64,000 nucleotides of DNA from positions 20,613-84,612 of the forward strand of contig CALVNS010000008.1 of the NCBI GenBank assembly GCA_944349855.1, written 5' to 3'. This DNA comes from an uncultured Eubacteriales bacterium. Lineage in GTDB: Bacteria > Bacillota > Clostridia > Christensenellales > Aristaeellaceae. Both the position numbers and the translations under genes were made by a program. Within the stretch, counting starts at the first letter, position 1. The number at the start of each line of letters is the position of its first letter. Below the pieces are notes generated by a model that was not told where the DNA came from, did not search any database, and was given only the letters and a program-made list of their open reading frames with translations. Shown in pieces: positions 1-64,000 of this stretch.

Positions 1-1
1 C

Positions 2-856
2 CTGTCGCACCTGCGCGTGGTCGTGATCAGCGAAGAGATCGCGCGCACGGACGCGTTCTATCCGCTGCTTATGCAGCTGCAGGCCTCGTGCGAGGCGGAG
101 GAGAGCGCATACCTGGTCATCAGCCGGGGCGACGCGCGCGAGCTGGTCGCGTCGCAGCGTCCCTACATCGGCTCGCGGCTTTCGCGCTACCTGGAGACGA
201 TGTTTTCCTATTATGACGGCCTGGGCTACATCCCCAGCAGCCGCCTGGGCGACGTCATGCGCACGATGACGGTGCGCGTGGGCGATCCGGCAGTAATCTA
301 CGCGGCGGTGCAGCAGGAGGATGCCCCGCAGGCGGAGGCAAAGGCGAATCCGCTGGACGCGATGGCGGGCGAGCTGCCGCGCGAGAGTGTGGGCAGGGTG
401 GAGTACATGGGCGCGGCGGTCTTTTCGGGCCAGCGGATGACGGGCCTGCTGACGGGCGCGCAGGTGCAGCTGCTGCGCATGCTGACGGGCGCGTTCGACC
501 AATGCCCGTACTTTCTGGGCGGCGAGGAATACACGCTGCGTCAGGCCGGGCGCAGCCGCCTGAGCCTCTCGCAGGACGGCGCACGCGCGGTGCTCTCGGC
601 GCAGGTCTATCTGGAGGCGGAGAAGACGCTGCCCGCCGACGCGGACGAGCAGGCGCTGCGCGCGCAGCTGGAGTCCGAGCTGCTGGCGGTGCTCCAGCGC
701 GTGCAGCAGCTGGGCAGCGACTGCGCGGGCTTTGGACGCCTGGCGATCCGCCGCTGCGCGACGATCGAGGCGTGGGAGGCGACGGACTGGAAGTCGATCT
801 ACGCCTCCGCGGGCCTGCAGGTCAGCGTGAGCCTGCGCCTGGTGGAGAAGGGATGA
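2..856 (+). CDS. Ger(x)C family spore germination protein, 5' truncated by window edge
   Basis: The frame is open to the left edge, so the true start and signal sequence lie outside the window. The visible part begins with a V-I-S-E-E-I-A-R block and ends with a W-x-x-x-D-W-K-S-I-Y segment followed by a V-x-V-S-L strand, the pattern of the GerAC/GerBC C-terminal domain. In Firmicutes these are usually lipoproteins that, with GerA and GerB membrane subunits, form the nutrient germinant receptor in the spore inner membrane. About 285 residues are visible, consistent with losing only the N-terminal third or less. The partner subunits would be expected just upstream. The 3' end overlaps the convergent ABC-F gene by 35 bp. 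The family call is fairly firm; the germinant cannot be inferred. Confidence 0.75.
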   Translation: MSHLRVVVISEEIARTDAFYPLLMQLQASCEAEESAYLVISRGDARELVASQRPYIGSRLSRYLETMFSYYDGLGYIPSSRLGDVMRTMTVRVGDPAVIYAAVQQEDAPQAEAKANPLDAMAGELPRESVGRVEYMGAAVFSGQRMTGLLTGAQVQLLRMLTGAFDQCPYFLGGEEYTLRQAGRSRLSLSQDGARAVLSAQVYLEAEKTLPADADEQALRAQLESELLAVLQRVQQLGSDCAGFGRLAIRRCATIEAWEATDWKSIYASAGLQVSVSLRLVEKG

Positions 857-2324
857 CCTCGGCCTGCAGCGTCACGCGATCGGTCGCCACTGCGTCCACA
901 AATGCGCGGTCGTGCTCGACGAAGAGCATCGCGGGCTGTCTTTGACAGATCAGCGCCTCCAGCTGCATGCGCGAGTACAGGTCGATGTAGTTGAGCGGCT
1001 CATCCCAGACGAACAGGTGCGCCTCCTCGCACAGGCTGCGGGCGAGGAGCACCTTTTTCTTCTGCCCGGCGCTGAAGCCGCGCATGTCGTGCTCGAACAG
1101 CTCGCGGGCAAAGTCGAGCGCGCGCAGCGTGGTCAGCAGCAGCGTCAGGTCCACGCCGCAGCGGCGGGCATAGTCCGCCAGCGAGCCGGACAAAAAGCGC
1201 ATGTCCTGGGGCACGTAGGAGACGCGCAGGCCCGAGGCCAGGCGCAGCACGCCGCCGTGGGGCACGTCCTCGCCGGCGATCAGGCGCAGGATGCTCGTCT
1301 TGCCGCAGCCGTTGGGCCCCTGCAGCGCGACGCGCCCGCCGCGCCGCAGCGTGAAGCGCACGTCCCGCGTGACCTCGCGCCCGTCGTAGCGCACGCACAG
1401 GTCCAGCGCCTCGGCCAGGCGCTCCTGGCGAAAGGCGAGCGGGTGCATCGTCAGGGGCGGCGCCTCCTCCACCTCGCGCAGCAGCCCCTTCTTGTCCTCC
1501 AGCGCGCGCTCCCGGCGGCGCTCGGCGTTCTTGGCGCGGCGCATCATCTTGGCCGACTTGTGCCCGACATAGCCGCTGTCGCCTGCGCTGTTCTTCGTGC
1601 GCTCCAGCGCGTCGGACCAGCCCGCCGTATCGCGCGCCGCCTGCGACAGGCGCGCGACCTCGCGGCGCAGCCGCTCGCTCTGCGTGCGCTCGTACTGCTC
1701 GCGCTGCGCGCGGTTTTGCAGGAAGGTCGAAAAGTCGCACGCCGCCACCTCCACGCCCGTGCGCCCCAGGTAGAGCACGTGGTCCACGCACGCGTCCAGA
1801 AACGCCCGGTCGTGCGAGACGAGGATGAACCCATCCTTGCGCCGCAGATAGTCCGCCACCTGCGCGCGGGCGCGCATGTCCAGGTGGTTGGTCGGCTCGT
1901 CGATGAGCGGAAAGCGCCCCGCGCGCAGGAACATCAGCGCCAGGAGCACCTTCGTGCGCTCGCCGCCGGAGAGCGTGGCCATCGGGCGCGCGAGCGCCTG
2001 CGCCTGTACGCCCAGCAGCCCGGTCTCGCGCTCGAGCTGCCAGTCCTCCAGCTCCGGCAAAAGCGCGCGGGCGGCCTGCACGGCGGTCAGGCGCTCGTCG
2101 GGCAGGTCGGGCGGGAAGTAATCAAACGCCACCGGAGCGGTGATCGTGCCCCGGTAGGGATACGCGCCCATCAACAGGCGCAGAAACGTCGTCTTGCCGC
2201 GGCCGTTGCGGCCCGTGAAGCCCAGGCGCCAGGCGGTGTCGATCTGGAAGGACACGTCTTCGAACACGTTTTCAAAGCTGCCCTCATAGCCGAACGTCAG
2301 ATGGGATACGTCGATCAAGGCCAT
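822..2324 (-). CDS. Lsa-type ABC-F ATPase (probable ribosomal protection / antibiotic resistance)
   Basis: A 500-residue protein with two ABC ATPase domains and no membrane segments, the ABC-F layout. The first Walker A (GRNGRGKT) is at residues 38-45, followed by LSGGE, a LIDEPTNHLD Walker B and an LVSHDRAFLD switch. A basic interdomain linker follows. The second domain has GPNGCGKT, a degenerate SAGQKKK signature, WDEPLNYID and VEHDRAFV. The linker length and the degenerate second signature resemble Lsa/Vga-type proteins, which displace lincosamides, streptogramins A and pleuromutilins from the ribosome; resistance itself is inferred. The start chosen follows an AAGGGGGA ribosome-binding site. 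The longer in-frame extension upstream is part of the structured leader, not protein. The gene has its own strong promoter and a roughly 200-nt leader with a possible attenuator. Confidence 0.85.
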   Translation of the reverse strand: MALIDVSHLTFGYEGSFENVFEDVSFQIDTAWRLGFTGRNGRGKTTFLRLLMGAYPYRGTITAPVAFDYFPPDLPDERLTAVQAARALLPELEDWQLERETGLLGVQAQALARPMATLSGGERTKVLLALMFLRAGRFPLIDEPTNHLDMRARAQVADYLRRKDGFILVSHDRAFLDACVDHVLYLGRTGVEVAACDFSTFLQNRAQREQYERTQSERLRREVARLSQAARDTAGWSDALERTKNSAGDSGYVGHKSAKMMRRAKNAERRRERALEDKKGLLREVEEAPPLTMHPLAFRQERLAEALDLCVRYDGREVTRDVRFTLRRGGRVALQGPNGCGKTSILRLIAGEDVPHGGVLRLASGLRVSYVPQDMRFLSGSLADYARRCGVDLTLLLTTLRALDFARELFEHDMRGFSAGQKKKVLLARSLCEEAHLFVWDEPLNYIDLYSRMQLEALICQRQPAMLFVEHDRAFVDAVATDRVTLQAEVIPSPPGAGSR

Positions 2325-2394
2325 AAAGCGTTCCCCCTTTTGCATGAAGAAGGCCGCAGGAAGCATGGCTCCCCACGGCCTTGTGCGTGCAAAA

Positions 2395-2440
2395 AGGGCG
2401 CAAAAAAGCCGGGAAGAGGCGGCGGCTTCCTGCGTGCGGA
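2395..2440 (-). terminator. Attenuator-like terminator hairpin in the ABC-F leader
   Basis: Read leftward, GGAAGCCG pairs with CGGCUUUU around an 11-nt loop and runs into six U residues at 2402-2407, about 75 nt before the ABC-F start codon. This is a rho-independent terminator lying between promoter and gene. Its 5' arm (GCAGGAAG) is also perfectly complementary to CUUCCUGC inside the upstream short reading frame, so two exclusive structures are possible. Confidence 0.6.
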
Positions 2441-2484
2441 CAGCGCAAACAGACGGCTTTACGCCGCGCTGCGCCGAGGGCACA

Positions 2485-2505
2485 TCAGCAGGAAGTCTTC
2501 CGCAT
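2485..2505 (-). CDS. Putative leader peptide MRKTSC of the ABC-F gene
   Basis: A six-codon frame (ATG CGG AAG ACT TCC TGC, then TGA) starts about 25 nt after the predicted transcription start and is preceded by GGGAG at 8-nt spacing. Short leader frames ahead of ABC-F, erm and similar genes are commonly translated to sense drug-stalled ribosomes. The codons ACT TCC TGC overlap the CUUCCUGC segment that can pair with the downstream terminator arm. Whether the peptide is made is not shown by sequence alone. Confidence 0.45.
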   Translation of the reverse strand: MRKTSC

Positions 2506-2536
2506 CTTCTCAGCTCCCATCGTTCAGGTTGTTATC

Positions 2537-2565
2537 AGTATAGCGCACTCCCGCGCCGGTGTCAA
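2537..2565 (-). promoter_or_regulatory. Sigma-A promoter of the ABC-F gene
   Basis: TTGACA (2560-2565 on the complement) and TATACT (2537-2542) are separated by exactly 17 bp. This near-consensus promoter predicts a transcript starting near 2530, leaving a leader of about 200 nt before the ABC-F start codon. It overlaps nothing except the last bases of the proS 3' end. Confidence 0.8.
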
Positions 2566-2568
2566 TGC

Positions 2569-4011
2569 TCAGTACGCCTTGGCGAAGTACATGACCTTGT
2601 CGGCCTTCCTGCCACAGCACACACACGTGTCGCCCACAGGCGTCTGGTCAAAGGGCATGTTGCGGCTGGTCGCGCCGGTCAGCTCCTTGATCCGGTCCTC
2701 GCAGGCCTGGTCGCCGCACCACATGGCCTTGGCATAGCCGCCGTCGACCTGCGCCGTCAGTTCGTCCATGTTGTGCACGACCTTCGTGTGCTCGTCGCGG
2801 AACGCGCGGGCGATCTCGAACATGTTGCGGTGCACGTCCTCCAGCGTGGCCCGGACGGCGTCGGCCAGGCCGTCCAGGGGCAGGGGCTTCTTCTCGAACG
2901 TGTCGCGGCGCACGCACAGCACCTGTCCGGCCTCCAGGTCGCGGGGGCCGACCTCCAGGCGCACGGGCACGCCCTTGAGCTCCCACTCGTTGAACTTCCA
3001 GCCCGCGGAGACGTTGTCGCGGTCGTCCAGGCGCACGCGGATGCCGGCGGCGGCCAGCTGATCCCGGATCTCCTGGCACTTTTCCATGACGCCGCCCTTG
3101 TGCGCGGCGATGGGCAGGATGACGGCCTGGATGGGCGCGACCTTGGGGGGCAGCTTGAGGCCGCGCTCGTCGCCGTGGGTCATGATGATCGCGCCGATCA
3201 GGCGCGTGGACACGCCCCAGCTCGTCTCGTGGCAGTACTCGAGCTTGCCGTCCTTGGACAGGTAGGTGATCTCAAAGGGCTCGGCGAAGTTCGTGCCGAA
3301 GTTGTGGCTCGTGCCGCTCTGCAGCGCCTTGCCGTCCTGCATCATCGCCTCGACGCTGTAGGTCGCGCGCGCGCCGGCGAACTTCTCCTTGTCGCTCTTC
3401 TGGCCGGAGTAGACGGGCACGGCCAGCACGTTCTCGCAGAACTCATGGTAGACGTGCAGCATCTGCATCGTCTCCTCCTGGGCCTCCTCGGCGGTGGCGT
3501 GCACGGTGTGGCCCTCCTGCCAGAGGAACTCCGCCGTGCGCAGGAAGGGGCGCGTCGTCTTCTCCCAGCGCATGACCGAGCACCACTGGTTGTACTTGAG
3601 GGGCAGGTCGCGCCAGGACTGCACCCACTTCGAATACATCGTGCAGAAGATGGTCTCGCTGGTGGGGCGCACGGCCAGGCGCTCCTGCAGGGGCTCGGTG
3701 CCGCCCTGGGTGACCCAGGCGACCTCGGGCGCGAAGCCCTCGACGTGGTCGGCCTCCTTGAGCAGCAGGCTCTCGGGGATCAGCATGGGCATGGACACGT
3801 TCTCGTGGCCAGTCGCCTTGAAGCGGGCGTCCAGCTCCTTCTGGATCAGCTCCCAGATGCCGTAGCCGTAGGGCTTGATCGCCATGCAGCCGCGCACGGG
3901 CGTGTAGTCCATCAGGTCTGCCTGCAGCACGACGTCGGTATACCACTGCGAGAAGTTCTCGCTGCGGGGGGTGATGTGCTTGACGAACTCCTGATCGTTC
4001 TTCTTGGCCAT
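2569..4011 (-). CDS. proS: Proline--tRNA ligase (short, archaeal/eukaryote-like type)
   Basis: This 480-residue class II aminoacyl-tRNA synthetase attaches proline to tRNA-Pro in the cytoplasm. The order of motifs fits the ProS type 3 group: an N-terminal FSQWYTDVVLQADLMDY segment, a motif 2 region (YNQWCSVMRWEKTTRPFLRT), and a C-terminal zinc-type domain with GDTCVCCGRKADKVMYFAKAY at the end. It lacks the editing insertion of the long bacterial enzyme. The start is preceded by GAGGAGG at good spacing. Expression is probably controlled by the T-box leader immediately upstream, which reads uncharged tRNA. It is transcribed alone; the ABC-F promoter lies just past its stop. Confidence 0.93.
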   Translation of the reverse strand: MAKKNDQEFVKHITPRSENFSQWYTDVVLQADLMDYTPVRGCMAIKPYGYGIWELIQKELDARFKATGHENVSMPMLIPESLLLKEADHVEGFAPEVAWVTQGGTEPLQERLAVRPTSETIFCTMYSKWVQSWRDLPLKYNQWCSVMRWEKTTRPFLRTAEFLWQEGHTVHATAEEAQEETMQMLHVYHEFCENVLAVPVYSGQKSDKEKFAGARATYSVEAMMQDGKALQSGTSHNFGTNFAEPFEITYLSKDGKLEYCHETSWGVSTRLIGAIIMTHGDERGLKLPPKVAPIQAVILPIAAHKGGVMEKCQEIRDQLAAAGIRVRLDDRDNVSAGWKFNEWELKGVPVRLEVGPRDLEAGQVLCVRRDTFEKKPLPLDGLADAVRATLEDVHRNMFEIARAFRDEHTKVVHNMDELTAQVDGGYAKAMWCGDQACEDRIKELTGATSRNMPFDQTPVGDTCVCCGRKADKVMYFAKAY

Positions 4012-4054
4012 AGGGGGTTCCTCCTCATCACTGTCGGTAAAGCCGTCGGAAAAG

Positions 4055-4086
4055 AAAAAAACCTTCGCCCCATGCAGGGACGAAGG
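4055..4086 (-). terminator. T-box terminator hairpin upstream of proS
   Basis: Read leftward, CCUUCGUCCC and GGGGCGAAGG pair around a UGCA loop, followed by seven U residues (4055-4061). It directly follows the conserved T-box sequence, the normal arrangement of a T-box transcription attenuator. Confidence 0.85.
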
Positions 4087-4286
4087 AAGGTCATCTTCGC
4101 GGTACCACCCGGCTTGGCGCGACGCGCCCGCTCGATCCCCTTAACGCGGGAGGGACGCCGGCGTTCTTGGCGCCGGGGCATGATGGAGGCCGGAGGCGAA
4201 GCCGCATGCACGCGCGCCTTTCAGCCGATGGGCTGCGCTCTCTTTGCTGCCGCCAAGCTTCGCCGTTCTCCGTCTTCGCCTGTATG
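4055..4286 (-). promoter_or_regulatory. T-box riboswitch leader controlling proS
   Basis: The signature GGGUGGUACCGCG is present at 4098-4110 on the complement, upstream of the terminator and about 90 nt from the proS start. T-box leaders bind a cognate uncharged tRNA through a specifier codon in Stem I and through the tRNA 3' end at the UGG of the T-box bulge, switching to an antiterminator. Because it precedes proS, tRNA-Pro is the expected ligand. The specifier codon was not located with confidence. The leader is about 230 nt, with several GC-rich stems between promoter and T-box. Confidence 0.88.
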
Positions 4287-4293
4287 TGAGGCT

Positions 4294-4322
4294 ATTATAC
4301 CCGCACGCGGGAGAAATTGCAA
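4294..4322 (-). promoter_or_regulatory. Promoter of the T-box/proS transcript
   Basis: On the complement, TTGCAA (4317-4322) and a consensus TATAAT (4294-4299) are spaced by 17 bp. Transcription would start near 4287, giving the full T-box leader. Confidence 0.75.
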
Positions 4323-4341
4323 GGGGGATTTGGGCCGGGAA

Positions 4342-4608
4342 TCAGCCGGCCTTGAACCCGGCGTCGATCAGCCCGGTGATCGCCGCGAGCGCGGCCTGCT
4401 CATCCTCGCCGTCGATCAGCAGCAGGATCCGCCCGTTCGGCCCCACGCCCAGGGAGAGCACGCCCATCATCGACTTGGCGTTGATCGTCTTGGCGCCCAT
4501 TTCGATCAGGATGCGCGCGGTGTAGCGGCAGGCCGTCTGCACGAGCATCGCCGCGGCGCGCGCCTGCAGGCCCTCCGCGCCCTTGATGGTCACTTCTTTG
4601 CGGATCAT
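4342..4608 (-). CDS. Crh-like HPr paralogue (no phosphoryl-transfer histidine)
   Basis: An 88-residue HPr-fold protein. At position 15, where HPr carries the PTS histidine, this protein has glutamine (GLQAR), while Ser46 of the regulatory site is kept (NAKSMMG). That combination defines Crh of Bacillus, a catabolite-repression cofactor that is phosphorylated on Ser46 by HPr kinase and acts with CcpA but cannot relay sugar phosphate. Pro18 of HPr is replaced by Ala. The gene is the last of the murB-rapZ-whiA-crh-like row, matching the Bacillus rapZ-yvcK-whiA-crh order. Its ATG overlaps the whiA stop by 4 bp (ATGA), with GGAGGAG inside whiA. Function as a true Crh is inferred from residues and context. 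Confidence 0.82.
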   Translation of the reverse strand: MIRKEVTIKGAEGLQARAAAMLVQTACRYTARILIEMGAKTINAKSMMGVLSLGVGPNGRILLLIDGEDEQAALAAITGLIDAGFKAG

Positions 4609-5573
4609 GTTGTGTCTCCTCCTTCGCTCTTTTGCCTCAGCGCCTGCGCCAGCTCGCACAGTCTGCGCAGGCGATGATTCACGCCCGACTTGCCCACCGG
4701 CGGGTTGAGCATCTCGCCCAGCTCCTGCAGGGAAACCTCGCGATAGTCCAGCCGCAGCCGCGCCACCTCGCCAAGCAGCGGCGGCAGGTTGTCCAGCCCG
4801 TAGTGGTCGCGGATGTACTCGATGGCCTCCACCTGGCGGCTGGAGGCGTCCAGCGTCTTTTGCAGGTTGGCGCTGTCGCAGTTGACGACGCGGTTGACGT
4901 TGTTGCGGATGTCCTTCTGGATGCGGATGTTCTCCAGCGCGCACAGGGCGCTGTGCGCGCCCATGAGCGAGAGCAACGTGACGATCTGGTCGCCCTCCTT
5001 GAGGTAGAGCACGTACGCGCCCTTGCGCGAGACGGCCTTGACGTTCAGGTCGTACTTGGCCAAAAAGCGCAGCAGCGAGGCGGCAAAGCTCTCGTCGCCG
5101 AGCACGAACTCCAGGTGGTACTCGCGCTCGGGGTTGGCGATGGACCCGCCCGCCAGGAACGCGCCGCGCACGAACGCGCGCCGGCAGCAGCGGCGGCTGA
5201 CGATCTCCTTGGGGATCGTGCGGCGGATGCCGATGTGTCCCTGCTCGCTGCGGCGCAGGATGCCGCAGCCCTCCAGCACAAAGGCCGCCTCGTCCCCGTG
5301 CAGCGTGAGCCGGTAGGTGTTGCGTCCGCCCAGGCGCGCGTGGCGCAGCGTGGTCAGCTCGGCGCGCACGTCGAACAGGCGCTTGAACAGCGAATAGACG
5401 CGCCGCGCGGTGGCGGCGTTTTCGCTCTCGACGGTCAGGCGCATGCGCCCGGCGCTCATCAGGCCGATCGTGCCGCCGATGGAGACGATGGCCGCCAGCT
5501 CCGCGAGCATGCAACACACGCTCTCGGGCTCGATGCGGGCCAGTTCATCCTTTGTGTCCGATGAAAACGACAT
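4605..5573 (-). CDS. whiA: DNA-binding protein WhiA
   Basis: A 322-residue protein with the two-part WhiA architecture: an N-terminal LAGLIDADG-like fold (the block FVRGAFLAGGSI is its most recognisable part) and a C-terminal helix-turn-helix around SLQELGEMLNPPVGKSGVNH. WhiA binds DNA and influences cell division and chromosome behaviour in Gram-positive bacteria and sporulation septation in Streptomyces. It lies 31 bp after rapZ, with AAGGAGG before its ATG, and overlaps the next gene by 4 bp, so it is surely co-transcribed. In Bacillus a yvcK gene lies between rapZ and whiA; here it is absent. Confidence 0.93.
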   Translation of the reverse strand: MSFSSDTKDELARIEPESVCCMLAELAAIVSIGGTIGLMSAGRMRLTVESENAATARRVYSLFKRLFDVRAELTTLRHARLGGRNTYRLTLHGDEAAFVLEGCGILRRSEQGHIGIRRTIPKEIVSRRCCRRAFVRGAFLAGGSIANPEREYHLEFVLGDESFAASLLRFLAKYDLNVKAVSRKGAYVLYLKEGDQIVTLLSLMGAHSALCALENIRIQKDIRNNVNRVVNCDSANLQKTLDASSRQVEAIEYIRDHYGLDNLPPLLGEVARLRLDYREVSLQELGEMLNPPVGKSGVNHRLRRLCELAQALRQKSEGGDTT

Positions 5574-5604
5574 GTTCCAAGCCTCCTTCGGCGGGCGGCC
5601 CGGC

Positions 5605-6495
5605 TCACTTGCTCTGCCACAGCAGCTTTTCCAGGTCGATGTCGCGGTGGTTGACGTCCACGGGCAGGCCCTTTTCGCGCAGGTAGGCGCCCAGCGCCTC
5701 CGCGATGGCCACGGAGCGGTGTGCGCCGCCCGTGCAGCCGATGGAGATCATCAGCCGGTGCTTGCCCTCCTCGCGGTAGTGGGGCAGCAGGTAGTCCAGC
5801 AGGCCCTCGACCCGCTGCAAAAACTCCTGCGTGACGGGACTGCCCAGCACGAAGTCGCGCACGGGCGCCTCCAGGCCGGTGTACATGCAGATGTCGGGCA
5901 TGTAGAAGGGATTGGGTAAAAAGCGCACGTCCCACACCAGGTCGCTCTCGCGCGGGATGCCGCGCTTGAACCCGAAGGAGAGGATCTCGATCATCATGCG
6001 CGGGCCCTCTTCGCCCGCCGCAAAGAGCATCTTGTCCGCGCGCTGCGCGGCCTGGCGCGGGCGCAGGCCGGAGGTGTCCAACACATAGGTGGCCGTCTCG
6101 CGCAGCGGCTGGAGCAGCTCGCGCTCGCGGACGATGGCCTCAGTCAGCGACACGTCCGGCCCCGCCAGCGGGTGATCGCGCCGCGTCTCCTTGTAGCGGG
6201 TGATGAGCGCGTCGTCGCACGCCTCCAGAAACAGCGTCTCGACCGGATAGCCCGCCGCGCGCGCATCCTCCACGATATTGCACACCGAGCGCGCGTCAAA
6301 GAACGCGCCGCCGCGGATATCCACCGCCATCGCCACCGCCTTGATCTGCGTGGACGAGGCGGTGCACAGCTCCAAAAACTTGGGAATCATCATCGGCGGC
6401 AGGTTGTCCACGCACAGAAACCCGCTGTCCTCCAGGTGGCGCAGCATGCCCGTCTTGCCCGCGCCCGAAAGTCCCGTCACAATTACGTATCTCAT
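5605..6495 (-). CDS. rapZ: RNase adapter / nucleotide-binding protein RapZ (YvcJ)
   Basis: A 296-residue P-loop protein with the Walker A motif GLSGAGKT at residues 8-15 and the C-terminal SIGCTGGAHRSV block typical of RapZ/YvcJ. In E. coli RapZ steers RNase E toward the GlmZ small RNA to tune amino-sugar synthesis; in Bacillus YvcJ is linked to competence and nucleotide hydrolysis. Gram-positive function is less clear, so only the family is certain. The ATG at 6493-6495 was chosen because the longer frame has no ribosome-binding site, whereas GAGGAG precedes this one at the murB stop. It lies 7 bp after murB, in the same operon. Confidence 0.93.
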   Translation of the reverse strand: MRYVIVTGLSGAGKTGMLRHLEDSGFLCVDNLPPMMIPKFLELCTASSTQIKAVAMAVDIRGGAFFDARSVCNIVEDARAAGYPVETLFLEACDDALITRYKETRRDHPLAGPDVSLTEAIVRERELLQPLRETATYVLDTSGLRPRQAAQRADKMLFAAGEEGPRMMIEILSFGFKRGIPRESDLVWDVRFLPNPFYMPDICMYTGLEAPVRDFVLGSPVTQEFLQRVEGLLDYLLPHYREEGKHRLMISIGCTGGAHRSVAIAEALGAYLREKGLPVDVNHRDIDLEKLLWQSK

Positions 6496-6502
6496 GTATG
6501 CC

Positions 6503-7411
6503 TTACTCCTCGCCCAGAATCCGCACCTCCGGCTCCAGCCGGACGCCGGAGCGCTCAAAGACTGCCTCTTGTACGCGCGACATCAGTTCCAGCACGTCGC
6601 GGGCCGTCGCGCCGCCCGCATTGACGATGAAGCCCGTGTGCTTTTGCGACACCTGCGCGCCGCCCACGCGCAGGCCGCGCAGGCCCGCCTCGTCGATCAG
6701 CTGCGCCGCATACCCCTGCGCCGGCCGCTTGAACGTCGAGCCCGCGCTGGGCCAGTCCAGCGGCTGCTTCTCGCGCCGCCGCCGGGCCAGCTGCGCCATC
6801 TCCTCCAGCAGCGCCGCGCCGTCGCCGGGCGTCAGGCGCATGCGCACGCGCGTGACGATCAGCCCCGCGCCCATCAGCGCGCTGCGCCGGTAGCCATAGG
6901 CCAGCGCCTGCGCGTCCAGGCGCACGTCGCGCCCCTCGCCGTCCAGCGCGCACACGCCCTGCACGACCTGCGACATCTCCCCGCCGTACGCGCCCGCGTT
7001 CATCACCGCCGCGCCGCCCAGCGTGCCCGGAATGCCGCTGAGCGCCGCCACGCCCGCCAGGTTCGCGCGCGCCGCGGCCTGCGCCAGCGCGCTGAGCGTC
7101 GCCCCGGCCTGCGCCTCGATCTGCTCGCCCTGCACGCGGATGTCCGCCATGTGCCTGCCCACGCACAGCACCACGCCGCGGATGCCCCCGTCGCGCACCA
7201 GCAGGTTGGAGCCGTTGCCGATCACCGTCAGCTTTGCCCCGCACGCGCGGCAGGCCGCCAGCACGGCGCGCACGTCGTCCTCGCCCGCGGCGTCGGCCAG
7301 CACGTCCGCCGGTCCGCCCACGCGCATCGTCGTATGGTCGCGCATCGGCGCATCCTTCAACAGCCGCTGCGGCGGAATCGTCCGCGCCAGCGCCGCGTAT
7401 ACGTCGTTCAT
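6503..7411 (-). CDS. murB: UDP-N-acetylenolpyruvoylglucosamine reductase MurB
   Basis: A 302-residue FAD enzyme that reduces UDP-GlcNAc-enolpyruvate to UDP-MurNAc, the second committed step of peptidoglycan precursor synthesis in the cytoplasm. Seen motifs include HTTMRVGGPAD and GNGSNLLVRDGG in the FAD-binding domain, GIPGTLGGAAVMNAGAYG, the YGYRRS substrate-binding block, and SAGSTFKRP containing the catalytic serine. The C-terminal E-P-E-V-R-I-L-G ending is also typical. The start follows AAGGAGAG. It is the first gene of the murB-rapZ-whiA-crh-like operon and has its own promoter. Confidence 0.95.
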   Translation of the reverse strand: MNDVYAALARTIPPQRLLKDAPMRDHTTMRVGGPADVLADAAGEDDVRAVLAACRACGAKLTVIGNGSNLLVRDGGIRGVVLCVGRHMADIRVQGEQIEAQAGATLSALAQAAARANLAGVAALSGIPGTLGGAAVMNAGAYGGEMSQVVQGVCALDGEGRDVRLDAQALAYGYRRSALMGAGLIVTRVRMRLTPGDGAALLEEMAQLARRRREKQPLDWPSAGSTFKRPAQGYAAQLIDEAGLRGLRVGGAQVSQKHTGFIVNAGGATARDVLELMSRVQEAVFERSGVRLEPEVRILGEE

Positions 7412-7449
7412 GCACTCTCTCCTTGACCGTCAAACGTTTGGATGTACTT

Positions 7450-7478
7450 ATTGTATCCTGTCCAGGCGACGGATACAA
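7450..7478 (-). promoter_or_regulatory. Promoter of the murB-rapZ-whiA-crh-like operon
   Basis: On the complement, TTGTAT (7473-7478) and TACAAT (7450-7455) are spaced by 17 bp and lie about 40 bp before the murB start. Confidence 0.65.
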
Positions 7479-7546
7479 GCCCGGCCGCAGATTTTCTTTT
7501 TTCTTCTTGCCGGTTCACGCCAAAGCCGTCCGCATGCAAAAGCCGC

Positions 7547-8629
7547 CTAATAAAAGCCCGCGTCTTCCAGCGCCGCGCCGCCCTGCAAAAGCCCTGCGCG
7601 CGCGTGCGCCGACAGCAGCGGCGCCTGCTCCGCCCACGAGAACGCGTTTGCGCACAGCAGCGACGCGTCGCGCAGCGGTTCGAACGCCGCGCGCAGCAGC
7701 GGCGCCGTCGCCTGCGGAAACGGGTTGTCCCCCGCGATCACCGGGTAGAGCCCGTGCGCCGCCAGCTGCGCCTGCGCGGGTTCGTCCACCAGCTGCGAGA
7801 GGAACGCGCTGCCCAGCGCCCCCTGCGGCGCGCCTCGCGTCACCCCGCCCAACAGCAGCAGGTCCGTATACGCCCGCTCGGGCGCAAGCGCCGAAAACGC
7901 GAACCCCTCGCCCGCCTCCCGCAGCGCCGCCATGCGCCGCGCCTCGCGCTGGGTGCACACGAGCACCGCCGTGCGGCCCTGTGCGAAATCCTGGTACGCC
8001 TTCTCCGGCGTGCACGCCAACGCGTCCGCGGCCAGCGCGCCGTCCGGCAGCGCGCCCAGCAGCCCCTGCGACGCCGCGCCCATCGACAGCGCCGCCGCCG
8101 AATAGCAGCGCGCGCCGTCCTGCGGGATCTGCAACACCCCCTGCGAGGCCGCCAGGTCCTGCGCCGTCCATGCGCCCGCGAACAGCGCGTCGTTGCAAAG
8201 CGCCAGGTAGCCGCCCATACACACCGGCACTGCGTAGCGCACGTCCCGGTAGCGGCCCGCCGCCTCGATCTCCGCACGCACGCCCGTCTCCCCCGCCACG
8301 GGCGTGAGCAGCTCCGCCGGCGCATCGATCGCTCCCGGCTCGAAGAGCAGCACATCCGGCAGCACCGCGTCCGCCGCCGTCAACTCCTGTGCCAGCGCGC
8401 GCCGCACGCGCACGTGCACGCCGTCGTTCGCCCGCTCAAACGCCGCCGCCTGCGAAAGCACCCACTCGCTGGAGCCCATCCAGCTCTCGATCAGCCATAC
8501 CCGCAGCACCCGGCGCGTCCCGCCCTCGTACAGCGGCGGCGCCTCCCGCACCGTCAGCAGCTCCCGCGCCCCGGCCGCCAACGCCAACGCCGTCAGCACC
8601 GCCAGCACGCGCACGGCATGCCTTCCCAT
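7547..8629 (-). CDS. Secreted solute-binding-like protein of unknown ligand
   Basis: A 360-residue protein with an N-terminal signal sequence (basic MGRHAVR, then a long Ala/Leu core) and no lipobox cysteine. The mature part resembles family 1 extracellular solute-binding proteins: VWLIESWMGSSEWV, then AAFERANDGVHVRV, later DVLLFEPGAID and a hinge-like AVPVCMGGYLALCNDALF. No transporter genes adjoin it on the same strand, and it is divergent from potABCD, so it may be an orphan binding protein or part of a sensing system. The start at 8627-8629 is backed by GGAGG at 9 nt; a longer upstream frame would overlap the pot promoter and is rejected. Confidence 0.6.
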   Translation of the reverse strand: MGRHAVRVLAVLTALALAAGARELLTVREAPPLYEGGTRRVLRVWLIESWMGSSEWVLSQAAAFERANDGVHVRVRRALAQELTAADAVLPDVLLFEPGAIDAPAELLTPVAGETGVRAEIEAAGRYRDVRYAVPVCMGGYLALCNDALFAGAWTAQDLAASQGVLQIPQDGARCYSAAALSMGAASQGLLGALPDGALAADALACTPEKAYQDFAQGRTAVLVCTQREARRMAALREAGEGFAFSALAPERAYTDLLLLGGVTRGAPQGALGSAFLSQLVDEPAQAQLAAHGLYPVIAGDNPFPQATAPLLRAAFEPLRDASLLCANAFSWAEQAPLLSAHARAGLLQGGAALEDAGFY

Positions 8630-8776
8630 CGTCGCTCTCGCCTCCCGCACAGCCCGTCTTTGGCGCCATCCTATGCAGTTTCCCATGCTTTCAGCCCGTT
8701 TTTTTGAGCGCCTCTCCGCGTTCGGCAAAAAGTTCAATATTTCTAAACGTCGCAAACAATCCCGCAAAACATCCTA

Positions 8777-8806
8777 TTGACAGCAAACCCTGGGATGGAT
8801 TATACT
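8777..8806 (+). promoter_or_regulatory. Promoter of potABCD
   Basis: TTGACA (8777-8782) and TATACT (8801-8806) with an 18-bp spacer, about 85 bp before the potA start. The predicted leader of about 80 nt holds no clear hairpin. Confidence 0.7.
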
Positions 8807-8893
8807 AAACGCGCCTGCGAAAGCATACGGATTTACTCAGAAATTGCGAAGGAAGGGAAGGCGCGGGGGCCTTCCCCGGGTGAGGGAGACGCC

Positions 8894-9985
8894 ATGGAGG
8901 AAGTCATTCTTTCCCTGAAGGGGATCGAGAAATCGTTCGGTGAGGGCGATGTGCTCGCCTGCATCGACCTGGACGTGCGCAAGGGCGAGTTTGTGACGCT
9001 GCTGGGCTCCTCCGGCTGCGGCAAGACGACGACGCTGCGCATCATCGCGGGGCTGGAGACGCCCGACGCGGGGCGCGTCGTGCTCAACGGGCAGGACGTG
9101 ACGGATCTTTCGCCGGAGCGGCGCAACGTGAACACGGTGTTCCAGAATTACGCGCTGTTCCCGCACATGAACGTCGAAAAGAACGTGGCCTACGGGCTGC
9201 GGGTGCGCGGCGTATCCAAGGCGGAGACGCGCGAGCGCGTGGCGCAGATGCTGCGCCTGGTGCAGATGGAGAACTTTGCCAAGCGCATGCCCTCGCAGCT
9301 GTCGGGCGGGCAGCGCCAGCGCATCGCCATCGCGCGGGCGCTGTGCTGCAATCCGGCGCTGCTGCTGCTGGACGAGCCTCTGGGCGCGCTGGATCTGCAG
9401 CTGCGCCGTCAGATGCAGGTGGAGCTCAAGCGCCTGCAGGAGAAGCTGGGCATCACCTTCATCTACATCACGCACGACCAGGAGGAGGCGCTGGGCATGT
9501 CCGACCGCATCGCGGTGATGCGGGACGGACGCTTCGAACAGATCGGCACGCCGCAGGACATCTTCGAGCGGCCGGCCACGCGCTATGTGGCGCAGTTCAT
9601 CGGCCAGAGCACGCTGCTGGACGCGCAGGTGGAATCGGCTGCGGACGGCGTGGCCACGCTCTCCTGTCCAGATGGGCAGATGCGCGTGTCGCTCGCGCGC
9701 GGGGCGCTTCGCCCGGGCGAGGAGGCGACGGTGTGCGTGCGCAACGAGCGCATGCGCGCCAGCGCGTCGCCGGTGGAGGGCTTCACGCTCGCCGGCACGG
9801 TCAACCTCAACCGCTATGCCGCCGGCGCGCTGATGACGCACGTGACGCTGCCCTCCGGGCTGGACGTGGCGGCGGTCGCCGCGGGCGGCCTGGAGGATGC
9901 GCCCGCCGTGGGCTCGCGCGCGTACCTGTACTGGGATCCGGCCCAGGCGAGCGTGGTGGGAGGTGCGTCCCATGTCCGGGGGTAA
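8894..9985 (+). CDS. potA: Spermidine/putrescine ABC transporter ATP-binding protein
   Basis: A 363-residue ABC ATPase of the spermidine/putrescine/iron/thiamine group that powers the PotBC channel. Walker A GSSGCGKT is at residues 38-45, followed by the Q-loop region (FQNYALFPHM), the LSGGQRQR signature, LLLDEPLGALD Walker B and an H-loop in ITHDQEEA. After about residue 240 a C-terminal OB/TOBE-like regulatory domain follows (FIGQSTLLDA). The ATG after GGGAGACGCC was chosen over an in-frame start near the promoter. Its stop overlaps the potB start by 14 bp, and four genes in order complete the importer. Confidence 0.92.
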   Translation: MEEVILSLKGIEKSFGEGDVLACIDLDVRKGEFVTLLGSSGCGKTTTLRIIAGLETPDAGRVVLNGQDVTDLSPERRNVNTVFQNYALFPHMNVEKNVAYGLRVRGVSKAETRERVAQMLRLVQMENFAKRMPSQLSGGQRQRIAIARALCCNPALLLLDEPLGALDLQLRRQMQVELKRLQEKLGITFIYITHDQEEALGMSDRIAVMRDGRFEQIGTPQDIFERPATRYVAQFIGQSTLLDAQVESAADGVATLSCPDGQMRVSLARGALRPGEEATVCVRNERMRASASPVEGFTLAGTVNLNRYAAGALMTHVTLPSGLDVAAVAAGGLEDAPAVGSRAYLYWDPAQASVVGGASHVRG

Positions 9986-10838
9986 GGGCGCAAAGATGGC
10001 GGGCGGCCGCGGCACGCGCCTGTTCATCGTGCCCATGGCGATGGTGGCGGTGCTGTTCGTGGCCATTCCGCTGTGCTACGTGCTGGTGATCTCCTTCATG
10101 ACGCGGGGCGACAATTCGACCGTGCAGGCGATCTTCACGGCCGAGAACTACCGCCGCCTGCTCGATCCCAACTACGCGCGGGTGTTTCTCAACTCCATGC
10201 TGCTGGCGCTGTGGACGACGCTGCTGGCGCTGCTGCTGGGCTATCCCTTCGGCTACTGCATGGCCCGCGCGAACCGGCGCTGGCGCGCGCTGCTGATGCT
10301 GCTGGTGATCGTACCCTTCTGGACGAACGCCCTGGTGCGCCTGTACGGATGGAAGATACTGCTGCAGGCCAACGGGCCGGTCAACACGGTGCTGCGGGCG
10401 CTGGGGCTGATCGACCAGCCGCTGCGCATGCTGGGCAGCTACGGCTCGGTGCTGCTGGCGATGGTCTACTGCCTGATCCCGTTCATGATCCTGCCGTGCC
10501 ACAGCGCGGTGGACAAGATGGACTGGTCATGCGTGGAGGCCGCGCGCGACCTGGGCGCCAAGCCCTGGTATGCGTTTCTGACCGTCACGCTGCCGCTGAC
10601 GCTGCCGGGCATCTCGGCGGGGTGCGTGCTGGTGTTCGTGCCGTCGCTGGGGCTGTTCTTCGTGTCTGACCTGATGGGCGGCTCGCTGATGCTCGTGGGC
10701 AATCTGATCCGCGATCAGCTGCTCAAGAGCCGCGACTGGCCGTTCGGCGCGGCGCTGTCGATGCTGCTCATGGCCGTGACGGTGCTGATCTTCGGGCTCT
10801 ACCGCCGCTCCGGCGGCAAGGATCTGGGGGTGTTCTGA
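9972..10838 (+). CDS. potB: Spermidine/putrescine ABC transporter permease PotB
   Basis: A 288-residue inner-membrane permease with about six hydrophobic segments, starting with one near residues 16-40 (LFIVPMAMVAVLFVAIPL). The EAA loop that docks the ATPase reads VEAARDLGAKPWYAFLTVTLPL, near residues 190-212. PotB pairs with PotC to form the channel. The ATG at 9972 lies inside the end of potA, so translation is probably coupled. Order and spacing match a standard potABCD operon. Confidence 0.9.
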   Translation: MSGGKGAKMAGGRGTRLFIVPMAMVAVLFVAIPLCYVLVISFMTRGDNSTVQAIFTAENYRRLLDPNYARVFLNSMLLALWTTLLALLLGYPFGYCMARANRRWRALLMLLVIVPFWTNALVRLYGWKILLQANGPVNTVLRALGLIDQPLRMLGSYGSVLLAMVYCLIPFMILPCHSAVDKMDWSCVEAARDLGAKPWYAFLTVTLPLTLPGISAGCVLVFVPSLGLFFVSDLMGGSLMLVGNLIRDQLLKSRDWPFGAALSMLLMAVTVLIFGLYRRSGGKDLGVF

Positions 10839-10839
10839 G

Positions 10840-11670
10840 ATGAAGAAGCGCCGCAAGATCTTCTCGCCCGTCTACATGACGCTGCTGCTCATCGCCATGT
10901 ACCTGCCCATCGTGATGGTCGTGATCTACTCGTTCAACGCGGGGCGCACGATCGGCGCATGGCAGGGCTTCACCACGATGTGGTACGACCGCCTGCTGCA
11001 AAACGCGCTCATGGGCGACGCGCTCAAGAACAGCCTGGTGCTGGCGGCATGGTCGGTGGCGCTGGCAGGCGTGATCGGCACGCTGGGCGCCATTGGCATG
11101 GCCAAGAGCCACTTCCGCGGCAAGGGCGCGCTGGAGACGCTCTCCACCCTGCCGATGATGATCCCCGAGATCATCCTGGGCATGGCGTACCTGGTCATCT
11201 TTTCGGCGGTGGGCATTCCGCTGGGCATGCCCACGCTCGTGGTCACGCACATGACATTCTGCGTGCCCTATGTGTACATCAACGTCAGCAGCCGCCTGGT
11301 GGGCATGGATCCCTCCGTGGAGGAAGCCGCGCGCGACCTGGGCGCGGGCCCGTGGCGCGTGCTGCTGGACATCACGCTGCCGCTGGTCGCCCCGGCCGTC
11401 GCCTCGGGCATGCTGCTGGCGCTGGCCATGTCGCTGGACGACGTGATCATCTCGTTCTTCGTCACCGGCGCGACGACCACCACGCTGCCGCTGAAGGTCT
11501 ACACGGGCCTGCGCAACGGCGGCACGCCGGAGATCAACGCGCTGTGCACGCTGCTGCTGGGCGCGGTGTTCGTGCTCGTCTCCCTAGCGCAGCTGTGGCA
11601 GGCGCGCCAGCGCCGCCGCCAGGCGCGCGACCGCGAACAGGCCAACCGAAATCAGCCCGATCGGGCCTGA
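10840..11670 (+). CDS. potC: Spermidine/putrescine ABC transporter permease PotC
   Basis: A 276-residue permease starting directly after the potB stop. It has a first membrane segment in PVYMTLLLIAMYLPIVMVV, several further segments, and the EAA loop VEEAARDLGAGPWRVLLDITL. The segment SFNAGRTIGAWQGFTTMWY after the first helix is typical of PotC. The C-terminal tail is strongly basic and glutamine-rich, probably cytoplasmic. With PotB it forms the polyamine channel. Confidence 0.9.
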   Translation: MKKRRKIFSPVYMTLLLIAMYLPIVMVVIYSFNAGRTIGAWQGFTTMWYDRLLQNALMGDALKNSLVLAAWSVALAGVIGTLGAIGMAKSHFRGKGALETLSTLPMMIPEIILGMAYLVIFSAVGIPLGMPTLVVTHMTFCVPYVYINVSSRLVGMDPSVEEAARDLGAGPWRVLLDITLPLVAPAVASGMLLALAMSLDDVIISFFVTGATTTTLPLKVYTGLRNGGTPEINALCTLLLGAVFVLVSLAQLWQARQRRRQARDREQANRNQPDRA

Positions 11671-11708
11671 TGATACAAAAAAACAAGTGAGAGAGGAGAA
11701 CCCCAACC

Positions 11709-12755
11709 ATGAAGAAGCTGCTGTCCGTTCTGCTCGCGCTGTCGATGCTGGCGGCGCTGCCGCTCCTGTCGTCCGCTGAAGAGGAGAAGGTGCTCAACAT
11801 CTTCTCCTGGGACGGCTACGTCGACTATGCCTCCGTCATCCAGCCCTTTGAGGAGCAGACCGGCATCAAGGTCAACTACGCCCCCTTCTCCACCAACGAT
11901 GAAATGCTCAAGAAGCTGCAGGAGAACGGCGCCTCGGAGTACGACCTGGTCATCGCCAGCGACTACATCCTGAACACTGCGCGCCTGGAGGGTCTGATGC
12001 TGCCCCTGGACAAGGAGAAGCTGCCCAACTTCGCCAACCTGGACGAGCGCTTCATCTCGCAGTACTTCGACCCGGACAACGAGTACGTCGTGCCCTACAT
12101 GAGCGGCATTCCGCTGATCGTGTACAATCCCGACATGGTGCAGATCGAGATCGACGGCTTTGAAGACCTGTGGGATCCGTCGCTGGTCGACTCCATCGGC
12201 CTGATCGACGATGCGCGCGTGAGCATCGGCATGGTGCTGCTGTCCATGGGCCAGTCCATGAACACCACGGACGACGCGGTGCTCGCCCAGGCGAAGGAGA
12301 AGCTCTTCGCGCTGCGCGAGAACATCCACGTGCTGGAGTATGAAAACCTGCACAACTCGCTCATCTCCGGCGACATCTCCGTGGCCTACACGTTCACGCC
12401 CTACGTCGCCCTGGCGCTGGACGCCAACCCGAACCTGAAGGTCGTCTGGCCCAAGGAGGGGCTGGGCTTTGGCATCGACGGCGCGTTCATTCCGGCCAAC
12501 GCCCCGCACCCGGACAACGCGCACACCTTCCTCAACTACCTGCTGGACGGCCAGGTGGCGGCCGTGACGGCCGAGTGGCAGCTTTACTGCACGCCCAACG
12601 CGGCGGCGCAGGAGTTCCTCTCCGACGCCTACAAGAACAACCCCGTGTTCAACGGCATCTATGACCGCTTCGGCGACGCCGAGTATGTCATGAACCTGGG
12701 CGCGGATGAGAGCAAGTTCCAGGACATCTGGACGGAGTTCAAGCTGCTGTTCTGA
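11709..12755 (+). CDS. potD: Spermidine/putrescine-binding protein
   Basis: A 348-residue secreted substrate-binding protein, the last gene of potABCD. The signal peptide (MKKLLSVLLALSMLAALPLL) ends near SSAEE; no lipobox cysteine is present, so membrane anchoring is not evident. The mature start LNIFSWDGYVDYASVIQPFE and the following TGIKVNYAPFSTNDEML are diagnostic of PotD/PotF. Later YDLVIASDYILN and the PYMSGIPLIVYNPD hinge match the family. GAGAGGAG precedes the ATG. Polyamine specificity is inferred from family resemblance; which polyamine is unclear. Confidence 0.9.
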   Translation: MKKLLSVLLALSMLAALPLLSSAEEEKVLNIFSWDGYVDYASVIQPFEEQTGIKVNYAPFSTNDEMLKKLQENGASEYDLVIASDYILNTARLEGLMLPLDKEKLPNFANLDERFISQYFDPDNEYVVPYMSGIPLIVYNPDMVQIEIDGFEDLWDPSLVDSIGLIDDARVSIGMVLLSMGQSMNTTDDAVLAQAKEKLFALRENIHVLEYENLHNSLISGDISVAYTFTPYVALALDANPNLKVVWPKEGLGFGIDGAFIPANAPHPDNAHTFLNYLLDGQVAAVTAEWQLYCTPNAAAQEFLSDAYKNNPVFNGIYDRFGDAEYVMNLGADESKFQDIWTEFKLLF

Positions 12756-12764
12756 TTGCCCATC

Positions 12765-12790
12765 GCGGGGAGGCCGCGCGGCCTCCCCGC
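12765..12790 (+). terminator. Probable terminator after potD
   Basis: A perfect 26-bp inverted repeat (GCGGGGAGGCC arms around GCGC) begins 9 bp after the potD stop and is followed by a pyrimidine-rich tract (CTTTCACCTTTCC). The T content is modest, so termination is likely but not textbook. Confidence 0.6.
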
Positions 12791-12842
12791 CTTTCACCTT
12801 TCCTCTTTTCTTCTCATATTGTAGAGCACGTACATGCATGGA

Positions 12843-12882
12843 TGCTTTGCCGGGCGCGGGCGCGCCCGCGCCCGGCAAAGCA
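12843..12882. repeat. Perfect 40-bp palindrome in the leader of the D-aminoacylase gene
   Basis: Bases 12843-12862 (TGCTTTGCCGGGCGCGGGCG) are followed without any spacer by their exact reverse complement to 12882. A short palindrome, CCCGCGCGGG, follows at once, and then the GGAGGTG ribosome-binding site of the next gene. There is no T-run, so it does not look like a terminator. In RNA it would form a very stable hairpin about 25 nt before the start codon. Confidence 0.9.
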
Positions 12883-12905
12883 CCCGCGCGGGACGGAGGT
12901 GCGCC

Positions 12906-14255
12906 ATGTTTGATACGGTCATTTCCGGCGGCTGCGTCGTCGATCCGCGCGCGCTGAGCAACCGCCTGCTGGACGTGGGCATCCAGGATGGCAAGATCGC
13001 CGCCATTGCGCGCGGGCCGCTGCCGGGGCGCGAGGTGATCGACGCGACGGGCCGCATCGTCTGCCCGGGCTTTATCGACGTGCACGGGCACCTGGACGGC
13101 GACGCCTACGCGGGCGAGCTGTCGCTGCGCCAGGGCATCACCACGACCGTAGGCGGCAATTGCGGCTTCAGCCCCTGCGACCTGGAGGCGTTCTTTCGCC
13201 GCGAGGACGAGCGCGGCTATATCATCCGCCAGGCGGAGATGGTCGGCCACTCGGGCACGCTGCGCAACCTGGTGGGCCTGACCGACACGCGCACGCCCGC
13301 CTCGCCCGAGCAGATCGAGCGCATGTGCGCGCTGCTGGAGCGGGCGTTCGACGCGGGCGCATGCGGTCTGTCGCTGGGGCTGGGTTATGCGCCGGGCAGC
13401 TCCATGGACGAGGTGCTGCCCCTGTGCCAGATTGCGGCCGCGCGCGGGCGCGTGGTGTCCATCGACACGCACATGCGCACGCAGACCGACCTGTACTCGC
13501 TGGTGGAGGCCGTCTCCATCGCGCGGGCGACGGGCGCGCGCATGCTGATCTCGCACTTCGTCTATCAGTACGGCGTGGGCGTGGAGGATGAGGCCATGGC
13601 GCTGGTGGACTGCGCGCGCCGCGCGGGGCTGGACATCCGCCTGGACAGCGGCATGTACACCGACTGGGCGACGGGCATCAGCACGGCGCTGTTCGACCGT
13701 GACATCATGGAGGACAACAACATCGAGCTGTGGCACATCCGCATGGCCACGGGCGAGCATCGCGGCCAGGTGCTGGACGAGGCGCTGTATGAGCACGTGC
13801 GCCGCGAGCACGCGGGCGACTCGGCCATCGTCTTCACGGGCGACGAGGAGGCGATCTACCGCATCCTGCGCCACCCGCTGGCCATGCCCTCGACCGACGC
13901 GGGCGCATACCGGCCCGGCGAGGGCCACCCGCAGATCGCGGGCAGCTTCCCGCGCTACCTGCGCAAGATGGTCGTCGAGCGCGGCGATCTGACGTGGGAG
14001 GAGGCCATCTTCCGCGCGACGCTGCTGCCCGCGCAGACCATCGGCCTGCCCGGCGTGGGCCGCATGGAGGTCGGCGCGGACGCGGACCTCGTGGTGTTTG
14101 ACCCGCAGACGATCCGCGACCGCGCGACGTTCGTCGGCCTGGGTCGCCCCAATGCCTCGCCCGAGGGCATTGACCACGTGTTCATCGGCGGCGTGCGCGC
14201 GCTCAGTCACGGCTGCATCCGCTGCCGCACCGCCGGGCGCACCTTGCGCTTCTGA
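12906..14255 (+). CDS. N-acyl-D-amino-acid deacylase (D-aminoacylase) family amidohydrolase
   Basis: A 449-residue amidohydrolase-superfamily enzyme. The metal-binding N-terminal motif reads CPGFIDVHGHLDGD, followed by QGITTTVGGNCGFSP, a hallmark of the D-aminoacylase/dihydroorotase-like group. Further motifs are GLSLGLGYAPGSSMD, an ISH motif (ARMLISHFVYQ), and a C-terminal PSTDAGAY block with the catalytic aspartate, then a small beta-sandwich closing with ADLVVFDPQTIRDRATF. The family hydrolyses N-acyl-D-amino acids or related N-acyl amides; the actual substrate is unknown. GGAGGTG precedes the ATG. It stands alone behind a palindrome-bearing leader. Confidence 0.82.
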   Translation: MFDTVISGGCVVDPRALSNRLLDVGIQDGKIAAIARGPLPGREVIDATGRIVCPGFIDVHGHLDGDAYAGELSLRQGITTTVGGNCGFSPCDLEAFFRREDERGYIIRQAEMVGHSGTLRNLVGLTDTRTPASPEQIERMCALLERAFDAGACGLSLGLGYAPGSSMDEVLPLCQIAAARGRVVSIDTHMRTQTDLYSLVEAVSIARATGARMLISHFVYQYGVGVEDEAMALVDCARRAGLDIRLDSGMYTDWATGISTALFDRDIMEDNNIELWHIRMATGEHRGQVLDEALYEHVRREHAGDSAIVFTGDEEAIYRILRHPLAMPSTDAGAYRPGEGHPQIAGSFPRYLRKMVVERGDLTWEEAIFRATLLPAQTIGLPGVGRMEVGADADLVVFDPQTIRDRATFVGLGRPNASPEGIDHVFIGGVRALSHGCIRCRTAGRTLRF

Positions 14256-14301
14256 TGGCGGGGCGAAAAATTTGATACCGCGATATTGCCGTCTTCAATG
14301 C

Positions 14302-14335
14302 AAAAAGTCCGAAGCGCGATGGCTTCGGACTTTTT
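14302..14335. terminator. Bidirectional terminator between the D-aminoacylase gene and parB
   Basis: AAAAAGTCCGAAGC and its complement GCTTCGGACTTTTT flank a short loop, giving T-runs on both strands. It serves the convergent D-aminoacylase and parB transcripts. Confidence 0.88.
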
Positions 14336-14351
14336 CTGTTTCTCTGGCGGT

Positions 14352-15200
14352 TCATTCCCCGCCGCGCAGGCGCTGCACGGCCTCGTAGAGCGCCTCCAGC
14401 TCATCCTGCGAGTAGTATTGCAGCACGACGCGGCCCTTCTTCATCGTGCCCGAGACGGTCGCGCGCACGCCCAGCGCGCGGCGGATGTCCTCCTCCAGCT
14501 CGCTGAGTTCGACCGGCAGCGGCGTCTCGCGCCGCTTCTTCTCGGGCGCCTTCTGCGCGGCCTGCTCCAGCTGGCGCACCGACCAGCCGGCCGCGAGCGT
14601 CTGCTCGAACAGGCGCTGCCGGTGCTGCGGGTCCTCCACGCCCGCGAGCACGCGCGCGTGCCCTGCGGACAGTTCGCCGGAGATCACCTTGTCCTGCATC
14701 CCCTTGGGCAGGGAGAGGATGCGCAGCAGGTTGGCCACCGCGGGCCGGCTGCGGCCCAGCTGCGCGGAGACGGCCTCCTGCGTCAGGCCGCACTCGTCCA
14801 TCAGGCGGCGGATGGCCTGCGCCTCCTCCACGGGGTTGAGGTCTTCGCGCTGGATGTTCTCCAGCAGCGCGACCTCCATCTGCTTGACGCGGTCGTAGCT
14901 GCGCACGATCGCGGGGATCGTCGTAAGGCCGGCCAGGCGCGAGGCGCGATAGCGCCGCTCGCCCGCGACGATGACGTAGCGCCCGCCCTGCGGGTAGACG
15001 ATGATCGGCTGGATGACGCCCGAATGCTGGATGGACGCGGCCAGCTGGCGCAGGGATTCCTCGTCGAAGCGCTTGCGCGGCTGTTCGCGGTTGGGGTCGA
15101 TGTCGCCGATGGGGATCTCGCGCACCGCGTTTTCGGGCGCCATCTCCTCCACCTCCGGCAGCAGCGCGTCCAGGCCGCGGCCCAATCCCATCTTTTTCAT
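14352..15200 (-). CDS. parB: Chromosome-partitioning protein ParB (Spo0J family)
   Basis: A 282-residue ParB/Spo0J CTPase-type DNA-binding protein that loads at parS sites and spreads to organise the origin region. The N-terminus [15 protein letters not shown] contains the ParA-stimulating basic motif. The CTP-binding box is visible as [13 protein letters not shown], preceded by [13 protein letters not shown] and followed by [14 protein letters not shown]. The helix-turn-helix lies in [23 protein letters not shown], and a dimerisation tail follows. Its ATG overlaps the parA stop (ATGA), showing tight coupling. No parS sequence was found in the window. Confidence 0.93.
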
Positions 15201-15973
15201 CGTTTCGCCCCCTTGTTGCGCTGGACCAGCTCGACGGCCAGGTCCGTATAGGCCTCCGCGCCACTGGAGCGCGGGTCGTACAGGTGGATGGGCAGGCCGT
15301 GGCTGGGCGCCTCGCCCAGGCGCACGTTGCGCGGGATGACCGCGGAGAACACCTTGCCCTTGAAGTGCTTCTTGACCTGGGAGACGACCTGCAGGCCCAG
15401 GTTGGTGCGCGCGTCGAGCATGGTCAGCACGACGCCCTCGATCTCCAGGCCGCGGTTGAGCGTCTTTTGCACGCGCGAGACCGTGCCCATGAGCGAGGTG
15501 ACGCCCTCCAGCGCGTAGTATTCGCACTGGATCGGGACGAGCACGCTGTCGGCGGCACACAGGGCGTTGACCGTGATCAGGCCCAGGGAGGGCGGACAGT
15601 CGATGAACACGTAGTCAAACCGGTCGCGAATGGAGGCCAGCGCCTCGCGCAGCGCGTACTCGCGGTGCTCCGCGCCCGTCAGCTCCAGCTCCGCGCCGGC
15701 CAGGCGGATGTCTGCGGGCAGCAGCGACAGGCGTTTGACCCGCGTATCTGCGAGCGCCTCCTCGGCCGTGCATGCGCCCGCGAGCACCTCATAGACCGTG
15801 CGGGTGTCCGCCTTCACGCGCACGCCCAGGCCGCTGCTGGCGTTGCCCTGCGGGTCGGAGTCCACGACGAGCACGCGCTGGCCCTGCGCGGCCATGCAGG
15901 CGCTGAGGTTGACGCTCGTGGTCGTCTTGCCCACGCCGCCCTTCTGATTCGCGATGGCGATGATCTTACCCAT
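15197..15973 (-). CDS. parA: Chromosome-partitioning ATPase ParA (Soj)
   Basis: A 258-residue deviant-Walker ATPase. The motif KGGVGKTT at residues 11-18 carries the signature lysine, and [13 protein letters not shown] and [15 protein letters not shown] form the other nucleotide-binding elements. Soj/ParA works with ParB in origin segregation and in control of DnaA. The start follows GGGGAAG at short spacing; a longer frame upstream would cross the promoter and is rejected. It is the first gene of the parAB operon, from a TTGCCC-17-TATAAT promoter. Confidence 0.94.
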
Positions 15974-16010
15974 ATGCTTCCCCGATCTGTCGTTGATGTG
16001 CGTATCCTTT

Positions 16011-16039
16011 ATTATACCGAAAAACGCCCCGCAGGGCAA
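16011..16039 (-). promoter_or_regulatory. Promoter of parAB
   Basis: On the complement, TTGCCC (16034-16039) and TATAAT (16011-16016) are separated by 17 bp, about 40 bp before the parA start. Confidence 0.7.
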
Positions 16040-16067
16040 GAATCGGTTTTGTGTGCCGGGCGCGACA

Positions 16068-16092
16068 AACCCCCGCGGACCTGCCGCGGGGG
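16068..16092 (-). terminator. Probable terminator after the 163-residue hypothetical gene
   Basis: CCCCCGCGG and CCGCGGGGG arms around a 5-nt loop begin just after the stop at 16098 and are followed leftward by TTTGTCG. The stem is strong but the U-tract short. Confidence 0.5.
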
Positions 16093-16097
16093 ACTGC

Positions 16098-16589
16098 TCA
16101 GCCCGCGTCGCCGAGCCATGATTCGTACTGCGCGCGATCGAAATTCTCCACGATCAGGCGGCGGATCAACTCGCGATCCATGTCGGTGGCGTACTCGCCA
16201 AAGTCCAGATACAGCCGCTTGAGCGCGGGCAGGGACGTGTGGCGCATCGCGTAGCCGTTCAGGTCCCAATACGCCGCGCGACAGACGGGAAAGCGCGCGA
16301 ACACCAGCGCCATCAGGTCCTCGCACAGCGCTGCGCGGGCCGCCGCGCGCAGGCGCAGCGCGCGCCCATCCGCCTGGCGAAACGTCATCGTGCCGCCGGA
16401 CATCTCGTACAGCGAGGCGAAGATCTGCTCCTCCACCTTGTCGTACAGCGCGTCCAGGGGTATGGTGTCGTAAAAATAGTTGCTCAACAGGATGGCGATC
16501 CGGTCGCACAGGTCCATGCGCGCCCCGGCCGCCTCGCCCATGTACCGGCTGAGCACCCGATATACCTCATCCCGCGTGATCCTGCGCAT
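16098..16589 (-). CDS. Conserved-looking hypothetical protein, 163 residues
   Basis: Not recognised. The protein is soluble-looking, mostly helical by composition, with no signal peptide or membrane segment. It is rich in Arg, Ala, Leu and aromatic residues ([26 protein letters not shown]). Its middle part has several cysteines spaced irregularly, not in zinc-ribbon pairs. AGGAGAGG precedes the chosen ATG at 8 nt. It lies upstream of parA on the same strand but has its own terminator, so it is probably a separate unit. No function is proposed. Confidence 0.6.
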
Positions 16590-16694
16590 AAGCCGCACCT
16601 CTCCTAACTCCTTGCCCCTAAATTATTCTACGCCGGGGGCCGGTTTCCTCCGTGCGCGCGCGCCCGGACAAAATCTTTCCCGTCACACGCCCCT

Positions 16695-16722
16695 TTGCAA
16701 AGCGTCGCAAACGCGGTATACT
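16695..16722 (+). promoter_or_regulatory. Promoter of tldD-pmbA
   Basis: TTGCAA (16695-16700) and TATACT (16717-16722) with a 16-bp spacer, about 30 bp before the tldD start. Confidence 0.6.
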
Positions 16723-16751
16723 ATGGGATAGATCGTCAAGGGAGGGACACC

Positions 16752-18134
16752 ATGGATCGTCTGTTTCTTCAACAGGTGCTCGCCACCGCGCTGCGGCGCG
16801 GCGGCACCTTTGCGGAGGTCTTCGTCGAGGACCGCGAAAACACGTCGCTTTCCCTGCGCGACGGCTCCATCGAGGATGCCGCCCGCGGGCGCGTGTGCGG
16901 CGCGGGTGTGCGCGTGTTCGACGGCCTGCGCTGCATCTACTGCTACACCGCGGGCACGGACCGCGCGCAGCTGCTCGCCTGCGCCGAGCGCGCGGCCGCG
17001 GCCGTGACCGACACGCGCTCAGGCGCGCTGGACGTCGTGCTCGGCGAGCGCATTCCCGCCAACCTGCATCCCATCGCGCAGCTGCCCGCCTCCGTGCACA
17101 GCGCGCGCAAGGCGCAGAAGGCGCGCGAGATCTACCACGCAGCCAAGTCCTATTCGCCCGAGATCACGCAGGCCATCGTCAGCTATTCGGACAGCGACCA
17201 GCGCGTGACCATCGCCAACAGCGAAGGCCTGCTCGTGCGCGACCGGCGCGTGTACACGCGCGTACGCGTGTCGGCGGTCGCCTCCAACGGCACGGAAAAC
17301 CAGAGCGGCACGCGCGCGCCCGGCGCGATGATGGGCTTTGAGCTGTTTGACCAGCGCGTGGACCCCGAGCAGATCGGCCGCGAGGCGGCGAAGACCGCCG
17401 TCACCATGCTGCACGCGCCCGCCTGCCCCGCCGGGATCATGCCTGTGGTGATCGACGGCGGCTTTGGCGGCGTCATCTTCCACGAGGCGTGCGGGCATTC
17501 GCTGGAGGCCACGTCGGTCTCGCGCGACATGTCCGAGTTCTGCGGCAAGCTGGGCCGGCAGATCGCCGCGCCGTGCGTCACCGCCATCGACGACGGCACG
17601 CTGCCCGGCGAGTGGGGCTCGACCAATATCGACGACGAGGGCATGCCCACAAACCGCCTCGTGCTGATCGAGAACGGCATCCTCAAAAACTACATGATCG
17701 ACCGCCTCGGCGGGCTGCGCATGGGCATGGCGCCCACGGGCTCGGGCCGCCGGCAGTCCTACGCGTTTGCGCCCACCTCGCGCATGCGCAACACGTACAT
17801 CGCCGCCGGCACAGACGACGAGGCCGAGATGATCGCCACGATGGGCGACGGCCTGTACGCGCGGCGCATGGGCGGCGGCTCGGTCAACCCGGCGACGGGC
17901 GAGTTCAACTTTGCCGTCGAGGAGGGCTACCTCGTGCGCGGCGGGCGGATCGACAGCCCGGTGCGCGGCGCGTCGCTCATCGGCCGCGGCGGCGAGGTGC
18001 TCATGAAGATCGACCGCGTCGGGCGCGAGATGACCATGGAGCAGGGCATGTGCGGCTCCATCAGCGGCAGCGTGCCGGTCAACGTCGGCCAGCCGATGAT
18101 CCGCGTGTCGAGCATCACCGTGGGCGGCAAGTGA
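16752..18134 (+). CDS. tldD: TldD-type metalloprotease subunit
   Basis: A 460-residue member of the TldD/PmbA (U62) family. The metal site HEACGH is at residues 244-249, within GGFGGVIFHEACGHSLEATS. The conserved GEWGSTNIDDEGMPTNRLVLIENGIL block and the PTSRMRNTYI and GGGSVNPATGEFNFAVEEGYL segments also match. TldD and TldE form a heterodimer that degrades or trims unfolded or modified peptides; in E. coli it matures microcin B17 and degrades CcdA. GGAGGG precedes the ATG. The partner gene follows about 60 bp downstream. Confidence 0.92.
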   Translation: MDRLFLQQVLATALRRGGTFAEVFVEDRENTSLSLRDGSIEDAARGRVCGAGVRVFDGLRCIYCYTAGTDRAQLLACAERAAAAVTDTRSGALDVVLGERIPANLHPIAQLPASVHSARKAQKAREIYHAAKSYSPEITQAIVSYSDSDQRVTIANSEGLLVRDRRVYTRVRVSAVASNGTENQSGTRAPGAMMGFELFDQRVDPEQIGREAAKTAVTMLHAPACPAGIMPVVIDGGFGGVIFHEACGHSLEATSVSRDMSEFCGKLGRQIAAPCVTAIDDGTLPGEWGSTNIDDEGMPTNRLVLIENGILKNYMIDRLGGLRMGMAPTGSGRRQSYAFAPTSRMRNTYIAAGTDDEAEMIATMGDGLYARRMGGGSVNPATGEFNFAVEEGYLVRGGRIDSPVRGASLIGRGGEVLMKIDRVGREMTMEQGMCGSISGSVPVNVGQPMIRVSSITVGGK

Positions 18135-18193
18135 CGCCCCGCGTTTCACAGGGCCGCGGCGCGCCCGGCGCGCAGGCCCGGGAAGGAGATCGT

Positions 18194-19519
18194 ATGGAAT
18201 TCGACGCATTTGTCAGCGCATTGTTTGCGCGCGCAAAGGCCGAGGGCATCGAGCGCGCGGAGGTCTATTACGCCTCCGGCGACTCGCTGCGCGTGCGCGT
18301 GCGCGATCAGAAGATCGAGGATTACACCGTGTCCACCCGCGCGGGGCTCTCGCTGCGCGGCGTGTGCGGCGGGCGCATGGGCTATGCGTCCACCGAGGCG
18401 CTGGATGAGGCAGCCGTCGACCTGCTCGTGCAGGGCGTGCGGGAGACGGCCGCGCTCATCGACGCGCCCGAGGAACAGGACATCTTCCCCGGCAGCCCCG
18501 CCTATGCAAAGGTGGAGCAGCATGCCGTCAAGGCCGACCCGCAGGCGCTCATCGACCGGGCCATGGAGATGGAGCGCCAGATGCAGGGTGAGGGCCTGCA
18601 GGTCGACGACAGCATGACGCAGCTGACCGGCGGCGTGCTGCGCATCGTCAACACCTACGGCTTGAACCTGCGCCACGAGGACGGCGCCGCCTTTGCCATG
18701 GCCAGCCTCGTCGCGCGCCGCGGCGAGCGCACGGCCGACGGCTTCGCGTTCGACTGGGGCGCCGATCTGGCCGCGCTGGACACCGGCGACATCGCCCGCC
18801 GCGCCGTGCAGACCGCACGCTTCATGCTCGACGCCGCCCCCGTGCCCAGCGGCGAGTACGACGTGATCTTCCGCCGCGAGGCGATGGCCGACCTGCTGGA
18901 GACGTTCGCCGGCATCTTCTCCGCCGAGAACGCCCAGCGCCGCCTCTCCCTGCTTGCCGGCCGCGTGGGCGAGACGATCGCCGCGCCCTGCGTCACGATC
19001 GTAGACGATCCGCTGCTGCCCGGCGGCCCCGCCACCTGCGCCTTTGACGCCGAGGGCGTGGCCACGTATGCCAAGCCCGTCGTGGAGGGCGGCGTGCTCA
19101 AGACGCTGCTGCACAACCGCTCCACCGCGCGCAAGGACGGCGTGGCCTCCACCGGCAACGCCTCCCGCGCCGGCTACAGCGCGCCCGTGCGCGTGAGCCC
19201 GACCAACTTCTTCTTCCGTCCCGGCGAGCTGTCGCTCGAGGCGCTCATGGCGCAGATGGGCGAGGGCCTGGTCATCACCGACGTCAGCGGCCTGCACGCG
19301 GGCGCCAATCCGCTCTCGGGCGACTTCTCGCTGCTGTCCAAGGGCTTCCTCGTGCGGGATGGCAAGCCCGCGCAGCCCGTGGAGCAGATCACCGTCGCGG
19401 GCAACTTCTACGACCTGCTCAAGGGCGTGCGCGCCGTCGCGGACGACCTCAAGCTCTATCCCGGCGGCGTGGGCGGCACGTCCGTCTGGGCTGGAAAGCT
19501 CTCCGTCGCCGGCAAGTGA
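18194..19519 (+). CDS. pmbA: TldE/PmbA-type subunit of the TldD/E protease
   Basis: A 441-residue protein of the same U62 family lacking the HExxxH metal site, as expected for the TldE half of the heterodimer. Visible landmarks are AEVYYASGDSLRVRVRDQKIEDY near the start, GRMGYASTEALDEAAVDLLV, a central PVPSGEYDVIFRREAMADLLETF, and the C-terminal LSGDFSLLSKGFLVRDGKPAQPVEQITVAGNFYDLL. AAGGAGATCGT precedes the ATG; longer frames run through the tldD coding region and are shadows. It forms an operon with tldD and is followed by a terminator. Confidence 0.88.
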   Translation: MEFDAFVSALFARAKAEGIERAEVYYASGDSLRVRVRDQKIEDYTVSTRAGLSLRGVCGGRMGYASTEALDEAAVDLLVQGVRETAALIDAPEEQDIFPGSPAYAKVEQHAVKADPQALIDRAMEMERQMQGEGLQVDDSMTQLTGGVLRIVNTYGLNLRHEDGAAFAMASLVARRGERTADGFAFDWGADLAALDTGDIARRAVQTARFMLDAAPVPSGEYDVIFRREAMADLLETFAGIFSAENAQRRLSLLAGRVGETIAAPCVTIVDDPLLPGGPATCAFDAEGVATYAKPVVEGGVLKTLLHNRSTARKDGVASTGNASRAGYSAPVRVSPTNFFFRPGELSLEALMAQMGEGLVITDVSGLHAGANPLSGDFSLLSKGFLVRDGKPAQPVEQITVAGNFYDLLKGVRAVADDLKLYPGGVGGTSVWAGKLSVAGK

Positions 19520-19538
19520 CATCCTGTTTTGCCTTCCC

Positions 19539-19575
19539 GACCCGCCCCCGCGGCCTGCGCCGCGTCGGGCGGGTC
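19539..19575 (+). terminator. Terminator after pmbA
   Basis: GACCCGCC...GGCGGGTC arms with an inner GC stem, followed by TTGTCTATTTT. The rest of 19576-19729 holds a possible TATAAT at about 19677 but no well-spaced -35. Confidence 0.75.
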
Positions 19576-19729
19576 TTGTCTATTTTAAGCGCATCCGCAA
19601 GCCCTTTTCCCGCTTTTCAGGATAATTTTTGTCCATTCGAGCGTCGCTTTTTGCTTTCCCGGCGCGCGCACATCTCCTATAATAGGATCAGGCATCCCAT
19701 CGCATCTCACCCGAAAGGAAGCATGACGC

Positions 19730-21751
19730 ATGACGGAACGAATCCGCATTCTCCGGGAATATCAATGGGCGCGCAAGCATCACGCCTTTAGACAGGACCT
19801 GCAGGTCGACCCCTCTCCCTACCGCGCGGCAGACATGCCCGACTACGCGCGCACGGCGCGGCGGCTGTCGCTGGCGCTCTCGCTGGAGCGGCCGGTGCTG
19901 CTGCCGGGCGAGCTGATCGCCGGCACGCGCACCGTGCCCGCGCTGCCCGGCATCTACAGCGACGAGGAGTGGGCGCGCATCACCGCGACGCACTTCATCC
20001 ACGAGCGGGGCAACGTGTGCAACCTCTCGCCGGACTACGCGTCCGTCATCGCCAGCGGCCTGCTCGCGCTGCGGGCGCGGCTGACGGACAGCCCCTACCA
20101 TGCCGCGATGCGCGAGAGCATCGACGCGGTGCTGGACCTTGCGCGCCGCTATCGCGAGGCGGCGCTGGCCGCGGGCGACGAGGCGCTGGCGCAGGTGCTG
20201 GCGCGCGTGCCTGCCCACGGCGCGCGCACGCTGCGCGAGGCGCTGCAGAGCCTGCGCCTGCTGCACTTTGCGATGTGGTGCGAGGGCGACTACCACAACA
20301 CGCTGGGCCGCCTGGACCAGACGCTCATGCCCTACCTGCGCCGCGACCTGGACGCCGGAACGCTCACGCAGGACGAGGCGTTCGAGCTGATCGAGGCGTT
20401 CTTCCTCGCCTGCAACCGCGACAGCGACCTCTATCCCGGCATGCAGCAGGGCGACAACGGCCAGAGCGTCGTGCTGGGCGGCATGACGCCCGACGGCGCG
20501 GACGGGTACAACCTGCTCTCGGAGATGTGCCTGCGCGCGAGCGCGGACCTGCGGCTGATCGACCCGAAGATCAACCTGCGCGTGAATCGCGACACCCCGC
20601 TGTCCGTCTATGAGCTGGGCACGCAGCTGACCAAGCTGGGCCTGGGCTTCCCGCAGTACGAGAACGACGACGTGGCCATTCCAGGCCTGATGCGCCTGGG
20701 CTACGAGGAGCGGGACGCGCGCAACTACGCCATGGCGGCCTGCTGGGAGTTCATCATCCCCGGCCGGGGCATGGACATCCCCAACATCGGCGCGCTCTCG
20801 TTCGCGGGGGTGGTGGATGCGGCAGTGCGCGCGGGCCTGCGCACGGCCTCGAGCGTGGAGGACCTGCTGCAGGACGTGGAGCGGCGCATCTTTGCGGACG
20901 TGCGCGCCACGCTCGCGGGGCTGAAAAACCTGTACATCATCCCCTCGCCCTACATGTCGCTCTTCTTCGAGGGCTGCCTGGAATCGCAGCGCGACATCTC
21001 CCTGGGCTGCCGCTACAACAACTACGGCCTGCACGGCACGGGCCTGGCGCCCGCAGCGGACATGCTCGCCGCCGTGCAGCGCACGGTGTTTGAGGAGGGG
21101 CTATCGCCCGAGGAGCTGCTGCGCGCCATGGACGACAACTTCCAGGGCGAGGGCGAGCTGCGCCACCACCTGCAGTTCGACTGCCCCAAGATGGGCAACG
21201 ACGACGACGCGGCCGACGGCTACGCCGTGCGGCTGCTGGACATGTTCTCCCGCGCGGTCGAGGGCCTGCGCAATGAGCGCGGCGGCTGCGTGCGCGCCGG
21301 CACGGGCTCGGCCATGTTCTACATCCGCCACGCGCAGGCGCTGGGCGCGACGGCCGACGGCCGCGAGGCGGGCGTGCCGCTGCCGGCCAACTACGCGCCT
21401 TCGCTCAACGTGCGCCTGGACGGCCCGGTGTCGCTGATCCGCTCGTTCACCAAGCCGGACCTCGTGCGCGCGATGAATGGCGGCCCGCTGACGATCGAGT
21501 TCTCCGACACGGTGTTCAAAAACGACGAGGCCATCGAGAAGGTCGCGCAGTTGGTGCGCCTGTTCGTGCTGCGCGGCGGACACCAGATCCAGCTCAACAC
21601 GGTCAACCGCGACCAGCTGCTGGACGCGCAGCGCCACCCGGAGTTGCACCGCAACCTGATCGTGCGCGTGTGGGGCTGGAGCGGCTACTTTGTCGAGCTG
21701 GACAAGTGCTACCAGGATCACATCATCCGCCGCGTGAACCTGAACGTGTGA
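19730..21751 (+). CDS. Glycyl radical enzyme of the pyruvate formate-lyase superfamily, substrate unknown
   Basis: A 673-residue protein, short for a glycyl radical enzyme (usually about 750-900). The C-terminal glycyl loop reads VRVWGWSGYF, with Gly649 the expected radical site. The catalytic cysteine is Cys338 in ACWE, giving the Cys-x-Glu pattern of glycyl radical dehydratases and lyases rather than the Cys-Cys of pyruvate formate-lyase. The barrel landmark YNNYGLHGTGLAPAADMLAAV is also present. The enzyme works in anaerobic cytoplasm and needs the activase encoded 10 bp downstream. The cysteine rules out true pyruvate formate-lyase, but dehydration, C-S, C-N or decarboxylation chemistry cannot be told apart by eye. 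Nearby sugar genes on the other strand do not prove a sugar-related substrate. Confidence 0.85.
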   Translation: MTERIRILREYQWARKHHAFRQDLQVDPSPYRAADMPDYARTARRLSLALSLERPVLLPGELIAGTRTVPALPGIYSDEEWARITATHFIHERGNVCNLSPDYASVIASGLLALRARLTDSPYHAAMRESIDAVLDLARRYREAALAAGDEALAQVLARVPAHGARTLREALQSLRLLHFAMWCEGDYHNTLGRLDQTLMPYLRRDLDAGTLTQDEAFELIEAFFLACNRDSDLYPGMQQGDNGQSVVLGGMTPDGADGYNLLSEMCLRASADLRLIDPKINLRVNRDTPLSVYELGTQLTKLGLGFPQYENDDVAIPGLMRLGYEERDARNYAMAACWEFIIPGRGMDIPNIGALSFAGVVDAAVRAGLRTASSVEDLLQDVERRIFADVRATLAGLKNLYIIPSPYMSLFFEGCLESQRDISLGCRYNNYGLHGTGLAPAADMLAAVQRTVFEEGLSPEELLRAMDDNFQGEGELRHHLQFDCPKMGNDDDAADGYAVRLLDMFSRAVEGLRNERGGCVRAGTGSAMFYIRHAQALGATADGREAGVPLPANYAPSLNVRLDGPVSLIRSFTKPDLVRAMNGGPLTIEFSDTVFKNDEAIEKVAQLVRLFVLRGGHQIQLNTVNRDQLLDAQRHPELHRNLIVRVWGWSGYFVELDKCYQDHIIRRVNLNV

Positions 21752-21761
21752 GGTGCGCGTG

Positions 21762-22613
21762 ATGGAGCAGGGAACCGTCTTTGACATCAAGGAATTCGCC
21801 GTCTACGACGGCCCGGGCGTGCGCACGACGGTGTTCATGAAGGGCTGCCCGCTGCGCTGCCAGTGGTGCCATAACCCCGAGGGGCTCTCGCCCAGGCCGC
21901 AGTTGATGGTCAGCACGGCCTCGTGCACGCACTGCGGCGCATGCCGCGCGGCCTGTCCGCACCCCGACGCGCCCTGCGACGCCTGCGGCGCGTGCATTTC
22001 CCACTGTCCGCTGGGCCTGCGCCGGCTGGCCGGCAAGCGCTGGACGAGCGAGGCGCTGGCCGCGCGCCTGCTGCGCGACAGGGACCTGTACGCGCAAAGC
22101 GGCGGGGGCGTCACGTTCTCCGGCGGCGAGCCGCTGATGCAGTGGCCGTTCGTGCGCGAGACGCTGGCGCGCCTTCCGGGCGTACACACGGCGGTGGAGA
22201 CGTCCGGCTATGCGTCCGACGCGGTGTTTGAGGAGGCCATGCGCGCGTTCTCGCTCGTCATGCTGGACGTGAAGCTGACCGACCCCGAGCGGCACCGCCA
22301 CTTCACCGGCGTGGACAACGCGCCCATCCTGCGCCACGCCCGCATGCTCGCCGCGGGCGACACGCCCTTCATCCTGCGCGTGCCGCTCATCCCGGGCGTC
22401 AACGACTGCGAATCGCACCTTGCGGCCGTGGTGGAGCTGGCGCGCGGGGCGGCGCGCCTGGTGCGCGTGGAGCTGCTGCCCTATCACCAGACGGCGGGCG
22501 CCAAGTACGAGATGGCGGGCATGGCCTACCGGCCCGAGTTCGACACGGCGCAGCCCGTGCAGACGCATCTGGACGTCTTTGAGCGGGCCGGCGTGCCGGT
22601 ACGGGTGCTATAA
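21762..22613 (+). CDS. Glycyl radical enzyme activating enzyme (radical SAM)
   Basis: A 283-residue radical SAM protein that abstracts hydrogen from the glycine of the upstream enzyme using S-adenosylmethionine. The radical SAM cluster motif is Cys29-x3-Cys33-x2-Cys36 (CPLRCQWC). A ferredoxin-like insert follows with two clusters of cysteines (CTHCGACRAACP and CDACGACISHCP), the form seen in activases of dehydratase-type rather than PflA-type partners. FSGGEPLMQ is the SAM-binding GGE motif. GAGGTG precedes the ATG at 21762; a GTG 9 bp earlier is possible. Adjacency and order are typical of a glycyl radical enzyme/activase pair. Confidence 0.92.
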   Translation: MEQGTVFDIKEFAVYDGPGVRTTVFMKGCPLRCQWCHNPEGLSPRPQLMVSTASCTHCGACRAACPHPDAPCDACGACISHCPLGLRRLAGKRWTSEALAARLLRDRDLYAQSGGGVTFSGGEPLMQWPFVRETLARLPGVHTAVETSGYASDAVFEEAMRAFSLVMLDVKLTDPERHRHFTGVDNAPILRHARMLAAGDTPFILRVPLIPGVNDCESHLAAVVELARGAARLVRVELLPYHQTAGAKYEMAGMAYRPEFDTAQPVQTHLDVFERAGVPVRVL

Positions 22614-22618
22614 AGCAC

Positions 22619-22662
22619 AAAAAACGAAAAGCCCTTCCTTGCGGAAGGGTTTCTCGTTTTTT
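22619..22662. terminator. Bidirectional terminator between activase and sugar permease genes
   Basis: CCCTTCC-TTGC-GGAAGGG with flanking A and T runs on either side, so it can stop both convergent transcripts. Confidence 0.88.
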
Positions 22663-22679
22663 GTGGGGGAAGAAGAGGG

Positions 22680-23522
22680 TCAACCCTTGATGCCGGTGAT
22701 CGCAATGCCGCCGATGATGTGCTTCTGGCCAATGAGGAAGGCCAGCACGCAGGGCATTGTCACGACGACGGAGGCCGCCATGACCAGGTTCCACTTGGAG
22801 GTGTACTTGCCCACCAGGCTCTGCAGGCCCACGGCGACGGTGTACTTCTCCATGGTGTTCAGGTAGATCAGCGGGTTGAAGAAGTCGTTCCACGTGCCCA
22901 TGAAGCAGAACAGCCCGACGACGATCATGGCCGACTTGGCCAGCGGGATGTCGATGTTCCAGTAGATGCGAAGGCGCGACGCGCCGTCGACGAAGGCGGC
23001 CTCGTCCAGCTCGCGCGGAATCGTCATGAAGAACTGGCGCATGAGGAAGATGTTGTACGCGCCGCCGCCGAGGAAGGCGGGGATGACCAGCGGACCGTAG
23101 GTGTCCACAAAGCCCAGCCGGCTCCAGCCGATGTACACGGGGATGAGCGTGACGGCGCTGGGCAGCATCATGGAACTGAGCAGGCCGGCGAAGATCAGGT
23201 CGCGGCCCTTCCAGCGCAGGCGGGAGAAGGCATAGGCCGCCATGCTGCTGGTGAGCAGCACGCCAATCAGGTTGGTCACGACCACGAACACGGTGTTGCC
23301 AAAGTACTTGGGAATGTCGGTCTTGGTGAAGACCTGCACGTAGTTGTCCAGCGTGAAGGGGTCGGGGATCCATTGCGGCGGCATGATGAAGATCTGCTTG
23401 ATCTCCATGAACGAGGAGCGGACCATCCAGATGAAGGGCATGACCGCCACAAAGCCGAAGAGCAGCAGGCCGATATACAGCAGCCCATAGCCGACAAAGC
23501 GGCCAATCTTTTTCTTGCTCAT
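22680..23522 (-). CDS. Carbohydrate ABC transporter permease (MalG/LacG type)
   Basis: A 280-residue CUT1-family inner-membrane permease with six predicted segments, starting after the basic MSKKKIGRFVGYG. The EAA loop, which contacts the ATPase, reads DEAAFVDGASRLRIYWNIDIPLAKSA. The C-terminus ends in AITGIKG, the usual end of MalG-like subunits. It pairs with the permease upstream, their genes being separated by 2 bp. GGGGGG precedes the ATG. The sugar is unknown; the neighbouring GH127 suggests arabinose-containing oligosaccharides. Confidence 0.9.
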   Translation of the reverse strand: MSKKKIGRFVGYGLLYIGLLLFGFVAVMPFIWMVRSSFMEIKQIFIMPPQWIPDPFTLDNYVQVFTKTDIPKYFGNTVFVVVTNLIGVLLTSSMAAYAFSRLRWKGRDLIFAGLLSSMMLPSAVTLIPVYIGWSRLGFVDTYGPLVIPAFLGGGAYNIFLMRQFFMTIPRELDEAAFVDGASRLRIYWNIDIPLAKSAMIVVGLFCFMGTWNDFFNPLIYLNTMEKYTVAVGLQSLVGKYTSKWNLVMAASVVVTMPCVLAFLIGQKHIIGGIAITGIKG

Positions 23523-23524
23523 GC

Positions 23525-24442
23525 TCAGTCCCCCCCGTAGTAGACCCATTTGTTCTGGCTCTTCATGATGATCGCGGTGAGGATCATGATGATGACGAAC
23601 AGGAACCAGGCCAGCGCGCAGGCATAGCCCATGTTGGCCTTTTCAAACGCCTGCTTGTACAGGTAGTACACGTAGAACAGCGAGGCGTTGCCCGGGCCGC
23701 CCTTAGTCATGATGAAGCCCTGGGTGAAGACCTGCAGGGAGTTGATCACGGCCATGATGGCGTTGAAGAAGATGGTGGGCGTGAGCATCGGAATGGTGAT
23801 GTGCCACAGCTTGTGCCAGGCGTTGCCGCCGTCCACGCTCAGGGCCTCGTAGTAGACCTGGGGAATGCCCTGCAGGCCGGCCAGGAAGATGACCATCGTG
23901 CCGCCGGTACCCCACAGGCCGGTCATGACGATGGTGGGAATGACGGTGTTCTTATCCCACAGCCAGCCCGGCGTACCAAAGCCCAGCGACTTGATGAACG
24001 TCGTCAGCAGGCCGTACTGCTGGTTGAGCAGCCACAGCCACACCACGCAGCTGGCCACGGCGGGCACGATGCTGGGCAGGTAGAAGATGGAGCGAAAGAT
24101 GCCGCGGCCGCGGATGTTGGTGTTGAGCGCCAGGGCGATGAGAAACGCGACCAGCAGCGAGAGCGGCACGTTGAGCACCGTGTAGTAGGCGGTCGCCTTC
24201 AGCGAATCCTTGATGTACAGCTCCGTGCTGCCAAACATCGTGCGGAAGTTGTCCAGCCCGATGAAGTTGATCTCCGCCTTGAATGCGCTGTAGTCCGTCA
24301 TGCTCAGAAAGAGCGACACGATCATGGGCACGAGCATGAGGATGACGAAGCCCAGGATGGCCGGCAGCGCGAACAGCCAGCCTGCGACGGTTTCGCCGCG
24401 GCCGTAGTTGCTGCGCCGCATCTTTTTTTGCGCTGCAATCAT
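23525..24442 (-). CDS. Carbohydrate ABC transporter permease (MalF/LacF type)
   Basis: A 305-residue CUT1-family permease, partner of the MalG-type protein. It has a basic N-terminus, about six membrane segments beginning with GWLFALPAILGFVILML, and an EAA loop in YEALSVDGGNAWHKLWHITIPML. The QGFIMTKGGPGNAS block before the last helices is typical of this subunit. The ATG at 24440-24442 follows AAAGGACTT. A 41-bp motif shared with the binding-protein gene lies upstream at 24521-24561, next to a promoter with a poor -35. No ATPase gene is present in this locus. Confidence 0.9.
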   Translation of the reverse strand: MIAAQKKMRRSNYGRGETVAGWLFALPAILGFVILMLVPMIVSLFLSMTDYSAFKAEINFIGLDNFRTMFGSTELYIKDSLKATAYYTVLNVPLSLLVAFLIALALNTNIRGRGIFRSIFYLPSIVPAVASCVVWLWLLNQQYGLLTTFIKSLGFGTPGWLWDKNTVIPTIVMTGLWGTGGTMVIFLAGLQGIPQVYYEALSVDGGNAWHKLWHITIPMLTPTIFFNAIMAVINSLQVFTQGFIMTKGGPGNASLFYVYYLYKQAFEKANMGYACALAWFLFVIIMILTAIIMKSQNKWVYYGGD

Positions 24443-24495
24443 GATGAAGTCCTTTCCCGCCGCACGCCGTCGACGTATGTTTTGGGGATGGCTTG

Positions 24496-24561
24496 ATTCT
24501 AGCATTTCTCCGGCGTCAAATCCATGATAGATTTTCTCTGTCTGTGCACAAAACTACGATT
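24496..24561 (-). promoter_or_regulatory. Permease-operon promoter with shared 41-bp motif (module B)
   Basis: On the complement, a 41-bp stretch (24521-24561) containing CGTAGTTTTGT, CACAGA, AAAATCT and TGGA in fixed spacing ends about 19 bp before a TAGAAT -10 (24496-24501). The place of the -35 has no good hexamer. The same module at the same distance precedes the binding-protein gene. This is what an activator site adjoining a weak promoter looks like; the AraC-type regulator encoded nearby is the natural candidate. Confidence 0.65.
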
Positions 24562-24610
24562 CACAATCCAAATCGCATCGATTGCGCCATGAAATTTGGG
24601 CGATCGGCGC

Positions 24611-24642
24611 GAAAAGCGCGGGGGCGATGCCGCTCCCCGCGC
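24611..24642 (-). terminator. Terminator after the sugar-binding protein gene
   Basis: GCGCGGGG and CCCCGCGC arms followed leftward by TTTTCGCG, 15 bp after the stop of the binding-protein gene. Confidence 0.7.
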
Positions 24643-24657
24643 CTGTCGCAGCACGCC

Positions 24658-26010
24658 TTAGTTCGCGCCGCGGATGCTCAACTCAATGCCGGCGGTCTGG
24701 ATCTGCTCAGCCGCAGAGTCCATGCCTTCCTGAGCGGTCTTGTTGCCGTAGATGACCTCGTCGACTTCCTTGTTCACGATGTCGATCATGTCGGAGAAGT
24801 TGACGATCGTGCCGGTGAACGGCGGGACGGAGTTGTTCATCAGCATCTTGATGATGCCGTCATAGCCCTCGGGACGCGCGGGGTTGCCCTCGCCAGCCCA
24901 CTGCTCCAGGTACTCCGGCTCGGTCAGCCACTTGTAGTCGGTGGGCATGCGGTTGCCGTTGGCGAACATGGTGATTTCCTTGCCCGGATCCTGCAGGTAC
25001 AGGTTCAGCGCCCAGGCAGCTTCCTTCTCGGTGCTGTTGGCCATGATGCAGTTCATACCGCAGGTGGTGACGGAGACGACCTCCTCGCCCATCTTGGGCA
25101 GCGCGCCCATGCCGAAGTTGACGCCGCTGTCGGCCATGGTCAGGGCCAGCCACTGGCCGTCGATAACCATCGCGTACGCGCCGGTCAGCAGGGCCACGTC
25201 GGAGCCCGGCATGCCCTCGCGGGCGGTCGGGGTCGGCATGCAGTGCTCCACGAGCGCCAGGTCGGCCAGCTTCTGCAGGGCGTCGACGCTCTCGGCGGAG
25301 TTCATGACGAAGTTGCCGTCGGCGTCAACGATCTCGCCGCCGTTGGAGAGGATGAAGGAACCCCAGATCGGCCACCAGAAGCCCATGTTCACGCCGTAGC
25401 GGACGATGTTCTCCGGGTCAAAGCCCTCGTCGTAGGGGGTCAGGCCGTTGGCGTCGAGCGTCAGCTTCTTGGCCACGTCGACGAACTCTTCCCAGGTCCA
25501 GGCCTCGTCCGGGTCAGACGGCGGGTACGCCATGCCGGCCTCGTCGAAGACGTCCTTGCTGTAGAACATCGTCATCAGCTCGATGTTGCCGCTGTAGGAG
25601 ATCAGGTTGCCCTCGTCGTCGTAGTAGTTGGCGGCGCCGATGGCGTTCTCCAGATCGATGCCGGACTCCTCGACGTAGGCGTCCAGGGGCTCAAAGTGGC
25701 CCTCCGCAGCCAGCTTGTACGCGATCGAGCCGGACTCCATCGCGGCCAGGTCGATGGTCTCGCCCGCAGCGATCATCGCGGTGATCTTCGTGTCGTACTC
25801 CTCGGTGATGCACATGTAGTTGACTTCGCAGCCCGTGTCCTCCTCGAACTTGTCGACGATGGCCTGCGTGGCGGCCTGCTCGGCGCTGTCGCCCCAGCCG
25901 GTCAGGACGAGGCTGTGGCCCTCGAAGATCTTTCCTTCCTCGGCCAGGCTCATGCCGGTCATGGACAGGCACAGCGTCAGCGCGAGAAGCAGCGAGATAC
26001 ACTTTTTCAT
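24658..26010 (-). CDS. Extracellular sugar-binding protein (family 1 SBP)
   Basis: A 450-residue secreted binding protein. The signal peptide MKKCISLLLALTLCLSMTGMSLA ends near Ala-Glu-Glu; the cysteines in it are not in a clear lipobox. The mature part has LVLTGWGDSAEQAATQAIVDKFEEDTGCEVNY, later YSKDVFDEAGMAYPP and TWEEFVDVAKKLT, the ordinary CUT1 binding-protein pattern, and a TGAYAMVIDGQWL hinge. GAAAGGAGAG precedes the ATG. It is separately transcribed from the permeases by a terminator but shares their 41-bp promoter motif, so the three form one regulon. Confidence 0.9.
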   Translation of the reverse strand: MKKCISLLLALTLCLSMTGMSLAEEGKIFEGHSLVLTGWGDSAEQAATQAIVDKFEEDTGCEVNYMCITEEYDTKITAMIAAGETIDLAAMESGSIAYKLAAEGHFEPLDAYVEESGIDLENAIGAANYYDDEGNLISYSGNIELMTMFYSKDVFDEAGMAYPPSDPDEAWTWEEFVDVAKKLTLDANGLTPYDEGFDPENIVRYGVNMGFWWPIWGSFILSNGGEIVDADGNFVMNSAESVDALQKLADLALVEHCMPTPTAREGMPGSDVALLTGAYAMVIDGQWLALTMADSGVNFGMGALPKMGEEVVSVTTCGMNCIMANSTEKEAAWALNLYLQDPGKEITMFANGNRMPTDYKWLTEPEYLEQWAGEGNPARPEGYDGIIKMLMNNSVPPFTGTIVNFSDMIDIVNKEVDEVIYGNKTAQEGMDSAAEQIQTAGIELSIRGAN

Positions 26011-26041
26011 GCTGTATCTCTCCTTTCTTGATGATGTGAAG

Positions 26042-26108
26042 ATTGTAGCACGGTCAAAGCGCCCGTTTCCACGAGAGATTTTTCCGCTCTGTGTACAAAA
26101 CTACGATT
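26042..26108 (-). promoter_or_regulatory. Binding-protein gene promoter with shared 41-bp motif (module A)
   Basis: The module at 26068-26108 (complement) matches module B at about 33 of 41 positions, without gaps, and ends 20 bp before a TACAAT -10 (26042-26047). The -35 position is poor (GGAAAC). The conserved blocks are AATCGTAGTTTTGT, CACAGA, AAAATCT and TGGA. Confidence 0.65.
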
Positions 26109-26137
26109 TCTTCGTCCGAATCGCACGAGAAACGGGC

Positions 26138-26183
26138 AAAAAAGCGGCGGCGGCACGGCGCATCGCCCTGTCCGCCCGCCGCT
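26138..26183 (-). terminator. Terminator after the sensor kinase gene
   Basis: AGCGGCGG and CCGCCGCT arms with a GC-rich inner stem, followed leftward by six T residues, 15 bp past the kinase stop. Confidence 0.7.
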
Positions 26184-26197
26184 CTTTCATGCAGACC

Positions 26198-28021
26198 TTA
26201 CAAATCCAGCGCCTGCGCATCCCCGACATATGCGCGCATCGGCAGCGTGATGAGCACCTCCGTGCCGCCCTGCGGGCCCTGCGCGGCGTGGATCTCCATA
26301 CGCGCCTCCCCGCCCAACAGCAGGCTCAGGCGCTTGCGCACGTTGGCGATGCCGATGGAATCGCCGCGGCCTTCGCCGTCGGTGATCTCATAGTCCTGCG
26401 GCAGGCCGCGCCCATTGTCGCAGATCGACAGGCGCACTGCGCCGTCCTCGCGCCGGGCCTCGATGCGCACGGTGCCCCCGCCATAGCCGGCCAGGCCGTG
26501 CTGCACGGCGTTTTCGACCAGGGGCTGCAGCGTCAGCTTGGGCAACTGCGCGCCGAGCACGTCCTCCTGCACGTCGATCTGCAGGTGGATGCTGTCCTCA
26601 TAGGCGACCTGCATCAGGCTGAAGTACTGACGCACGTTCTCCAGTTCCTCGCGCAGCGCGACGACGTCGCGCCCGTCGCGCAGGACGTAGCGCAGCATCT
26701 TGGACAGCAGGATGATCAACTCCGCCGTCTTGCCGTCGCCCTCGCACAGCGCGCTCATGTGCAGGATGTTGAAGGCGTTGTACAGAAAGTGCGGGTTGAT
26801 CTGATAGCGCAGCGCGCGCAACTCGTTCTCCTTCTCGCGCAGGCGCACGTTGTAGTTTTCCTCGATCAGCGTGTCGATCTTGCACGTCATGTCGTTGAAC
26901 GCGCCCATCAGCACGTTGAATTCGTCGCGCGTGGCGGGCAGACGCACCTGGAAGTCGCCGCGCCCCATGCGGTCGATGGCGTGCATCAGCCGGCGGATGG
27001 GGCGCGCCATGGAGCGCGAGACGCCCACGCTCAGCAGCACGCTCAGCAGCAGCGCCAGCAGAAACACCGCCGCAAACGCCGAGGCGATGTTCGTCAGCGC
27101 GGTCAGGATGATGCTGCGCTCGGGCACAACGGATACGAGCTTCCACCCCGGCAGCAGCGTGACGTAGGAGATGAGGCACTTCTCGCCCTCGAACATGTCC
27201 ACGGTCTCGCCCTGCGCGCCCTGCAGCAGCGCGTTGTCTGCATCGTTCAACACCGTCATGCGCCGGCCCTCGTCCGAATGCGAGACGATGTAACCCGACT
27301 CGTCCACGATGAAGTGCTGCGCGTCCGGGTAGTCCGTAAAGCCCTCCAGCATCTGGCGCAGGTAGCCCTCCGTCACGCTGATGACGAGCACGGGCCGCTC
27401 CACGTCCGCAGGCAGGTAGGTCAGGCGGCCGTTCTTGAGCTGGTACAGGTTCGCTTCGCCCACAAAGGAGATCAAATAGCGGTCCTGCACGTACACATCG
27501 CTGAGCAGCTCATGTCCGAAGGCCTGCGTGAAGTCGTACGTCGGCGTCCAGAACGCCTGTCCGCTCAGCTCGCGGGCCCGACGGTAAAACGCCGCGTTGT
27601 CCAGATTGTAGATCGAGGTGTACGTCGCGTTCTGGCTGTAGATCACCACGTCCGAGCGCAAAAACTGCACCTGCAGCACGTCGTCCACGTGCAGCAGGTA
27701 CGAATTGAGCGTGTTGCGCATCTCGCTGTTGGCGCGCACCGGGCTCATCTGCGAGGCGTCGTAGTCGCGGAAGAAGGCGAAGAGGGCCTCGTCGCGCACC
27801 AGGTCGCTGAAGATGTCCTTGACCTCCTGAAACGTGCGGTCCAGCGCCTCGCTCACCCGGCGCATCGACTGGCGGATGTCCGTATGCGTATAGGACAGGG
27901 CCAGCTCCGTCTGCTGATAGAAGTAGATGCCGCTGGAGAGCACGAGGATTGCCAGGCTGGAGGCCAGCGTGTTGCGCAGCACGCGCGCGGAAAAGCGCTG
28001 GGAGAAGAGCGGGCGCTTCAT
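26198..28021 (-). CDS. YesM-type sensor histidine kinase
   Basis: A 607-residue membrane sensor. A first membrane segment (about residues 18-35) and a second (about 310-335, TNIASAFAAVFLLALLLSVLL) bracket an extracellular sensing domain of the dCache kind. A HAMP linker follows (RSMARPIRRLMHAIDRMGRG). The His_kinase domain has the phospho-acceptor at His411 in QINPHFLYN, and the ATPase domain shows VENAVQHGL and DNGRGLP. YesM/YesN systems sense extracellular oligosaccharides, often through the binding protein, and turn on the neighbouring importer. Its ATG overlaps the regulator stop by 4 bp. Confidence 0.92.
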   Translation of the reverse strand: MKRPLFSQRFSARVLRNTLASSLAILVLSSGIYFYQQTELALSYTHTDIRQSMRRVSEALDRTFQEVKDIFSDLVRDEALFAFFRDYDASQMSPVRANSEMRNTLNSYLLHVDDVLQVQFLRSDVVIYSQNATYTSIYNLDNAAFYRRARELSGQAFWTPTYDFTQAFGHELLSDVYVQDRYLISFVGEANLYQLKNGRLTYLPADVERPVLVISVTEGYLRQMLEGFTDYPDAQHFIVDESGYIVSHSDEGRRMTVLNDADNALLQGAQGETVDMFEGEKCLISYVTLLPGWKLVSVVPERSIILTALTNIASAFAAVFLLALLLSVLLSVGVSRSMARPIRRLMHAIDRMGRGDFQVRLPATRDEFNVLMGAFNDMTCKIDTLIEENYNVRLREKENELRALRYQINPHFLYNAFNILHMSALCEGDGKTAELIILLSKMLRYVLRDGRDVVALREELENVRQYFSLMQVAYEDSIHLQIDVQEDVLGAQLPKLTLQPLVENAVQHGLAGYGGGTVRIEARREDGAVRLSICDNGRGLPQDYEITDGEGRGDSIGIANVRKRLSLLLGGEARMEIHAAQGPQGGTEVLITLPMRAYVGDAQALDL

Positions 28022-29514
28022 GGCTTACCCCCTCCCCGGTGCAGCCTCCGGTAGGCGACGGGCGACATGTGGTAGTGCTTTTGGAACTGGCGGATGAAGT
28101 AGCGCTCGTCCAGATAGCCGCAGCGCTGCGTGATGGCGTAGACGTAGTCGTCCGTCGTGCGCAGCTGCTCGGCCGCCTTTTCCAGGCGCAGGTTCGTCAG
28201 GTATTCGACGAAGCGCTGGTTCGTGCGCTTCTTGAACAGCGCGGAGAAGTAGTTGGGCGTCAGGTAGAACCTGCGCGCCATGTCCTCCACGGAGATCTGC
28301 TCGGCGTAGTTGCGCTGCAGGTACAGGATGCAGCGGCTGATCGGGTCGCCGGAGCGCTCCAAAGCGTCGGACGCCCCTGCGGCCAGATCCTCCATGCAGC
28401 CCGACACCAGCGTGCGATAGTCCGCAAAGCAGCGCGCCTGGCGCATGTGCGCGGCGAACGCTGCGGTGACGGGCGCGGCGGAGGGGCCGAGCATCTCGCC
28501 GCAGCGGATGATGTTGTACACGCTGCCCTCCAGCAGGTGCGTCACGTCGGGCCGGGTGGCGGCGACGCGCGCAAACAGGCCCTCCAGGGTGCGCGTCCGC
28601 TCGGGCTTTTCGCACAGCAGCAGGCGGTGCAGCTCGTCAGGGCGGATCAGGTCGGGCGCGCAGGGGCCGCGCGCGGCCTTGCACAGGCAGGCGGGCTCGC
28701 CCGCGTAGAAGGCGTCGTCCACGCCCTGGCGCGCGGCGCGGCAGGCCTCAAAGCCCTCCAGCAGCAGGTCCGCGCGGTGTTCGCTCAGCCCGATGCGCAG
28801 GCCGTTCTCCTGTGCGGCGCGGCCCAGCACCGTCAAAAGCGCCGCCTGCTCCGCCTCGCGCCCCTGCACGACCAGAAAGAGCATGTGCCGCTCGGCCGAT
28901 GGCATCACGGCATAGGGCCGCCCGGCCAGCGACACGCCGCAGGAGAGCATGGCCGTCGCCGCGCGGGCGATGCGCTCCGCCTCGCGTGGCTCGGGCATCT
29001 GCACCGCCGCAATCCAGCCCTCGCCCAGGCCGCGCAGCGCGGCGGCATCCTCGTCCGTCAACTGGTCGCGCGGCGTGCACAGAAAGCGGTGCAGCGTCAG
29101 CTGCAGCCGCTGCCGCTCGATTTCGCTGTTCTCCTCGCGCTCGCGGGCAAAGCGTTCGTCCCATTCGTCCAGCTTGCGCCCCAGCTCCGCCGCCTCCACC
29201 GGCTTGACCAGGAAGTCCACCGCGCCCTGGCGCAGCGCCTGCTGCGCGTATTCGAACAGCGCGTAGCCGGTGATGAAGATCACCTTCGTGCGCGGCGCCA
29301 TGCGGCGGATATGCCCCAGCAGCTCCAGGCCGTCCATGCACGGCATGCGGATGTCGGAGAGCACCAGATCCACCGGCTGCTTTCGGAGAATGCGCAGCAC
29401 CTCTTCGCCGTTTTGCGCGGTGACGACCTCATCCTGCGGGCGCATCTGCCGAATGCTCTCCTGCAGCATGCGCACCTGCAGCGGCATGTCGTCCGCCACC
29501 AGAATGTGCAGCAC
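28018..29514 (-). CDS. YesN-type response regulator with AraC DNA-binding domain
   Basis: A 498-residue regulator. The receiver domain has acidic Asp8 and Asp9, phospho-acceptor Asp54 in LVLSDIRMP, and lysine in FLVKP. A roughly 250-residue middle region of unknown fold follows. The C-terminal AraC domain has two helix-turn-helix motifs (ISVEDMARRFYLTPNYFSALF and DYVYAITQRCGYLDERYFIRQF). It is the likely binder of the 41-bp motifs at 24521-24561 and 26068-26108. The gene starts the regulator-kinase operon, about 27 bp after the GH127 gene, and may be co-transcribed with it. Confidence 0.92.
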   Translation of the reverse strand: MLHILVADDMPLQVRMLQESIRQMRPQDEVVTAQNGEEVLRILRKQPVDLVLSDIRMPCMDGLELLGHIRRMAPRTKVIFITGYALFEYAQQALRQGAVDFLVKPVEAAELGRKLDEWDERFAREREENSEIERQRLQLTLHRFLCTPRDQLTDEDAAALRGLGEGWIAAVQMPEPREAERIARAATAMLSCGVSLAGRPYAVMPSAERHMLFLVVQGREAEQAALLTVLGRAAQENGLRIGLSEHRADLLLEGFEACRAARQGVDDAFYAGEPACLCKAARGPCAPDLIRPDELHRLLLCEKPERTRTLEGLFARVAATRPDVTHLLEGSVYNIIRCGEMLGPSAAPVTAAFAAHMRQARCFADYRTLVSGCMEDLAAGASDALERSGDPISRCILYLQRNYAEQISVEDMARRFYLTPNYFSALFKKRTNQRFVEYLTNLRLEKAAEQLRTTDDYVYAITQRCGYLDERYFIRQFQKHYHMSPVAYRRLHRGGGKP

Positions 29515-29541
29515 TGGCGCTCCCTCCTTGCCGTGAAAAAG

Positions 29542-31320
29542 TCAGTCCGTCTCGCGCAGCCACACGGCCATGCCGCCGCCCGCGCGGTTGTCCCAGGCGT
29601 AATAGGGGATCATGCGCACGCCGCCCGCCTGCACGGTCTGCACGCCGCCGAGCAGATCCGCGTCAAAGGCCGTCGAAAGCGGCGCGTCCTTTTGCAGGGC
29701 CAGGTCGGCGTGGAAGTACTCGGTGGGGATGCCGGGGTTGTCGACCTCCTCCGCGCAGTAGACGACGGGGCCGCGCATGATCGCCACGCGTCCGGCATCT
29801 TCCGCCACGCGCGGATCGGCATGCACGCGGCGCACGGGCATGTCCAGCTCCAGCTCCACCACGTCGCCCGCGCGCACACTCACGGGCAGGTAGCCCTGCT
29901 CCTCCTGCACCTGCACCTGCTCGCCGTTCTTGCAAAGCGTCCAGCGCTCGCACCAGCCGGGCCGGCGCAGCATCAGCCGCTTCTCGCCCTCGCACGCCGC
30001 CACCTCGATGCGCACGCTGCCGTTCCAGGGATAGTCGGTCTGCACGCGCAGCTCGACCTCGCCGCCATCCAGCGGGATGTGCGCATGCGAGGCGATGTAC
30101 TGGCGCACGAACACCGCGCCCGGCGCCGTGGCGTACAGATAGCCGCCGATGGAGGGCACAAAGCGCACCAGGTTCGTCGGGCAGCAGGGCACGTGGAACC
30201 ACTCGCGCCGGTGCATCGTGCCCACGGACGCCAGCGGGTTTTCGTAGAAGTAGTGGTCGCCCTTCAGCGACAGGCCGGAGAGGATGCCGTTGTAGATCTC
30301 GCGCTCGACCAGGTCGGCGTACTTGGCCTCGCCGTGCGCCAGCTCCATGCGGTGGTTCCAGAACGCCATGCCGATGGACGCGCACGTCTCACAGTAGGCC
30401 GTCAGGTTGGGCAGGCTCCAGTCCCGGGTGAAGCCCTCGTTGTACGCGGACTGGCCGATGCCGCCGGTCAGGTACAGGTTGGCGGGCACGACGTTGTCAA
30501 AGAGCCTGCGCAGCGCGGCCTGCAGCTCCTTGTCCCCGCGGATGGCGGCGATGTCGGCCAGGCCGGAGTAGTAGTACATCGCGCGTACCGCATGGCCGGT
30601 GACCTTGGTCAGCTCGCGCGCGGGGACCGTATTCTGGCAGTACTCGTCGGTGAAGAACGTCTTGTAGTAGGAGATGGGCAGGCGCAGCTTCGTGTGGCCG
30701 CGCTGCTCGACGAACCACTCCGCATCGCGCAGGAAGCGCTCCTCGCCCGTGTAGCGGTACAGGCGCACCAGCGCCATCTCGATGCCCTCGTGGCCGCTGA
30801 TCCAGCTGTCGCCATCGGGCCCGATGCTGTGCATCATCTGATCGACTGCGCGCAGTGCGGCGTTGTACAGCTTGTCCTTGCCCGTCGCCTGCTTGTAGGC
30901 GATGCCCGCCTCCACCAGCTGGCTGACGCAGAAGTCCTCGTGGTGGTCCATGTCCGTCCAGCGCTTGGACAGGTCGCCCAGCACGAAGAAGTTGTACAGG
31001 TAGCCGTCCTCCTGCTGGGCGGCGCAGATGATGTCGATGATTTCGTCCGCCTCGCGCTCCAGCTGGGCGTCCGCGCCGCCCATGAGCACGTAGGACACGC
31101 CCTCGAGCACCTTGTAGATGTCGGCGTCGTCAAAGAACACGCCCTCAAAGCCGCCCTGGGACAGCCCCGCCGCGCGGCGGAAATTCTCGATGTTGTGCGC
31201 GCACTTGCGGATGCAGTCGCGCGTGGTCACGCGGCGCACCGTGTCGATGCGCTCCTTCCACAGGCCGCCCGTGATCTCCACGTTCGAAAAGGGAATGGGG
31301 GTCAAATCCGTGTAGGACAT
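29542..31320 (-). CDS. Glycoside hydrolase family 127, probable beta-L-arabinofuranosidase
   Basis: A 592-residue enzyme without signal peptide, so probably acting on imported oligosaccharide in the cytoplasm. The GH127 catalytic signature is present: the YCETCASIGMAFWNHRM block with glutamate and cysteine, and the later HVPCCPTNLVRF with the Cys-Cys pair; in the characterised enzyme these cysteines and the glutamate bind zinc and one cysteine is the nucleophile. An (alpha/alpha)6 barrel is followed by beta-sandwich segments, including RRPGWCERW and RGPVVYCAEEVDNPG. GAGGAGGAGC precedes the ATG. The family removes beta-L-arabinofuranose from plant hydroxyproline-rich glycoproteins or pectin side chains; exact linkage is inferred. 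Confidence 0.9.
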   Translation of the reverse strand: MSYTDLTPIPFSNVEITGGLWKERIDTVRRVTTRDCIRKCAHNIENFRRAAGLSQGGFEGVFFDDADIYKVLEGVSYVLMGGADAQLEREADEIIDIICAAQQEDGYLYNFFVLGDLSKRWTDMDHHEDFCVSQLVEAGIAYKQATGKDKLYNAALRAVDQMMHSIGPDGDSWISGHEGIEMALVRLYRYTGEERFLRDAEWFVEQRGHTKLRLPISYYKTFFTDEYCQNTVPARELTKVTGHAVRAMYYYSGLADIAAIRGDKELQAALRRLFDNVVPANLYLTGGIGQSAYNEGFTRDWSLPNLTAYCETCASIGMAFWNHRMELAHGEAKYADLVEREIYNGILSGLSLKGDHYFYENPLASVGTMHRREWFHVPCCPTNLVRFVPSIGGYLYATAPGAVFVRQYIASHAHIPLDGGEVELRVQTDYPWNGSVRIEVAACEGEKRLMLRRPGWCERWTLCKNGEQVQVQEEQGYLPVSVRAGDVVELELDMPVRRVHADPRVAEDAGRVAIMRGPVVYCAEEVDNPGIPTEYFHADLALQKDAPLSTAFDADLLGGVQTVQAGGVRMIPYYAWDNRAGGGMAVWLRETD

Positions 31321-31353
31321 GTGTGCTCCTCCTCGCGCTGATTTTGTGCCCCT

Positions 31354-31382
31354 ATTATAAGAGATCCGGCATCGCGCTTCAA
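31354..31382 (-). promoter_or_regulatory. Promoter of the GH127 gene
   Basis: On the complement, TTGAAG (31377-31382) and TATAAT (31354-31359) with a 17-bp spacer, about 35 bp before the ATG. It is stronger than the two transporter promoters. Confidence 0.7.
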
Positions 31383-31415
31383 GGGAGCCCCGATCGTTGG
31401 GTTAAAATATGGAGG

Positions 31416-31430
31416 TTTCGTAGTTTTGTC
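31416..31430 (+). promoter_or_regulatory. Copy of the motif core upstream of the GH127 promoter (module C)
   Basis: TTTCGTAGTTTTGTC repeats the CGTAGTTTTGT core of modules A and B, about 35 bp upstream of the GH127 -35. It lies on the opposite strand relative to its gene, and the downstream blocks are only loosely kept (CAC, AAAAATC), partly inside the adjacent terminator. It could be an inverted site or coincidence; the exact 11-bp match makes coincidence less likely. Confidence 0.45.
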
Positions 31431-31443
31431 CACCCTGCCATGC

Positions 31444-31484
31444 AAAAATCCGCCCTCGCCGCGCGGCTGAGGGCGGATCTTTTT
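31444..31484. terminator. Bidirectional terminator after the anti-sigma gene
   Basis: ATCCGCCCTC and GAGGGCGGAT arms flanked by A5 and T5 runs. It lies 30 bp past the anti-sigma stop and also isolates the GH127 promoter region. Confidence 0.88.
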
Positions 31485-31513
31485 GCGAGCGTGGCAAGGG
31501 CTTTGCGGCGCCG

Positions 31514-32470
31514 TCACAGCGCGCTTTGGAACGCCTCGAAGAACTCGGGGCAGCTCCAGCCGCCGCAGGCGTACAGCACCTCGCCGGAGACGTTCATCTG
31601 CAGCGTCAGGCCGTTGTCCAGGTGGATCAGCAGGCTCTGCTTGGAGCTGGAGTAGTCGTCGCTGTAGGACGTCGCTTTGTCCAGCAGCACGCCGATCAGC
31701 TCGTTGGCCTTGGCGCTGTCGGTGATCTCGCCCACGCCCGAGAGCGTCAGGCTCGAGACCGAGCCGCGCACGTCCAGCGTGTTTTCCAGCGAATCCCCGC
31801 CTGCGCCGTAGCCCGCGTAGGCCACGCGCTGGAACGCGCGCATCTTGCCGTCGACTTCGGCGGCGACGACCGTCTTGTCCGACACCCCGGACACCTCGTA
31901 GACCGTCGCGCCCTCCAGGGCCGCGTTGGACAGCGCGCCCGACCAGTCCGTCCCCGAAGCCAGGGACGGTTCGTCTGTGTACAGTGCGACGGTGCCCACC
32001 GAGCCGCCCAGCCGCGACTCGGACACGCTGCCCGAGATCATGCGGTAGGCGCGGCCGTTCAGGCCCACGAGCGGGTAGTTGCCCCCGCTGCCGCTGGCAA
32101 AGATCGATTGGTACGCCGGCGCGTCCGGCGCGGACAGCTGGATGCTGCCGTCGGGCAGATCCGCCGCGCCCATGAGCATCCCCTGCCCCACATCGGAGGG
32201 CATGCTCGTCGCGCCCAGCTTGCCCGTCTGCACCGTGGGCAGGCCGTTTACGCTCTCCTGTCCATTCAGCAGGCGCGCGCCGCCCACCACGAGCAGCAGC
32301 GCCGCGCACGCCAGCGCCGCGCCCGTGCGCACGGCGGGAAGCGTCCACCAGGCCTTGGGGACGGTTTGTTCTTTTGCGGCGACATAGACGCGCTCCTTGA
32401 GCGCGCTCCCGGCATGTAGGCCGCCGAGCATTTCATTTGCGATTGCGGGCAATTGCTCCAGCCTGTTCAC
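31514..32470 (-). CDS. Probable membrane-bound anti-sigma factor
   Basis: A 318-residue protein with a short cytoplasmic N-terminus (about 45 residues), one membrane segment at about residues 47-66 (AALACAALLLVVGGARLL) and a large extracellular part rich in Gly, Ser and Asp. The gene starts 4 bp inside the end of the ECF sigma gene and is thus its translational partner. That layout is standard for an anti-sigma factor, though no zinc-binding anti-sigma motif (HxxxCxxC) is seen in the N-terminus. The external domain is not recognised. The call rests on context and topology. Confidence 0.65.
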   Translation of the reverse strand: MNRLEQLPAIANEMLGGLHAGSALKERVYVAAKEQTVPKAWWTLPAVRTGAALACAALLLVVGGARLLNGQESVNGLPTVQTGKLGATSMPSDVGQGMLMGAADLPDGSIQLSAPDAPAYQSIFASGSGGNYPLVGLNGRAYRMISGSVSESRLGGSVGTVALYTDEPSLASGTDWSGALSNAALEGATVYEVSGVSDKTVVAAEVDGKMRAFQRVAYAGYGAGGDSLENTLDVRGSVSSLTLSGVGEITDSAKANELIGVLLDKATSYSDDYSSSKQSLLIHLDNGLTLQMNVSGEVLYACGGWSCPEFFEAFQSAL

Positions 32471-32979
32471 CGGGCTTCGCCTCCTTTCAAAAGGGTTTCA
32501 AGTTTTTTTCTTGCACGGCTGAGCCGGCTGGAAATGGTTCCCTCCGGCAGATCGAGCATCTCGGAGATCTCCGCGATGCCGAAGCCCTGGTAGTAGTGCA
32601 GCAGAATGACCTCTCTGAAAGCCGGTGAAAGCTTGTGGATGGCCTCCATCAGCTCCGTTTTCTGCTCGCTTTCCGCGATGGAATCCGGCCCGGGAATGCA
32701 TTCCATTGGCGAGCCGAGCACGACCCTCTTCACCCACGCGGCGCGCCACAGATCACGGCATCGGTTAAGCGCTACCTTGAGCAGCCAGGCTTTCTCGTGG
32801 CCGTCCTGAATGTCCGGCCCTTTTGTGAGCAGGCGCACGAACACGTCCTGGCAGACGTCTTCAGCGCGCTGTCGGTCGCCCAGGTAGAAATAACAGACCC
32901 GGAGCACGTCATCTGCGTAAAGCGAGTAAAGGCGTTCCAGCTGCTCGACGCGGTCAAACGTCTGCGCGCTTTCGCTCAA
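32467..32979 (-). CDS. ECF-type RNA polymerase sigma factor
   Basis: A 170-residue sigma-70 family protein with only regions 2 and 4. Region 2 shows LYADDVLRVCYFYLGDRQRAEDVCQDVFVRL; region 4 shows LSPAFREVILLHYYQGFGIAEISEMLDLPEGTISSRLSRARKKL with its helix-turn-helix. The preferred start is the TTG at 32977-32979, placed 9 nt after AAGGAG; a TTG 9 bp earlier is too close to that site. The partner anti-sigma gene follows with a 4-bp overlap. A TTGCGG-17-TATAAT promoter lies upstream, plus a weaker ECF-like pair (GTTTCA/GACG on the plus strand) that might allow self-regulation. Confidence 0.92.
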   Translation of the reverse strand: MSESAQTFDRVEQLERLYSLYADDVLRVCYFYLGDRQRAEDVCQDVFVRLLTKGPDIQDGHEKAWLLKVALNRCRDLWRAAWVKRVVLGSPMECIPGPDSIAESEQKTELMEAIHKLSPAFREVILLHYYQGFGIAEISEMLDLPEGTISSRLSRARKKLETLLKGGEAR

Positions 32980-33102
32980 GAGCCCCAACTCCTTTGCTCA
33001 ATGATAAGACGAACACCCTCTCCGGTTTCATCCAACCCTTTTATGAAAAGATTATTACAAAACCATGAAGAAACGTGCGGAAAACAGGTTTGAGCCGGCC
33101 CT

Positions 33103-33131
33103 ATTATACCGCATTTCCGTGTATGCCGCAA
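33103..33131 (-). promoter_or_regulatory. Promoter of the ECF sigma/anti-sigma operon
   Basis: On the complement, TTGCGG (33126-33131) and TATAAT (33103-33108) with a 17-bp spacer. A leader of about 115 nt follows. Closer to the gene, TGAAAC and CGTC (33025-33030 and 33008-33011) resemble ECF promoter elements but with a 13-bp gap, shorter than usual. Confidence 0.65.
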
Positions 33132-33225
33132 GGGCGGCGCGCAACGGGAAAAAAAGGGCGCGCGGCGCATACGCCGGGGCCGGTCCTGGGCAAACTGTCC
33201 TCGACCAATGCGAGGAGGCTGCGAC

Positions 33226-34506
33226 ATGGGGATGATCAAACGGGCGGCGTGCGCGCTGCTTGCGCTGGCGCTGTGCGCGGGGCTTTCGGGCTGCGCGACG
33301 GACGGCGGGGCCGGCCAGCGGCTCACCTTTCAGATCTGGGACAACACGCAAAAGGCCGCGATGGAGGCCATCTGCGCGGCCTATACGCGGGCGCATCCGG
33401 ACGTGACGATCGACGTGCAGGTGACCAGCTGGTCCGAATACTGGACAAAGCTGGAGGCCGCCGCCACCGGCGGCACGCTGCCGGACGTGTTCTGGATGCA
33501 CACGGACGAGATGCTGCGCTATGCAGACGGCGGCATTCTGGCCGACCTGACGGACCTGTACGACGACGCGGGGTATTATGAGGCGCACTTTTCACAGGGG
33601 CTGCTGGACAATGCGCGCGGTTCGGACGGGCGCATCTATGGCGTGCCCAAGGACCGGGACACGATCTGCCTGGTGTACAGCCGGGAGCTGTTCGACGCGG
33701 CGGGCGTGTCCTATCCGGACGAGAGCTGGACGTGGCACGACCTGACGAGCGCCTCGCAGGCGATCTATGACGCGACGGGCAAATACGGCTATCTGGCCTA
33801 CAACGACGAGCACCTGGGCTACTGGTCCTACGTCTATCAGGCGGGCGGCTACATCCTCACCCCGGACGGGAAGCATGCGGGCTACACCCAGCCCGCCACA
33901 AAGAAGGCCATCGCGTTCTACGTGTCCCTGCAGGACGAGCCCTGGTGCCCGCCGCAGACGTTCTTTGCGGAGACCGAGCCGGCCACGGCGTTCTTCTCGG
34001 GCGAGGCGGCGATGTACTTCGAGGGCAGCTGGGGGCTGCGCTCCAAGCTGGAGGACTATCCGTCGATGGTCGGCAAGTGGGATGTGGCCGTGCTGCCGGC
34101 CTGCCCCGATCCGCTCTCGGGCGACGGGCGCGCGGTCATCTCCAACGGCCTGACGTACGCGACGGCGGCCAACGGCAAAAACCTGGAGGCGGCCAAGGAC
34201 TTTCTGCGCTTCCTGGGCTCGGAGGAGGCGCAGCGCATTCAGGGCGAGCAGGGCGCGGCCATCCCGGCCTACGAAGGGCTGCAGGACACGTGGCTGTCGG
34301 TGTTCGACAGCTTCGACTACCGCATCAACGCCGAGGCGTGCCTGTCGATGTTCGCCTACAGCGTGCAAAGCCCCAACAACGCCGCGCGCCCCGCCTGGAA
34401 GACGCGCGTGAGCGACGAGATGCTGCGCGTCTATGCGGGCGAGACGACGCTGGACGCCGCGCTGGAGTCGATGCAGCGCACGGTGGACGAGTTGAGCAAC
34501 CGATGA
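33226..34506 (+). CDS. Sugar-binding lipoprotein (family 1 SBP)
   Basis: A 426-residue binding protein with a lipoprotein signal: basic MGMIKRAAC, hydrophobic core, and the lipobox LSGC with Cys23. The mature start LTFQIWDNTQKAAMEAICAAYTRAHPDVTIDVQ, the DVFWMHTDEMLRYADGG strand, and YSRELFDAAGVSYPDESWTW are typical of CUT1 binding proteins. GAGGAGG precedes the ATG. It begins a three-gene rightward importer operon with two permeases. No promoter was recognised with confidence in the 100 bp upstream, and no nearby glycosidase on this strand hints at the sugar. Confidence 0.9.
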   Translation: MGMIKRAACALLALALCAGLSGCATDGGAGQRLTFQIWDNTQKAAMEAICAAYTRAHPDVTIDVQVTSWSEYWTKLEAAATGGTLPDVFWMHTDEMLRYADGGILADLTDLYDDAGYYEAHFSQGLLDNARGSDGRIYGVPKDRDTICLVYSRELFDAAGVSYPDESWTWHDLTSASQAIYDATGKYGYLAYNDEHLGYWSYVYQAGGYILTPDGKHAGYTQPATKKAIAFYVSLQDEPWCPPQTFFAETEPATAFFSGEAAMYFEGSWGLRSKLEDYPSMVGKWDVAVLPACPDPLSGDGRAVISNGLTYATAANGKNLEAAKDFLRFLGSEEAQRIQGEQGAAIPAYEGLQDTWLSVFDSFDYRINAEACLSMFAYSVQSPNNAARPAWKTRVSDEMLRVYAGETTLDAALESMQRTVDELSNR

Positions 34507-34520
34507 GAGGAGAAATGCCC

Positions 34521-35393
34521 ATGCGGATTTCCGCGCACGACGCGCGCTGGGGCGCGCTGCTGGCGGCGCCGACGGTGCTGGGCCTGCTTGCGCTCAACGT
34601 CTATCCGTTCGTGCAGACGCTCGCGCTCAGCTTCTCGCGCACGCAGGCGTTCGGACGCTCCACCTTTGCGGGGCTGGAGAACTACGCGCGCATGTTCGCC
34701 AGCACGGAGTTCTGGCGCGCGACGTGGAACACGGTCTACTTCTGCCTGCTGACCGTGCCCGCAGGCGTGTTGCTCGCGCTCCTGACGGCGGTGCTGCTCA
34801 ATCAGGGCGTGCGCGGCCGGGCGGCGTTTCGGGCGGCGTACTTTCTGCCGATGGTCGTGCCGCCGGCCGCGGTGGCGCTCCTGTGGAAGTGGATGTTCAA
34901 CGCGCGCTACGGCGTGATCAACGCGCTGCTGGGCACGTCCGTGGGCTGGGTGACCGATCCTGCGCTGGTGCTGATCTCCTGCGCGCTGGTGGCGGTGTGG
35001 AGCGCCGTAGGCTACGATGCGGTGCTGCTGCTGGCGGGGCTGCAGGCGATCCCCGCCACATATTACGAGGCCGCGGCGCTGGACGGCGCGTCGGCGGCGC
35101 AGCGGTTCTTCCGCATCACGCTGCCGATGGTGTCGCCCACGCTCTTCTTCGTGGTGATCCTGCGCGCCATGGCCTCGCTGAAGGTGTACGATCTGATCTA
35201 TATGATCGTCGAACAGTCCAACCCCGCGCTGCCCTACGCGCAGTCGCTGATGTATCTGTTTTACCGCGAGGCGTTCATCGCGGGCGACAAGGGCTACGGC
35301 TCGGCGATCGCCGTGTGGACGGTGCTGCTCATCGGCGTGCTGACGCTGTTTCAATTTTCGGCGCAAGGACGCTGGGTTCACTACGATTCCTGA
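34521..35393 (+). CDS. Carbohydrate ABC transporter permease (MalF type)
   Basis: A 290-residue CUT1 permease beginning after GAGGAG at the end of the binding-protein gene. Six hydrophobic segments can be traced from LLAAPTVLGLLALNVYPF on. The EAA loop reads YEAAALDGASAAQRFFRITLPMV. The C-terminus FSAQGRWVHYDS is the normal ending. Start codons 6 and 18 bp upstream are possible, but this ATG is best placed. It pairs with the following MalG-type permease. Confidence 0.9.
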   Translation: MRISAHDARWGALLAAPTVLGLLALNVYPFVQTLALSFSRTQAFGRSTFAGLENYARMFASTEFWRATWNTVYFCLLTVPAGVLLALLTAVLLNQGVRGRAAFRAAYFLPMVVPPAAVALLWKWMFNARYGVINALLGTSVGWVTDPALVLISCALVAVWSAVGYDAVLLLAGLQAIPATYYEAAALDGASAAQRFFRITLPMVSPTLFFVVILRAMASLKVYDLIYMIVEQSNPALPYAQSLMYLFYREAFIAGDKGYGSAIAVWTVLLIGVLTLFQFSAQGRWVHYDS

Positions 35394-35440
35394 CGTCCAG
35401 GCGCCGCAGGCGGGGGCCGCGCCCCCGAGCAAGGAGGACT

Positions 35441-36274
35441 ATGCGCTCGATGGCTTCTGCCCGGCGGAGCGGTCGCGCCGCCGTGTATCTGTTTTTGCTG
35501 CTGGGGACGGCGGCGATGATCGCGCCGTTCGTGTGGATGGTCCTCACCAGCTTCAAGACGGTGGAGGAGAGCATGCGCCTGCCGCCGACATTCCTGCCCC
35601 GCGCGCCCACGGCGCAAAGCTATACCCGCGCGCTCTCGCTGCTGCCCTTTGCGCGGCTGTATCTGAACACAGGGGCGATGATCCTGCTGCGCGTCGCCTG
35701 TGCGGCGGCGTTCAGCTCCATGGCGGGCTACGCGTTTGCGAAGCTGCCGTTTCCCGGCCGCCGGCTCTGCTTTGCGGTCGTGGTGACGCAGCTGATGCTG
35801 CCGCCGCAGATCTTCATCATCCCTCAATACCAGATGCTCGCCGCCCTGCGGCTGACGAATACGCTCTTCGCGCTCGTGTTTCCCGGACTGGTCAGCGCGT
35901 TTGGCACGTTCTTCCTGCGCCAGGCGTTCATGGGCGTGCCCGACGAGCTGCTCGAGGCTGCGCGCCTGGACGGCTGCGGACAGGGCCGCATCTTCGCGCA
36001 GGTGGCGCTGCCGCTGGTGGGCGCGCCGATGGCGGCGCTGGCGGTGTTCACGGCGGTATTCGCCTACGGCGACCTGATGTGGCCGCTGATCTGCAACAGC
36101 GACCTGAACCGCATGACGCTCTCGGCCGGCCTGTCGACGCTGCGCGGCCAGTTCAGCACGAACTTTCCCGTGCTCATGGCGGGTTCCGTGCTCGCCATGG
36201 CGCCGATGGTGGCGCTGTACCTGCTCTTCCAGCGCCAGTTCATCGAGGGCATCGCCATGACCGGCGGCAAATGA
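35441..36274 (+). CDS. Carbohydrate ABC transporter permease (MalG type)
   Basis: A 277-residue CUT1 permease. It begins after AAGGAGG, has a first segment near residues 14-35 (VYLFLLLGTAAMIAPFVWMV) and an EAA loop in LEAARLDGCGQGRIFAQVALPL. The C-terminus EGIAMTGGK is typical. The 47 bp before it include a GC-rich hairpin (GGGGGCCGCGCCCCC) between the two permease genes, which might tune relative expression. As in the other sugar locus, no ATPase gene follows. Confidence 0.9.
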   Translation: MRSMASARRSGRAAVYLFLLLGTAAMIAPFVWMVLTSFKTVEESMRLPPTFLPRAPTAQSYTRALSLLPFARLYLNTGAMILLRVACAAAFSSMAGYAFAKLPFPGRRLCFAVVVTQLMLPPQIFIIPQYQMLAALRLTNTLFALVFPGLVSAFGTFFLRQAFMGVPDELLEAARLDGCGQGRIFAQVALPLVGAPMAALAVFTAVFAYGDLMWPLICNSDLNRMTLSAGLSTLRGQFSTNFPVLMAGSVLAMAPMVALYLLFQRQFIEGIAMTGGK

Positions 36275-36281
36275 AAAGGGC

Positions 36282-36304
36282 GCGCGGGACATTGCGTCCC
36301 GCGC
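36282..36304 (-). terminator. Terminator after the orphan binding-protein gene
   Basis: GCGCGGGAC and GTCCCGCGC arms, followed leftward by GCCCTTTTC. It lies between two convergent genes and mainly suits the leftward one. Confidence 0.6.
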
Positions 36305-36321
36305 ACCTGCGCTTGGATCTT

Positions 36322-37482
36322 TCAGAACGCCGCCTCCAGCACAGAGGCCGCGCTCGCGCTGCCGGTCAGCACGTCCGGCAGCTCCGCCATCCAGGCGTAA
36401 AAGCCGTCGCCGGCCACGTCCATCAGCGAACGGGCGAGCACCGGCGCGCCCTGCGTCAGCGTGCGGGCGCTGTCCAGCAGCCGGCCGGAGAACGCATAGG
36501 ACAGCGCCCCGGCGTTCTCGCCCGTGAGCAGCGCCTGCACCAGCGACACGGCGGCCTCGCGGCGCGCGTCGTCCTCCCAGGCGGCGCGCGTGATGTAGCA
36601 GCCCATCGTCACGGCGCCAACCAGCGCGCCCTCGACCGCGCCCTCACCATAGGCCGGCATCGCCAGCACGATCGTCGTCTCCATCTGCTCCACCGGGATC
36701 GACGAGCCGAGCCACTCGCCGCTCACGCGCATGGCGGCCTCGTGCTCCACGAAGCGGCGCTCCGCCTCGCCGTCGGACACCGTCAGCGCGTCCGCGCCGA
36801 ACGCGCCCGCGTCATACAGCTCGCGCAGCATGTCCATGCCGCGCGCATAGCTGGCGGGCACGCCCTGCGTCGGGTCGGCCGCGCGGTCCGCCGGGTCGCC
36901 GGCGGCGAGCACCGCGCAGTCGACCAGATCGTGCGGCCAGTCGGCCAGAGCGTTGGAGATCGGGATCACGCCCAGCTCCTGGAACTTGCGCACCGCCTCC
37001 AGCAGCTGCTGCCAGGTCGTGGGCAGGGCGACGCCGTTGCTCTCAAAGAGATCGGCATTCACATACAGCGCGACGAACGTATAGCGCATGGGCAGCGCGT
37101 AGACGTTGCCGTCGGCCATCTTCAGGCTGTCAGGCACGGGCAGCGCCAAGTCCGGATACTGCGCGGCGATCTCGCTGACCGGCACAAACTGCGCGGCCAT
37201 GTCGTCCGTGAAGTTGGCCGGCGGATAGAACACCACGTCCAGCGTGCCGCGGTTGAGGCCGTCGCTGACGGCGGTCATCCAGGTCTCGTCAGGCAGGGCC
37301 GAGGAATCGTCGACCATGTTGCCCGTCGCCTGCTCCCAGGCGGCCAGCGCGTCGACGTAGGCCTGCGCCGCAAAGTCATAATCGGCAAACGGCGAGGTCG
37401 TGTTCAGCGTCAGACCGTCGGCCAGGGCGCCGGCCGGCAGCAGCAGGCACAGCGCGAGCAGCGTTGCCAGAAACTTCTTCAT
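36322..37482 (-). CDS. Orphan extracellular solute-binding protein
   Basis: A 386-residue secreted protein with a signal peptide (MKKFLATLLALCLLLPAGALA) and no lipobox. The mature part carries family 1 SBP features: QAYVDALAAWEQATGNMV, LDVVFYPPANFTDDMA, YALPMRYTFVALYVNADLF and PTTWQQLLEAVRKFQELG. It follows the PBP gene by 54 bp on the same strand and is convergent with the permease operon, so it has no transporter of its own. It may supply the importer next door or a sensor. AAGGGGG precedes the ATG at wide spacing. Confidence 0.75.
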   Translation of the reverse strand: MKKFLATLLALCLLLPAGALADGLTLNTTSPFADYDFAAQAYVDALAAWEQATGNMVDDSSALPDETWMTAVSDGLNRGTLDVVFYPPANFTDDMAAQFVPVSEIAAQYPDLALPVPDSLKMADGNVYALPMRYTFVALYVNADLFESNGVALPTTWQQLLEAVRKFQELGVIPISNALADWPHDLVDCAVLAAGDPADRAADPTQGVPASYARGMDMLRELYDAGAFGADALTVSDGEAERRFVEHEAAMRVSGEWLGSSIPVEQMETTIVLAMPAYGEGAVEGALVGAVTMGCYITRAAWEDDARREAAVSLVQALLTGENAGALSYAFSGRLLDSARTLTQGAPVLARSLMDVAGDGFYAWMAELPDVLTGSASAASVLEAAF

Positions 37483-37536
37483 ACAGATAAACCCCCTTGT
37501 CTTCTTGTCAATTGATTCATGAAAGCCCTTGCGGGC

Positions 37537-38949
37537 TCACAAGCCCAGTGAAATGGCCTTTTCCAGCGCGATCCTGGCCAGCGGCGCCGCGACGGAGCCG
37601 CCCGAACCGCCAAATTCGACCACCACGGCCACGGCCAACGGGTGCTCATCGTCCTGCACGAAGCCGGCAAACCACGCGTGCGTGTCGATCGTCTTGTCGT
37701 CGGAAGCCTCCGCGCTGCCGGTCTTGCCGCCCACGCGGTAGCCGGAGATCGCGGCCTGACGCGCCGTGCCGCCCTGCACCGTGGTGACCATATAGTCGGC
37801 GATGATCTGCGCGACCTGCGGGGTCATCGCCTCGGCGTAGACCGCGCTGCCCGACAGGCGGCTGCGCGTCTGCCCCTGCGGGGTGACGACCGCCTTGAGC
37901 AGCCGCGGCTCCATCATCTGGCCGTCGTTGGCCACGGCCCCGGCGATCATGGCCATGTGCAGCGGCGTGACCAGCACGCGGCCCTGACCCACGCCCGACC
38001 AGGCGAGGTCATCCAGGCTCTTGTCGTCGATGGGATAGCTGGAGTTGTAGACGACCAGATCGCGGAACAGGAAGTTGTCGTTAAATCCCATGGTCTGCGC
38101 GGTCAGTCCGAGCGTCTGATAGCCCAGATCCAGCGCCAGGGATGCGAAGACGTTGTTGCAGCTGTTGGAGAACGCCTGCACGAGCGTCTGCTCGCCATGC
38201 ACGGCATCGCCCGCGTCGGTGACGACGGAGCGGTCAACCGCCAGTTGGCCGGTGCACAGGAACGTGCGCTCCTCCACCCCTGGCATCGAAGAGAGCGCCG
38301 AGGCCAGCGTCACAATCTTGAATACCGAGCCTGGCGGGTACAGGCCCTGCGTCGCGCGGTTGACCAGCGCCCCCGCCTCCTCGTTGGCCAGCGCCTCGTC
38401 CATGTTCTCCGGGTCAAAGTCGCCCTTGGAGACCATCGCGAGCACGTCGCCCGTTCGGTAGTTGAGCACGACCACCGCGCCCAGGCGGCCCTCGGGAAAC
38501 GCCTCGGCGATCGTGCGCGACAGCTCCGCGCTGATCGTCAGCTGAATGTCGTCCCCGCGCTGCTGCTGCCCACGGATGACGTCCGCCAGGCGCTCCAGCA
38601 CGTTGGAGTTGAACCCGAGCAGATACTGCGCGTGGAACGTCTCCACGCCGTTGGCGACCTTCGCGCCGTCGTCGCCGACGACGTGCGAGACCGCGCGGCG
38701 CGTCGCCTCGTCCTGGGCGTAGTGGCGCTCGCCCGCCGCATCCGTGTAGGCGAGCACCTCGCCCGCCGCGTCCGTGATCGTGCCGGCGATGACCGACTGC
38801 TTTTTGGAGCTGATGCGCGTGTTGTACGGATTGGCGAACCAGCGCCCGCCGTAGAAGTAGGTCGAGTAGCAGAAGTAGAGCATCCACAGGCCGAACAGGC
38901 CCATCAGGCACAGCCCGACGAGGCGGATGTGGCGGCGAAGCTCCTTCAC
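37537..38949 (-). CDS. Class B penicillin-binding protein (PbpA/FtsI-like transpeptidase)
   Basis: A 470-residue cell-wall transpeptidase. An N-terminal membrane anchor (LVGLCLMGLFGLWMLYF) is followed by a short dimerisation region and the penicillin-binding fold: SxxK as PPGSVFKIVT, SxN as FSNSCNN, and KTG as GGKTGSAE. It links peptide stems outside the membrane and works with the SEDS protein encoded just upstream. The GTG start overlaps the SEDS stop (GTGA), with GAGGAGGCGGG at good distance. A longer frame through the SEDS gene is a shadow. The FHA-SEDS-PBP order is common in Clostridia and Actinobacteria. Confidence 0.92.
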   Translation of the reverse strand: MKELRRHIRLVGLCLMGLFGLWMLYFCYSTYFYGGRWFANPYNTRISSKKQSVIAGTITDAAGEVLAYTDAAGERHYAQDEATRRAVSHVVGDDGAKVANGVETFHAQYLLGFNSNVLERLADVIRGQQQRGDDIQLTISAELSRTIAEAFPEGRLGAVVVLNYRTGDVLAMVSKGDFDPENMDEALANEEAGALVNRATQGLYPPGSVFKIVTLASALSSMPGVEERTFLCTGQLAVDRSVVTDAGDAVHGEQTLVQAFSNSCNNVFASLALDLGYQTLGLTAQTMGFNDNFLFRDLVVYNSSYPIDDKSLDDLAWSGVGQGRVLVTPLHMAMIAGAVANDGQMMEPRLLKAVVTPQGQTRSRLSGSAVYAEAMTPQVAQIIADYMVTTVQGGTARQAAISGYRVGGKTGSAEASDDKTIDTHAWFAGFVQDDEHPLAVAVVVEFGGSGGSVAAPLARIALEKAISLGL

Positions 38950-40223
38950 GAAACGCCCGCCTCCTCCCGCGCGCCGGTCATCTCGATGTCCTTGGCCAGG
39001 TCCTCGCGCACGCGCGAGGAGATGCCCTGCAAAAAGCCCATCAGGCCCATGCAGGAGACCATCGACGTGCCGCCGTAGCTGATGAAGGGCATCGTGATGC
39101 CCGTGAGTGGGATGAGCTTGATCACACCGCCGATGATCACGAACGTCTGCACGCCCAGCAGCGCCGCGCAGCCCAGCGCCAGCAGCGCCAGGAACGAGCG
39201 CCTCGCGCGCAGCGCCAGGGACAGGCCGCGCAGCATGATCAGCACGTAGACCGCCACCACGCACACGCCAAACGCGATGCCGAACTGCTCGCAGATCACC
39301 GCGAACACGAAGTCCGTGTAGTATGCCGGGATGACGCGCGGCTCGCCCAGCCCCAGGCCCACGCCCAGCAGGCCGCCCGAGCCGATGGCCAGCAGCGCCT
39401 GGATGATCTGATAGCCGCTGCCCAGCGCGTCCGACCAGGGATTGCGCCACATGGCCACGCGCACCTTGACGTGCGCGAACATGTTGTAGCCGACCACCGC
39501 CGCGCCCGCGCCGCCGCCCATGGCCAGCACGGTCAGCGGCACGTTGCCCGACGCCGCGTAAAAGAGGATCAGCGCCGTGAAGTAATACATCAACGCCGTG
39601 CCCAGATCGCGCTGGAGCATGAGCAGCAGCAGGCATCCGCCCGTGAAGACGATGGCGGGCATCATCTGCAGGAACGTGCGGTGCGCGCTGAAGAAGTAGG
39701 CCAGCACGACCACGAGCATGAGCTTGACGACCTCCGAGGGCTGAAAGCTGCCCAGCCACGGCACCGACACCCAGTTTTTCGCGCCGTTTTGCCACGAGCC
39801 GAACGCCAGCGGCAGCACCAGCAGCGCAAGCCCCGCCGGGATGATCAGCCAGCACAGCGCGCGCCAGGAGCGCACATGGCGCACCAGCAGGATACATACC
39901 GCCATCGCCACGAGTCCCAGCGCGTAAAACATGGCCTGGCGCACGCCGCGATCCGGCACCATGCTGAACAGAATGACCACGCCCACGCCGCACAGGAAGT
40001 TCATCAGCGCCATGAGCAGGCGGTCCGCATGCAGGAACTTGGGCAAGATCAGCGTGGAGAACCAGCACAGCGCCGGCATGCACAGCGCCAGCCCCAGCGC
40101 CTGCAGCGCCTCGGTCTCCTGCCGCTCGGGATGCAGCGCGACGAGCAGGAACGCCAGCATCTCAAAGAGCATGATCACCGCTACCAGCGAACGGATCGGG
40201 GTCCTCACGGGCCGCTTCCTCAC
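38946..40223 (-). CDS. SEDS-family peptidoglycan polymerase (FtsW/RodA type)
   Basis: A 425-residue polytopic membrane protein with about ten hydrophobic segments. The SEDS signature is seen in GAKNWVSVPWLGSFQPSEVVKLM, in LMLQRDLGTAL, and near the end in PLTGITMPFISYGGTSMVSC. SEDS proteins polymerise lipid II into glycan strands with a partner class B PBP, here the next gene. Whether it serves division or elongation cannot be told. The GTG start is backed by AAGGAGG at 6 nt. Confidence 0.92.
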   Translation of the reverse strand: MRKRPVRTPIRSLVAVIMLFEMLAFLLVALHPERQETEALQALGLALCMPALCWFSTLILPKFLHADRLLMALMNFLCGVGVVILFSMVPDRGVRQAMFYALGLVAMAVCILLVRHVRSWRALCWLIIPAGLALLVLPLAFGSWQNGAKNWVSVPWLGSFQPSEVVKLMLVVVLAYFFSAHRTFLQMMPAIVFTGGCLLLLMLQRDLGTALMYYFTALILFYAASGNVPLTVLAMGGGAGAAVVGYNMFAHVKVRVAMWRNPWSDALGSGYQIIQALLAIGSGGLLGVGLGLGEPRVIPAYYTDFVFAVICEQFGIAFGVCVVAVYVLIMLRGLSLALRARRSFLALLALGCAALLGVQTFVIIGGVIKLIPLTGITMPFISYGGTSMVSCMGLMGFLQGISSRVREDLAKDIEMTGAREEAGVS

Positions 40224-40269
40224 GCGCCGCGCCTCCTTTCCTTAAAATACCGGCAGGAACCACGCCTGC

Positions 40270-40986
40270 TCACTTCTTCTTTCCGGAGCGGCCGGGCCGG
40301 GCCGGACGCCTCTCCTCCCCGTCGCCGGGGCCTTCCTCCGGCGCGTCGTCCGTCCGCCTGCGCCGGGACGTCCCTGGCGGAAGCTCGCCCTCCGGGCTGC
40401 GCGAGGCGCCCTGTCGCGCCGGCGCTTCCGACGATTCCTCCTTGTGCCGCCCCGCGCGGCCTTTGCGTCCCGGACGCCTGCGGCGGCTCGCACGCCTGCG
40501 CGCCTCGGGCGTCACATACGGCTCGCCGTCGGCATCCAGCGCACCCAGCAGTTCCACGCCCGAGAACAGCCGCAGCTGCAGCATCACCTCGCCCGCCGTC
40601 ACGGTCGCGCCATGCAGCAGCACCGCCTCTTCGCCCGCGCCCACGGACGTGCCATCCACGTGGAAGCCCTCGGGATCTGCAGGCACCATGTGCAGCCCGT
40701 CTCGCTCCAGCCAGAAGATCGCCGCCCGCGCCGGCACGCTCGGGTGCAACACGCACACATCGCACGCCCGCGCGCTGCCCAACGTTCCCTCGCAGGGCAG
40801 GCGGATCTCATCCCCCGCGTCCAGCCGGCGGCTCTCGCCGCTCATCACATAAAACGCGCCGATGTAGCCGGCGTCCGGCAGTCTGCGCATCGTCTGACGC
40901 CGCAGGCGCGCGTCGCGCAGCATCCAGCGCAACGCCTTGAGCACCACCGCCAGCGCCAGCAGGAGAAACACGTAGCGCATGCTCAT
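40270..40986 (-). CDS. FHA-domain protein with N-terminal membrane anchor
   Basis: A 238-residue protein. Residues 4-20 form one membrane segment (RYVFLLLALAVVLKALRW), then an FHA-like fold from about residue 55 (LGSARACDVCVLHPSVPARAAIFWLERDG, with the usual histidine/serine region altered). The last 85 residues are Arg/Lys-rich and low-complexity, ending in RSGKKK. FHA domains read phosphothreonine, so a Ser/Thr kinase partner is likely elsewhere. It starts the FHA-SEDS-PBP operon, suggesting phospho-control of wall synthesis. The ribosome-binding site is weak, so the exact start is less sure. Confidence 0.75.
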   Translation of the reverse strand: MSMRYVFLLLALAVVLKALRWMLRDARLRRQTMRRLPDAGYIGAFYVMSGESRRLDAGDEIRLPCEGTLGSARACDVCVLHPSVPARAAIFWLERDGLHMVPADPEGFHVDGTSVGAGEEAVLLHGATVTAGEVMLQLRLFSGVELLGALDADGEPYVTPEARRRASRRRRPGRKGRAGRHKEESSEAPARQGASRSPEGELPPGTSRRRRTDDAPEEGPGDGEERRPARPGRSGKKK

Positions 40987-41073
40987 CGACGCGATCTCAT
41001 ACCATGCTTCCGTCAGAGCGTATCGCTCCCTTCAGGGAATCTTCGGGGCGCGCGTCCGCGCCCTGTTCGCTCT

Positions 41074-41079
41074 ATTATA
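41074..41079 (-). promoter_or_regulatory. -10 element of the FHA-SEDS-PBP operon
   Basis: A consensus TATAAT on the complement, about 90 bp before the FHA-protein start; the -35 (GCTGTG at 17 bp) is poor. The leader is 80-90 nt. Confidence 0.45.
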
Positions 41080-41149
41080 CCATAAAGACGAACGAACACA
41101 GCCGAAGCATGCGCCCCGAATGCAAAAATATCAAAAAAGCGGAAGGCGC

Positions 41150-41175
41150 AAAAAAAGGCCCCCGAAGGGGCCTTT
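41150..41175 (-). terminator. Terminator after rubrerythrin
   Basis: AAGGCCCC and GGGGCCTT arms around a 4-nt loop, followed leftward by seven T residues, 12 bp past the stop. Confidence 0.88.
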
Positions 41176-41186
41176 GTGCGTTTGTA

Positions 41187-41723
41187 TCAGTAATTCTTCG
41201 CCAGGATCTGGAAGAAGGACTGCGGGTGCGAGCACACCGGGCAGACCTCAGGCGCCTTCTTGCCCACGACGATGTGGCCGCAGTTTGCGCACTGCCAGAT
41301 CTGCTCGCCGTCGCGCGAGAAGACGATGCCCTCCTCCACATTGGACAGCAGCTTGCGGTAGCGCTCCTCGTGCGCCTTCTCAATGCGTGCCACCTGCTCA
41401 AACAGCAGCGCAATGCGGTCAAAGCCCTCCTCGCGCGCCGTCTTGGCAAAGCCGTCGTACATGTCCGTCCACTCGTAGTTCTCGCCCTGCGCGGCGTCCA
41501 GCAGGTTCTCCGGCGTGGAGGGAACGCCGTCATGCAGCAGCTTGAACCAGATCTTCGCGTGCTCCTTTTCGTTGCGCGACGTCTCCAGGAACAGATCCGC
41601 GATCTGCTCATAGCCGTCCTTGCGCGCCTTGGAGGCATAGTACTGGTACTTGGTGTGCGCCTGGCTCTCGCCGGCAAAAGCGGCCATCAGATTTGCATAC
41701 GTCTTGCTGCCCTTGAGTTCCAT
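41187..41723 (-). CDS. rbr: Rubrerythrin
   Basis: A 178-residue iron protein that reduces hydrogen peroxide in anaerobes. The N-terminal four-helix diiron domain shows the E-x-x-H ligand motifs ([34 protein letters not shown]), and the C-terminal rubredoxin domain has two Cys-x-x-Cys pairs in [28 protein letters not shown] precedes the ATG. It is a single-gene unit with a near-consensus promoter and a Fur/PerR-type operator just downstream of it, fitting oxidative-stress control. Confidence 0.95.
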
Positions 41724-41781
41724 CGTTCATTCCCTCTTTCCTTGTTTATGATGCGCTTTGCACCATTGGATTCTTAAAATG

Positions 41782-41796
41782 TGAGAATTATTCTCA
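41782..41796. promoter_or_regulatory. Fur-family (Fur/PerR-like) operator at the rubrerythrin promoter
   Basis: TGAGAAT-T-ATTCTCA is a perfect 7-1-7 inverted repeat, matching the layout of the Fur/PerR boxes (TGATAAT-N-ATTATCA type). It lies at about +5 to +19 of the predicted transcript, a typical repressor position. Peroxide control by PerR is the natural reading for rubrerythrin. Confidence 0.7.
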
Positions 41797-41807
41797 TTTA
41801 TGAATAC

Positions 41808-41836
41808 AGTATAGCTCGATTTTGCCCAATTGTCAA
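41808..41836 (-). promoter_or_regulatory. Promoter of rubrerythrin
   Basis: On the complement, TTGACA (41831-41836) and TATACT (41808-41813) with exactly 17 bp between. Confidence 0.85.
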
Positions 41837-41957
41837 GAAAAAAATCGAGAATTTTTCAGAAATCTTTTGCCCTTTGGGCGTGCCGGACTTGCAAGAGCGC
41901 ACGGGCTGTGATAAGATGCGCAGGGAGATTCCCATCAGTCCGGAGGAGGTGCGCCGC

Positions 41958-42683
41958 TTGCAGACGATCGCGGTCATTCACACGGCGTTTGAGGAAAAGT
42001 TCGGCATTCCCCGCCAGAGCGGCCTGGTGGATGCCCTGCGCGGCGAGATCGTCTTCGAGCGGGCGTTTCGCCAGCCGGAGGCGGTGCGCGGCCTGGAGGC
42101 GTACTCGCACATCTGGCTGATCTGGCGTTTTTCGCAGGCGCAGCGCGACGGCTGGACGGCGACGGTGCGTCCGCCCCGGCTGGGCGGCAACGCGCGCGTG
42201 GGCGTGTTTGCCACGCGCTCGCCGTTTCGCCCCAACGCAATCGGGCTCTCGTCGGTGCGCCTGGAGCGCGTCGAGCTGGACCCGGCGCGCGGGCCGGTGC
42301 TGCACGTGCGCGGCGCGGATCTGCTGGACGGCACGCCCATCCTGGACATCAAGCCCTATCTGCCCTTCACCGACAGCCACCCGGACGCCGCCTGCGGCTT
42401 TGCCGCGCAGACGCAGGGGCACGCGCTGCAGGTGGACTTTCCGCCCGAGCTGCTCTCACGCGTGCCCGAGTCGGACCGGGAGGCGCTGCTGGGCGTGCTC
42501 GCGCAGGACCCGCGCCCCTCATATCAGGCGGATCCGACGCGCGCATACGGCGTGGCCTTCTCAGGGCGCAACGTGCGCTTTACCGTCGAGGGCACGCGCC
42601 TGAAGGTGTTTGACGTGGAGCCGCTGCCGCCCCGCGCGGGCGCCTGCGAAGCGGCGCGTCCGGAGGCTGCGCCCAAGCCATAA
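41958..42683 (+). CDS. trmO: TrmO-family tRNA (t6A37) methyltransferase (TsaA/YaeB)
   Basis: A 241-residue protein of the UPF0066/TrmO family, which methylates N6-threonylcarbamoyladenosine at tRNA position 37 using SAM. Visible signatures are AVIHTAFEEKFGIPRQSGLV, LEAYSHIWLIWRFSQ, RVGVFATRSPFRPNAIGLSSVRLERV and LDIKPYLPFTDSHPDA. The TTG at 41958 is preferred since GGAGGAGGTG sits 6 nt before it and the family normally starts at this point. An earlier ATG at 41916 has no ribosome-binding site and overlaps a likely TTGCAA-17-TAAGAT promoter. It is divergent from rubrerythrin. Confidence 0.82.
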   Translation: MQTIAVIHTAFEEKFGIPRQSGLVDALRGEIVFERAFRQPEAVRGLEAYSHIWLIWRFSQAQRDGWTATVRPPRLGGNARVGVFATRSPFRPNAIGLSSVRLERVELDPARGPVLHVRGADLLDGTPILDIKPYLPFTDSHPDAACGFAAQTQGHALQVDFPPELLSRVPESDREALLGVLAQDPRPSYQADPTRAYGVAFSGRNVRFTVEGTRLKVFDVEPLPPRAGACEAARPEAAPKP

Positions 42684-42811
42684 TGTCCACCCGCCCGGGC
42701 CGCTGAACGCGCCGGCGGCACGCCGTCAAAACGCGCGACCAAAACATGCGACCAAAACGCGCTACTAAAAGAGAAAGACAAAGACGCCCCACACGAGAGA
42801 GGAGGAACCCC

Positions 42812-43435
42812 ATGCCGGATTTCACGTATGCCTGTCTGCCCCGGCGGGCGGACGGCCTGCCCGCGCCCGAGGACGCCGTCTGGGACGGCCTGCCCGAGAT
42901 GGAGCTCGTGCGCACCGAGACGGGCGAAGCCCCCGCGCTGCGCACGCGCGTGCGCGCATTTTATGACCCGCAGGCGGCGATGCTGTACCTTCGCTTTTTG
43001 TGCGAGGACGACGAGATCCTTTCGGATTACGCCCACCGCGACGACCCGATCTACAACCAGGACGTGCTCGAGGTCTTCCTGTGCGATGCGGGCGATCCCC
43101 ACCGCTACAAGGAATTCGAGGTCAGCCCGCGCAACGTCCAATTTGACGCGGACATCCGCTATCACGGCCCGCACGACACGACGGTCGGCCTTTCGTGGGA
43201 CCTGACGGGCTGGCAGACGCGCACGCATTGGGCGCCGGATGCAAAGCGCCTGTGCTCGGTGTGGCGCATGTCGCTGTCCGGCATGGACCATGCGCCGCAG
43301 CCGGGCGAGCGCTGGCGGATGAACGTATACCGCATCGACCACAGCGCGCGCGGCATGGAGCTGAGCGCCTGGTCGCCCACGGGCGAGCCGAACTTTCACG
43401 TGCCGGAACGCTTCGGATGGCTGATATTTCGATAA
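42812..43435 (+). CDS. CBM9-like carbohydrate-binding protein
   Basis: A 207-residue protein resembling stand-alone family 9-like carbohydrate-binding modules: a beta-rich fold with FYDPQAAMLYLRFLCEDDEI, QDVLEVFLCDAGDPHRYKEFEVSPRN, and a C-terminal GERWRMNVYRIDH, ending in PNFHVPERFGWLIF. No signal peptide is present, so the protein seems intracellular or exported by an unusual route. GAGAGAGGAGG precedes the ATG. In the 100 bp upstream the word GACCAAAAC is repeated at short intervals. A strong terminator follows 115 bp past the stop. Role unknown. Confidence 0.7.
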   Translation: MPDFTYACLPRRADGLPAPEDAVWDGLPEMELVRTETGEAPALRTRVRAFYDPQAAMLYLRFLCEDDEILSDYAHRDDPIYNQDVLEVFLCDAGDPHRYKEFEVSPRNVQFDADIRYHGPHDTTVGLSWDLTGWQTRTHWAPDAKRLCSVWRMSLSGMDHAPQPGERWRMNVYRIDHSARGMELSAWSPTGEPNFHVPERFGWLIFR

Positions 43436-43551
43436 TGCAAGTTTTATCTTTCAATCTTCCGTTTTTGAAAACATGCGTCGATTTTATGTCTTTAAAACCA
43501 CGTAATCATGCGTAATTTCACCGCTTTTGCGCGTATGCGTTCGCAGACATT

Positions 43552-43604
43552 GCAACGTCGAATTTCAAAAAATGCAATTTTTTGAAATTTGACGTTGCTT
43601 TTTT
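43552..43604 (+). terminator. Long-stem terminator after the CBM9-like gene
   Basis: Arms at 43552-43573 and 43577-43598 pair over 22 bp with one G-U and a 3-nt loop, followed by six T. The T-tract also overlaps the possible oppB -35. Confidence 0.9.
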
Positions 43605-43622
43605 GCTTTACCGTGCTAAGAT
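43595..43622 (+). promoter_or_regulatory. Possible promoter of the opp operon
   Basis: TTGCTT (43595-43600) and TAAGAT (43617-43622) with a 16-bp spacer, starting inside the arm of the previous terminator. It would give a leader of about 185 nt before oppB. Confidence 0.45.
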
Positions 43623-43648
43623 ATTGAAAACACAAACGGATCGCAGAG

Positions 43649-43772
43649 CGCCATGAAAGCCTTGGTTTTCATGGCGAGGCCGCAGCGCAACAAAAAAGGG
43701 GAAGGAACCCATTCCGATGGATTCCTTCCCAAAAGTATATGGCTTGACACAAAAACCAACCTTTTTGTGTCA
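43649..43772. promoter_or_regulatory. Three successive hairpins in the opp operon leader
   Basis: H1: CGCCATGAAA/TTTCATGGCG at 43649-43676. H2: 13 of 14 pairs at 43699-43730. H3: TGACACAAAAA/TTTTTGTGTCA at 43745-43772. On the minus strand H2 is followed by six T and has the form of a terminator, although no leftward gene is seen here. The stretch 43436-43551 before the long-stem terminator shows nothing further. The leader function is unknown. Confidence 0.7.
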
Positions 43773-43815
43773 GGTTGCGGCGCGGCAATCGAGCGTTCAG
43801 AAGGGAAGCGGTTTC

Positions 43816-44715
43816 ATGCTCAGATACACGGTCAAACGCGTACTGCTGGCCCTGGTCACCATCTTCATCATCGCCGCCATCACGTTCTTTGCGATGAACG
43901 CGATTCCCGGCGGCCCGTTTGAGGCCGAAAAGGCGCCGGACCCCGCCGTGCAGGCCGTGCTTGAGGCGCGCTTCAACCTGGATAAGCCCGTATGGCAACA
44001 GTTCTTCCTGTACCTGGAGGGCCTGCTGCACGGGGACTTTGGCATCTCGCTGAAGACGGGGCGCGACATCTTCGTGACGATCATGGATTCGTTCTCCATC
44101 TCCGCGCGGCTGGGCGGCATGGCCATCGCGCTGGCGGTGGTGGGCGGGCTGGCGCTCGGCTCGGTGGCTGCGCTGATGCGCAACCGCTGGCCGGACCGGG
44201 TGATCATCTTCACGACGACGCTGTGCGTGGCGGTGCCCAGCTTCGTGCTGGCCACGCTGCTGCTGCTGGTGTTCTGCCTGCGCCTGGGCTGGGTGCAGGT
44301 GTGGTCGACCACGTCGCAGAGCTATCTGCTGCCGGTGCTGTCCCTGGCGCTGTACCCGATGTCCTACATCACGCGCCTGACCAAGTCGAGCATGCTGGAC
44401 GTGCTCGGGCAGGACTACATCCGCACGGCGCGGGCCAAGGGCGTGCGCGAACAGCTGGTCATCTTCAAGCACGCGCTGATCCCCGTCATCACGTACGTGG
44501 GCCCGATGACGGCCTACATCCTGACCGGCAGCCTGGTGGTGGAGACGGTGTTCACCATCGGCGGCCTGGGCACGCAGTTCGTGACGGGCATCACCAATCG
44601 CGACTACCCGATGATCATGGGCACGACGATCTTCCTGGCCGTGCTGATGGTCATCATGACGCTGATCAGCGACCTGGTGTACAAGCTCGTGGATCCGAAG
44701 ATCACGTTCGACTGA
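43816..44715 (+). CDS. oppB: Oligopeptide ABC transporter permease
   Basis: A 299-residue OppB/DppB-type permease. The N-terminal segment RYTVKRVLLALVTIFIIAAITFF and the following AIPGGPF are diagnostic, as are DFGISLKTGRD, LPVLSLALYPMSYITRLTKSSMLDVLGQDYIRTARAKG and the VVETVFTIGGLGTQF block near the end. AAGGGA precedes the ATG. It is the first of oppBCDF, importing short peptides with the binding protein encoded at the operon end. Confidence 0.92.
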   Translation: MLRYTVKRVLLALVTIFIIAAITFFAMNAIPGGPFEAEKAPDPAVQAVLEARFNLDKPVWQQFFLYLEGLLHGDFGISLKTGRDIFVTIMDSFSISARLGGMAIALAVVGGLALGSVAALMRNRWPDRVIIFTTTLCVAVPSFVLATLLLLVFCLRLGWVQVWSTTSQSYLLPVLSLALYPMSYITRLTKSSMLDVLGQDYIRTARAKGVREQLVIFKHALIPVITYVGPMTAYILTGSLVVETVFTIGGLGTQFVTGITNRDYPMIMGTTIFLAVLMVIMTLISDLVYKLVDPKITFD

Positions 44716-44729
44716 CGGGAGGAAGACGG

Positions 44730-45809
44730 ATGAAAAAGTTAGGAAACGACAAGGTGCCCAAGCAGCGCCTGTTGAGCATGCAGGTGGACCTGAGCATGTT
44801 CGAGCCCGCCACCGACGAGGAAAAGCGCCAGCAGGACGTGATGCGCGAGTCGACGACGTTCTTCCGCGACGGCATGCGCAAGCTGTTCCGGAATCCGCTG
44901 GCCGTGCTCAGCCTGGTGATCCTGGGCGTGATCCTGCTGACGATCCTCTTCGCGCCGCTGATCTGCCCCTATGGCTACGCGCAGATGGTCACGGTCAACG
45001 GCACGCGCGACAAGACGGCCAAGAACCTGGCCCCGTTCACCTACTCGAAGCTGGAGCAGGAGGCCATCGACGAGGGCGCGTTCATCTTCCCGCACATCTT
45101 CGGCACAGACGAGCTGTGCCGCGACTACTTCATCCGCGTGGTCTACGGCGCGCGCGTGTCGCTGGCGGTCGGCCTGTTCGCGTCGATCATCGTGCTCATC
45201 ATCGGCCTGCTGTACGGCTCCATCTCGGGCTACGTGGGCGGGCGCACCGACATGATCATGATGCGCGTGGTCGACATCATCGCCTCGCTGCCCGACACGC
45301 TGATGGTCATCCTGCTGTCCGTCGTGCTGGATCAGGTGCTGGGCACCGCGCTGCAGGGCACGGTGCTGGCCAGCGTGGGCAACAACATGCTCAGTCTGTT
45401 CATCGTGTTCGGCCTGCTGTACTGGGTGAGCATGGCGCGCCTGGTGCGCGGTCAGATCCTGTCGATCAAGCACAACGAGTACGTGCTGGCCGCGCGCGCA
45501 CTGGGCGCCAAGCCCCGGCGCATCATCAAAAAGCACATCCTGCCCAACTGCATCAGCGTCATCTTCATCTCCATGGCGCTGCAGATCCCCTCGGCGATCT
45601 TCACGGAGAGCTTCCTGTCCTTCATCGGCCTGGGCGTGCAGGCGCCCATGCCCAGCCTGGGCTCGCTGGCCAACAACGCGCGCGGCAGCCTGCAGAGCTA
45701 TCCGTGGAAGCTTCTCTTCCCCGCGGCGAGCATCTGCCTGATCGTGCTGTCCTTCAACCTGCTGGGCGATGGCCTGCGCGACGCCTTCGACCCGAAGCTG
45801 AGGAGGTGA
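44730..45809 (+). CDS. oppC: Oligopeptide ABC transporter permease
   Basis: A 359-residue OppC/DppC-type permease with a long cytoplasmic N-terminus (about 60 residues), a first membrane segment in LAVLSLVILGVILLTILFAPL and an extended external loop after it. FGTDELCRDYFIRVVYGARVSLAVGL and LAARALGAKPRRIIKKHILPN mark the family; the latter is the ATPase contact. GGAGGAAG precedes the ATG at 44730, 15 bp after oppB. Confidence 0.92.
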   Translation: MKKLGNDKVPKQRLLSMQVDLSMFEPATDEEKRQQDVMRESTTFFRDGMRKLFRNPLAVLSLVILGVILLTILFAPLICPYGYAQMVTVNGTRDKTAKNLAPFTYSKLEQEAIDEGAFIFPHIFGTDELCRDYFIRVVYGARVSLAVGLFASIIVLIIGLLYGSISGYVGGRTDMIMMRVVDIIASLPDTLMVILLSVVLDQVLGTALQGTVLASVGNNMLSLFIVFGLLYWVSMARLVRGQILSIKHNEYVLAARALGAKPRRIIKKHILPNCISVIFISMALQIPSAIFTESFLSFIGLGVQAPMPSLGSLANNARGSLQSYPWKLLFPAASICLIVLSFNLLGDGLRDAFDPKLRR

Positions 45810-45814
45810 CGCGC

Positions 45815-46812
<998 letters not shown>

Positions 46813-46816
<4 letters not shown>

Positions 46817-47778
46817 GCGAGCATCTGCTTGAGGTCAAGGATTTGAAGCAGCACTTCCCCGTGCGCACAGGCTTCATGAAGAAGACGATGCTCAAGGCGG
46901 TGGACGGCGTGTCCTTCTGCATCGACGAGGGCGAGACGCTCGGCCTGGTGGGCGAGTCGGGCTGCGGCAAGACGACCGTGGGCCGCACGATCCTGCGCCT
47001 GTATGAGCCCACGGGCGGCGAGGTGCGCTACAAGGGCAACCTGATCACCCGGGACAACATCGAGCAGTACCGCCGGGAGATGCAGATCGTCTTTCAGGAT
47101 CCGTACTCCTCGCTCAACCCGCGCATGACGGTCGCCGATATCGTCGGCGAGCCGCTGGACATCCACCACCTGTACAAGACAAAGGCCGAGCGCCAGGAGA
47201 AGATCGTGCGCCTGCTGGACCTGGTCGGGCTCAACAGCGACCATGCCCGCCGCTACGCGCACGAGTTCTCCGGCGGCCAGCGCCAGCGCATCGGCATTGC
47301 GCGCGCGCTGGCGGTGGGCCCGCGCTTCATCGTCTGCGACGAGCCGGTCTCCGCGCTGGACGTGTCCATCCAGGCGCAGATCATCAACACGTTTGAGGAG
47401 CTGCAGGAGCGCCTGGGCATCGCGTATCTGTTCATCGCGCACGACCTGCTCGTCGTGCAGCACATGAGCCGGCGCATCGCGGTCATGTACCTGGGCCGCA
47501 TCGTCGAAAGCGCGCCCTCCGACGAGATCATCGACCGCCCGATCCATCCCTACATGCAGTCGTTGATCTCCGCCATCCCGATCCCCGATCCGGATACGGC
47601 GCGCGCGCGCCATCGCATCCCGCTGGAGGGCGATGTGCCCAGCCCGCTCAACATGCCCAGCGGCTGCGCGTTCCGCACCCGCTGCCGCTATGCGACCGAG
47701 CAGTGCGCGCGCGAGTGCCCCGCACTGCGCGAGACGGGCGACGGCCACTTCGTGGCCTGCTGGCATCCGCAGGCCTGA
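46813..47778 (+). CDS. oppF: Oligopeptide ABC transporter ATP-binding protein
   Basis: A 321-residue ABC ATPase, partner of OppD. Walker [23 protein letters not shown], signature FSGGQRQR, Walker [11 protein letters not shown] and H-loop AHDLLVVQH are present, and the C-terminal [15 protein letters not shown] domain ends the protein. The GTG start in GTGA overlaps the oppD stop, with GGGAGGCG before it. Confidence 0.93.
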
Positions 47779-47841
47779 GCGTCTATCCGCCGCGCGGCCC
47801 TGCCGGGCGGTCGAGATAAGAAAAACTAGGAGGTCAACCAC

Positions 47842-49528
47842 ATGAAGAAATTGCTGTCCGTGTTGATGGCCGTGCTGATGCTGGCGTCCTGCTTCAGCGT
47901 CGCGCTGGCCGACGAGGGCTCCGGAGCCCGACTGGACGGAATTCGACGCCCTGATCGCGCAGATCAAGGCCGAGACCGATTTCGTCGAGCGCGAGGCCCT
48001 GATGCACCAGGCCGAGGACATCCTGATGGAGACCGGCTGCCTGCTGCCCGTCTACTACTACAACGACATCTACATGATGAAGCCGACGGTGGAGGGCTTC
48101 TACGCCAATCTGTACGGCACGAAGTTCTTCCAGTATGCCTCCAACGGCGATTCGACCACCCTGCACCTGCAGCTGGCCAGTGAGCCGGATAAGCTCGACC
48201 CGGCGCTCAACAGCAGCGTGGACGGCGCGTGTCTGGCGGCGGCCGGCTTTGGCGGCCTGTACACGTACGACGCCAACGGCCAGCAGGTGCCGAACCTGGC
48301 CGAGAGCTACACCGTCTCCGACGACGGCCTGACCTACACCTTCACCATGAAGGACGGCCTGCTCTGGTCCAATGGCGATCCGCTGACCGCCAAGGACTTT
48401 GAGTACTCCTGGAAGCGCGCCGCTAGCACCGCGACCGCGGCGGACTACTCCTACATGTTCAACGGCATCGAGGGCTACCCGGACAACCTGAACGTCACCG
48501 CCTCCGAGGACGGCAAGACGCTGACCGTCGTGCTGACCGCGCCGTGCGCGTACTTCCTGGATCTGGCCGCGTTCCCGACGTTCTTTGCCGTGCATCAGGC
48601 GAGCGTCGAGGGCGCCGAGGGCTACCTGGCTGAGGACGGCTCCATCGCCAATCCCGGCGCGTGGGCGCTGGAGGCGGGCTTCGTCTCCTGCGGACCGTTC
48701 ATGCTCACCGAGTGGAACCACAACGAGTCCATGGTCTACGAAAAGAACCCGAACTACTGGGATGCCGAGAACGTGAAGCTGGGGCGCCTGGAGTTCATGC
48801 TCTCCGACGACGCGACGGCCATCTATGCGGCCTATCAGGCGGGCGACCTGGACTTCATCGACACCGTGCCCACGGACGAGATCCAGGGCCTGATCGACAG
48901 CGAGAACCCCGAGTTCTACATCGTGGACAACCTGGGCACCTACTACGTGTGCTTCAACATCAAGTCGCCGCTCTTTGACGGCAAGACCGTCGAGCAGGCC
49001 AATGCGATGCGCAAGGCGTTCGGCATGCTGGTCGACCGTCAGTACATCGTCGACACCGTCGGCCAGACCGGCCAGGAGGTCGCTACGACCTTCATCCCCG
49101 CGGGCATGGCGGATGGCCACGGCGGCGTGTTCAAGGCCGATGACGACGCCTACACCTACCCGGTCGACGGCGGCTACTACTCGCCCGAAGTGGACGTCGA
49201 GGGCGCGGTCGAGCTGCTCAAGAGCGCGGGCTTCGAGTTCGACGCGAACAACATGCTCTCCGCCTCCACGCCGATCACCTTCGAGTACCTGACCAACACC
49301 GATGACGGCCACCAGGCGATAGCCGAGTGCATCCAGCAGGATCTGGCGGTCGTGGGCATCAACATGACGATCAAGAGCATCGACTGGAACGTGTTCCTCA
49401 ACGAGCGCAAGGCCGGCAACTACGACATCGCGCGCAACGGCTGGCTCGCGGACTTCAACGATCCGATCAACATGCTTGAGATGTGGACGACCGATTCGGG
49501 CAACAACGACGTGCAGTTTGGCCGCTAA
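47842..49528 (+). pseudogene. oppA: Oligopeptide-binding protein gene with permuted order and a frame break (oppA-like)
   Basis: The region encodes every part of one OppA/DppA-type binding protein, but in changed order. A normal signal peptide (MKKLLSVLMAVLMLASCFSVALA, from 47842) is followed after about 80 bp by a change of frame. The second frame, from about 47921, starts with EPDWTEFDALIAQIKAETD through GTKFFQYA (to 48139), which is the usual C-terminal segment of this family. It continues without stop into TLHLQLASEPDKLDPALNSS, the usual mature N-terminus, and ends at NNDVQFGR (49528), exactly where the C-terminal segment would normally follow. A terminator comes next. It could be a broken gene, a real circular permutation with a one-base error, or an assembly chimera. 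It follows oppF by 63 bp. Confidence 0.75.
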
Positions 49529-49544
49529 GACGGCACCCCAAAAC

Positions 49545-49576
49545 GGGACATGGCCTGCGCCATGCCCTGTTTTTTT
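49545..49576 (+). terminator. Terminator of the opp operon
   Basis: GGGACATGGC and GCCATGCCC arms, followed by seven T, 17 bp past the stop of the permuted oppA. Confidence 0.85.
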
Positions 49577-49632
49577 ACCTGCCTGCGCTCTCGTAGCGGC
49601 GGCAAACGCCCTGCCCATTTCCCCAAAAAGAA

Positions 49633-49668
49633 GCCGCCCCGAAGCGTCTTTCGGGGCGGCATATTTTT
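49633..49668 (+). terminator. Second terminator-like hairpin before the zinc-ribbon gene
   Basis: GCCGCCCCGAAG pairs with CTTTCGGGGCGGC and is followed by ATATTTTT. It is 60 bp beyond the first terminator and may act as backup or as an attenuator for the small gene downstream. Confidence 0.65.
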
Positions 49669-49747
49669 CCCTCGCGCGCACATACTATGGCATCCGCCGC
49701 GCCCGCGGCGAGCCCATCCATCCCCGTTGGGAAAGGAGGCGGAAGCG

Positions 49748-49909
49748 ATGCGTCAAGCGCGTTGCGCCGACTGCGGCGCGCGCTGCGAGCCCGGCGCGCT
49801 GCGAGCCTGCGCACAGTGCGGAGCCCCCGTCTGCGCGGCCTGTGCCGCGCGCCAGGGAAACCTCTGCGCGGCCTGCGCGCTCGAGGACGAGCGCCTGGTG
49901 CCGGACTGA
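49748..49909 (+). CDS. Small zinc-ribbon-like protein, 53 residues
   Basis: A tiny protein with nine cysteines, eight of them in four Cys-x-x-Cys pairs: CADC, CAQC, CAAC and CAAC, over 40 residues. Such spacing can hold two zinc ions in a double zinc-ribbon or B-box-like fold. AAGGAGGCGG precedes the ATG at 6-7 nt, supporting real translation. The gene ends 3 bp before the convergent HAD gene. Function unknown; it may be a DNA, RNA or protein adaptor. Confidence 0.6.
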   Translation: MRQARCADCGARCEPGALRACAQCGAPVCAACAARQGNLCAACALEDERLVPD

Positions 49910-49912
49910 CCC

Positions 49913-50551
49913 TCACAGCTCTGCGTAGGTCTCAATGACGCGTACGCAGAGCCTTTTCATTTCCGCGCGGTCGGACAGGTTCGTCGGATCTGCAATGCCG
50001 ATGACCGTACAGCCGGCCTTTTGGGCGCCCTGAATGGCATACAGCGCGTCTTCAAAGACCGTACATTGCGCCGCCGTAACGCCCAGGCGCGAAGCCGTCA
50101 GCTCGAAAAATTCCGGGTCGTCCTTGCCGCGGCGTTCCTCCTGCGTGCTGACCACAAACCGGAAGCGGTCCAGCAGGCCGTGGCGCGCCAGCGCGCGCTC
50201 AGCCAAGGGACGCGGCGTGGCCGTGGCGATGCAGCAGGGCACGCCCTCGCGGCCCAGGCGCTCCAGATACGCCGCCACGCCGGGCTTGGGGACGATCTCG
50301 GTCATGTAGCGACGCTCCATGTCCGCCAGATAGGTCTCCATGATTTCCTGCATATTCAGCTTCACGCCAAAGCGCTTCGCGTAGAGCTTGACGGCCATGA
50401 CGCCGCTCATCTGGCGCAGCGAAGCGCGCAGCTCGTCGGACAGCTCGATGCCGTGACGCTCCAGCAGCAGCACGCTCTGCGCGCGCCACTGCTCCATCGA
50501 GTCGAGCACCGTGCCGTCCATGTCAAAGATCGCAGCCTTCATCGTCCACAT
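49913..50551 (-). CDS. HAD-family hydrolase (beta-phosphoglucomutase-like)
   Basis: A 212-residue cytoplasmic HAD enzyme with motif I FDMDGTVLDS, a helical cap (residues about 20-85), motif II in CIATATPRPL, lysine in RRGKDDPEFFE, and motif IV FEDALYAI. Likely a phosphatase or phosphoglucomutase on small sugar phosphates; the substrate is not predictable. Two ATGs nine bases apart are possible starts. It is divergent from the PAP2 gene, sharing a palindromic promoter region. Confidence 0.88.
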   Translation of the reverse strand: MWTMKAAIFDMDGTVLDSMEQWRAQSVLLLERHGIELSDELRASLRQMSGVMAVKLYAKRFGVKLNMQEIMETYLADMERRYMTEIVPKPGVAAYLERLGREGVPCCIATATPRPLAERALARHGLLDRFRFVVSTQEERRGKDDPEFFELTASRLGVTAAQCTVFEDALYAIQGAQKAGCTVIGIADPTNLSDRAEMKRLCVRVIETYAEL

Positions 50552-50589
50552 CCATCCTCGCGCTCATTGTGGGAGTTCACAGGGGTATT

Positions 50590-50616
50590 ATAGCACAACA
50601 CGCCGTTTTGTGCTAT
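50590..50616. promoter_or_regulatory. Divergent promoter region with 9-9-9 inverted repeat
   Basis: ATAGCACAA and TTGTGCTAT form a perfect inverted repeat around a 9-bp centre. Each arm carries an extended -10: TGTGCTATAAT toward the HAD gene, and TGTGCTATGAT toward the PAP2 gene. No good -35 is present for either. The symmetry could be a shared operator or simply two similar extended -10 promoters back to back. Confidence 0.5.
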
Positions 50617-50650
50617 GATAGAGGCATGCATTCGGGAGGGAGGCGCCGCC

Positions 50651-51139
50651 ATGACCCGGGAACGGTACGAGCGGCTGATGGGCCGCTTTCGCGGGCCGCA
50701 CGAGCGGCTGTGGGTCCTGTGCTTCCAGCGCGCGCCCTATGTGCTGGCGCTGGGATATGCGGCCCTGTGCCTGTATGCGATGTTCGTGCGCCGGGACATC
50801 GCCGTGCGCGTGATCGGCGTGCCGGCGGCGGTGTTCGCGCTGTCCAGCACGCTGCGCGCGGCCATCGACCGGCCTCGCCCCTACGACGCGCTGGGCTTCA
50901 CGCCGCTGCTGCCTCACCGGCCCGGCAAGGGCCGCAGCCTGCCCAGCCGCCACGCGGCCTGCGCCGTCGTCATCGCCTGCGCGATGGCGTATGCCTTTGC
51001 GCCGCTGGCCCTGCCGGCCGGCGCGCTCGCCGCGTTCATATGTTTCTCACGCGTCGCGGCGGGCATGCACTACCCCTCCGACGTGCTCGCCGCCGCCGTG
51101 CTTGCGCTGGCCTGTTCGTTTGTCGGCTTCTGTGCGTGA
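50651..51139 (+). CDS. PAP2-family membrane phosphatase
   Basis: A 162-residue membrane protein with about four hydrophobic segments. The three PAP2 motifs are visible: K-x6-RP-like as LRAAIDRPRPY, PSRHAA (PSGH in most relatives) and SRVAAGMHYPSDV. The family dephosphorylates lipid phosphates such as undecaprenyl pyrophosphate or phosphatidate; the substrate is unclear. In motif 2, PSRH replaces PSGH, as in some lipid phosphatases. GGGAGG precedes the ATG. Confidence 0.85.
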   Translation: MTRERYERLMGRFRGPHERLWVLCFQRAPYVLALGYAALCLYAMFVRRDIAVRVIGVPAAVFALSSTLRAAIDRPRPYDALGFTPLLPHRPGKGRSLPSRHAACAVVIACAMAYAFAPLALPAGALAAFICFSRVAAGMHYPSDVLAAAVLALACSFVGFCA

Positions 51140-51147
51140 CCATAAAC

Positions 51148-51181
51148 ATCCGCCCCTGCACATGGTGCAGGGGCGGATTTG
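51148..51181. terminator. Bidirectional terminator between PAP2 and the surface-protein gene
   Basis: ATCCGCCCCTGCAC and GTGCAGGGGCGGAT arms around a 3-nt loop with short T tracts on the plus side (ATTTGTC). It separates two convergent genes. Confidence 0.75.
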
Positions 51182-51193
51182 TCATGGAATCGA

Positions 51194-54100
51194 TCAGTAG
51201 TTCGTGCCGTACAGGGCGTTTTGCGTCTTGCGTCCGGCGATGCCGTCGACCGCCAGGCCGTGGTCGCGCTGGAACTCCTTGACCGCCGCGTACGTCAGAT
51301 CGCCGTAGATGCCGTCGACGTAGCCGGTGCGGTAGTAGCCCTCGCCCTTGAGCGCCTGCTGCAGGCGGGTGACGGCCGCGCCCTTGCTGCCATAGTGCAG
51401 GTACACGTAGCCGACGCTCGACCCGCTGGAGTTGTTGGCGATCGCGCCGGAGCCGAAGAGCACGGTCTGCGTATTCACATCCGCCTCGCCGGTGGCATGG
51501 ATGCCGTTGCGGGACTGGAAGCGGCGCACCGCGCTCTGCGTGGCGCTGCCGTAGATGCCGTCGAGCGAGCCGGAGTAGTAGCCCAGGGCCGCCAGGCGGC
51601 TCTGCAGGCGGGTGACGGCGCTGCCGCGGTCACCGCGCTCGAGGTTTACATAGCTGGTGGTGTAGCTGTTCACCGGCAGCGCAGCCGCGCTGAAGAGCAC
51701 CTCCTGCGTGTAGCTGTCCGCCGTGCCGGTCTGCGTCAGGTTGTTGATGCGCTGGAACGCGCGAACCGCGCTCTGCGTGCCCACGCCGTAGATGCCGTCC
51801 ACGGAGATGGTGTAGTAGCCCAGCTCGCGCAGGCGCTGCTGCAGGCGGGTGACGGCGCTGCCGCGATCGCCGCGCACGAGCACCGGGTAGAGCGTCGGAG
51901 TGGAGCTGTCGTAGGGACGCGCAGAGACGCTGTAGAGCTTCGTCTGCGTATCCTTGCCCGCGATGCCATCGACCGCCAGGCCGTTGACGCGCTGGAATTC
52001 GCGCACCGCGGCCTCGGTGGCGTAGTCATACCGGGCGGTCAGGTTGACCGGATAGCCCAGCGCGGCCAGGCGCTCCTGCAGGTTGAGCACGACCTGTCCG
52101 CGGCTGCCCTTGTAGCGGCTGAGCGTGAGGTAGGTCGGCTTCTGGGTAAGCTTCTCAACGACGATGTCGGTGGAGACGGTCTGGTTCTCGCCATAGGTGA
52201 CCGTCACGCGCACGACCGCGCTGACGCTCTGCGTGCGGGGCAGCGGGATGCGGAAGACGCCGTCGGCGCCCGCGTTCTGGCTGTAGACGTACTGCGTGCT
52301 GCCGTAGGAGGTGGAGACGGTGACCTTCAGGTTCGGGGTGGTCTTGCCGATGACGACGAGCGAGTCGACGTAGAGCTTATCGACCTGCAGAGAGGGCGTC
52401 TCCACGGCGGGCGCGGGCACGACGATGTCGGCCGCGTAGTTCGCCTGGTTGCCCACGCCTGCGCTCACGTACTGCACGACGAGCGTCTTGTACGTGCCGG
52501 AAACCAGGCCGTCGAACACGACGGTATAGCTGCCGTTCGCATCCACGGCGATGCCGCGGGTGACGGTCTTGTTATCCGGCGTGAGCATGGAGGCGACGAC
52601 GCGCTCACCGGCCTTGGCGGTACCGATGACGGTGACCTTGCCGACCTCCGGCGTCACGGTGGTGATGGTGATGTCCGTGGCCGTCACGGGCGCGGTGACC
52701 GTCACGGCGGCGTTCCACGTCGCGGACGCGCCGTTGGACGGATCGGTGTACTGCACGACGATGTTGTTGTAGTCGCCCGCGGGCACATTCGTCACCGTCA
52801 GGGAGAAGCTGCCGTTCGCGGCGGCAGTGGCCGTGCCGGTCGCGCCGCCCACAGTCGCCTGCACGGCGGCGGTCGGCTTGGCTGTGCCGGTCAGGACGAC
52901 CTGGCCCACGCCGCCCGTAGCGGTCTGGAGCTTGATGTCCACGGTCGTGGGGGGCACGGGGATATTGACGGTCGTACTTGCGGTGCGGCCCGGATCGTCC
53001 TTGGAGGTGACGACGACCTGCATGCCGTCGCCTTCGCCGACGACGTACTCGGTCAGGGTGTACAGGCCGTTGGTGTCGACCTGGGCCTCAAACGTCGCGG
53101 TCGTGCCGATCTTGACCTCGAGCTTTTCGTTTGCGTTGCCCGCGCCGCTGACGGTGACCTTCTGCGTCCCGGCGTCATAGCTGACGTTGACCGTCAGCGT
53201 GGTCACGCGGGGCGTGACGGTCACGACGTGGCCGCTCAGCTCCTGAACGTTGGGCGTGCGCGCACCATCCTCCTCGACGCGCACATTCACGGTCAGGCTG
53301 CCGGTCTCCTTCACGGCGACCGACTGGCTGTACGCGCCGCTCTCGTCGGCCTGCGCGCTGGCGGTATAGGGCGTCTGGTTGCCGTTGACGGTCAGCGTGA
53401 TGTTCAGCTTCGCGCCCGCGGCCGCCGTGCCCGAGACGGTGATGACCTCCTCGCCGCCGAGCGCGTCGACGGTGATCGGGGTGACGTCGGGCTGCGGGGC
53501 GGTGACGGTCACGGGCGTCTGCCACGTGGCGCCGTTCCCGTTGGCCGTGTCGGTATACTGCACGGAGATCTCATTATAGGTGTTGGCCGGGACATTCGCA
53601 ATCGTCAGGGTGAACGCGCCGGTCGCATCGGCCGTGGCCGTGCCGGTGGCGCCGCCCACGGTCGCGGTGACCTCTGTCTCCGCCTTTGCCGTGCCCTTGA
53701 CGGTGATCTGGCCCTCGCCGCCCGTCACCTCCGAAAGGGCGATGTCCACCGTCGTGGGCGCAGCGGGATCGGGGATCACCAGCGTTGCCGTGGCCGCCTG
53801 CACGGACGCGTCATCCTTGTAGGCGACGGAGACGCTCACGCTGCCGGTCATGCCATTCGCGGATTCATTGATGCTGTACAGGCCATCCGATCCAATCTGG
53901 CCCTCGTAGGTCTTTTCGCCCACCTGGATGGTGATGTTCTGGCCCGGCTCGCCCGCGCCGGCGATGGTGAACTTGCCCGCCGCCGCGTCATAGGTCGCCT
54001 CGGTGATCGTCAGGGGGCTCAGGTTCAGCATGGACGGGCCCTGCTGCGGCTCCTGCGCGGCTGCCTGGACCGTCACGGAAACCGTCTGGGAGGCAAAGTT

Positions 54101-55432
54101 CGAGCTGTTGCCGACCTCCTCGACCCAGACCTCCACCGCCACCTGGCCGGACTTGCCGGGCAGCGCAACCGTCAGGCTGAAGGCGCCGTCCGCGCCCACG
54201 GGATGTCCCTTGGATTCGAACGCCTGGCCGTCGACGGAGCCGGTGATATAGACCGTTCCGTTCGCAGCCGCCGTGCCGGTGATCTGCACGGACTCCGTGC
54301 CGCCGGAAATACCGGTGATCACCACGGGCGTGCTCGGCATACCGTTCGAGTCGCTCGCCGTGCCCGCGTTCGGGTCGCTCACGACCGCGTTCGGGTCACT
54401 CATGCCCGCGTTCGGGTCGCTCGCCGTGCCCGCGTTCGGGTCGCTCGCCGTGCCCGCGTTCGGGTCGCTCACGCCCGCGTTCGGGTCGCTCGCCGTGCCC
54501 GCGTTCGGGTCGCTCACGACCGCGTTCGGGTCGCTCGCCGGAACGGTCACCACGCCGCCATCATTGGCAAACGTGCTCATCTCCGGTGCGTCCGCATAGC
54601 AGACGTGCACGCGATAGTCGTTGGGCGTCATGTCGGTAAACGTCGTAGAGAACACGCCGCCGGAGATGGTCTCAGTGTGCGCGACGCTGGTGGCGGCATC
54701 GCCCTTGTAGATGGTGATGACGACCTTGCGGCCTTCCTCGCCCTGGCCCATCACGTAGATGTCCTTCGTGCCGGACAGGCTCGCCTGCACGGACGTGAGG
54801 GGCGTCGTCGGCACGGTCACCACCGGTTCGTTGACCACCGGTTCGCTGACCACCGGTTCGCTGACCACCGGCTCGCTGACCGCCGGCTCGTTGCCCGAGC
54901 TGGCTTCCTGCGCCCTGGCGGCGGCATCGACGACGACGTAGTTCAGCGGCTCCAGGTCGGGCGTGACGGCCTGCACGGCCTTCAGGCTGCCCAGCTTATA
55001 CGCTGCCTCCACGCGATAGACGCCGTCGGCCAGGTCGGTAAACGTCGTCACAAACGTGCCCTTGGACGTGGTCGTGCGCTTGATGGCGTGGGGGTTAAAC
55101 GTCCCCTGGATGCGCACGCCGTCCTTGTCGCACAGCCACACGTTGACGGCATGGCCGGGCTCGCACGTACCCGTGACGAGCAGGTCGTTGGACAGGCCGT
55201 TCTCGTCCGGGACGAGCTGCATGCGCACCTGGGAGATGGGCGTCGTCGGCTCGGTCTCCGGCGTATTGAGTTCAGTTTCAGACGCCGTCTTGCCGCCGTT
55301 CTCTTGTGTAGTGCCAGCCTGGGAGGGCGTTGCGCTCATCCCCGTTGCCATGGCAGGCGTCAAGGCGCAGGCGCTCATCAGCATGGCCGCGAGCAGCAGC
55401 GCCAACAGCTTTCTCATTTTCCTTCTCATCAT
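51194..55432 (-). CDS. Large repetitive cell-surface protein with four peptidoglycan-binding domains
   Basis: A 1,412-residue exported protein. The signal sequence MMRRKMRKLLALLLAAMLMSACALTPAMA could be cut by signal peptidase I after AMA or, less likely, be a lipoprotein at Cys22. Residues about 180-203 are EPVV repeats; about 298-362 are SDPNAG/GTASDPNAG repeats, both linker-like. From about 400 to 1090 run beta-sandwich (Big-like) domains, including two very similar copies, each containing TVGGATGTAT, and two related AGAG/SGAG-type modules. From about 1100 to the end there are four peptidoglycan_binding_1 domains (RGDRGSAVTRLQ and GSKGAAVTRLQ motifs, DGIYG, AVxxFQ). It probably binds the wall or spore cortex through the C-terminus and displays the rest. 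GGAGGG precedes the start. Confidence 0.88.
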   Translation of the reverse strand: MMRRKMRKLLALLLAAMLMSACALTPAMATGMSATPSQAGTTQENGGKTASETELNTPETEPTTPISQVRMQLVPDENGLSNDLLVTGTCEPGHAVNVWLCDKDGVRIQGTFNPHAIKRTTTSKGTFVTTFTDLADGVYRVEAAYKLGSLKAVQAVTPDLEPLNYVVVDAAARAQEASSGNEPAVSEPVVSEPVVSEPVVNEPVVTVPTTPLTSVQASLSGTKDIYVMGQGEEGRKVVITIYKGDAATSVAHTETISGGVFSTTFTDMTPNDYRVHVCYADAPEMSTFANDGGVVTVPASDPNAVVSDPNAGTASDPNAGVSDPNAGTASDPNAGTASDPNAGMSDPNAVVSDPNAGTASDSNGMPSTPVVITGISGGTESVQITGTAAANGTVYITGSVDGQAFESKGHPVGADGAFSLTVALPGKSGQVAVEVWVEEVGNSSNFASQTVSVTVQAAAQEPQQGPSMLNLSPLTITEATYDAAAGKFTIAGAGEPGQNITIQVGEKTYEGQIGSDGLYSINESANGMTGSVSVSVAYKDDASVQAATATLVIPDPAAPTTVDIALSEVTGGEGQITVKGTAKAETEVTATVGGATGTATADATGAFTLTIANVPANTYNEISVQYTDTANGNGATWQTPVTVTAPQPDVTPITVDALGGEEVITVSGTAAAGAKLNITLTVNGNQTPYTASAQADESGAYSQSVAVKETGSLTVNVRVEEDGARTPNVQELSGHVVTVTPRVTTLTVNVSYDAGTQKVTVSGAGNANEKLEVKIGTTATFEAQVDTNGLYTLTEYVVGEGDGMQVVVTSKDDPGRTASTTVNIPVPPTTVDIKLQTATGGVGQVVLTGTAKPTAAVQATVGGATGTATAAANGSFSLTVTNVPAGDYNNIVVQYTDPSNGASATWNAAVTVTAPVTATDITITTVTPEVGKVTVIGTAKAGERVVASMLTPDNKTVTRGIAVDANGSYTVVFDGLVSGTYKTLVVQYVSAGVGNQANYAADIVVPAPAVETPSLQVDKLYVDSLVVIGKTTPNLKVTVSTSYGSTQYVYSQNAGADGVFRIPLPRTQSVSAVVRVTVTYGENQTVSTDIVVEKLTQKPTYLTLSRYKGSRGQVVLNLQERLAALGYPVNLTARYDYATEAAVREFQRVNGLAVDGIAGKDTQTKLYSVSARPYDSSTPTLYPVLVRGDRGSAVTRLQQRLRELGYYTISVDGIYGVGTQSAVRAFQRINNLTQTGTADSYTQEVLFSAAALPVNSYTTSYVNLERGDRGSAVTRLQSRLAALGYYSGSLDGIYGSATQSAVRRFQSRNGIHATGEADVNTQTVLFGSGAIANNSSGSSVGYVYLHYGSKGAAVTRLQQALKGEGYYRTGYVDGIYGDLTYAAVKEFQRDHGLAVDGIAGRKTQNALYGTNY
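54349..54545. repeat. Tandem SDPNA-encoding repeats inside the surface protein
   Basis: Units of 21-24 bp containing GCGTTCGGGTCGCTC recur about ten times and encode SDPNAG with GTA or VV spacers. A nearly identical pattern of short tandem copies could vary in length by slippage; a second, shorter set at about 54825-54895 encodes EPVV units. Confidence 0.85.
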
Positions 55433-55601
55433 GATTTCCCTCCATCCCGCTTTCAGGCGGCATCATTCCAAACGGAGCTCCCGCATCCGTTCCGTTCTTA
55501 CACAATAGACGGCCCGCCCATGCGTTTTCTTTCCTCAGATTCAAAAATTTTCTCCGCAGCCTTTCGCCCCCTCCGCCACAGGACGATTGCGGGAAAAAGC
55601 G

Positions 55602-55630
55602 TTGCTTTTTTTCGCCGGGACCGCTATGAT
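55602..55630 (+). promoter_or_regulatory. Promoter of the iron alcohol dehydrogenase gene
   Basis: TTGCTT (55602-55607) and TATGAT (55625-55630) with a 17-bp spacer, about 35 bp before the start. Confidence 0.65.
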
Positions 55631-55665
55631 ATAGGCGGTATCATTCGCGACAAGGGGGCCTGAAA

Positions 55666-56865
55666 TTGGAAAACTTTACATTTTATTCGCCCACGCGCTT
55701 TGTCTTCGGGCGCGGCGCGGAATTGCGGGCGGGCGAGCTGGTGCGCTCGCTGGGCGGCACGCGCGCGCTGATCGTCTACGGCGGGGGGTCGGTCAAGCGC
55801 TCCGGGCTGTACGACCGCGTCGTCGCGTCGCTGCAGGCCGCGGGCGTGGGCCACTGCGAGATCGGCGGCGTGCTGCCCAACCCGCGCAGCGGCCTGGTCT
55901 ACGCCGGCATCGACCTGGCGCGGCGCGAGGGCGCGGACTTCGTGCTCTCCATGGGCGGCGGCAGCGCGATCGACACGGGCAAGGCCATTGCGCTGGGCAT
56001 GCGCTACGCGGGCGACTTCTGGGACTTCTTCTGTGGCAAGGCCACCCCCGCGGCGGCCGCGCCGCACGGCGTCATCCCCACGCTGCCCGCGGCCGGGTCG
56101 GAGGGCTCCAACTCCTGCGTCATCACCCAGGAGGATGGCATGCTCAAGCGCGGCCTGAACATCGATCTGAACCGGCCGCTCTTCGCGCTCATGAATCCGG
56201 AGCTCACGTTCACCCTGCCGCCCTATCAGACGGCCTGCGGCATTGTGGATATGCTCTCGCACGTGCTGGAGCGCTACTTCACCGACACGCCGGACGTGGA
56301 CCTGACCGACCGCATGGCCGAGGCGCTGATGCGCTCCATCGTGGCGGCGGCGCCCGCTGCGATGCGCGATCCGGCCGACTATGAGGCGCGCGCCACGCTC
56401 TTGTGGGCGGGCACGCTCGCACACAACGACAGCGTCGGCGTGGGCCGCGAACAGGATTGGTCCTCCCACCGCATCGGCCATGAACTGTCCGCGCGCTACG
56501 ACTGCGCGCACGGCGCGGTGCTGTCCGTGCTGTTTCCCGCATGGATGCGCTACGTCTACCGCCACGACGTGATGCGCTTTGCGCAGTACGCTTCGCGCGT
56601 GTGGGGCGTGGAGATGAACTTTGCGCATCCCGAGACGACGGCGCTGGCGGGCATCGCGCGCACGGCCGCGTTCTTCGCCTCGCTGGGCATGCCCCGCACG
56701 CTCGCGCAGCTGGGCGCAGACGAGGCGGACATCCCCACGCTGGCGGCGGGTGTCGTGCGCGCGCCGGATGGCACCTGCGGCCGCTTCGTGCGCCTGGACA
56801 CGGAGGCGATCGAGGCGATCCTGCGCCTGGCCGCGCAATCCGACGGCGAGGAGGCATTCAAATAA
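55666..56865 (+). CDS. Iron-containing alcohol dehydrogenase (YqhD/BDH type)
   Basis: A 399-residue NAD(P)-dependent oxidoreductase of the iron ADH family. YGGGSVKRSGLYDRV and VLSMGGGSAIDTGKAIA bind the nucleotide; the Gly-Gly-Gly-Ser pattern and butanol-dehydrogenase-like PTLPAAGSEGSNSCVI segment suggest an aldehyde or butanol type. Metal ligands are in DMLSHVLERYF, HRIGHELSARYDCAHGAVLSV. Start is TTG, with AAGGGGG at 8 nt. The substrate is not defined; such enzymes reduce aldehydes in fermentation. A secreted small protein follows within 1 bp. Confidence 0.9.
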   Translation: MENFTFYSPTRFVFGRGAELRAGELVRSLGGTRALIVYGGGSVKRSGLYDRVVASLQAAGVGHCEIGGVLPNPRSGLVYAGIDLARREGADFVLSMGGGSAIDTGKAIALGMRYAGDFWDFFCGKATPAAAAPHGVIPTLPAAGSEGSNSCVITQEDGMLKRGLNIDLNRPLFALMNPELTFTLPPYQTACGIVDMLSHVLERYFTDTPDVDLTDRMAEALMRSIVAAAPAAMRDPADYEARATLLWAGTLAHNDSVGVGREQDWSSHRIGHELSARYDCAHGAVLSVLFPAWMRYVYRHDVMRFAQYASRVWGVEMNFAHPETTALAGIARTAAFFASLGMPRTLAQLGADEADIPTLAAGVVRAPDGTCGRFVRLDTEAIEAILRLAAQSDGEEAFK

Positions 56866-56866
56866 G

Positions 56867-57490
56867 ATGAAACGCTTTCTTTGCGCCCTGCTGGCGCTGA
56901 TGCTCTTGGGGCCGGCCGCGCTGGGCGAAGCGCCCTCCACCCCGCTTCCCTTTGGCCCCGAGGATGTGCAGGCCGCCTTCAGCGTGCCGGAGCAGACGGT
57001 GGCGGACTTTGCCGCCTCCTATGCCCCGGAACGCTACGGCTGGTGGCACGAGGCGGACGGCACGGTGATCGTGCTCTACTGCGCGGGCGGGCTTTTGCAG
57101 ATCAAGACGGCGGACGCGTCGGCGCTGCTGGATCCCATGAAGGGCCTGACGGGCGCGACCGACCTGCCCGACGAGGCGCTGTCCCTGGAGGCCGAGCCCA
57201 GCGCCGTCTATTGGGACGCGCCCGGATTCCCGCTGCCGACCGTGCGCGGCGTGCAGATCGGCGACGCGCGCGAGACGCTCTTCGGCCTCTTTCCGCAGGC
57301 GGACGCCGTATGCCAGCCGGTGCTGGAGGACGAGGGCTCCGCCTTTGAGGAGACCGTCAGCTTCAGCTATGACGAGCCCGTGGACGGCGGCGCGCCCCAG
57401 CGCTATACGCTCACGTTTTACATCGAGCTGGACGCCGTAGCCGCGATGCGCCTGGTCTGCGAGCGCGTGGACGAGGCCGCGCAGGGCTGA
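56867..57490 (+). CDS. Secreted protein of unknown function
   Basis: A 207-residue exported protein with a signal peptide (MKRFLCALLALMLLGPAALG). The mature part is acidic and contains PEQTVADFAASYAPERYGWWHEADGT, then a possible repeated half (PTVRGVQIGDARETLFGLFPQADA). This last part resembles a motif seen in small secreted Firmicute proteins, but no family name can be given. GAGGAGG inside the end of the dehydrogenase gene precedes the ATG, so the two are translated together. Confidence 0.65.
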   Translation: MKRFLCALLALMLLGPAALGEAPSTPLPFGPEDVQAAFSVPEQTVADFAASYAPERYGWWHEADGTVIVLYCAGGLLQIKTADASALLDPMKGLTGATDLPDEALSLEAEPSAVYWDAPGFPLPTVRGVQIGDARETLFGLFPQADAVCQPVLEDEGSAFEETVSFSYDEPVDGGAPQRYTLTFYIELDAVAAMRLVCERVDEAAQG

Positions 57491-57531
57491 CTCCCCATTC
57501 CCCCCATATATGAATCGAGGAGGTCTTTTTC

Positions 57532-57819
57532 ATGATCCGTCACATCGTCATGTTCTGGCTCAAGGACAACCGCCCCGAGAGCGTCGAGGCCGCGGCCGCG
57601 CGGCTGCGCTCCATGCGCGGCCGGATTGAGGGCATGGTCGAACTGGAGGTCGGTGCGGACTTTCTGCACTCCGAGCGCTCATGCGACCTGTGCCTGACGA
57701 CGCTCTTTGAGACGCGCGAGGCGCTGGACGCCTACCGCACGCATCCGGTGCACGTGCCCGTGCAGGCGTACATGCATTCGGTGCGCGAGAAGAGCTGCGC
57801 CGCGGACTACGAGGTGTGA
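57532..57819 (+). CDS. Dabb-family (stress-responsive A/B barrel) protein
   Basis: A 95-residue dimeric ferredoxin-like barrel protein. MIRHIVMFWLKD at the start, a MVELEVGADFLHSERSCDL strand, and DAYRTHPVHVPVQAYM near the end are the Dabb signature. Members may act on small hydrophobic compounds or stress; function unknown. GAGGAGG precedes the ATG, and the next gene follows at once, suggesting an operon with the flavin reductase. Confidence 0.85.
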   Translation: MIRHIVMFWLKDNRPESVEAAAARLRSMRGRIEGMVELEVGADFLHSERSCDLCLTTLFETREALDAYRTHPVHVPVQAYMHSVREKSCAADYEV

Positions 57820-57821
57820 CC

Positions 57822-58454
57822 ATGCCGGACATCACGCCTTTCCGCGCGCTGGGCGCCACGACGATGCTCGCGCCCGTCCCCGCCGTGCTCGTCTCCTGCC
57901 GCGGCACACAGCCGCCCTACGACAGGGACAACCTGATCACCGTCGCCTGGGCGGGCACAGTCTGTTCCGACCCGCCGATGCTCTCCATCAGCGTGCGCAA
58001 GAGCCGCTTTTCGCACGCGCAGCTGATGCAGAGCGGCTGCTTTTACGTCAACCTCGTCTCGCAGGAGCTGTGCCGTGCGACGGACTTTTGCGGCGTGCGC
58101 AGCGGGCGCGACGTGGACAAGTTCGCCGCCTGCGGCCTGACGCCCGTGCGCTTGGACGCGCTCCCCGAGACGCCCGCCGTCGCGCAGGCGCCCATCTGCC
58201 TGGCCTGCCGCGTGCACAGCGTGCAGGAGCTCGGCTCGCACGACCTGTTTCTCGCGCGCATCCTGCAGGTGTACGTGCAGGAGCGCCTCTTCGGGGAAAA
58301 GGGCGAGATCGTCATGGAGCGTGCGCGCCTTTGCGCCTACAGCCATGGCGAATACCGCGCACTGGGGCGCATGCTCGGCTTTTTCGGCTACTCGGTCGCC
58401 TCGCCAGAGGCGCTCGCTCGCCGCATGCCGCCCAGACCGCGCAACGGGCGGTGA
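57822..58454 (+). CDS. Flavin reductase-like FMN-binding protein
   Basis: A 210-residue protein of the flavin reductase domain group (split-barrel FMN fold). PAVLVSCRG, NLITVAWAGTVCSDPPMLSISVRKSRFSHAQL and FYVNLVSQELCRATDFCGVRSGRDVDKF are the family landmarks. The enzyme reduces flavins or carries out small redox reactions with FMN; no partner oxygenase is near. The ATG follows GAGGTG and sits 2 bp after the Dabb stop; a GTG 6 bp earlier is less likely. Confidence 0.88.
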   Translation: MPDITPFRALGATTMLAPVPAVLVSCRGTQPPYDRDNLITVAWAGTVCSDPPMLSISVRKSRFSHAQLMQSGCFYVNLVSQELCRATDFCGVRSGRDVDKFAACGLTPVRLDALPETPAVAQAPICLACRVHSVQELGSHDLFLARILQVYVQERLFGEKGEIVMERARLCAYSHGEYRALGRMLGFFGYSVASPEALARRMPPRPRNGR

Positions 58455-58545
58455 TCTTTTCCTCCATCAGGCGGCCTCAGGGCCGTCTTTTGTCTTTTTG
58501 GCGCATGTTCAAAATGTTAGCTTTAGAAAATATTGATAAAATCTC

Positions 58546-58574
58546 TTGCCTCAAGCCGGCGATTGCGGTATAAT
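58546..58574 (+). promoter_or_regulatory. Promoter of the cAD1-like secreted protein gene
   Basis: TTGCCT (58546-58551) and TATAAT (58569-58574) with a 17-bp spacer. A small hairpin (ACGGC/GCCGT with outer TGTCA/TGACA) lies between promoter and ATG. Confidence 0.7.
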
Positions 58575-58625
58575 GTGTTCTGTCACTGACGGCAAAACGC
58601 CGTTTGACAGAAGGAGGAGTTTCTC

Positions 58626-59141
58626 ATGAAAAAGGTTCTCTCCCTGCTGCTCGTCGTGTGCATGCTGATCCCCGCCCTCGCGCTGGCTGAGGAAGCGCCC
58701 GCCGTGGTCATCGGCCAGACGCAGTATGCCGCGCACGGCACCAAGTGCTTCGCCGTGCTGACCGTCGCCATGGAGGGCGACACGATCGTCGCCGCTTACA
58801 TCGACGAGTATCAGTTCATGAGCGCCGAGACGAGCGTGGGCGTGCCCAACAGCGACGCGGACTTTGGCACCAACTTCCCGGAGGGCATGGTGCTCGCTTC
58901 CAAGCGCGTGAACAACGAGGCGTATAGCGCCAACATGGCGGGCGCGGGCTCCACCGTGGCGCTGGCTGACAACTACGCTGCGATCGAGGCGTTCGTGACC
59001 GGCAAGACCGTCGCCGAGCTGGAGGCTGAAGTCGAGGGCAAGACCGCCGAGGAAATGGTGGACGCCGTCTCCGGCTGCACGCTGGTCGACACGCTGGGCT
59101 ACGTCCAGGGCCTGATCGAGGCTGCGAAGGCCGCCCAATAA
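58626..59141 (+). CDS. cAD1-pheromone-precursor-like secreted protein
   Basis: A 171-residue exported protein with signal peptide MKKVLSLLLVVCMLIPALALA. The mature part resembles the lipoprotein family that includes the cAD1 pheromone precursor, often described as FMN-binding-like: AHGTKCFAVLTVAMEGDTIVAAYIDEYQFM, VPNSDADFGTNFPEGMVLASKRVN, NYAAIEAFVTGKTVAELE, and DAVSGCTLVDTLGYVQGLIEAA. The threonine near VSGCTL is the usual flavin attachment site in FMN_bind proteins; here it is not certain. There is no lipobox. GGAGGAG precedes the ATG. Confidence 0.75.
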   Translation: MKKVLSLLLVVCMLIPALALAEEAPAVVIGQTQYAAHGTKCFAVLTVAMEGDTIVAAYIDEYQFMSAETSVGVPNSDADFGTNFPEGMVLASKRVNNEAYSANMAGAGSTVALADNYAAIEAFVTGKTVAELEAEVEGKTAEEMVDAVSGCTLVDTLGYVQGLIEAAKAAQ

Positions 59142-59171
59142 TTTTCCTCTTTCCCACATCCATAAAAACGG

Positions 59172-59210
59172 ATCTCCCCGCGGCATGCCGCGGGGAGATT
59201 GCCTTTTTTT
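59172..59210 (+). terminator. Terminator after the cAD1-like gene
   Basis: A perfect 28-bp palindrome (ATCTCCCCGCGGCA arm) is followed after 4 bp by seven T. Confidence 0.88.
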
Positions 59211-59276
59211 AGGCAAAGAAGGCCGTTACGGCGGCTATATCACGCAAAAAATCGTTAGATTTTTTACAAAGTCCCC

Positions 59277-59305
59277 TTGAAAAGCGCTCAGCGATCCAGT
59301 ATAAT
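59277..59305 (+). promoter_or_regulatory. Promoter of the Cys-rich small-protein transcript
   Basis: TTGAAA (59277-59282) and TATAAT (59300-59305) with a 17-bp spacer. Confidence 0.75.
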
Positions 59306-59329
59306 AACAAATGTTAGACAAGGAAATAT

Positions 59330-59737
59330 TTGCGGCGTTTCTTCGTCGGGTTCGCTGCTCTTACAGCTGTTCATTCGTCGGTTCAAAGGCCCCTCCCCCG
59401 ATCGTCTATATGCGACATCCAGCGGCGGCCTTTTTGTTTCGCCCAAATGCGGGGGCATACAAGCCGTTTTGTACCGATCTTTGGCGCGTGGGCAGCCAGG
59501 CGAACTACGCGGCACGTGCATAACCTGGTCGTCTACAACGGCTGCAGCGGCACGTCTGCCGGCTTCGGCGCGCTGTGCGAGGGCCAGACGGTCGACTACT
59601 GCGTGGAGCGCATGGAGGGCATTCTCTGCCACGGCTCCAATGGCTCCTCCTGCCCCGACCAGTCCGCCAAGGCCCTGGCGACGGCGCAGGCCCTGATCAA
59701 CGGCACCCTGTGCGAGAACTGCGGCCTGGCCGAGTAA
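59330..59737 (+). CDS. Putative small Cys-rich protein, start uncertain
   Basis: The last 70 residues form a compact stretch with seven cysteines (NGCSGTSAGFGALC, DYCVERMEGILCHGSNG, SSCPDQSAK, LCENC). The 180 bp before it are less GC-rich and include a terminator-like hairpin (59385-59435), so the front part may be leader rather than coding. The TTG at 59330 follows AAGGAA and opens the frame after a good promoter; a GTG at 59516 is the alternative start. No maturation or export genes adjoin it. Not recognised; could be a metal-binding or secreted Cys-rich peptide. Confidence 0.4.
   Translation: MRRFFVGFAALTAVHSSVQRPLPRSSICDIQRRPFCFAQMRGHTSRFVPIFGAWAARRTTRHVHNLVVYNGCSGTSAGFGALCEGQTVDYCVERMEGILCHGSNGSSCPDQSAKALATAQALINGTLCENCGLAE
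59385..59435 (+). terminator. Terminator-like hairpin between promoter and Cys-rich coding segment
   Basis: AAAGGCC and GGCCTTT pair across a 35-nt loop and are followed by T5 in total. The loop is large and the stem short, so this is a tentative attenuator or terminator of a short transcript. Confidence 0.35.
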
Positions 59738-59774
59738 AACTCGCGAGCAATCCGTTCAAAGCATTTGGTTCGCA

Positions 59775-59810
59775 GGCGCGGGAAGGCAACGGCTTTCCCG
59801 CGCCGTTTTT
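59775..59810 (+). terminator. Terminator after the Cys-rich gene
   Basis: GGCGCGGGAA and TTCCCGCGCC arms (10 bp), followed by GTTTTT. Confidence 0.82.
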
Positions 59811-59852
59811 CCGCCAATCCGACAGGATTCCTGTGCATTTGCGTATTTTCCG

Positions 59853-59881
59853 TTGTCTATCCTCCGCCGCGCTGCTATAAT
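59853..59881 (+). promoter_or_regulatory. Promoter of the two-domain membrane protein gene
   Basis: TTGTCT (59853-59858) and TATAAT (59876-59881) with a 17-bp spacer, about 27 bp before the start codon. Confidence 0.75.
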
Positions 59882-59907
59882 GAAAGCGTATGTGAGGAAG
59901 GGGTGTC

Positions 59908-61440
59908 TTGAGCTTGACCGCGTATCCCTGGCCGCAATGGCTCCTATTTTTTTATGTGTATTGTTTTCTCGGCTGGTGCTTTGAGTCGGCGCTCGTCTCG
60001 GTTGCACAGCGCAGGCCCGTCAACCGCGGCTTTCTGAAGGGGCCGTTTCTGCCCATCTACGGCACGGGCGCCATCGCCATCCTGCTGCTGACGCTGCCGG
60101 TGCGCGCAAATCCCCTGCTGGTGTTCCTGCTGGGCATGCTCGCCGCCACCGCGCTGGAATTCGTCACCGGCGCATGCATGGAGCGGCTGTTCAAGGTGCG
60201 CTATTGGGACTACAGCCACAAGCGCTTCAATGTACACGGCTACATCTGTCTGACTTCCTCGCTGGCCTGGGGCGCGCTGAGCGTCATGCTGGTCGGCTTC
60301 CTGCACGCCGCCGTGGAACACTTCGTCCTGCGCCTGTCCGCCGACATGGTCCGCGCGCTGGATTTCGTGCTCAGCGTCGTGTTCGTCTATGACTTCGTGA
60401 CCTCCTTGCGCGCCGCCTACAGCCTGCGCAAGCTCATCGAGCAGAGCGCACGGCTGCGCCGCGAGGTGGATGCACTGCGCGCGCGCATAGATGCGCTGAG
60501 CCAGGCCGCGGACCAGGCGCGTCAGGGGCTGCGCGAGCGTACGGAGGACATTCTGGATGACATCCGTGCCCGGGCCTCCGCGCTGCAGGATGTGCCGGAC
60601 GAGCTGCGCACGCGCTATGAGGCCTGCCGCGCGACGATCGAGCAGCTGCGCGCGCAGTCCGGCCGCGACCTGTTCAGGCTGATCCGCCGCAATCCGAGCG
60701 CGACGTCATCCCGCTACCGTCAGGCGCTCGCGGACACGATCGAGCGCATCAGGAGCGTAGACGAGCGGGAGATCGAGCGCATCGAGCAGGAGCAAAACCG
60801 CTTTGCGCAGGGCATCAACGCCTATAAGCTGTTCTGGGTCTTCTTCCTGGGTTCCCTCCTGGGCGTCATCGTCGAGACCGCGTTCTGCCTGCTGACCCGC
60901 GGGCACTATGAAAACCGCGTCGGCGTCATCTGGGGACCGTTCAACCCGGTATACGGCTTCGGCTGCGTGGCGCTGACGCTGGGGCTGTACTTCCTGCGCT
61001 TCCATCGGGACCTGCACATTCTGTTCTTCGGCGCAATCATTGGCAGCGTGGTGGAGTACTTCTGCTCCTGGGCGCAGGAGCAGGTCTTCGGCTCGACCTC
61101 ATGGGACTATTCCGCAGCGCCCTACAACATCAACGGGCGCATCTGCCTGCTGTACTCGCTCTTCTGGGGCATTCTGGCATGCTATTGGATCAAGAACATC
61201 TTTCCGCTACTCAACGCATGGATCCTGCGGATTCCACAGCGGATCGGCAAGGCGCTCACATGGGCGCTGTGCGTCCTGCTGTGCGCGGACATGGCGCTGA
61301 GCGTCTGGGCCGTGCTGCGCTGGACCGAGCGCGGCCAGGGGATGCCGCCGCGCAACGCCGTGGAGCGCTTCTTCGACGCGCGCTTTGGCGATGATCGCAT
61401 GCAGATGCTCTTTCCCAACATGACCTTTACATCCAACTGA
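59908..61440 (+). CDS. Two-domain DUF1113/putative ABC transporter permease-like membrane protein
   Basis: A 510-residue membrane protein built from two related membrane domains. Domain 1 (about residues 1-165) has FYVYCFLGWCFESALV, NRGFLKGPFLPIYGTGA, YWDYSHKRFNVHGYICL and TSSLAWGA. A charged helical region, probably coiled coil, runs from about 170 to 300. Domain 2 (about 305-480) repeats the pattern: FLGSLLGVIVETAFC, NRVGVIWGPFNPVYGFG, SWDYSAAPYNINGRICLLYSLFWG. The family (PF06541-like) is named as a putative ABC transporter type but no ATPase domain is seen; a role in cell envelope is possible. Start is TTG, 5 nt after GAGGAAGGGG. Confidence 0.75.
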   Translation: MSLTAYPWPQWLLFFYVYCFLGWCFESALVSVAQRRPVNRGFLKGPFLPIYGTGAIAILLLTLPVRANPLLVFLLGMLAATALEFVTGACMERLFKVRYWDYSHKRFNVHGYICLTSSLAWGALSVMLVGFLHAAVEHFVLRLSADMVRALDFVLSVVFVYDFVTSLRAAYSLRKLIEQSARLRREVDALRARIDALSQAADQARQGLRERTEDILDDIRARASALQDVPDELRTRYEACRATIEQLRAQSGRDLFRLIRRNPSATSSRYRQALADTIERIRSVDEREIERIEQEQNRFAQGINAYKLFWVFFLGSLLGVIVETAFCLLTRGHYENRVGVIWGPFNPVYGFGCVALTLGLYFLRFHRDLHILFFGAIIGSVVEYFCSWAQEQVFGSTSWDYSAAPYNINGRICLLYSLFWGILACYWIKNIFPLLNAWILRIPQRIGKALTWALCVLLCADMALSVWAVLRWTERGQGMPPRNAVERFFDARFGDDRMQMLFPNMTFTSN

Positions 61441-61448
61441 GGGCATGC

Positions 61449-61493
61449 AAAAGGCGCCGTCCCGGATCCTTCGGAATCCGGAACGGCGCTTTG
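61449..61493. terminator. Bidirectional terminator between the membrane protein and GH105 genes
   Basis: GGCGCCGT/ACGGCGC and CCGGAT/ATCCGG nested arms, with AAAA on one side and CTTTGCTTT on the other. Confidence 0.78.
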
Positions 61494-61505
61494 CTTTGCC
61501 TCCGC

Positions 61506-62588
61506 TTACAGGCCCATGTCGAGCAGGCGCTGCATCTGCGTGCACAGGAGCAGAAACGCGCCGACGCCGTGCAGGTCGTTGACGCTGACGGGGCGCTCGC
61601 AGTAGTGGCGATAGTCGCCCACGCCCGTGCCGATGCACACATGGCCGATGAGCAAGTCCTCCCCACGCCATTCGAGGCTGCGCACGACACCCTCATAGCC
61701 GCGCTTGGCATTGGCGGCATAGGAAGCGTCCAAATATCCCTTGCGGATCGCCTTGCACAGCCCCGCCACGTACAGGCAGGAGCAGGAGTTTTCCAGCCAG
61801 TTGCCCGGCTGGCCGCCCTTATCCACAACCTGATACCAGCGCCCATCCTCGGACTGGTAGCGGCACAGCGCGCGCAGCAGGTCCGTGGCGATGCGCGCCA
61901 GGTCGTCGCGGCCGGGCACGTCCGGGCCGATAAAGTCCAGATCGTCGAGCAGCGCGACCGGCACCCAGCCCATCGCGCGGCCCCAGAACTCGGCAGAGCG
62001 TCCCGTCTTCGGGTCCGCCCAGGGCTCCTGGCGCGCGCCGTCCCACGCGTGATACATCAGCCCCGTGCGCGCATCCCGCGTCTTTTGCTCCATGAGCTGC
62101 GCCTGATGGACCACCTTGCGCGCGAGCGCCGCGTCGCCAAAGCGCTGCGCATATTCCGCGCAGAACGGACCGGCCATGTACAGGCCGTCGAGCCACATCT
62201 GATCCTTCAGATCGGTCTTGTGCCAGAAGCCGCCCTCGGCATTTTCCGGGATATCGCGCACCTGGGCGACGACCGATTCGAGACATTTGAGGTAATACGG
62301 ATCCCGCGTGCGGTCGTATACGGGAAAGAGCAGAATGCCCGGCTGGATGTCGTCCAGATCGCCGTGCACATAGACGCGGATGTGTCCATCCGCGTCGAAG
62401 ACCGCGTCAATCCAGGCCTTGATGTAGTCGATATAGGCCTCGTTTCCGCACAGGCGGTACGTCTCGTTCATGCCCGACAGGAAGACGCCCTGGTGGTAGT
62501 GGAAGTGCCCCTTGGGCGGCAGATCCGCCGCGGCATATCTGCGCATCATCGTATCGCATGCCGCCTGGGCATACTGAAGCGGGGTCAT
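61506..62588 (-). CDS. Glycoside hydrolase family 105, unsaturated glucuronyl/galacturonyl hydrolase
   Basis: A 360-residue (alpha/alpha)6 enzyme of the GH105 (YteR/RhiN) family that cuts unsaturated uronyl residues left by pectate or rhamnogalacturonan lyases. Landmarks: WHYHQGV-like FHYHQGVFLSGM, DDIQPGILLF, WLDGLYMAGPFCAEYA with the catalytic Asp of the WLDGLYM block, HAWDGARQEPWADPKTGRSAEFWGRAMGWV with the general-acid Asp region, and GNWLENSCSCLYVAGLCKAI. No signal peptide: acts inside on imported disaccharides. The ATG after AGGAGGGAATGTCC is favoured over one 6 bp upstream. Confidence 0.88.
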   Translation of the reverse strand: MTPLQYAQAACDTMMRRYAAADLPPKGHFHYHQGVFLSGMNETYRLCGNEAYIDYIKAWIDAVFDADGHIRVYVHGDLDDIQPGILLFPVYDRTRDPYYLKCLESVVAQVRDIPENAEGGFWHKTDLKDQMWLDGLYMAGPFCAEYAQRFGDAALARKVVHQAQLMEQKTRDARTGLMYHAWDGARQEPWADPKTGRSAEFWGRAMGWVPVALLDDLDFIGPDVPGRDDLARIATDLLRALCRYQSEDGRWYQVVDKGGQPGNWLENSCSCLYVAGLCKAIRKGYLDASYAANAKRGYEGVVRSLEWRGEDLLIGHVCIGTGVGDYRHYCERPVSVNDLHGVGAFLLLCTQMQRLLDMGL

Positions 62589-62614
62589 GGACATTCCCTC
62601 CTCTGATCCGTCTC

Positions 62615-63469
62615 TTATGCGCCGGCTGCCTCGCGCAGCGCGCGCTGCGTCGCCGCATCCGCCACGCCGCTGGGCTCCAGGCCCTGACGTTGCTGGAACG
62701 CGCGCACGGCCTGCTCCGTCACCTCGCCGAAATAGCCGGTCTGCTCGCCCTCAAAGTCGCCGGTCGCGGTCAGCCAGCCCTGCAGCGTCGCCACCGCGCC
62801 GCACTCAGCGCCGCGCTGCAGCGTCGTGCCCACGACAAAATCCCGCGTGAGGCCATAGCCGCGAATGCTGGCGTCGTCCAGGCGGTAGGTGTAGCGCTGC
62901 ACGTTCGTCGGTTCGGGGCCGAGGATCTTGTTGTTGCCCTCGATCGTATGCACGAGGATCGCCCCATCGACGTCGCGCGAGAGGTATTCCACAATGCCCA
63001 CGTGGTCGATACGGTTGTACTTATACCACTCAATGTAGATCAGGTCGCCGCGGCTGGGGGTATAGGGGCGCTCGGCGACCGCAACGCCGTCCTCCCAGTA
63101 CCACTGCTCACCGTATCCGGTCAATTCGCCCGTGATCGTGACGTAACGTCCCCGGCCGATAAACCAGTCCACGCCCGTCTGGCACTCCGCCTGCATGGGA
63201 TAGAGCACGTCCAGCAGCTGCAGGCCCGTTCGCTCGCCAGCCTGCTGCGCACACCAGGAGACGAACTCGGAACACCACTCCTTGTAGGCGCCGCCTGCCC
63301 ATTCGCCGTACTTGCTGTAGCCGCCCGGCGTGGCGGTATAGCCCAGCTCCTCCACGCATACCGCAAGCACCGCCTCAATGCCGGCCTCCCGCCCGTCCTG
63401 GGCGGTCGCCTGCGCACCGGGCGTATACAGCGTGAGCAGAAGCGCAAGCATACAGATCCATCGTTTCAT
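62615..63469 (-). CDS. Secreted CHAP-domain protein with C-terminal peptidoglycan-binding domain
   Basis: A 284-residue exported cell-wall protein. After the signal peptide (MKRWICMLALLLTLYTPGAQA) comes a CHAP/NlpC-P60-like amidase or peptidase domain: catalytic Cys in WCSEFVSWCAQQAG, then GDLIYIEWY and the histidine in RIDHVGIVEYL. The last 70 residues form a peptidoglycan_binding_1 domain (GAECGAVATLQGWL, AVRAFQQRQGLEPSGVADAATQRAL). It probably cuts peptide stems of peptidoglycan. The ATG follows GGAGGG; the region upstream holds a near-consensus promoter. Confidence 0.85.
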   Translation of the reverse strand: MKRWICMLALLLTLYTPGAQATAQDGREAGIEAVLAVCVEELGYTATPGGYSKYGEWAGGAYKEWCSEFVSWCAQQAGERTGLQLLDVLYPMQAECQTGVDWFIGRGRYVTITGELTGYGEQWYWEDGVAVAERPYTPSRGDLIYIEWYKYNRIDHVGIVEYLSRDVDGAILVHTIEGNNKILGPEPTNVQRYTYRLDDASIRGYGLTRDFVVGTTLQRGAECGAVATLQGWLTATGDFEGEQTGYFGEVTEQAVRAFQQRQGLEPSGVADAATQRALREAAGA

Positions 63470-63539
63470 GGCTTTCCCTCCATGGTAACAGGTCATGATG
63501 ACGCGGATCCAAACGCAAGGCCGACCCGCTCAATATCCT

Positions 63540-63568
63540 ATTGTAACATGCAACAGCGTCCCTGTCAA
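63540..63568 (-). promoter_or_regulatory. Promoter of the CHAP protein gene
   Basis: On the complement, TTGACA (63563-63568) and TACAAT (63540-63545) with 17 bp between. Confidence 0.8.
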
Positions 63569-63584
63569 AGGAGCGCGTCAAATG

Positions 63585-63618
63585 AAAAAAGCGCCCAGAC
63601 AAACGTCTGGGCGCTTTC
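63585..63618 (-). terminator. rRNA operon terminator
   Basis: GCGCCCAGAC and GTCTGGGCGC arms with AAAC loop; read leftward they are followed by six T. It lies directly after the 5S gene. Confidence 0.9.
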
Positions 63619-63626
63619 TCATTGGG

Positions 63627-63743
63627 ATCCGGCAGCGACCTACTCTCCCGGGCCGTCTCCAGCCAAGTACCATCGGCGCACAAGGGCTTAACTTCTGTGT
63701 TCGGTATGGGAACAGGTGGATCCCCTTCGCCATTGCCACCGGA
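63627..63743 (-). rRNA. 5S ribosomal RNA
   Basis: Read on the complement, the roughly 117-nt segment contains the conserved 5S runs CCGAACACAGAAGTTAAGC and GAGAGTAGGTCGCTGCC, with matching 5' and 3' ends that pair (TCCGGTGGC / GCCGGATCC). It follows the 23S gene by about 110 nt and is followed by the operon terminator. Ends are estimated to within a few bases. Confidence 0.93.
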
Positions 63744-63853
63744 AGTCCTGCGGGCCTCGGAGCTTCTCGCTCCGCACACCCTGAAAACTGCACACCCGAA
63801 TTCCGCACATCTCGCTTCTCAACCACTTCTTGGTCTCTTTCTCGAATCCTTTT

Positions 63854-64000
63854 GGATCAAGCCCTCGACCGATTAGTATCATCAAGCTCCAAACGTTACC
63901 GCTCTTCCACCGATGACCTATCACCTGGTAGTCTTCCAGGGGTCTTACTTCTTTCGAATGGGACACTTCTTCTTGAGGGGGGCTTCACGCTTAGATGCCT
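63854..64000 (-). rRNA. 23S ribosomal RNA, 3' end only (cut by window edge)
   Basis: Complement read contains the well-known 3' terminal segment, including AGACTACCAGGTGATAGG, ACGTTTGGAGCTTGATGATA and CTAATCGGTCGAGGGCTTGA. The gene continues past the right edge. The 3' end is set approximately at GGGCTTGATCC. The 23S-5S spacer (63744-63853) shows no tRNA. Confidence 0.93.

Follow-up and report, generated by a model that had tools for sequence, protein, structure and literature searches.

Natural circular permutations are usually presented as single curiosities. Among the binding proteins of ABC importers, TpMglB-2 (Tp0684) of Treponema pallidum, a glucose-binding protein of cluster B, is circularly permuted, and a 'cluster Bc' is proposed for it in the relevant passages of PMC4990184. 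Duplication, fusion and trimming are described for saposin/swaposin and the DNA methyltransferases in the corresponding section of a review (PMC3320104), where functional tandem-fusion intermediates are predicted for permutation by duplication. No published natural permutation in the OppA/SBP_bac_5 family was found in open-licence PMC papers. Two papers considered as prior cases, PMC2588589 and PMC2265533, were set aside, as their matching passages are unrelated.

The gene analysed here very probably encodes the binding protein that serves an oppBCDF peptide importer, and it belongs to a lineage in which this protein was circularly permuted long ago and has been under selection since, with the frame break of the present copy as a separate matter. 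Like the canonical OppA and DppE proteins (SBP_bac_5, PF00496; cluster C; 8are, 8ay0, 1ola), it displays full-length homology, although in two pieces, the same predicted fold and OppBCDF operon partners. In contrast to them, its last ~70 residues come first, its new ends lie in domain III and the native ends are joined. It shares with TpMglB-2 a natural circular permutation in an ABC-importer binding protein, whereas TpMglB-2, as far as its description in PMC4990184 extends, is a cluster B sugar binder of another fold class with another break in one lineage; the present family shows four breakpoints and more than one permuted lineage. The top sequence and fold matches of the present protein are cluster-C OppA-type proteins. 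The route of duplication, fusion and trimming would be common to it and to the saposin/swaposin and methyltransferase cases as outlined in PMC3320104, and one locus, L167, has the predicted tandem form; unlike those cases, it concerns a bacterial transport protein with apparently repeated independent events in one family. The repeated origins of the permutation in the OppA family are the surprising part.

The permuted gene of the window and its operon

The window, a stretch of 64,000 nucleotides from an uncultured bacterium of the Aristaeellaceae, lies within an 84.6-kb contig of a draft genome of 2.7 Mb in 99 contigs. The permuted gene is the last gene of the window's oppBCDF operon and is single-copy (Table 1). 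It opens with an ATG, preceded by AGGAGG, and a signal peptide (MKKLL...ALADEGS), the frame of which terminates at 48183 after 113 aa. In the frame displaced by +1 base, EPDWTEFDALIAQ...FFQYA continues stop-free into SNGDSTTLHLQLASEPDKLD... and thus through the remaining protein.

Table 1. Features of the operon and of the permuted gene (window coordinates)
Feature	Position	Strand	Basis
oppB, permease (Opp3B/OppB-like)	43816..44715	+	NCBIfam NF045471 3.3e-85, PF00528
oppC, permease	44730..45809	+	NCBIfam NF045475 1.5e-91, PF00528 + PF12911 OppC_N
oppD, ATPase	45815..46816	+	NCBIfam NF007010 7.5e-122, PF00005 + PF08352
oppF, ATPase, GTG start	46813..47778	+	NF008453 1.4e-117, NF011659 1.1e-116, PF00005 + PF08352
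Ribosome-binding site AGGAGG	47829..47834	+	Read in sequence
Frame 0: signal peptide with the start of the mature protein (MKKLLSVLMAVLMLASCFSVALADEGS)	47842..47922	+	Sequence; signal-like N-termini in relatives
Reading-frame change boundary, window genome	47915..47924	+	Relatives with intact gene stay in single frame
Canonical C-terminal segment, now first (P0002)	47921..48139	+	NCBIfam OppA PRK15104 positions 471-525
Junction of native C-terminus and native N-terminus (FFQYA-SNGDSTTLHLQ)	48125..48172	+	Junction alignment A1, 12 relatives
Canonical mature N-terminal and middle part, now second (P0001), ends NNDVQFGR-stop	48140..49528	+	PF00496; PRK15104 positions 44-466
Terminator-like hairpin and T run	49549..49571	+	Hairpin itself 49549-49564

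The OppA model PRK15104 (543 positions) is matched out of order by the two pieces. P0001 reaches position 367 of 368 in PF00496 with 285.5 bits (cut-off 32.4; 8.4e-85), and P0002 matches PRK15104 at E 1.3e-6 and PRK09755 at 3.2e-8, scores that lie far under the whole-protein cut-offs of both models, as expected of a piece of 73 residues. Profile and structure-sequence comparison agree that the canonical order, with N-terminal domain I first and the C-terminal segment last, is absent in the window protein. The original prediction had described a signal peptide followed by a frame change, a C-terminal segment placed first and joined to the mature N-terminal part with no stop between them, an end at NNDVQFGR and a terminator behind the gene, and all of these were recovered; the alignment of both frames to full OppA proteins that it proposed also gave two pieces in permuted order on PRK15104. 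Its claim that the break points match each other stands, with one small correction. The out-of-order matches to OppA and DppE abut, and the break points are therefore complementary on PRK15104 and DppE, but the nearest canonical relatives have ~26 extra residues where the two pieces would attach (487-512 in the reference L014), and the window lineage lacks these.

No second copy of the C-terminal segment was detected in the window's genome at E 0.001, nor any close copy of the remaining part, the next-best binding proteins there being 28-35% identical over aligned stretches; a tandem partner of the permuted gene was likewise not found in this genome. Further along the window, a 1412-aa putative exported protein is encoded on the minus strand (51194-55432); it includes an Ig-like (Big_6) stretch and carries four PG_binding_1 domains at its C-terminal end.

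The signal of the window copy is out of frame with the remaining protein, and the copy as sequenced would yield no exported full protein. The frame change, which is separate from the permutation, would stem from an error in sequencing or from a lesion of recent date. Since this copy is frame-broken, function is argued from its relatives. Among 104 unique open reading frames with the same breakpoint class as the window's gene (class C, see below), an in-frame signal-like N-terminus was recognized by a simple script in 101; the exceptions are the window copy, L159, in which the front is also interrupted, and L129, which has a long Ala/Glu-rich leader. In L129 (5236-7605, plus strand) this leader exceeds 200 residues of Ala/Glu repeats and occupies the same open frame ahead of the permuted protein. 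The script overlooked four members of other classes (A/B), L222, L199, L198 and L230, in which signal-like leaders begin with other start codons. By a simple pattern, a lipobox-like motif is present in 58 of the 101 signal-bearing class-C proteins. It is absent in the other 43, and their hosts are presumed to be single-membrane.

Distribution of the rearranged order, selection and fold

The same junctions had been proposed to be sought in independent genomes, and they occur there in a single frame in a congener, across the family and in an isolate, Eisenbergiella tayi DSM 26961 (L172). The congener carries the closest relative, which is 82-83% identical, lies on a 3.97-Mb contig and keeps the identical order in one frame behind a signal peptide. 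In the family survey, at least 57 of 308 genomes show a stop-free match from query residues ≤15 to ≥187, that is, past the junction. This count leaves out G231, where the match lies at the end of a contig and begins with residue 59, and ordinary proteins with matches barely crossing the joint (query starts 35-75). Besides the window's own locus, 28 of these 57 were read, and a 29th (L040) was classed. At the level of the order, permuted open reading frames with checked architecture exist in at least 16 of 395 genomes; the class gives at least 10 of 391 and the phylum at least 10 of 398. The three samples overlap, each contains the window's genome, and the figures, which cover the matches that were fetched, are floors. 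A named collection adds at least 80 loci, all 80 kept ones matching across the junction, from hosts that include Lachnospiraceae, Oscillospiraceae, Butyrivibrio and Blautia and are mostly metagenome bins. It can be seen that the rearranged order is common to many gut and rumen bacteria. Of the 77 named loci that could be classed, 66 have oppB-C-D-F upstream in the same orientation; 8 have fewer opp genes there, and the upstream flank is shorter than 1.5 kb in the last 3.

Several matches were rejected or set apart. G1401 has a match spanning the junction with an internal stop and was excluded from the counts. On a Phyllobacterium plasmid (NZ_CP088275.1, 101402-104653; L257), a junction-spanning tblastn match proved to be adjacent ordinary genes, and for this reason crossing matches were accepted only if they could be seen to lie in one open frame. 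This plasmid place was the only one covering 80% of the class B query among the matches listed for plasmid records (E 1e-40); the class A query gave none at that coverage among the matches listed at the same threshold. The adjacent ordinary oppA-like genes of the plasmid stand three in a row before oppB, counting the upstream one. In genome G272, two permuted binding-protein genes adjoin (L234:1000-4676, minus strand), the second ~57% identical to the window's protein. In genome G001, a second family member, 39% identical, is located ~9 kb from the permuted gene (C3:149239-150591, plus strand); its open frame is, at 961 aa, unusually long.

Comparison of the window copy with its congener gives a dN/dS (Nei-Gojobori) of 0.25 over 532 codons, with 0.25 in the first segment and 0.25 in the rest, indicating purifying selection on both pieces. 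An AlphaFold2 model of the window's permuted chain, built with 60 relatives, has a mean pLDDT of 93.5 and a pTM of 0.89, and around the joined ends (residues 61-80) the block means are 93 and 97. The best 23 Foldseek matches of this model are all OppA, DppE or MppA structures, and the predicted fold is that of cluster-C OppA. In a sequence-order structural alignment to S. typhimurium OppA (1ola, 517 residues), model residues 72-534 correspond to chain positions 1-442, leaving 71 leading residues of the model and 75 trailing residues of OppA unpaired. Such unpaired opposite ends are the mark of a permutation. The E. tayi protein is arranged similarly on the solved B. subtilis DppE (8ay0), with query 147-593 on chain 24-444 and query 71-134 on 449-512. 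In the GW..D motif, neither W508 nor D511 varies in any of the 61 aligned rows, and a role at the peptide N-terminus is suggested by analogy with W498/D501 of AliD, as given in the pertinent part of PMC11192437. Because the fold and the peptide-site motif (GW..DFNDP) are retained, the permuted protein would still bind peptides in the inter-lobe cleft and hand them to OppBC.

Breakpoint classes and number of origins

According to the opening point on a reference profile of 508 positions, built from 71 canonical-order proteins, 122 unique permuted open reading frames can be divided into four classes: C, the window's class, with 104, B with 13, A with 4 and D with 1. The breaks lie at ~267/268 (A), ~345/349 (B), ~435/437 (C) and ~468/471 (D), and all four classes join the native ends. 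With the exception of four class-C rows cut by contig ends (L072, L096, L098 and L108), 118 remain, and the pieces meet within 10 of the 508 profile positions in 113 of them. The five others are L069, L129, L146, L156 and L159, and the first piece of L129 is a spurious extension. L129 had been considered a duplication relic, with positions 289-435 seemingly present twice, and was rejected when the repeated part proved to be its low-complexity Ala/Glu-rich leader.

In S. typhimurium OppA, domain III is presumably formed by residues 271-486. On B. subtilis OppA (8are), the breaks fall at 287|294 for class A, 364|367 for class B and 483|489 for class D, where the second piece is under significance by phmmer, yet recovered by the profile; on DppE (8ay0) the class C break falls at 444|449. 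The domain limits applied here are those of BbOppA4 (4gl8), for which the corresponding passage of PMC5736914 gives residues 286-503 as domain III; on this chain, class A breaks after chain position 295 and class C after 455, with class B between. The class D opening appears to lie further along, near the end of domain III. The survey query A1 consists of the native C-terminal ~70 and N-terminal ~130 residues, and openings inside it are missed or partly seen; the missing domain II openings therefore carry no meaning.

The L223 type of class A was found at ≥40% identity in 13 of 61 genomes (G1024 and relatives), one of them a single-contig genome; five of the additional genomes among these were read as loci and have the identical break. 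For the L189 type of class B, a single genus provides 5 genomes, and the last piece ends at 347 in every one of them; in a sixth genome, from a different genus, the gene is cut by the contig. Classes other than C are present in the single-contig genomes G990, G704, G1226 and G1435.

A tree of 75 rows thinned by identity and 503 columns was computed with IQ-TREE (LG+C20), from which L093 and the canonical rows L004, L033 and L034 had been excluded beforehand. It requires 10 changes between canonical and permuted order, counts that carry no direction of gain or loss; the starred branches alone force 10, the bootstrap trees range from 10 to 10, and shuffled labels give a mean of 24.4. A single clade for all permuted rows is rejected by the AU test (2.8e-7), as are single clades for class C with L077/L078 and L184 (6.6e-4), class A when L204 is left out (3.9e-82) and class B when L018 is left out (8.9e-6), the groups having been set by breakpoint and the subsets picked after the tree was seen. 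The tree suggests six origins backed by at least two genomes each: the main class C, L077/L078, L199/L222, the L223 type, the L189 type and the L198-L230 group. The pairing of L077 with L078 has a support of only 97/59. Three more origins, L018, L204 and L092, would each be represented by one draft genome, and no second genome was found for them among 61, 81 and 60 genomes, respectively, source genome included.

The tenth change is L184 (1354-3111, plus strand; genome G967), a canonical order within the class-C clade at supports of 100/97 and 98/89. A tree placing it outside class C is not rejected (p-AU 0.122), and a reversal to canonical order is only suggestive. By eye, the linker of L184 (GKDTSNSSAPSWKEYDE) is similar to the leader of L155 (KSSEAAPDWEEYD), which is its permuted neighbour, as expected from a return via a tandem.

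Origin of the permutation and its meaning

In the rearranged protein, the native C-terminus at the end of domain I (lobe 1) is tied by a short turn to the native N-terminus at the start of domain I, and the chain opens anew in domain III (lobe 2), after NNDxQFG[RK]. An export signal or lipid tether would then leave from lobe 2, where it formerly left from lobe 1. The likeliest origin is a tandem duplication, followed by in-frame fusion and loss of the redundant ends, and permutation appears to have recurred among these proteins, with four opening points that lie within domain III or close to it. One open reading frame, L167, has 1307 codons and contains two permuted units, separated by an 86-residue linker, with an identity of 92% at the protein level and 88.5% at the DNA level. 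Its middle spans one complete canonical-order unit, and its source is one metagenome contig. This tandem repeats an already permuted unit, not a canonical one. L167 (5530-9453, plus strand; MAG RUG13631) also has PTE-rich and Ala/Val-rich linkers. The adjacent permuted paralogues of L234 indicate that tandem copies do arise.

The original prediction had named an assembly error and a decayed duplication beside a genuine circular permutation, and intact relatives, conserved operon position, purifying selection and the predicted OppA fold establish the last. An artefact, with reads from several oppA copies assembled in a false order, might be suspected in a draft of 99 contigs, and its probability is nevertheless close to nil: the genome contains neither another copy of the C-terminal segment nor a close copy of the rest, the order recurs on the congener's 3.97-Mb contig, the isolate E. 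tayi and dozens of other assemblies share it, and the other classes occur in the four single-contig genomes. Slightly less remote, and still very improbable, is a local decayed tandem duplication that left two adjacent oppA remnants in permuted order by chance. The broken frame at the gene front would agree with it, but the relatives keep the order intact, both segments share the same low dN/dS, and the pieces sum to one full-length protein. Decay concerns at most the frame of the window's copy.

Regarding the route, an origin without tandem duplication, by gene fission and refusion or by cut-and-paste of the C-terminal segment from a paralogue, is doubtful while retaining an appreciable chance. 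The surveyed open reading frames include no tandem of canonical units from which class C could have descended directly, and the authors of the TpMglB-2 study raise acquisition from a different gene in one passage of their paper (PMC4990184). On the other side, the complementary pieces in every class are as duplication with trimming predicts, the permuted-unit tandem L167 exists, and adjacent paralogous copies occur in L234 and on the Phyllobacterium plasmid. It is unlikely, and clearly more so than fission or transfer, that the permuted order is the older one and that canonical order was repeatedly restored after fewer independent gains. The undirected change counts would allow this, and the canonical L184 inside the class-C clade would fit it, though its placement outside is not rejected. 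Four distinct opening points, however, require several events, and regaining identical canonical ends from differing openings is less likely than repeated opening. Additionally, the best stretch crosses the joined ends in 0 of 60 solved chains among the matches listed, so that canonical order looks like the norm.

A broader view is that the OppA-type (cluster C) family is a hot spot of circular permutation, with about nine re-openings at four sites, at least one return (L184) via an L167-like tandem, and a tether face on which selection may act; we consider this view evenly balanced between being right and wrong. The ends of domain I would be near enough for tandem duplicates to fuse in frame, and with each re-opening the export signal or lipid tether would come to leave from a different face.

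The rearrangement also exposes a blind spot of annotation. The Pfam 'Middle' model of the family ends right at the cut of the window lineage, and consequently a domain search shows nothing odd. One large and well-understood transport family contains several apparently independent permutations with different opening points, together with a fused tandem, what may be a reversal, and near relatives in canonical order for comparison. Such variety in one family makes possible a direct test of how permutations originate and whether relocation of the tether alters transport. If the hot-spot view is true, selection may use the shift of the tether to set how the binding protein meets the permease.
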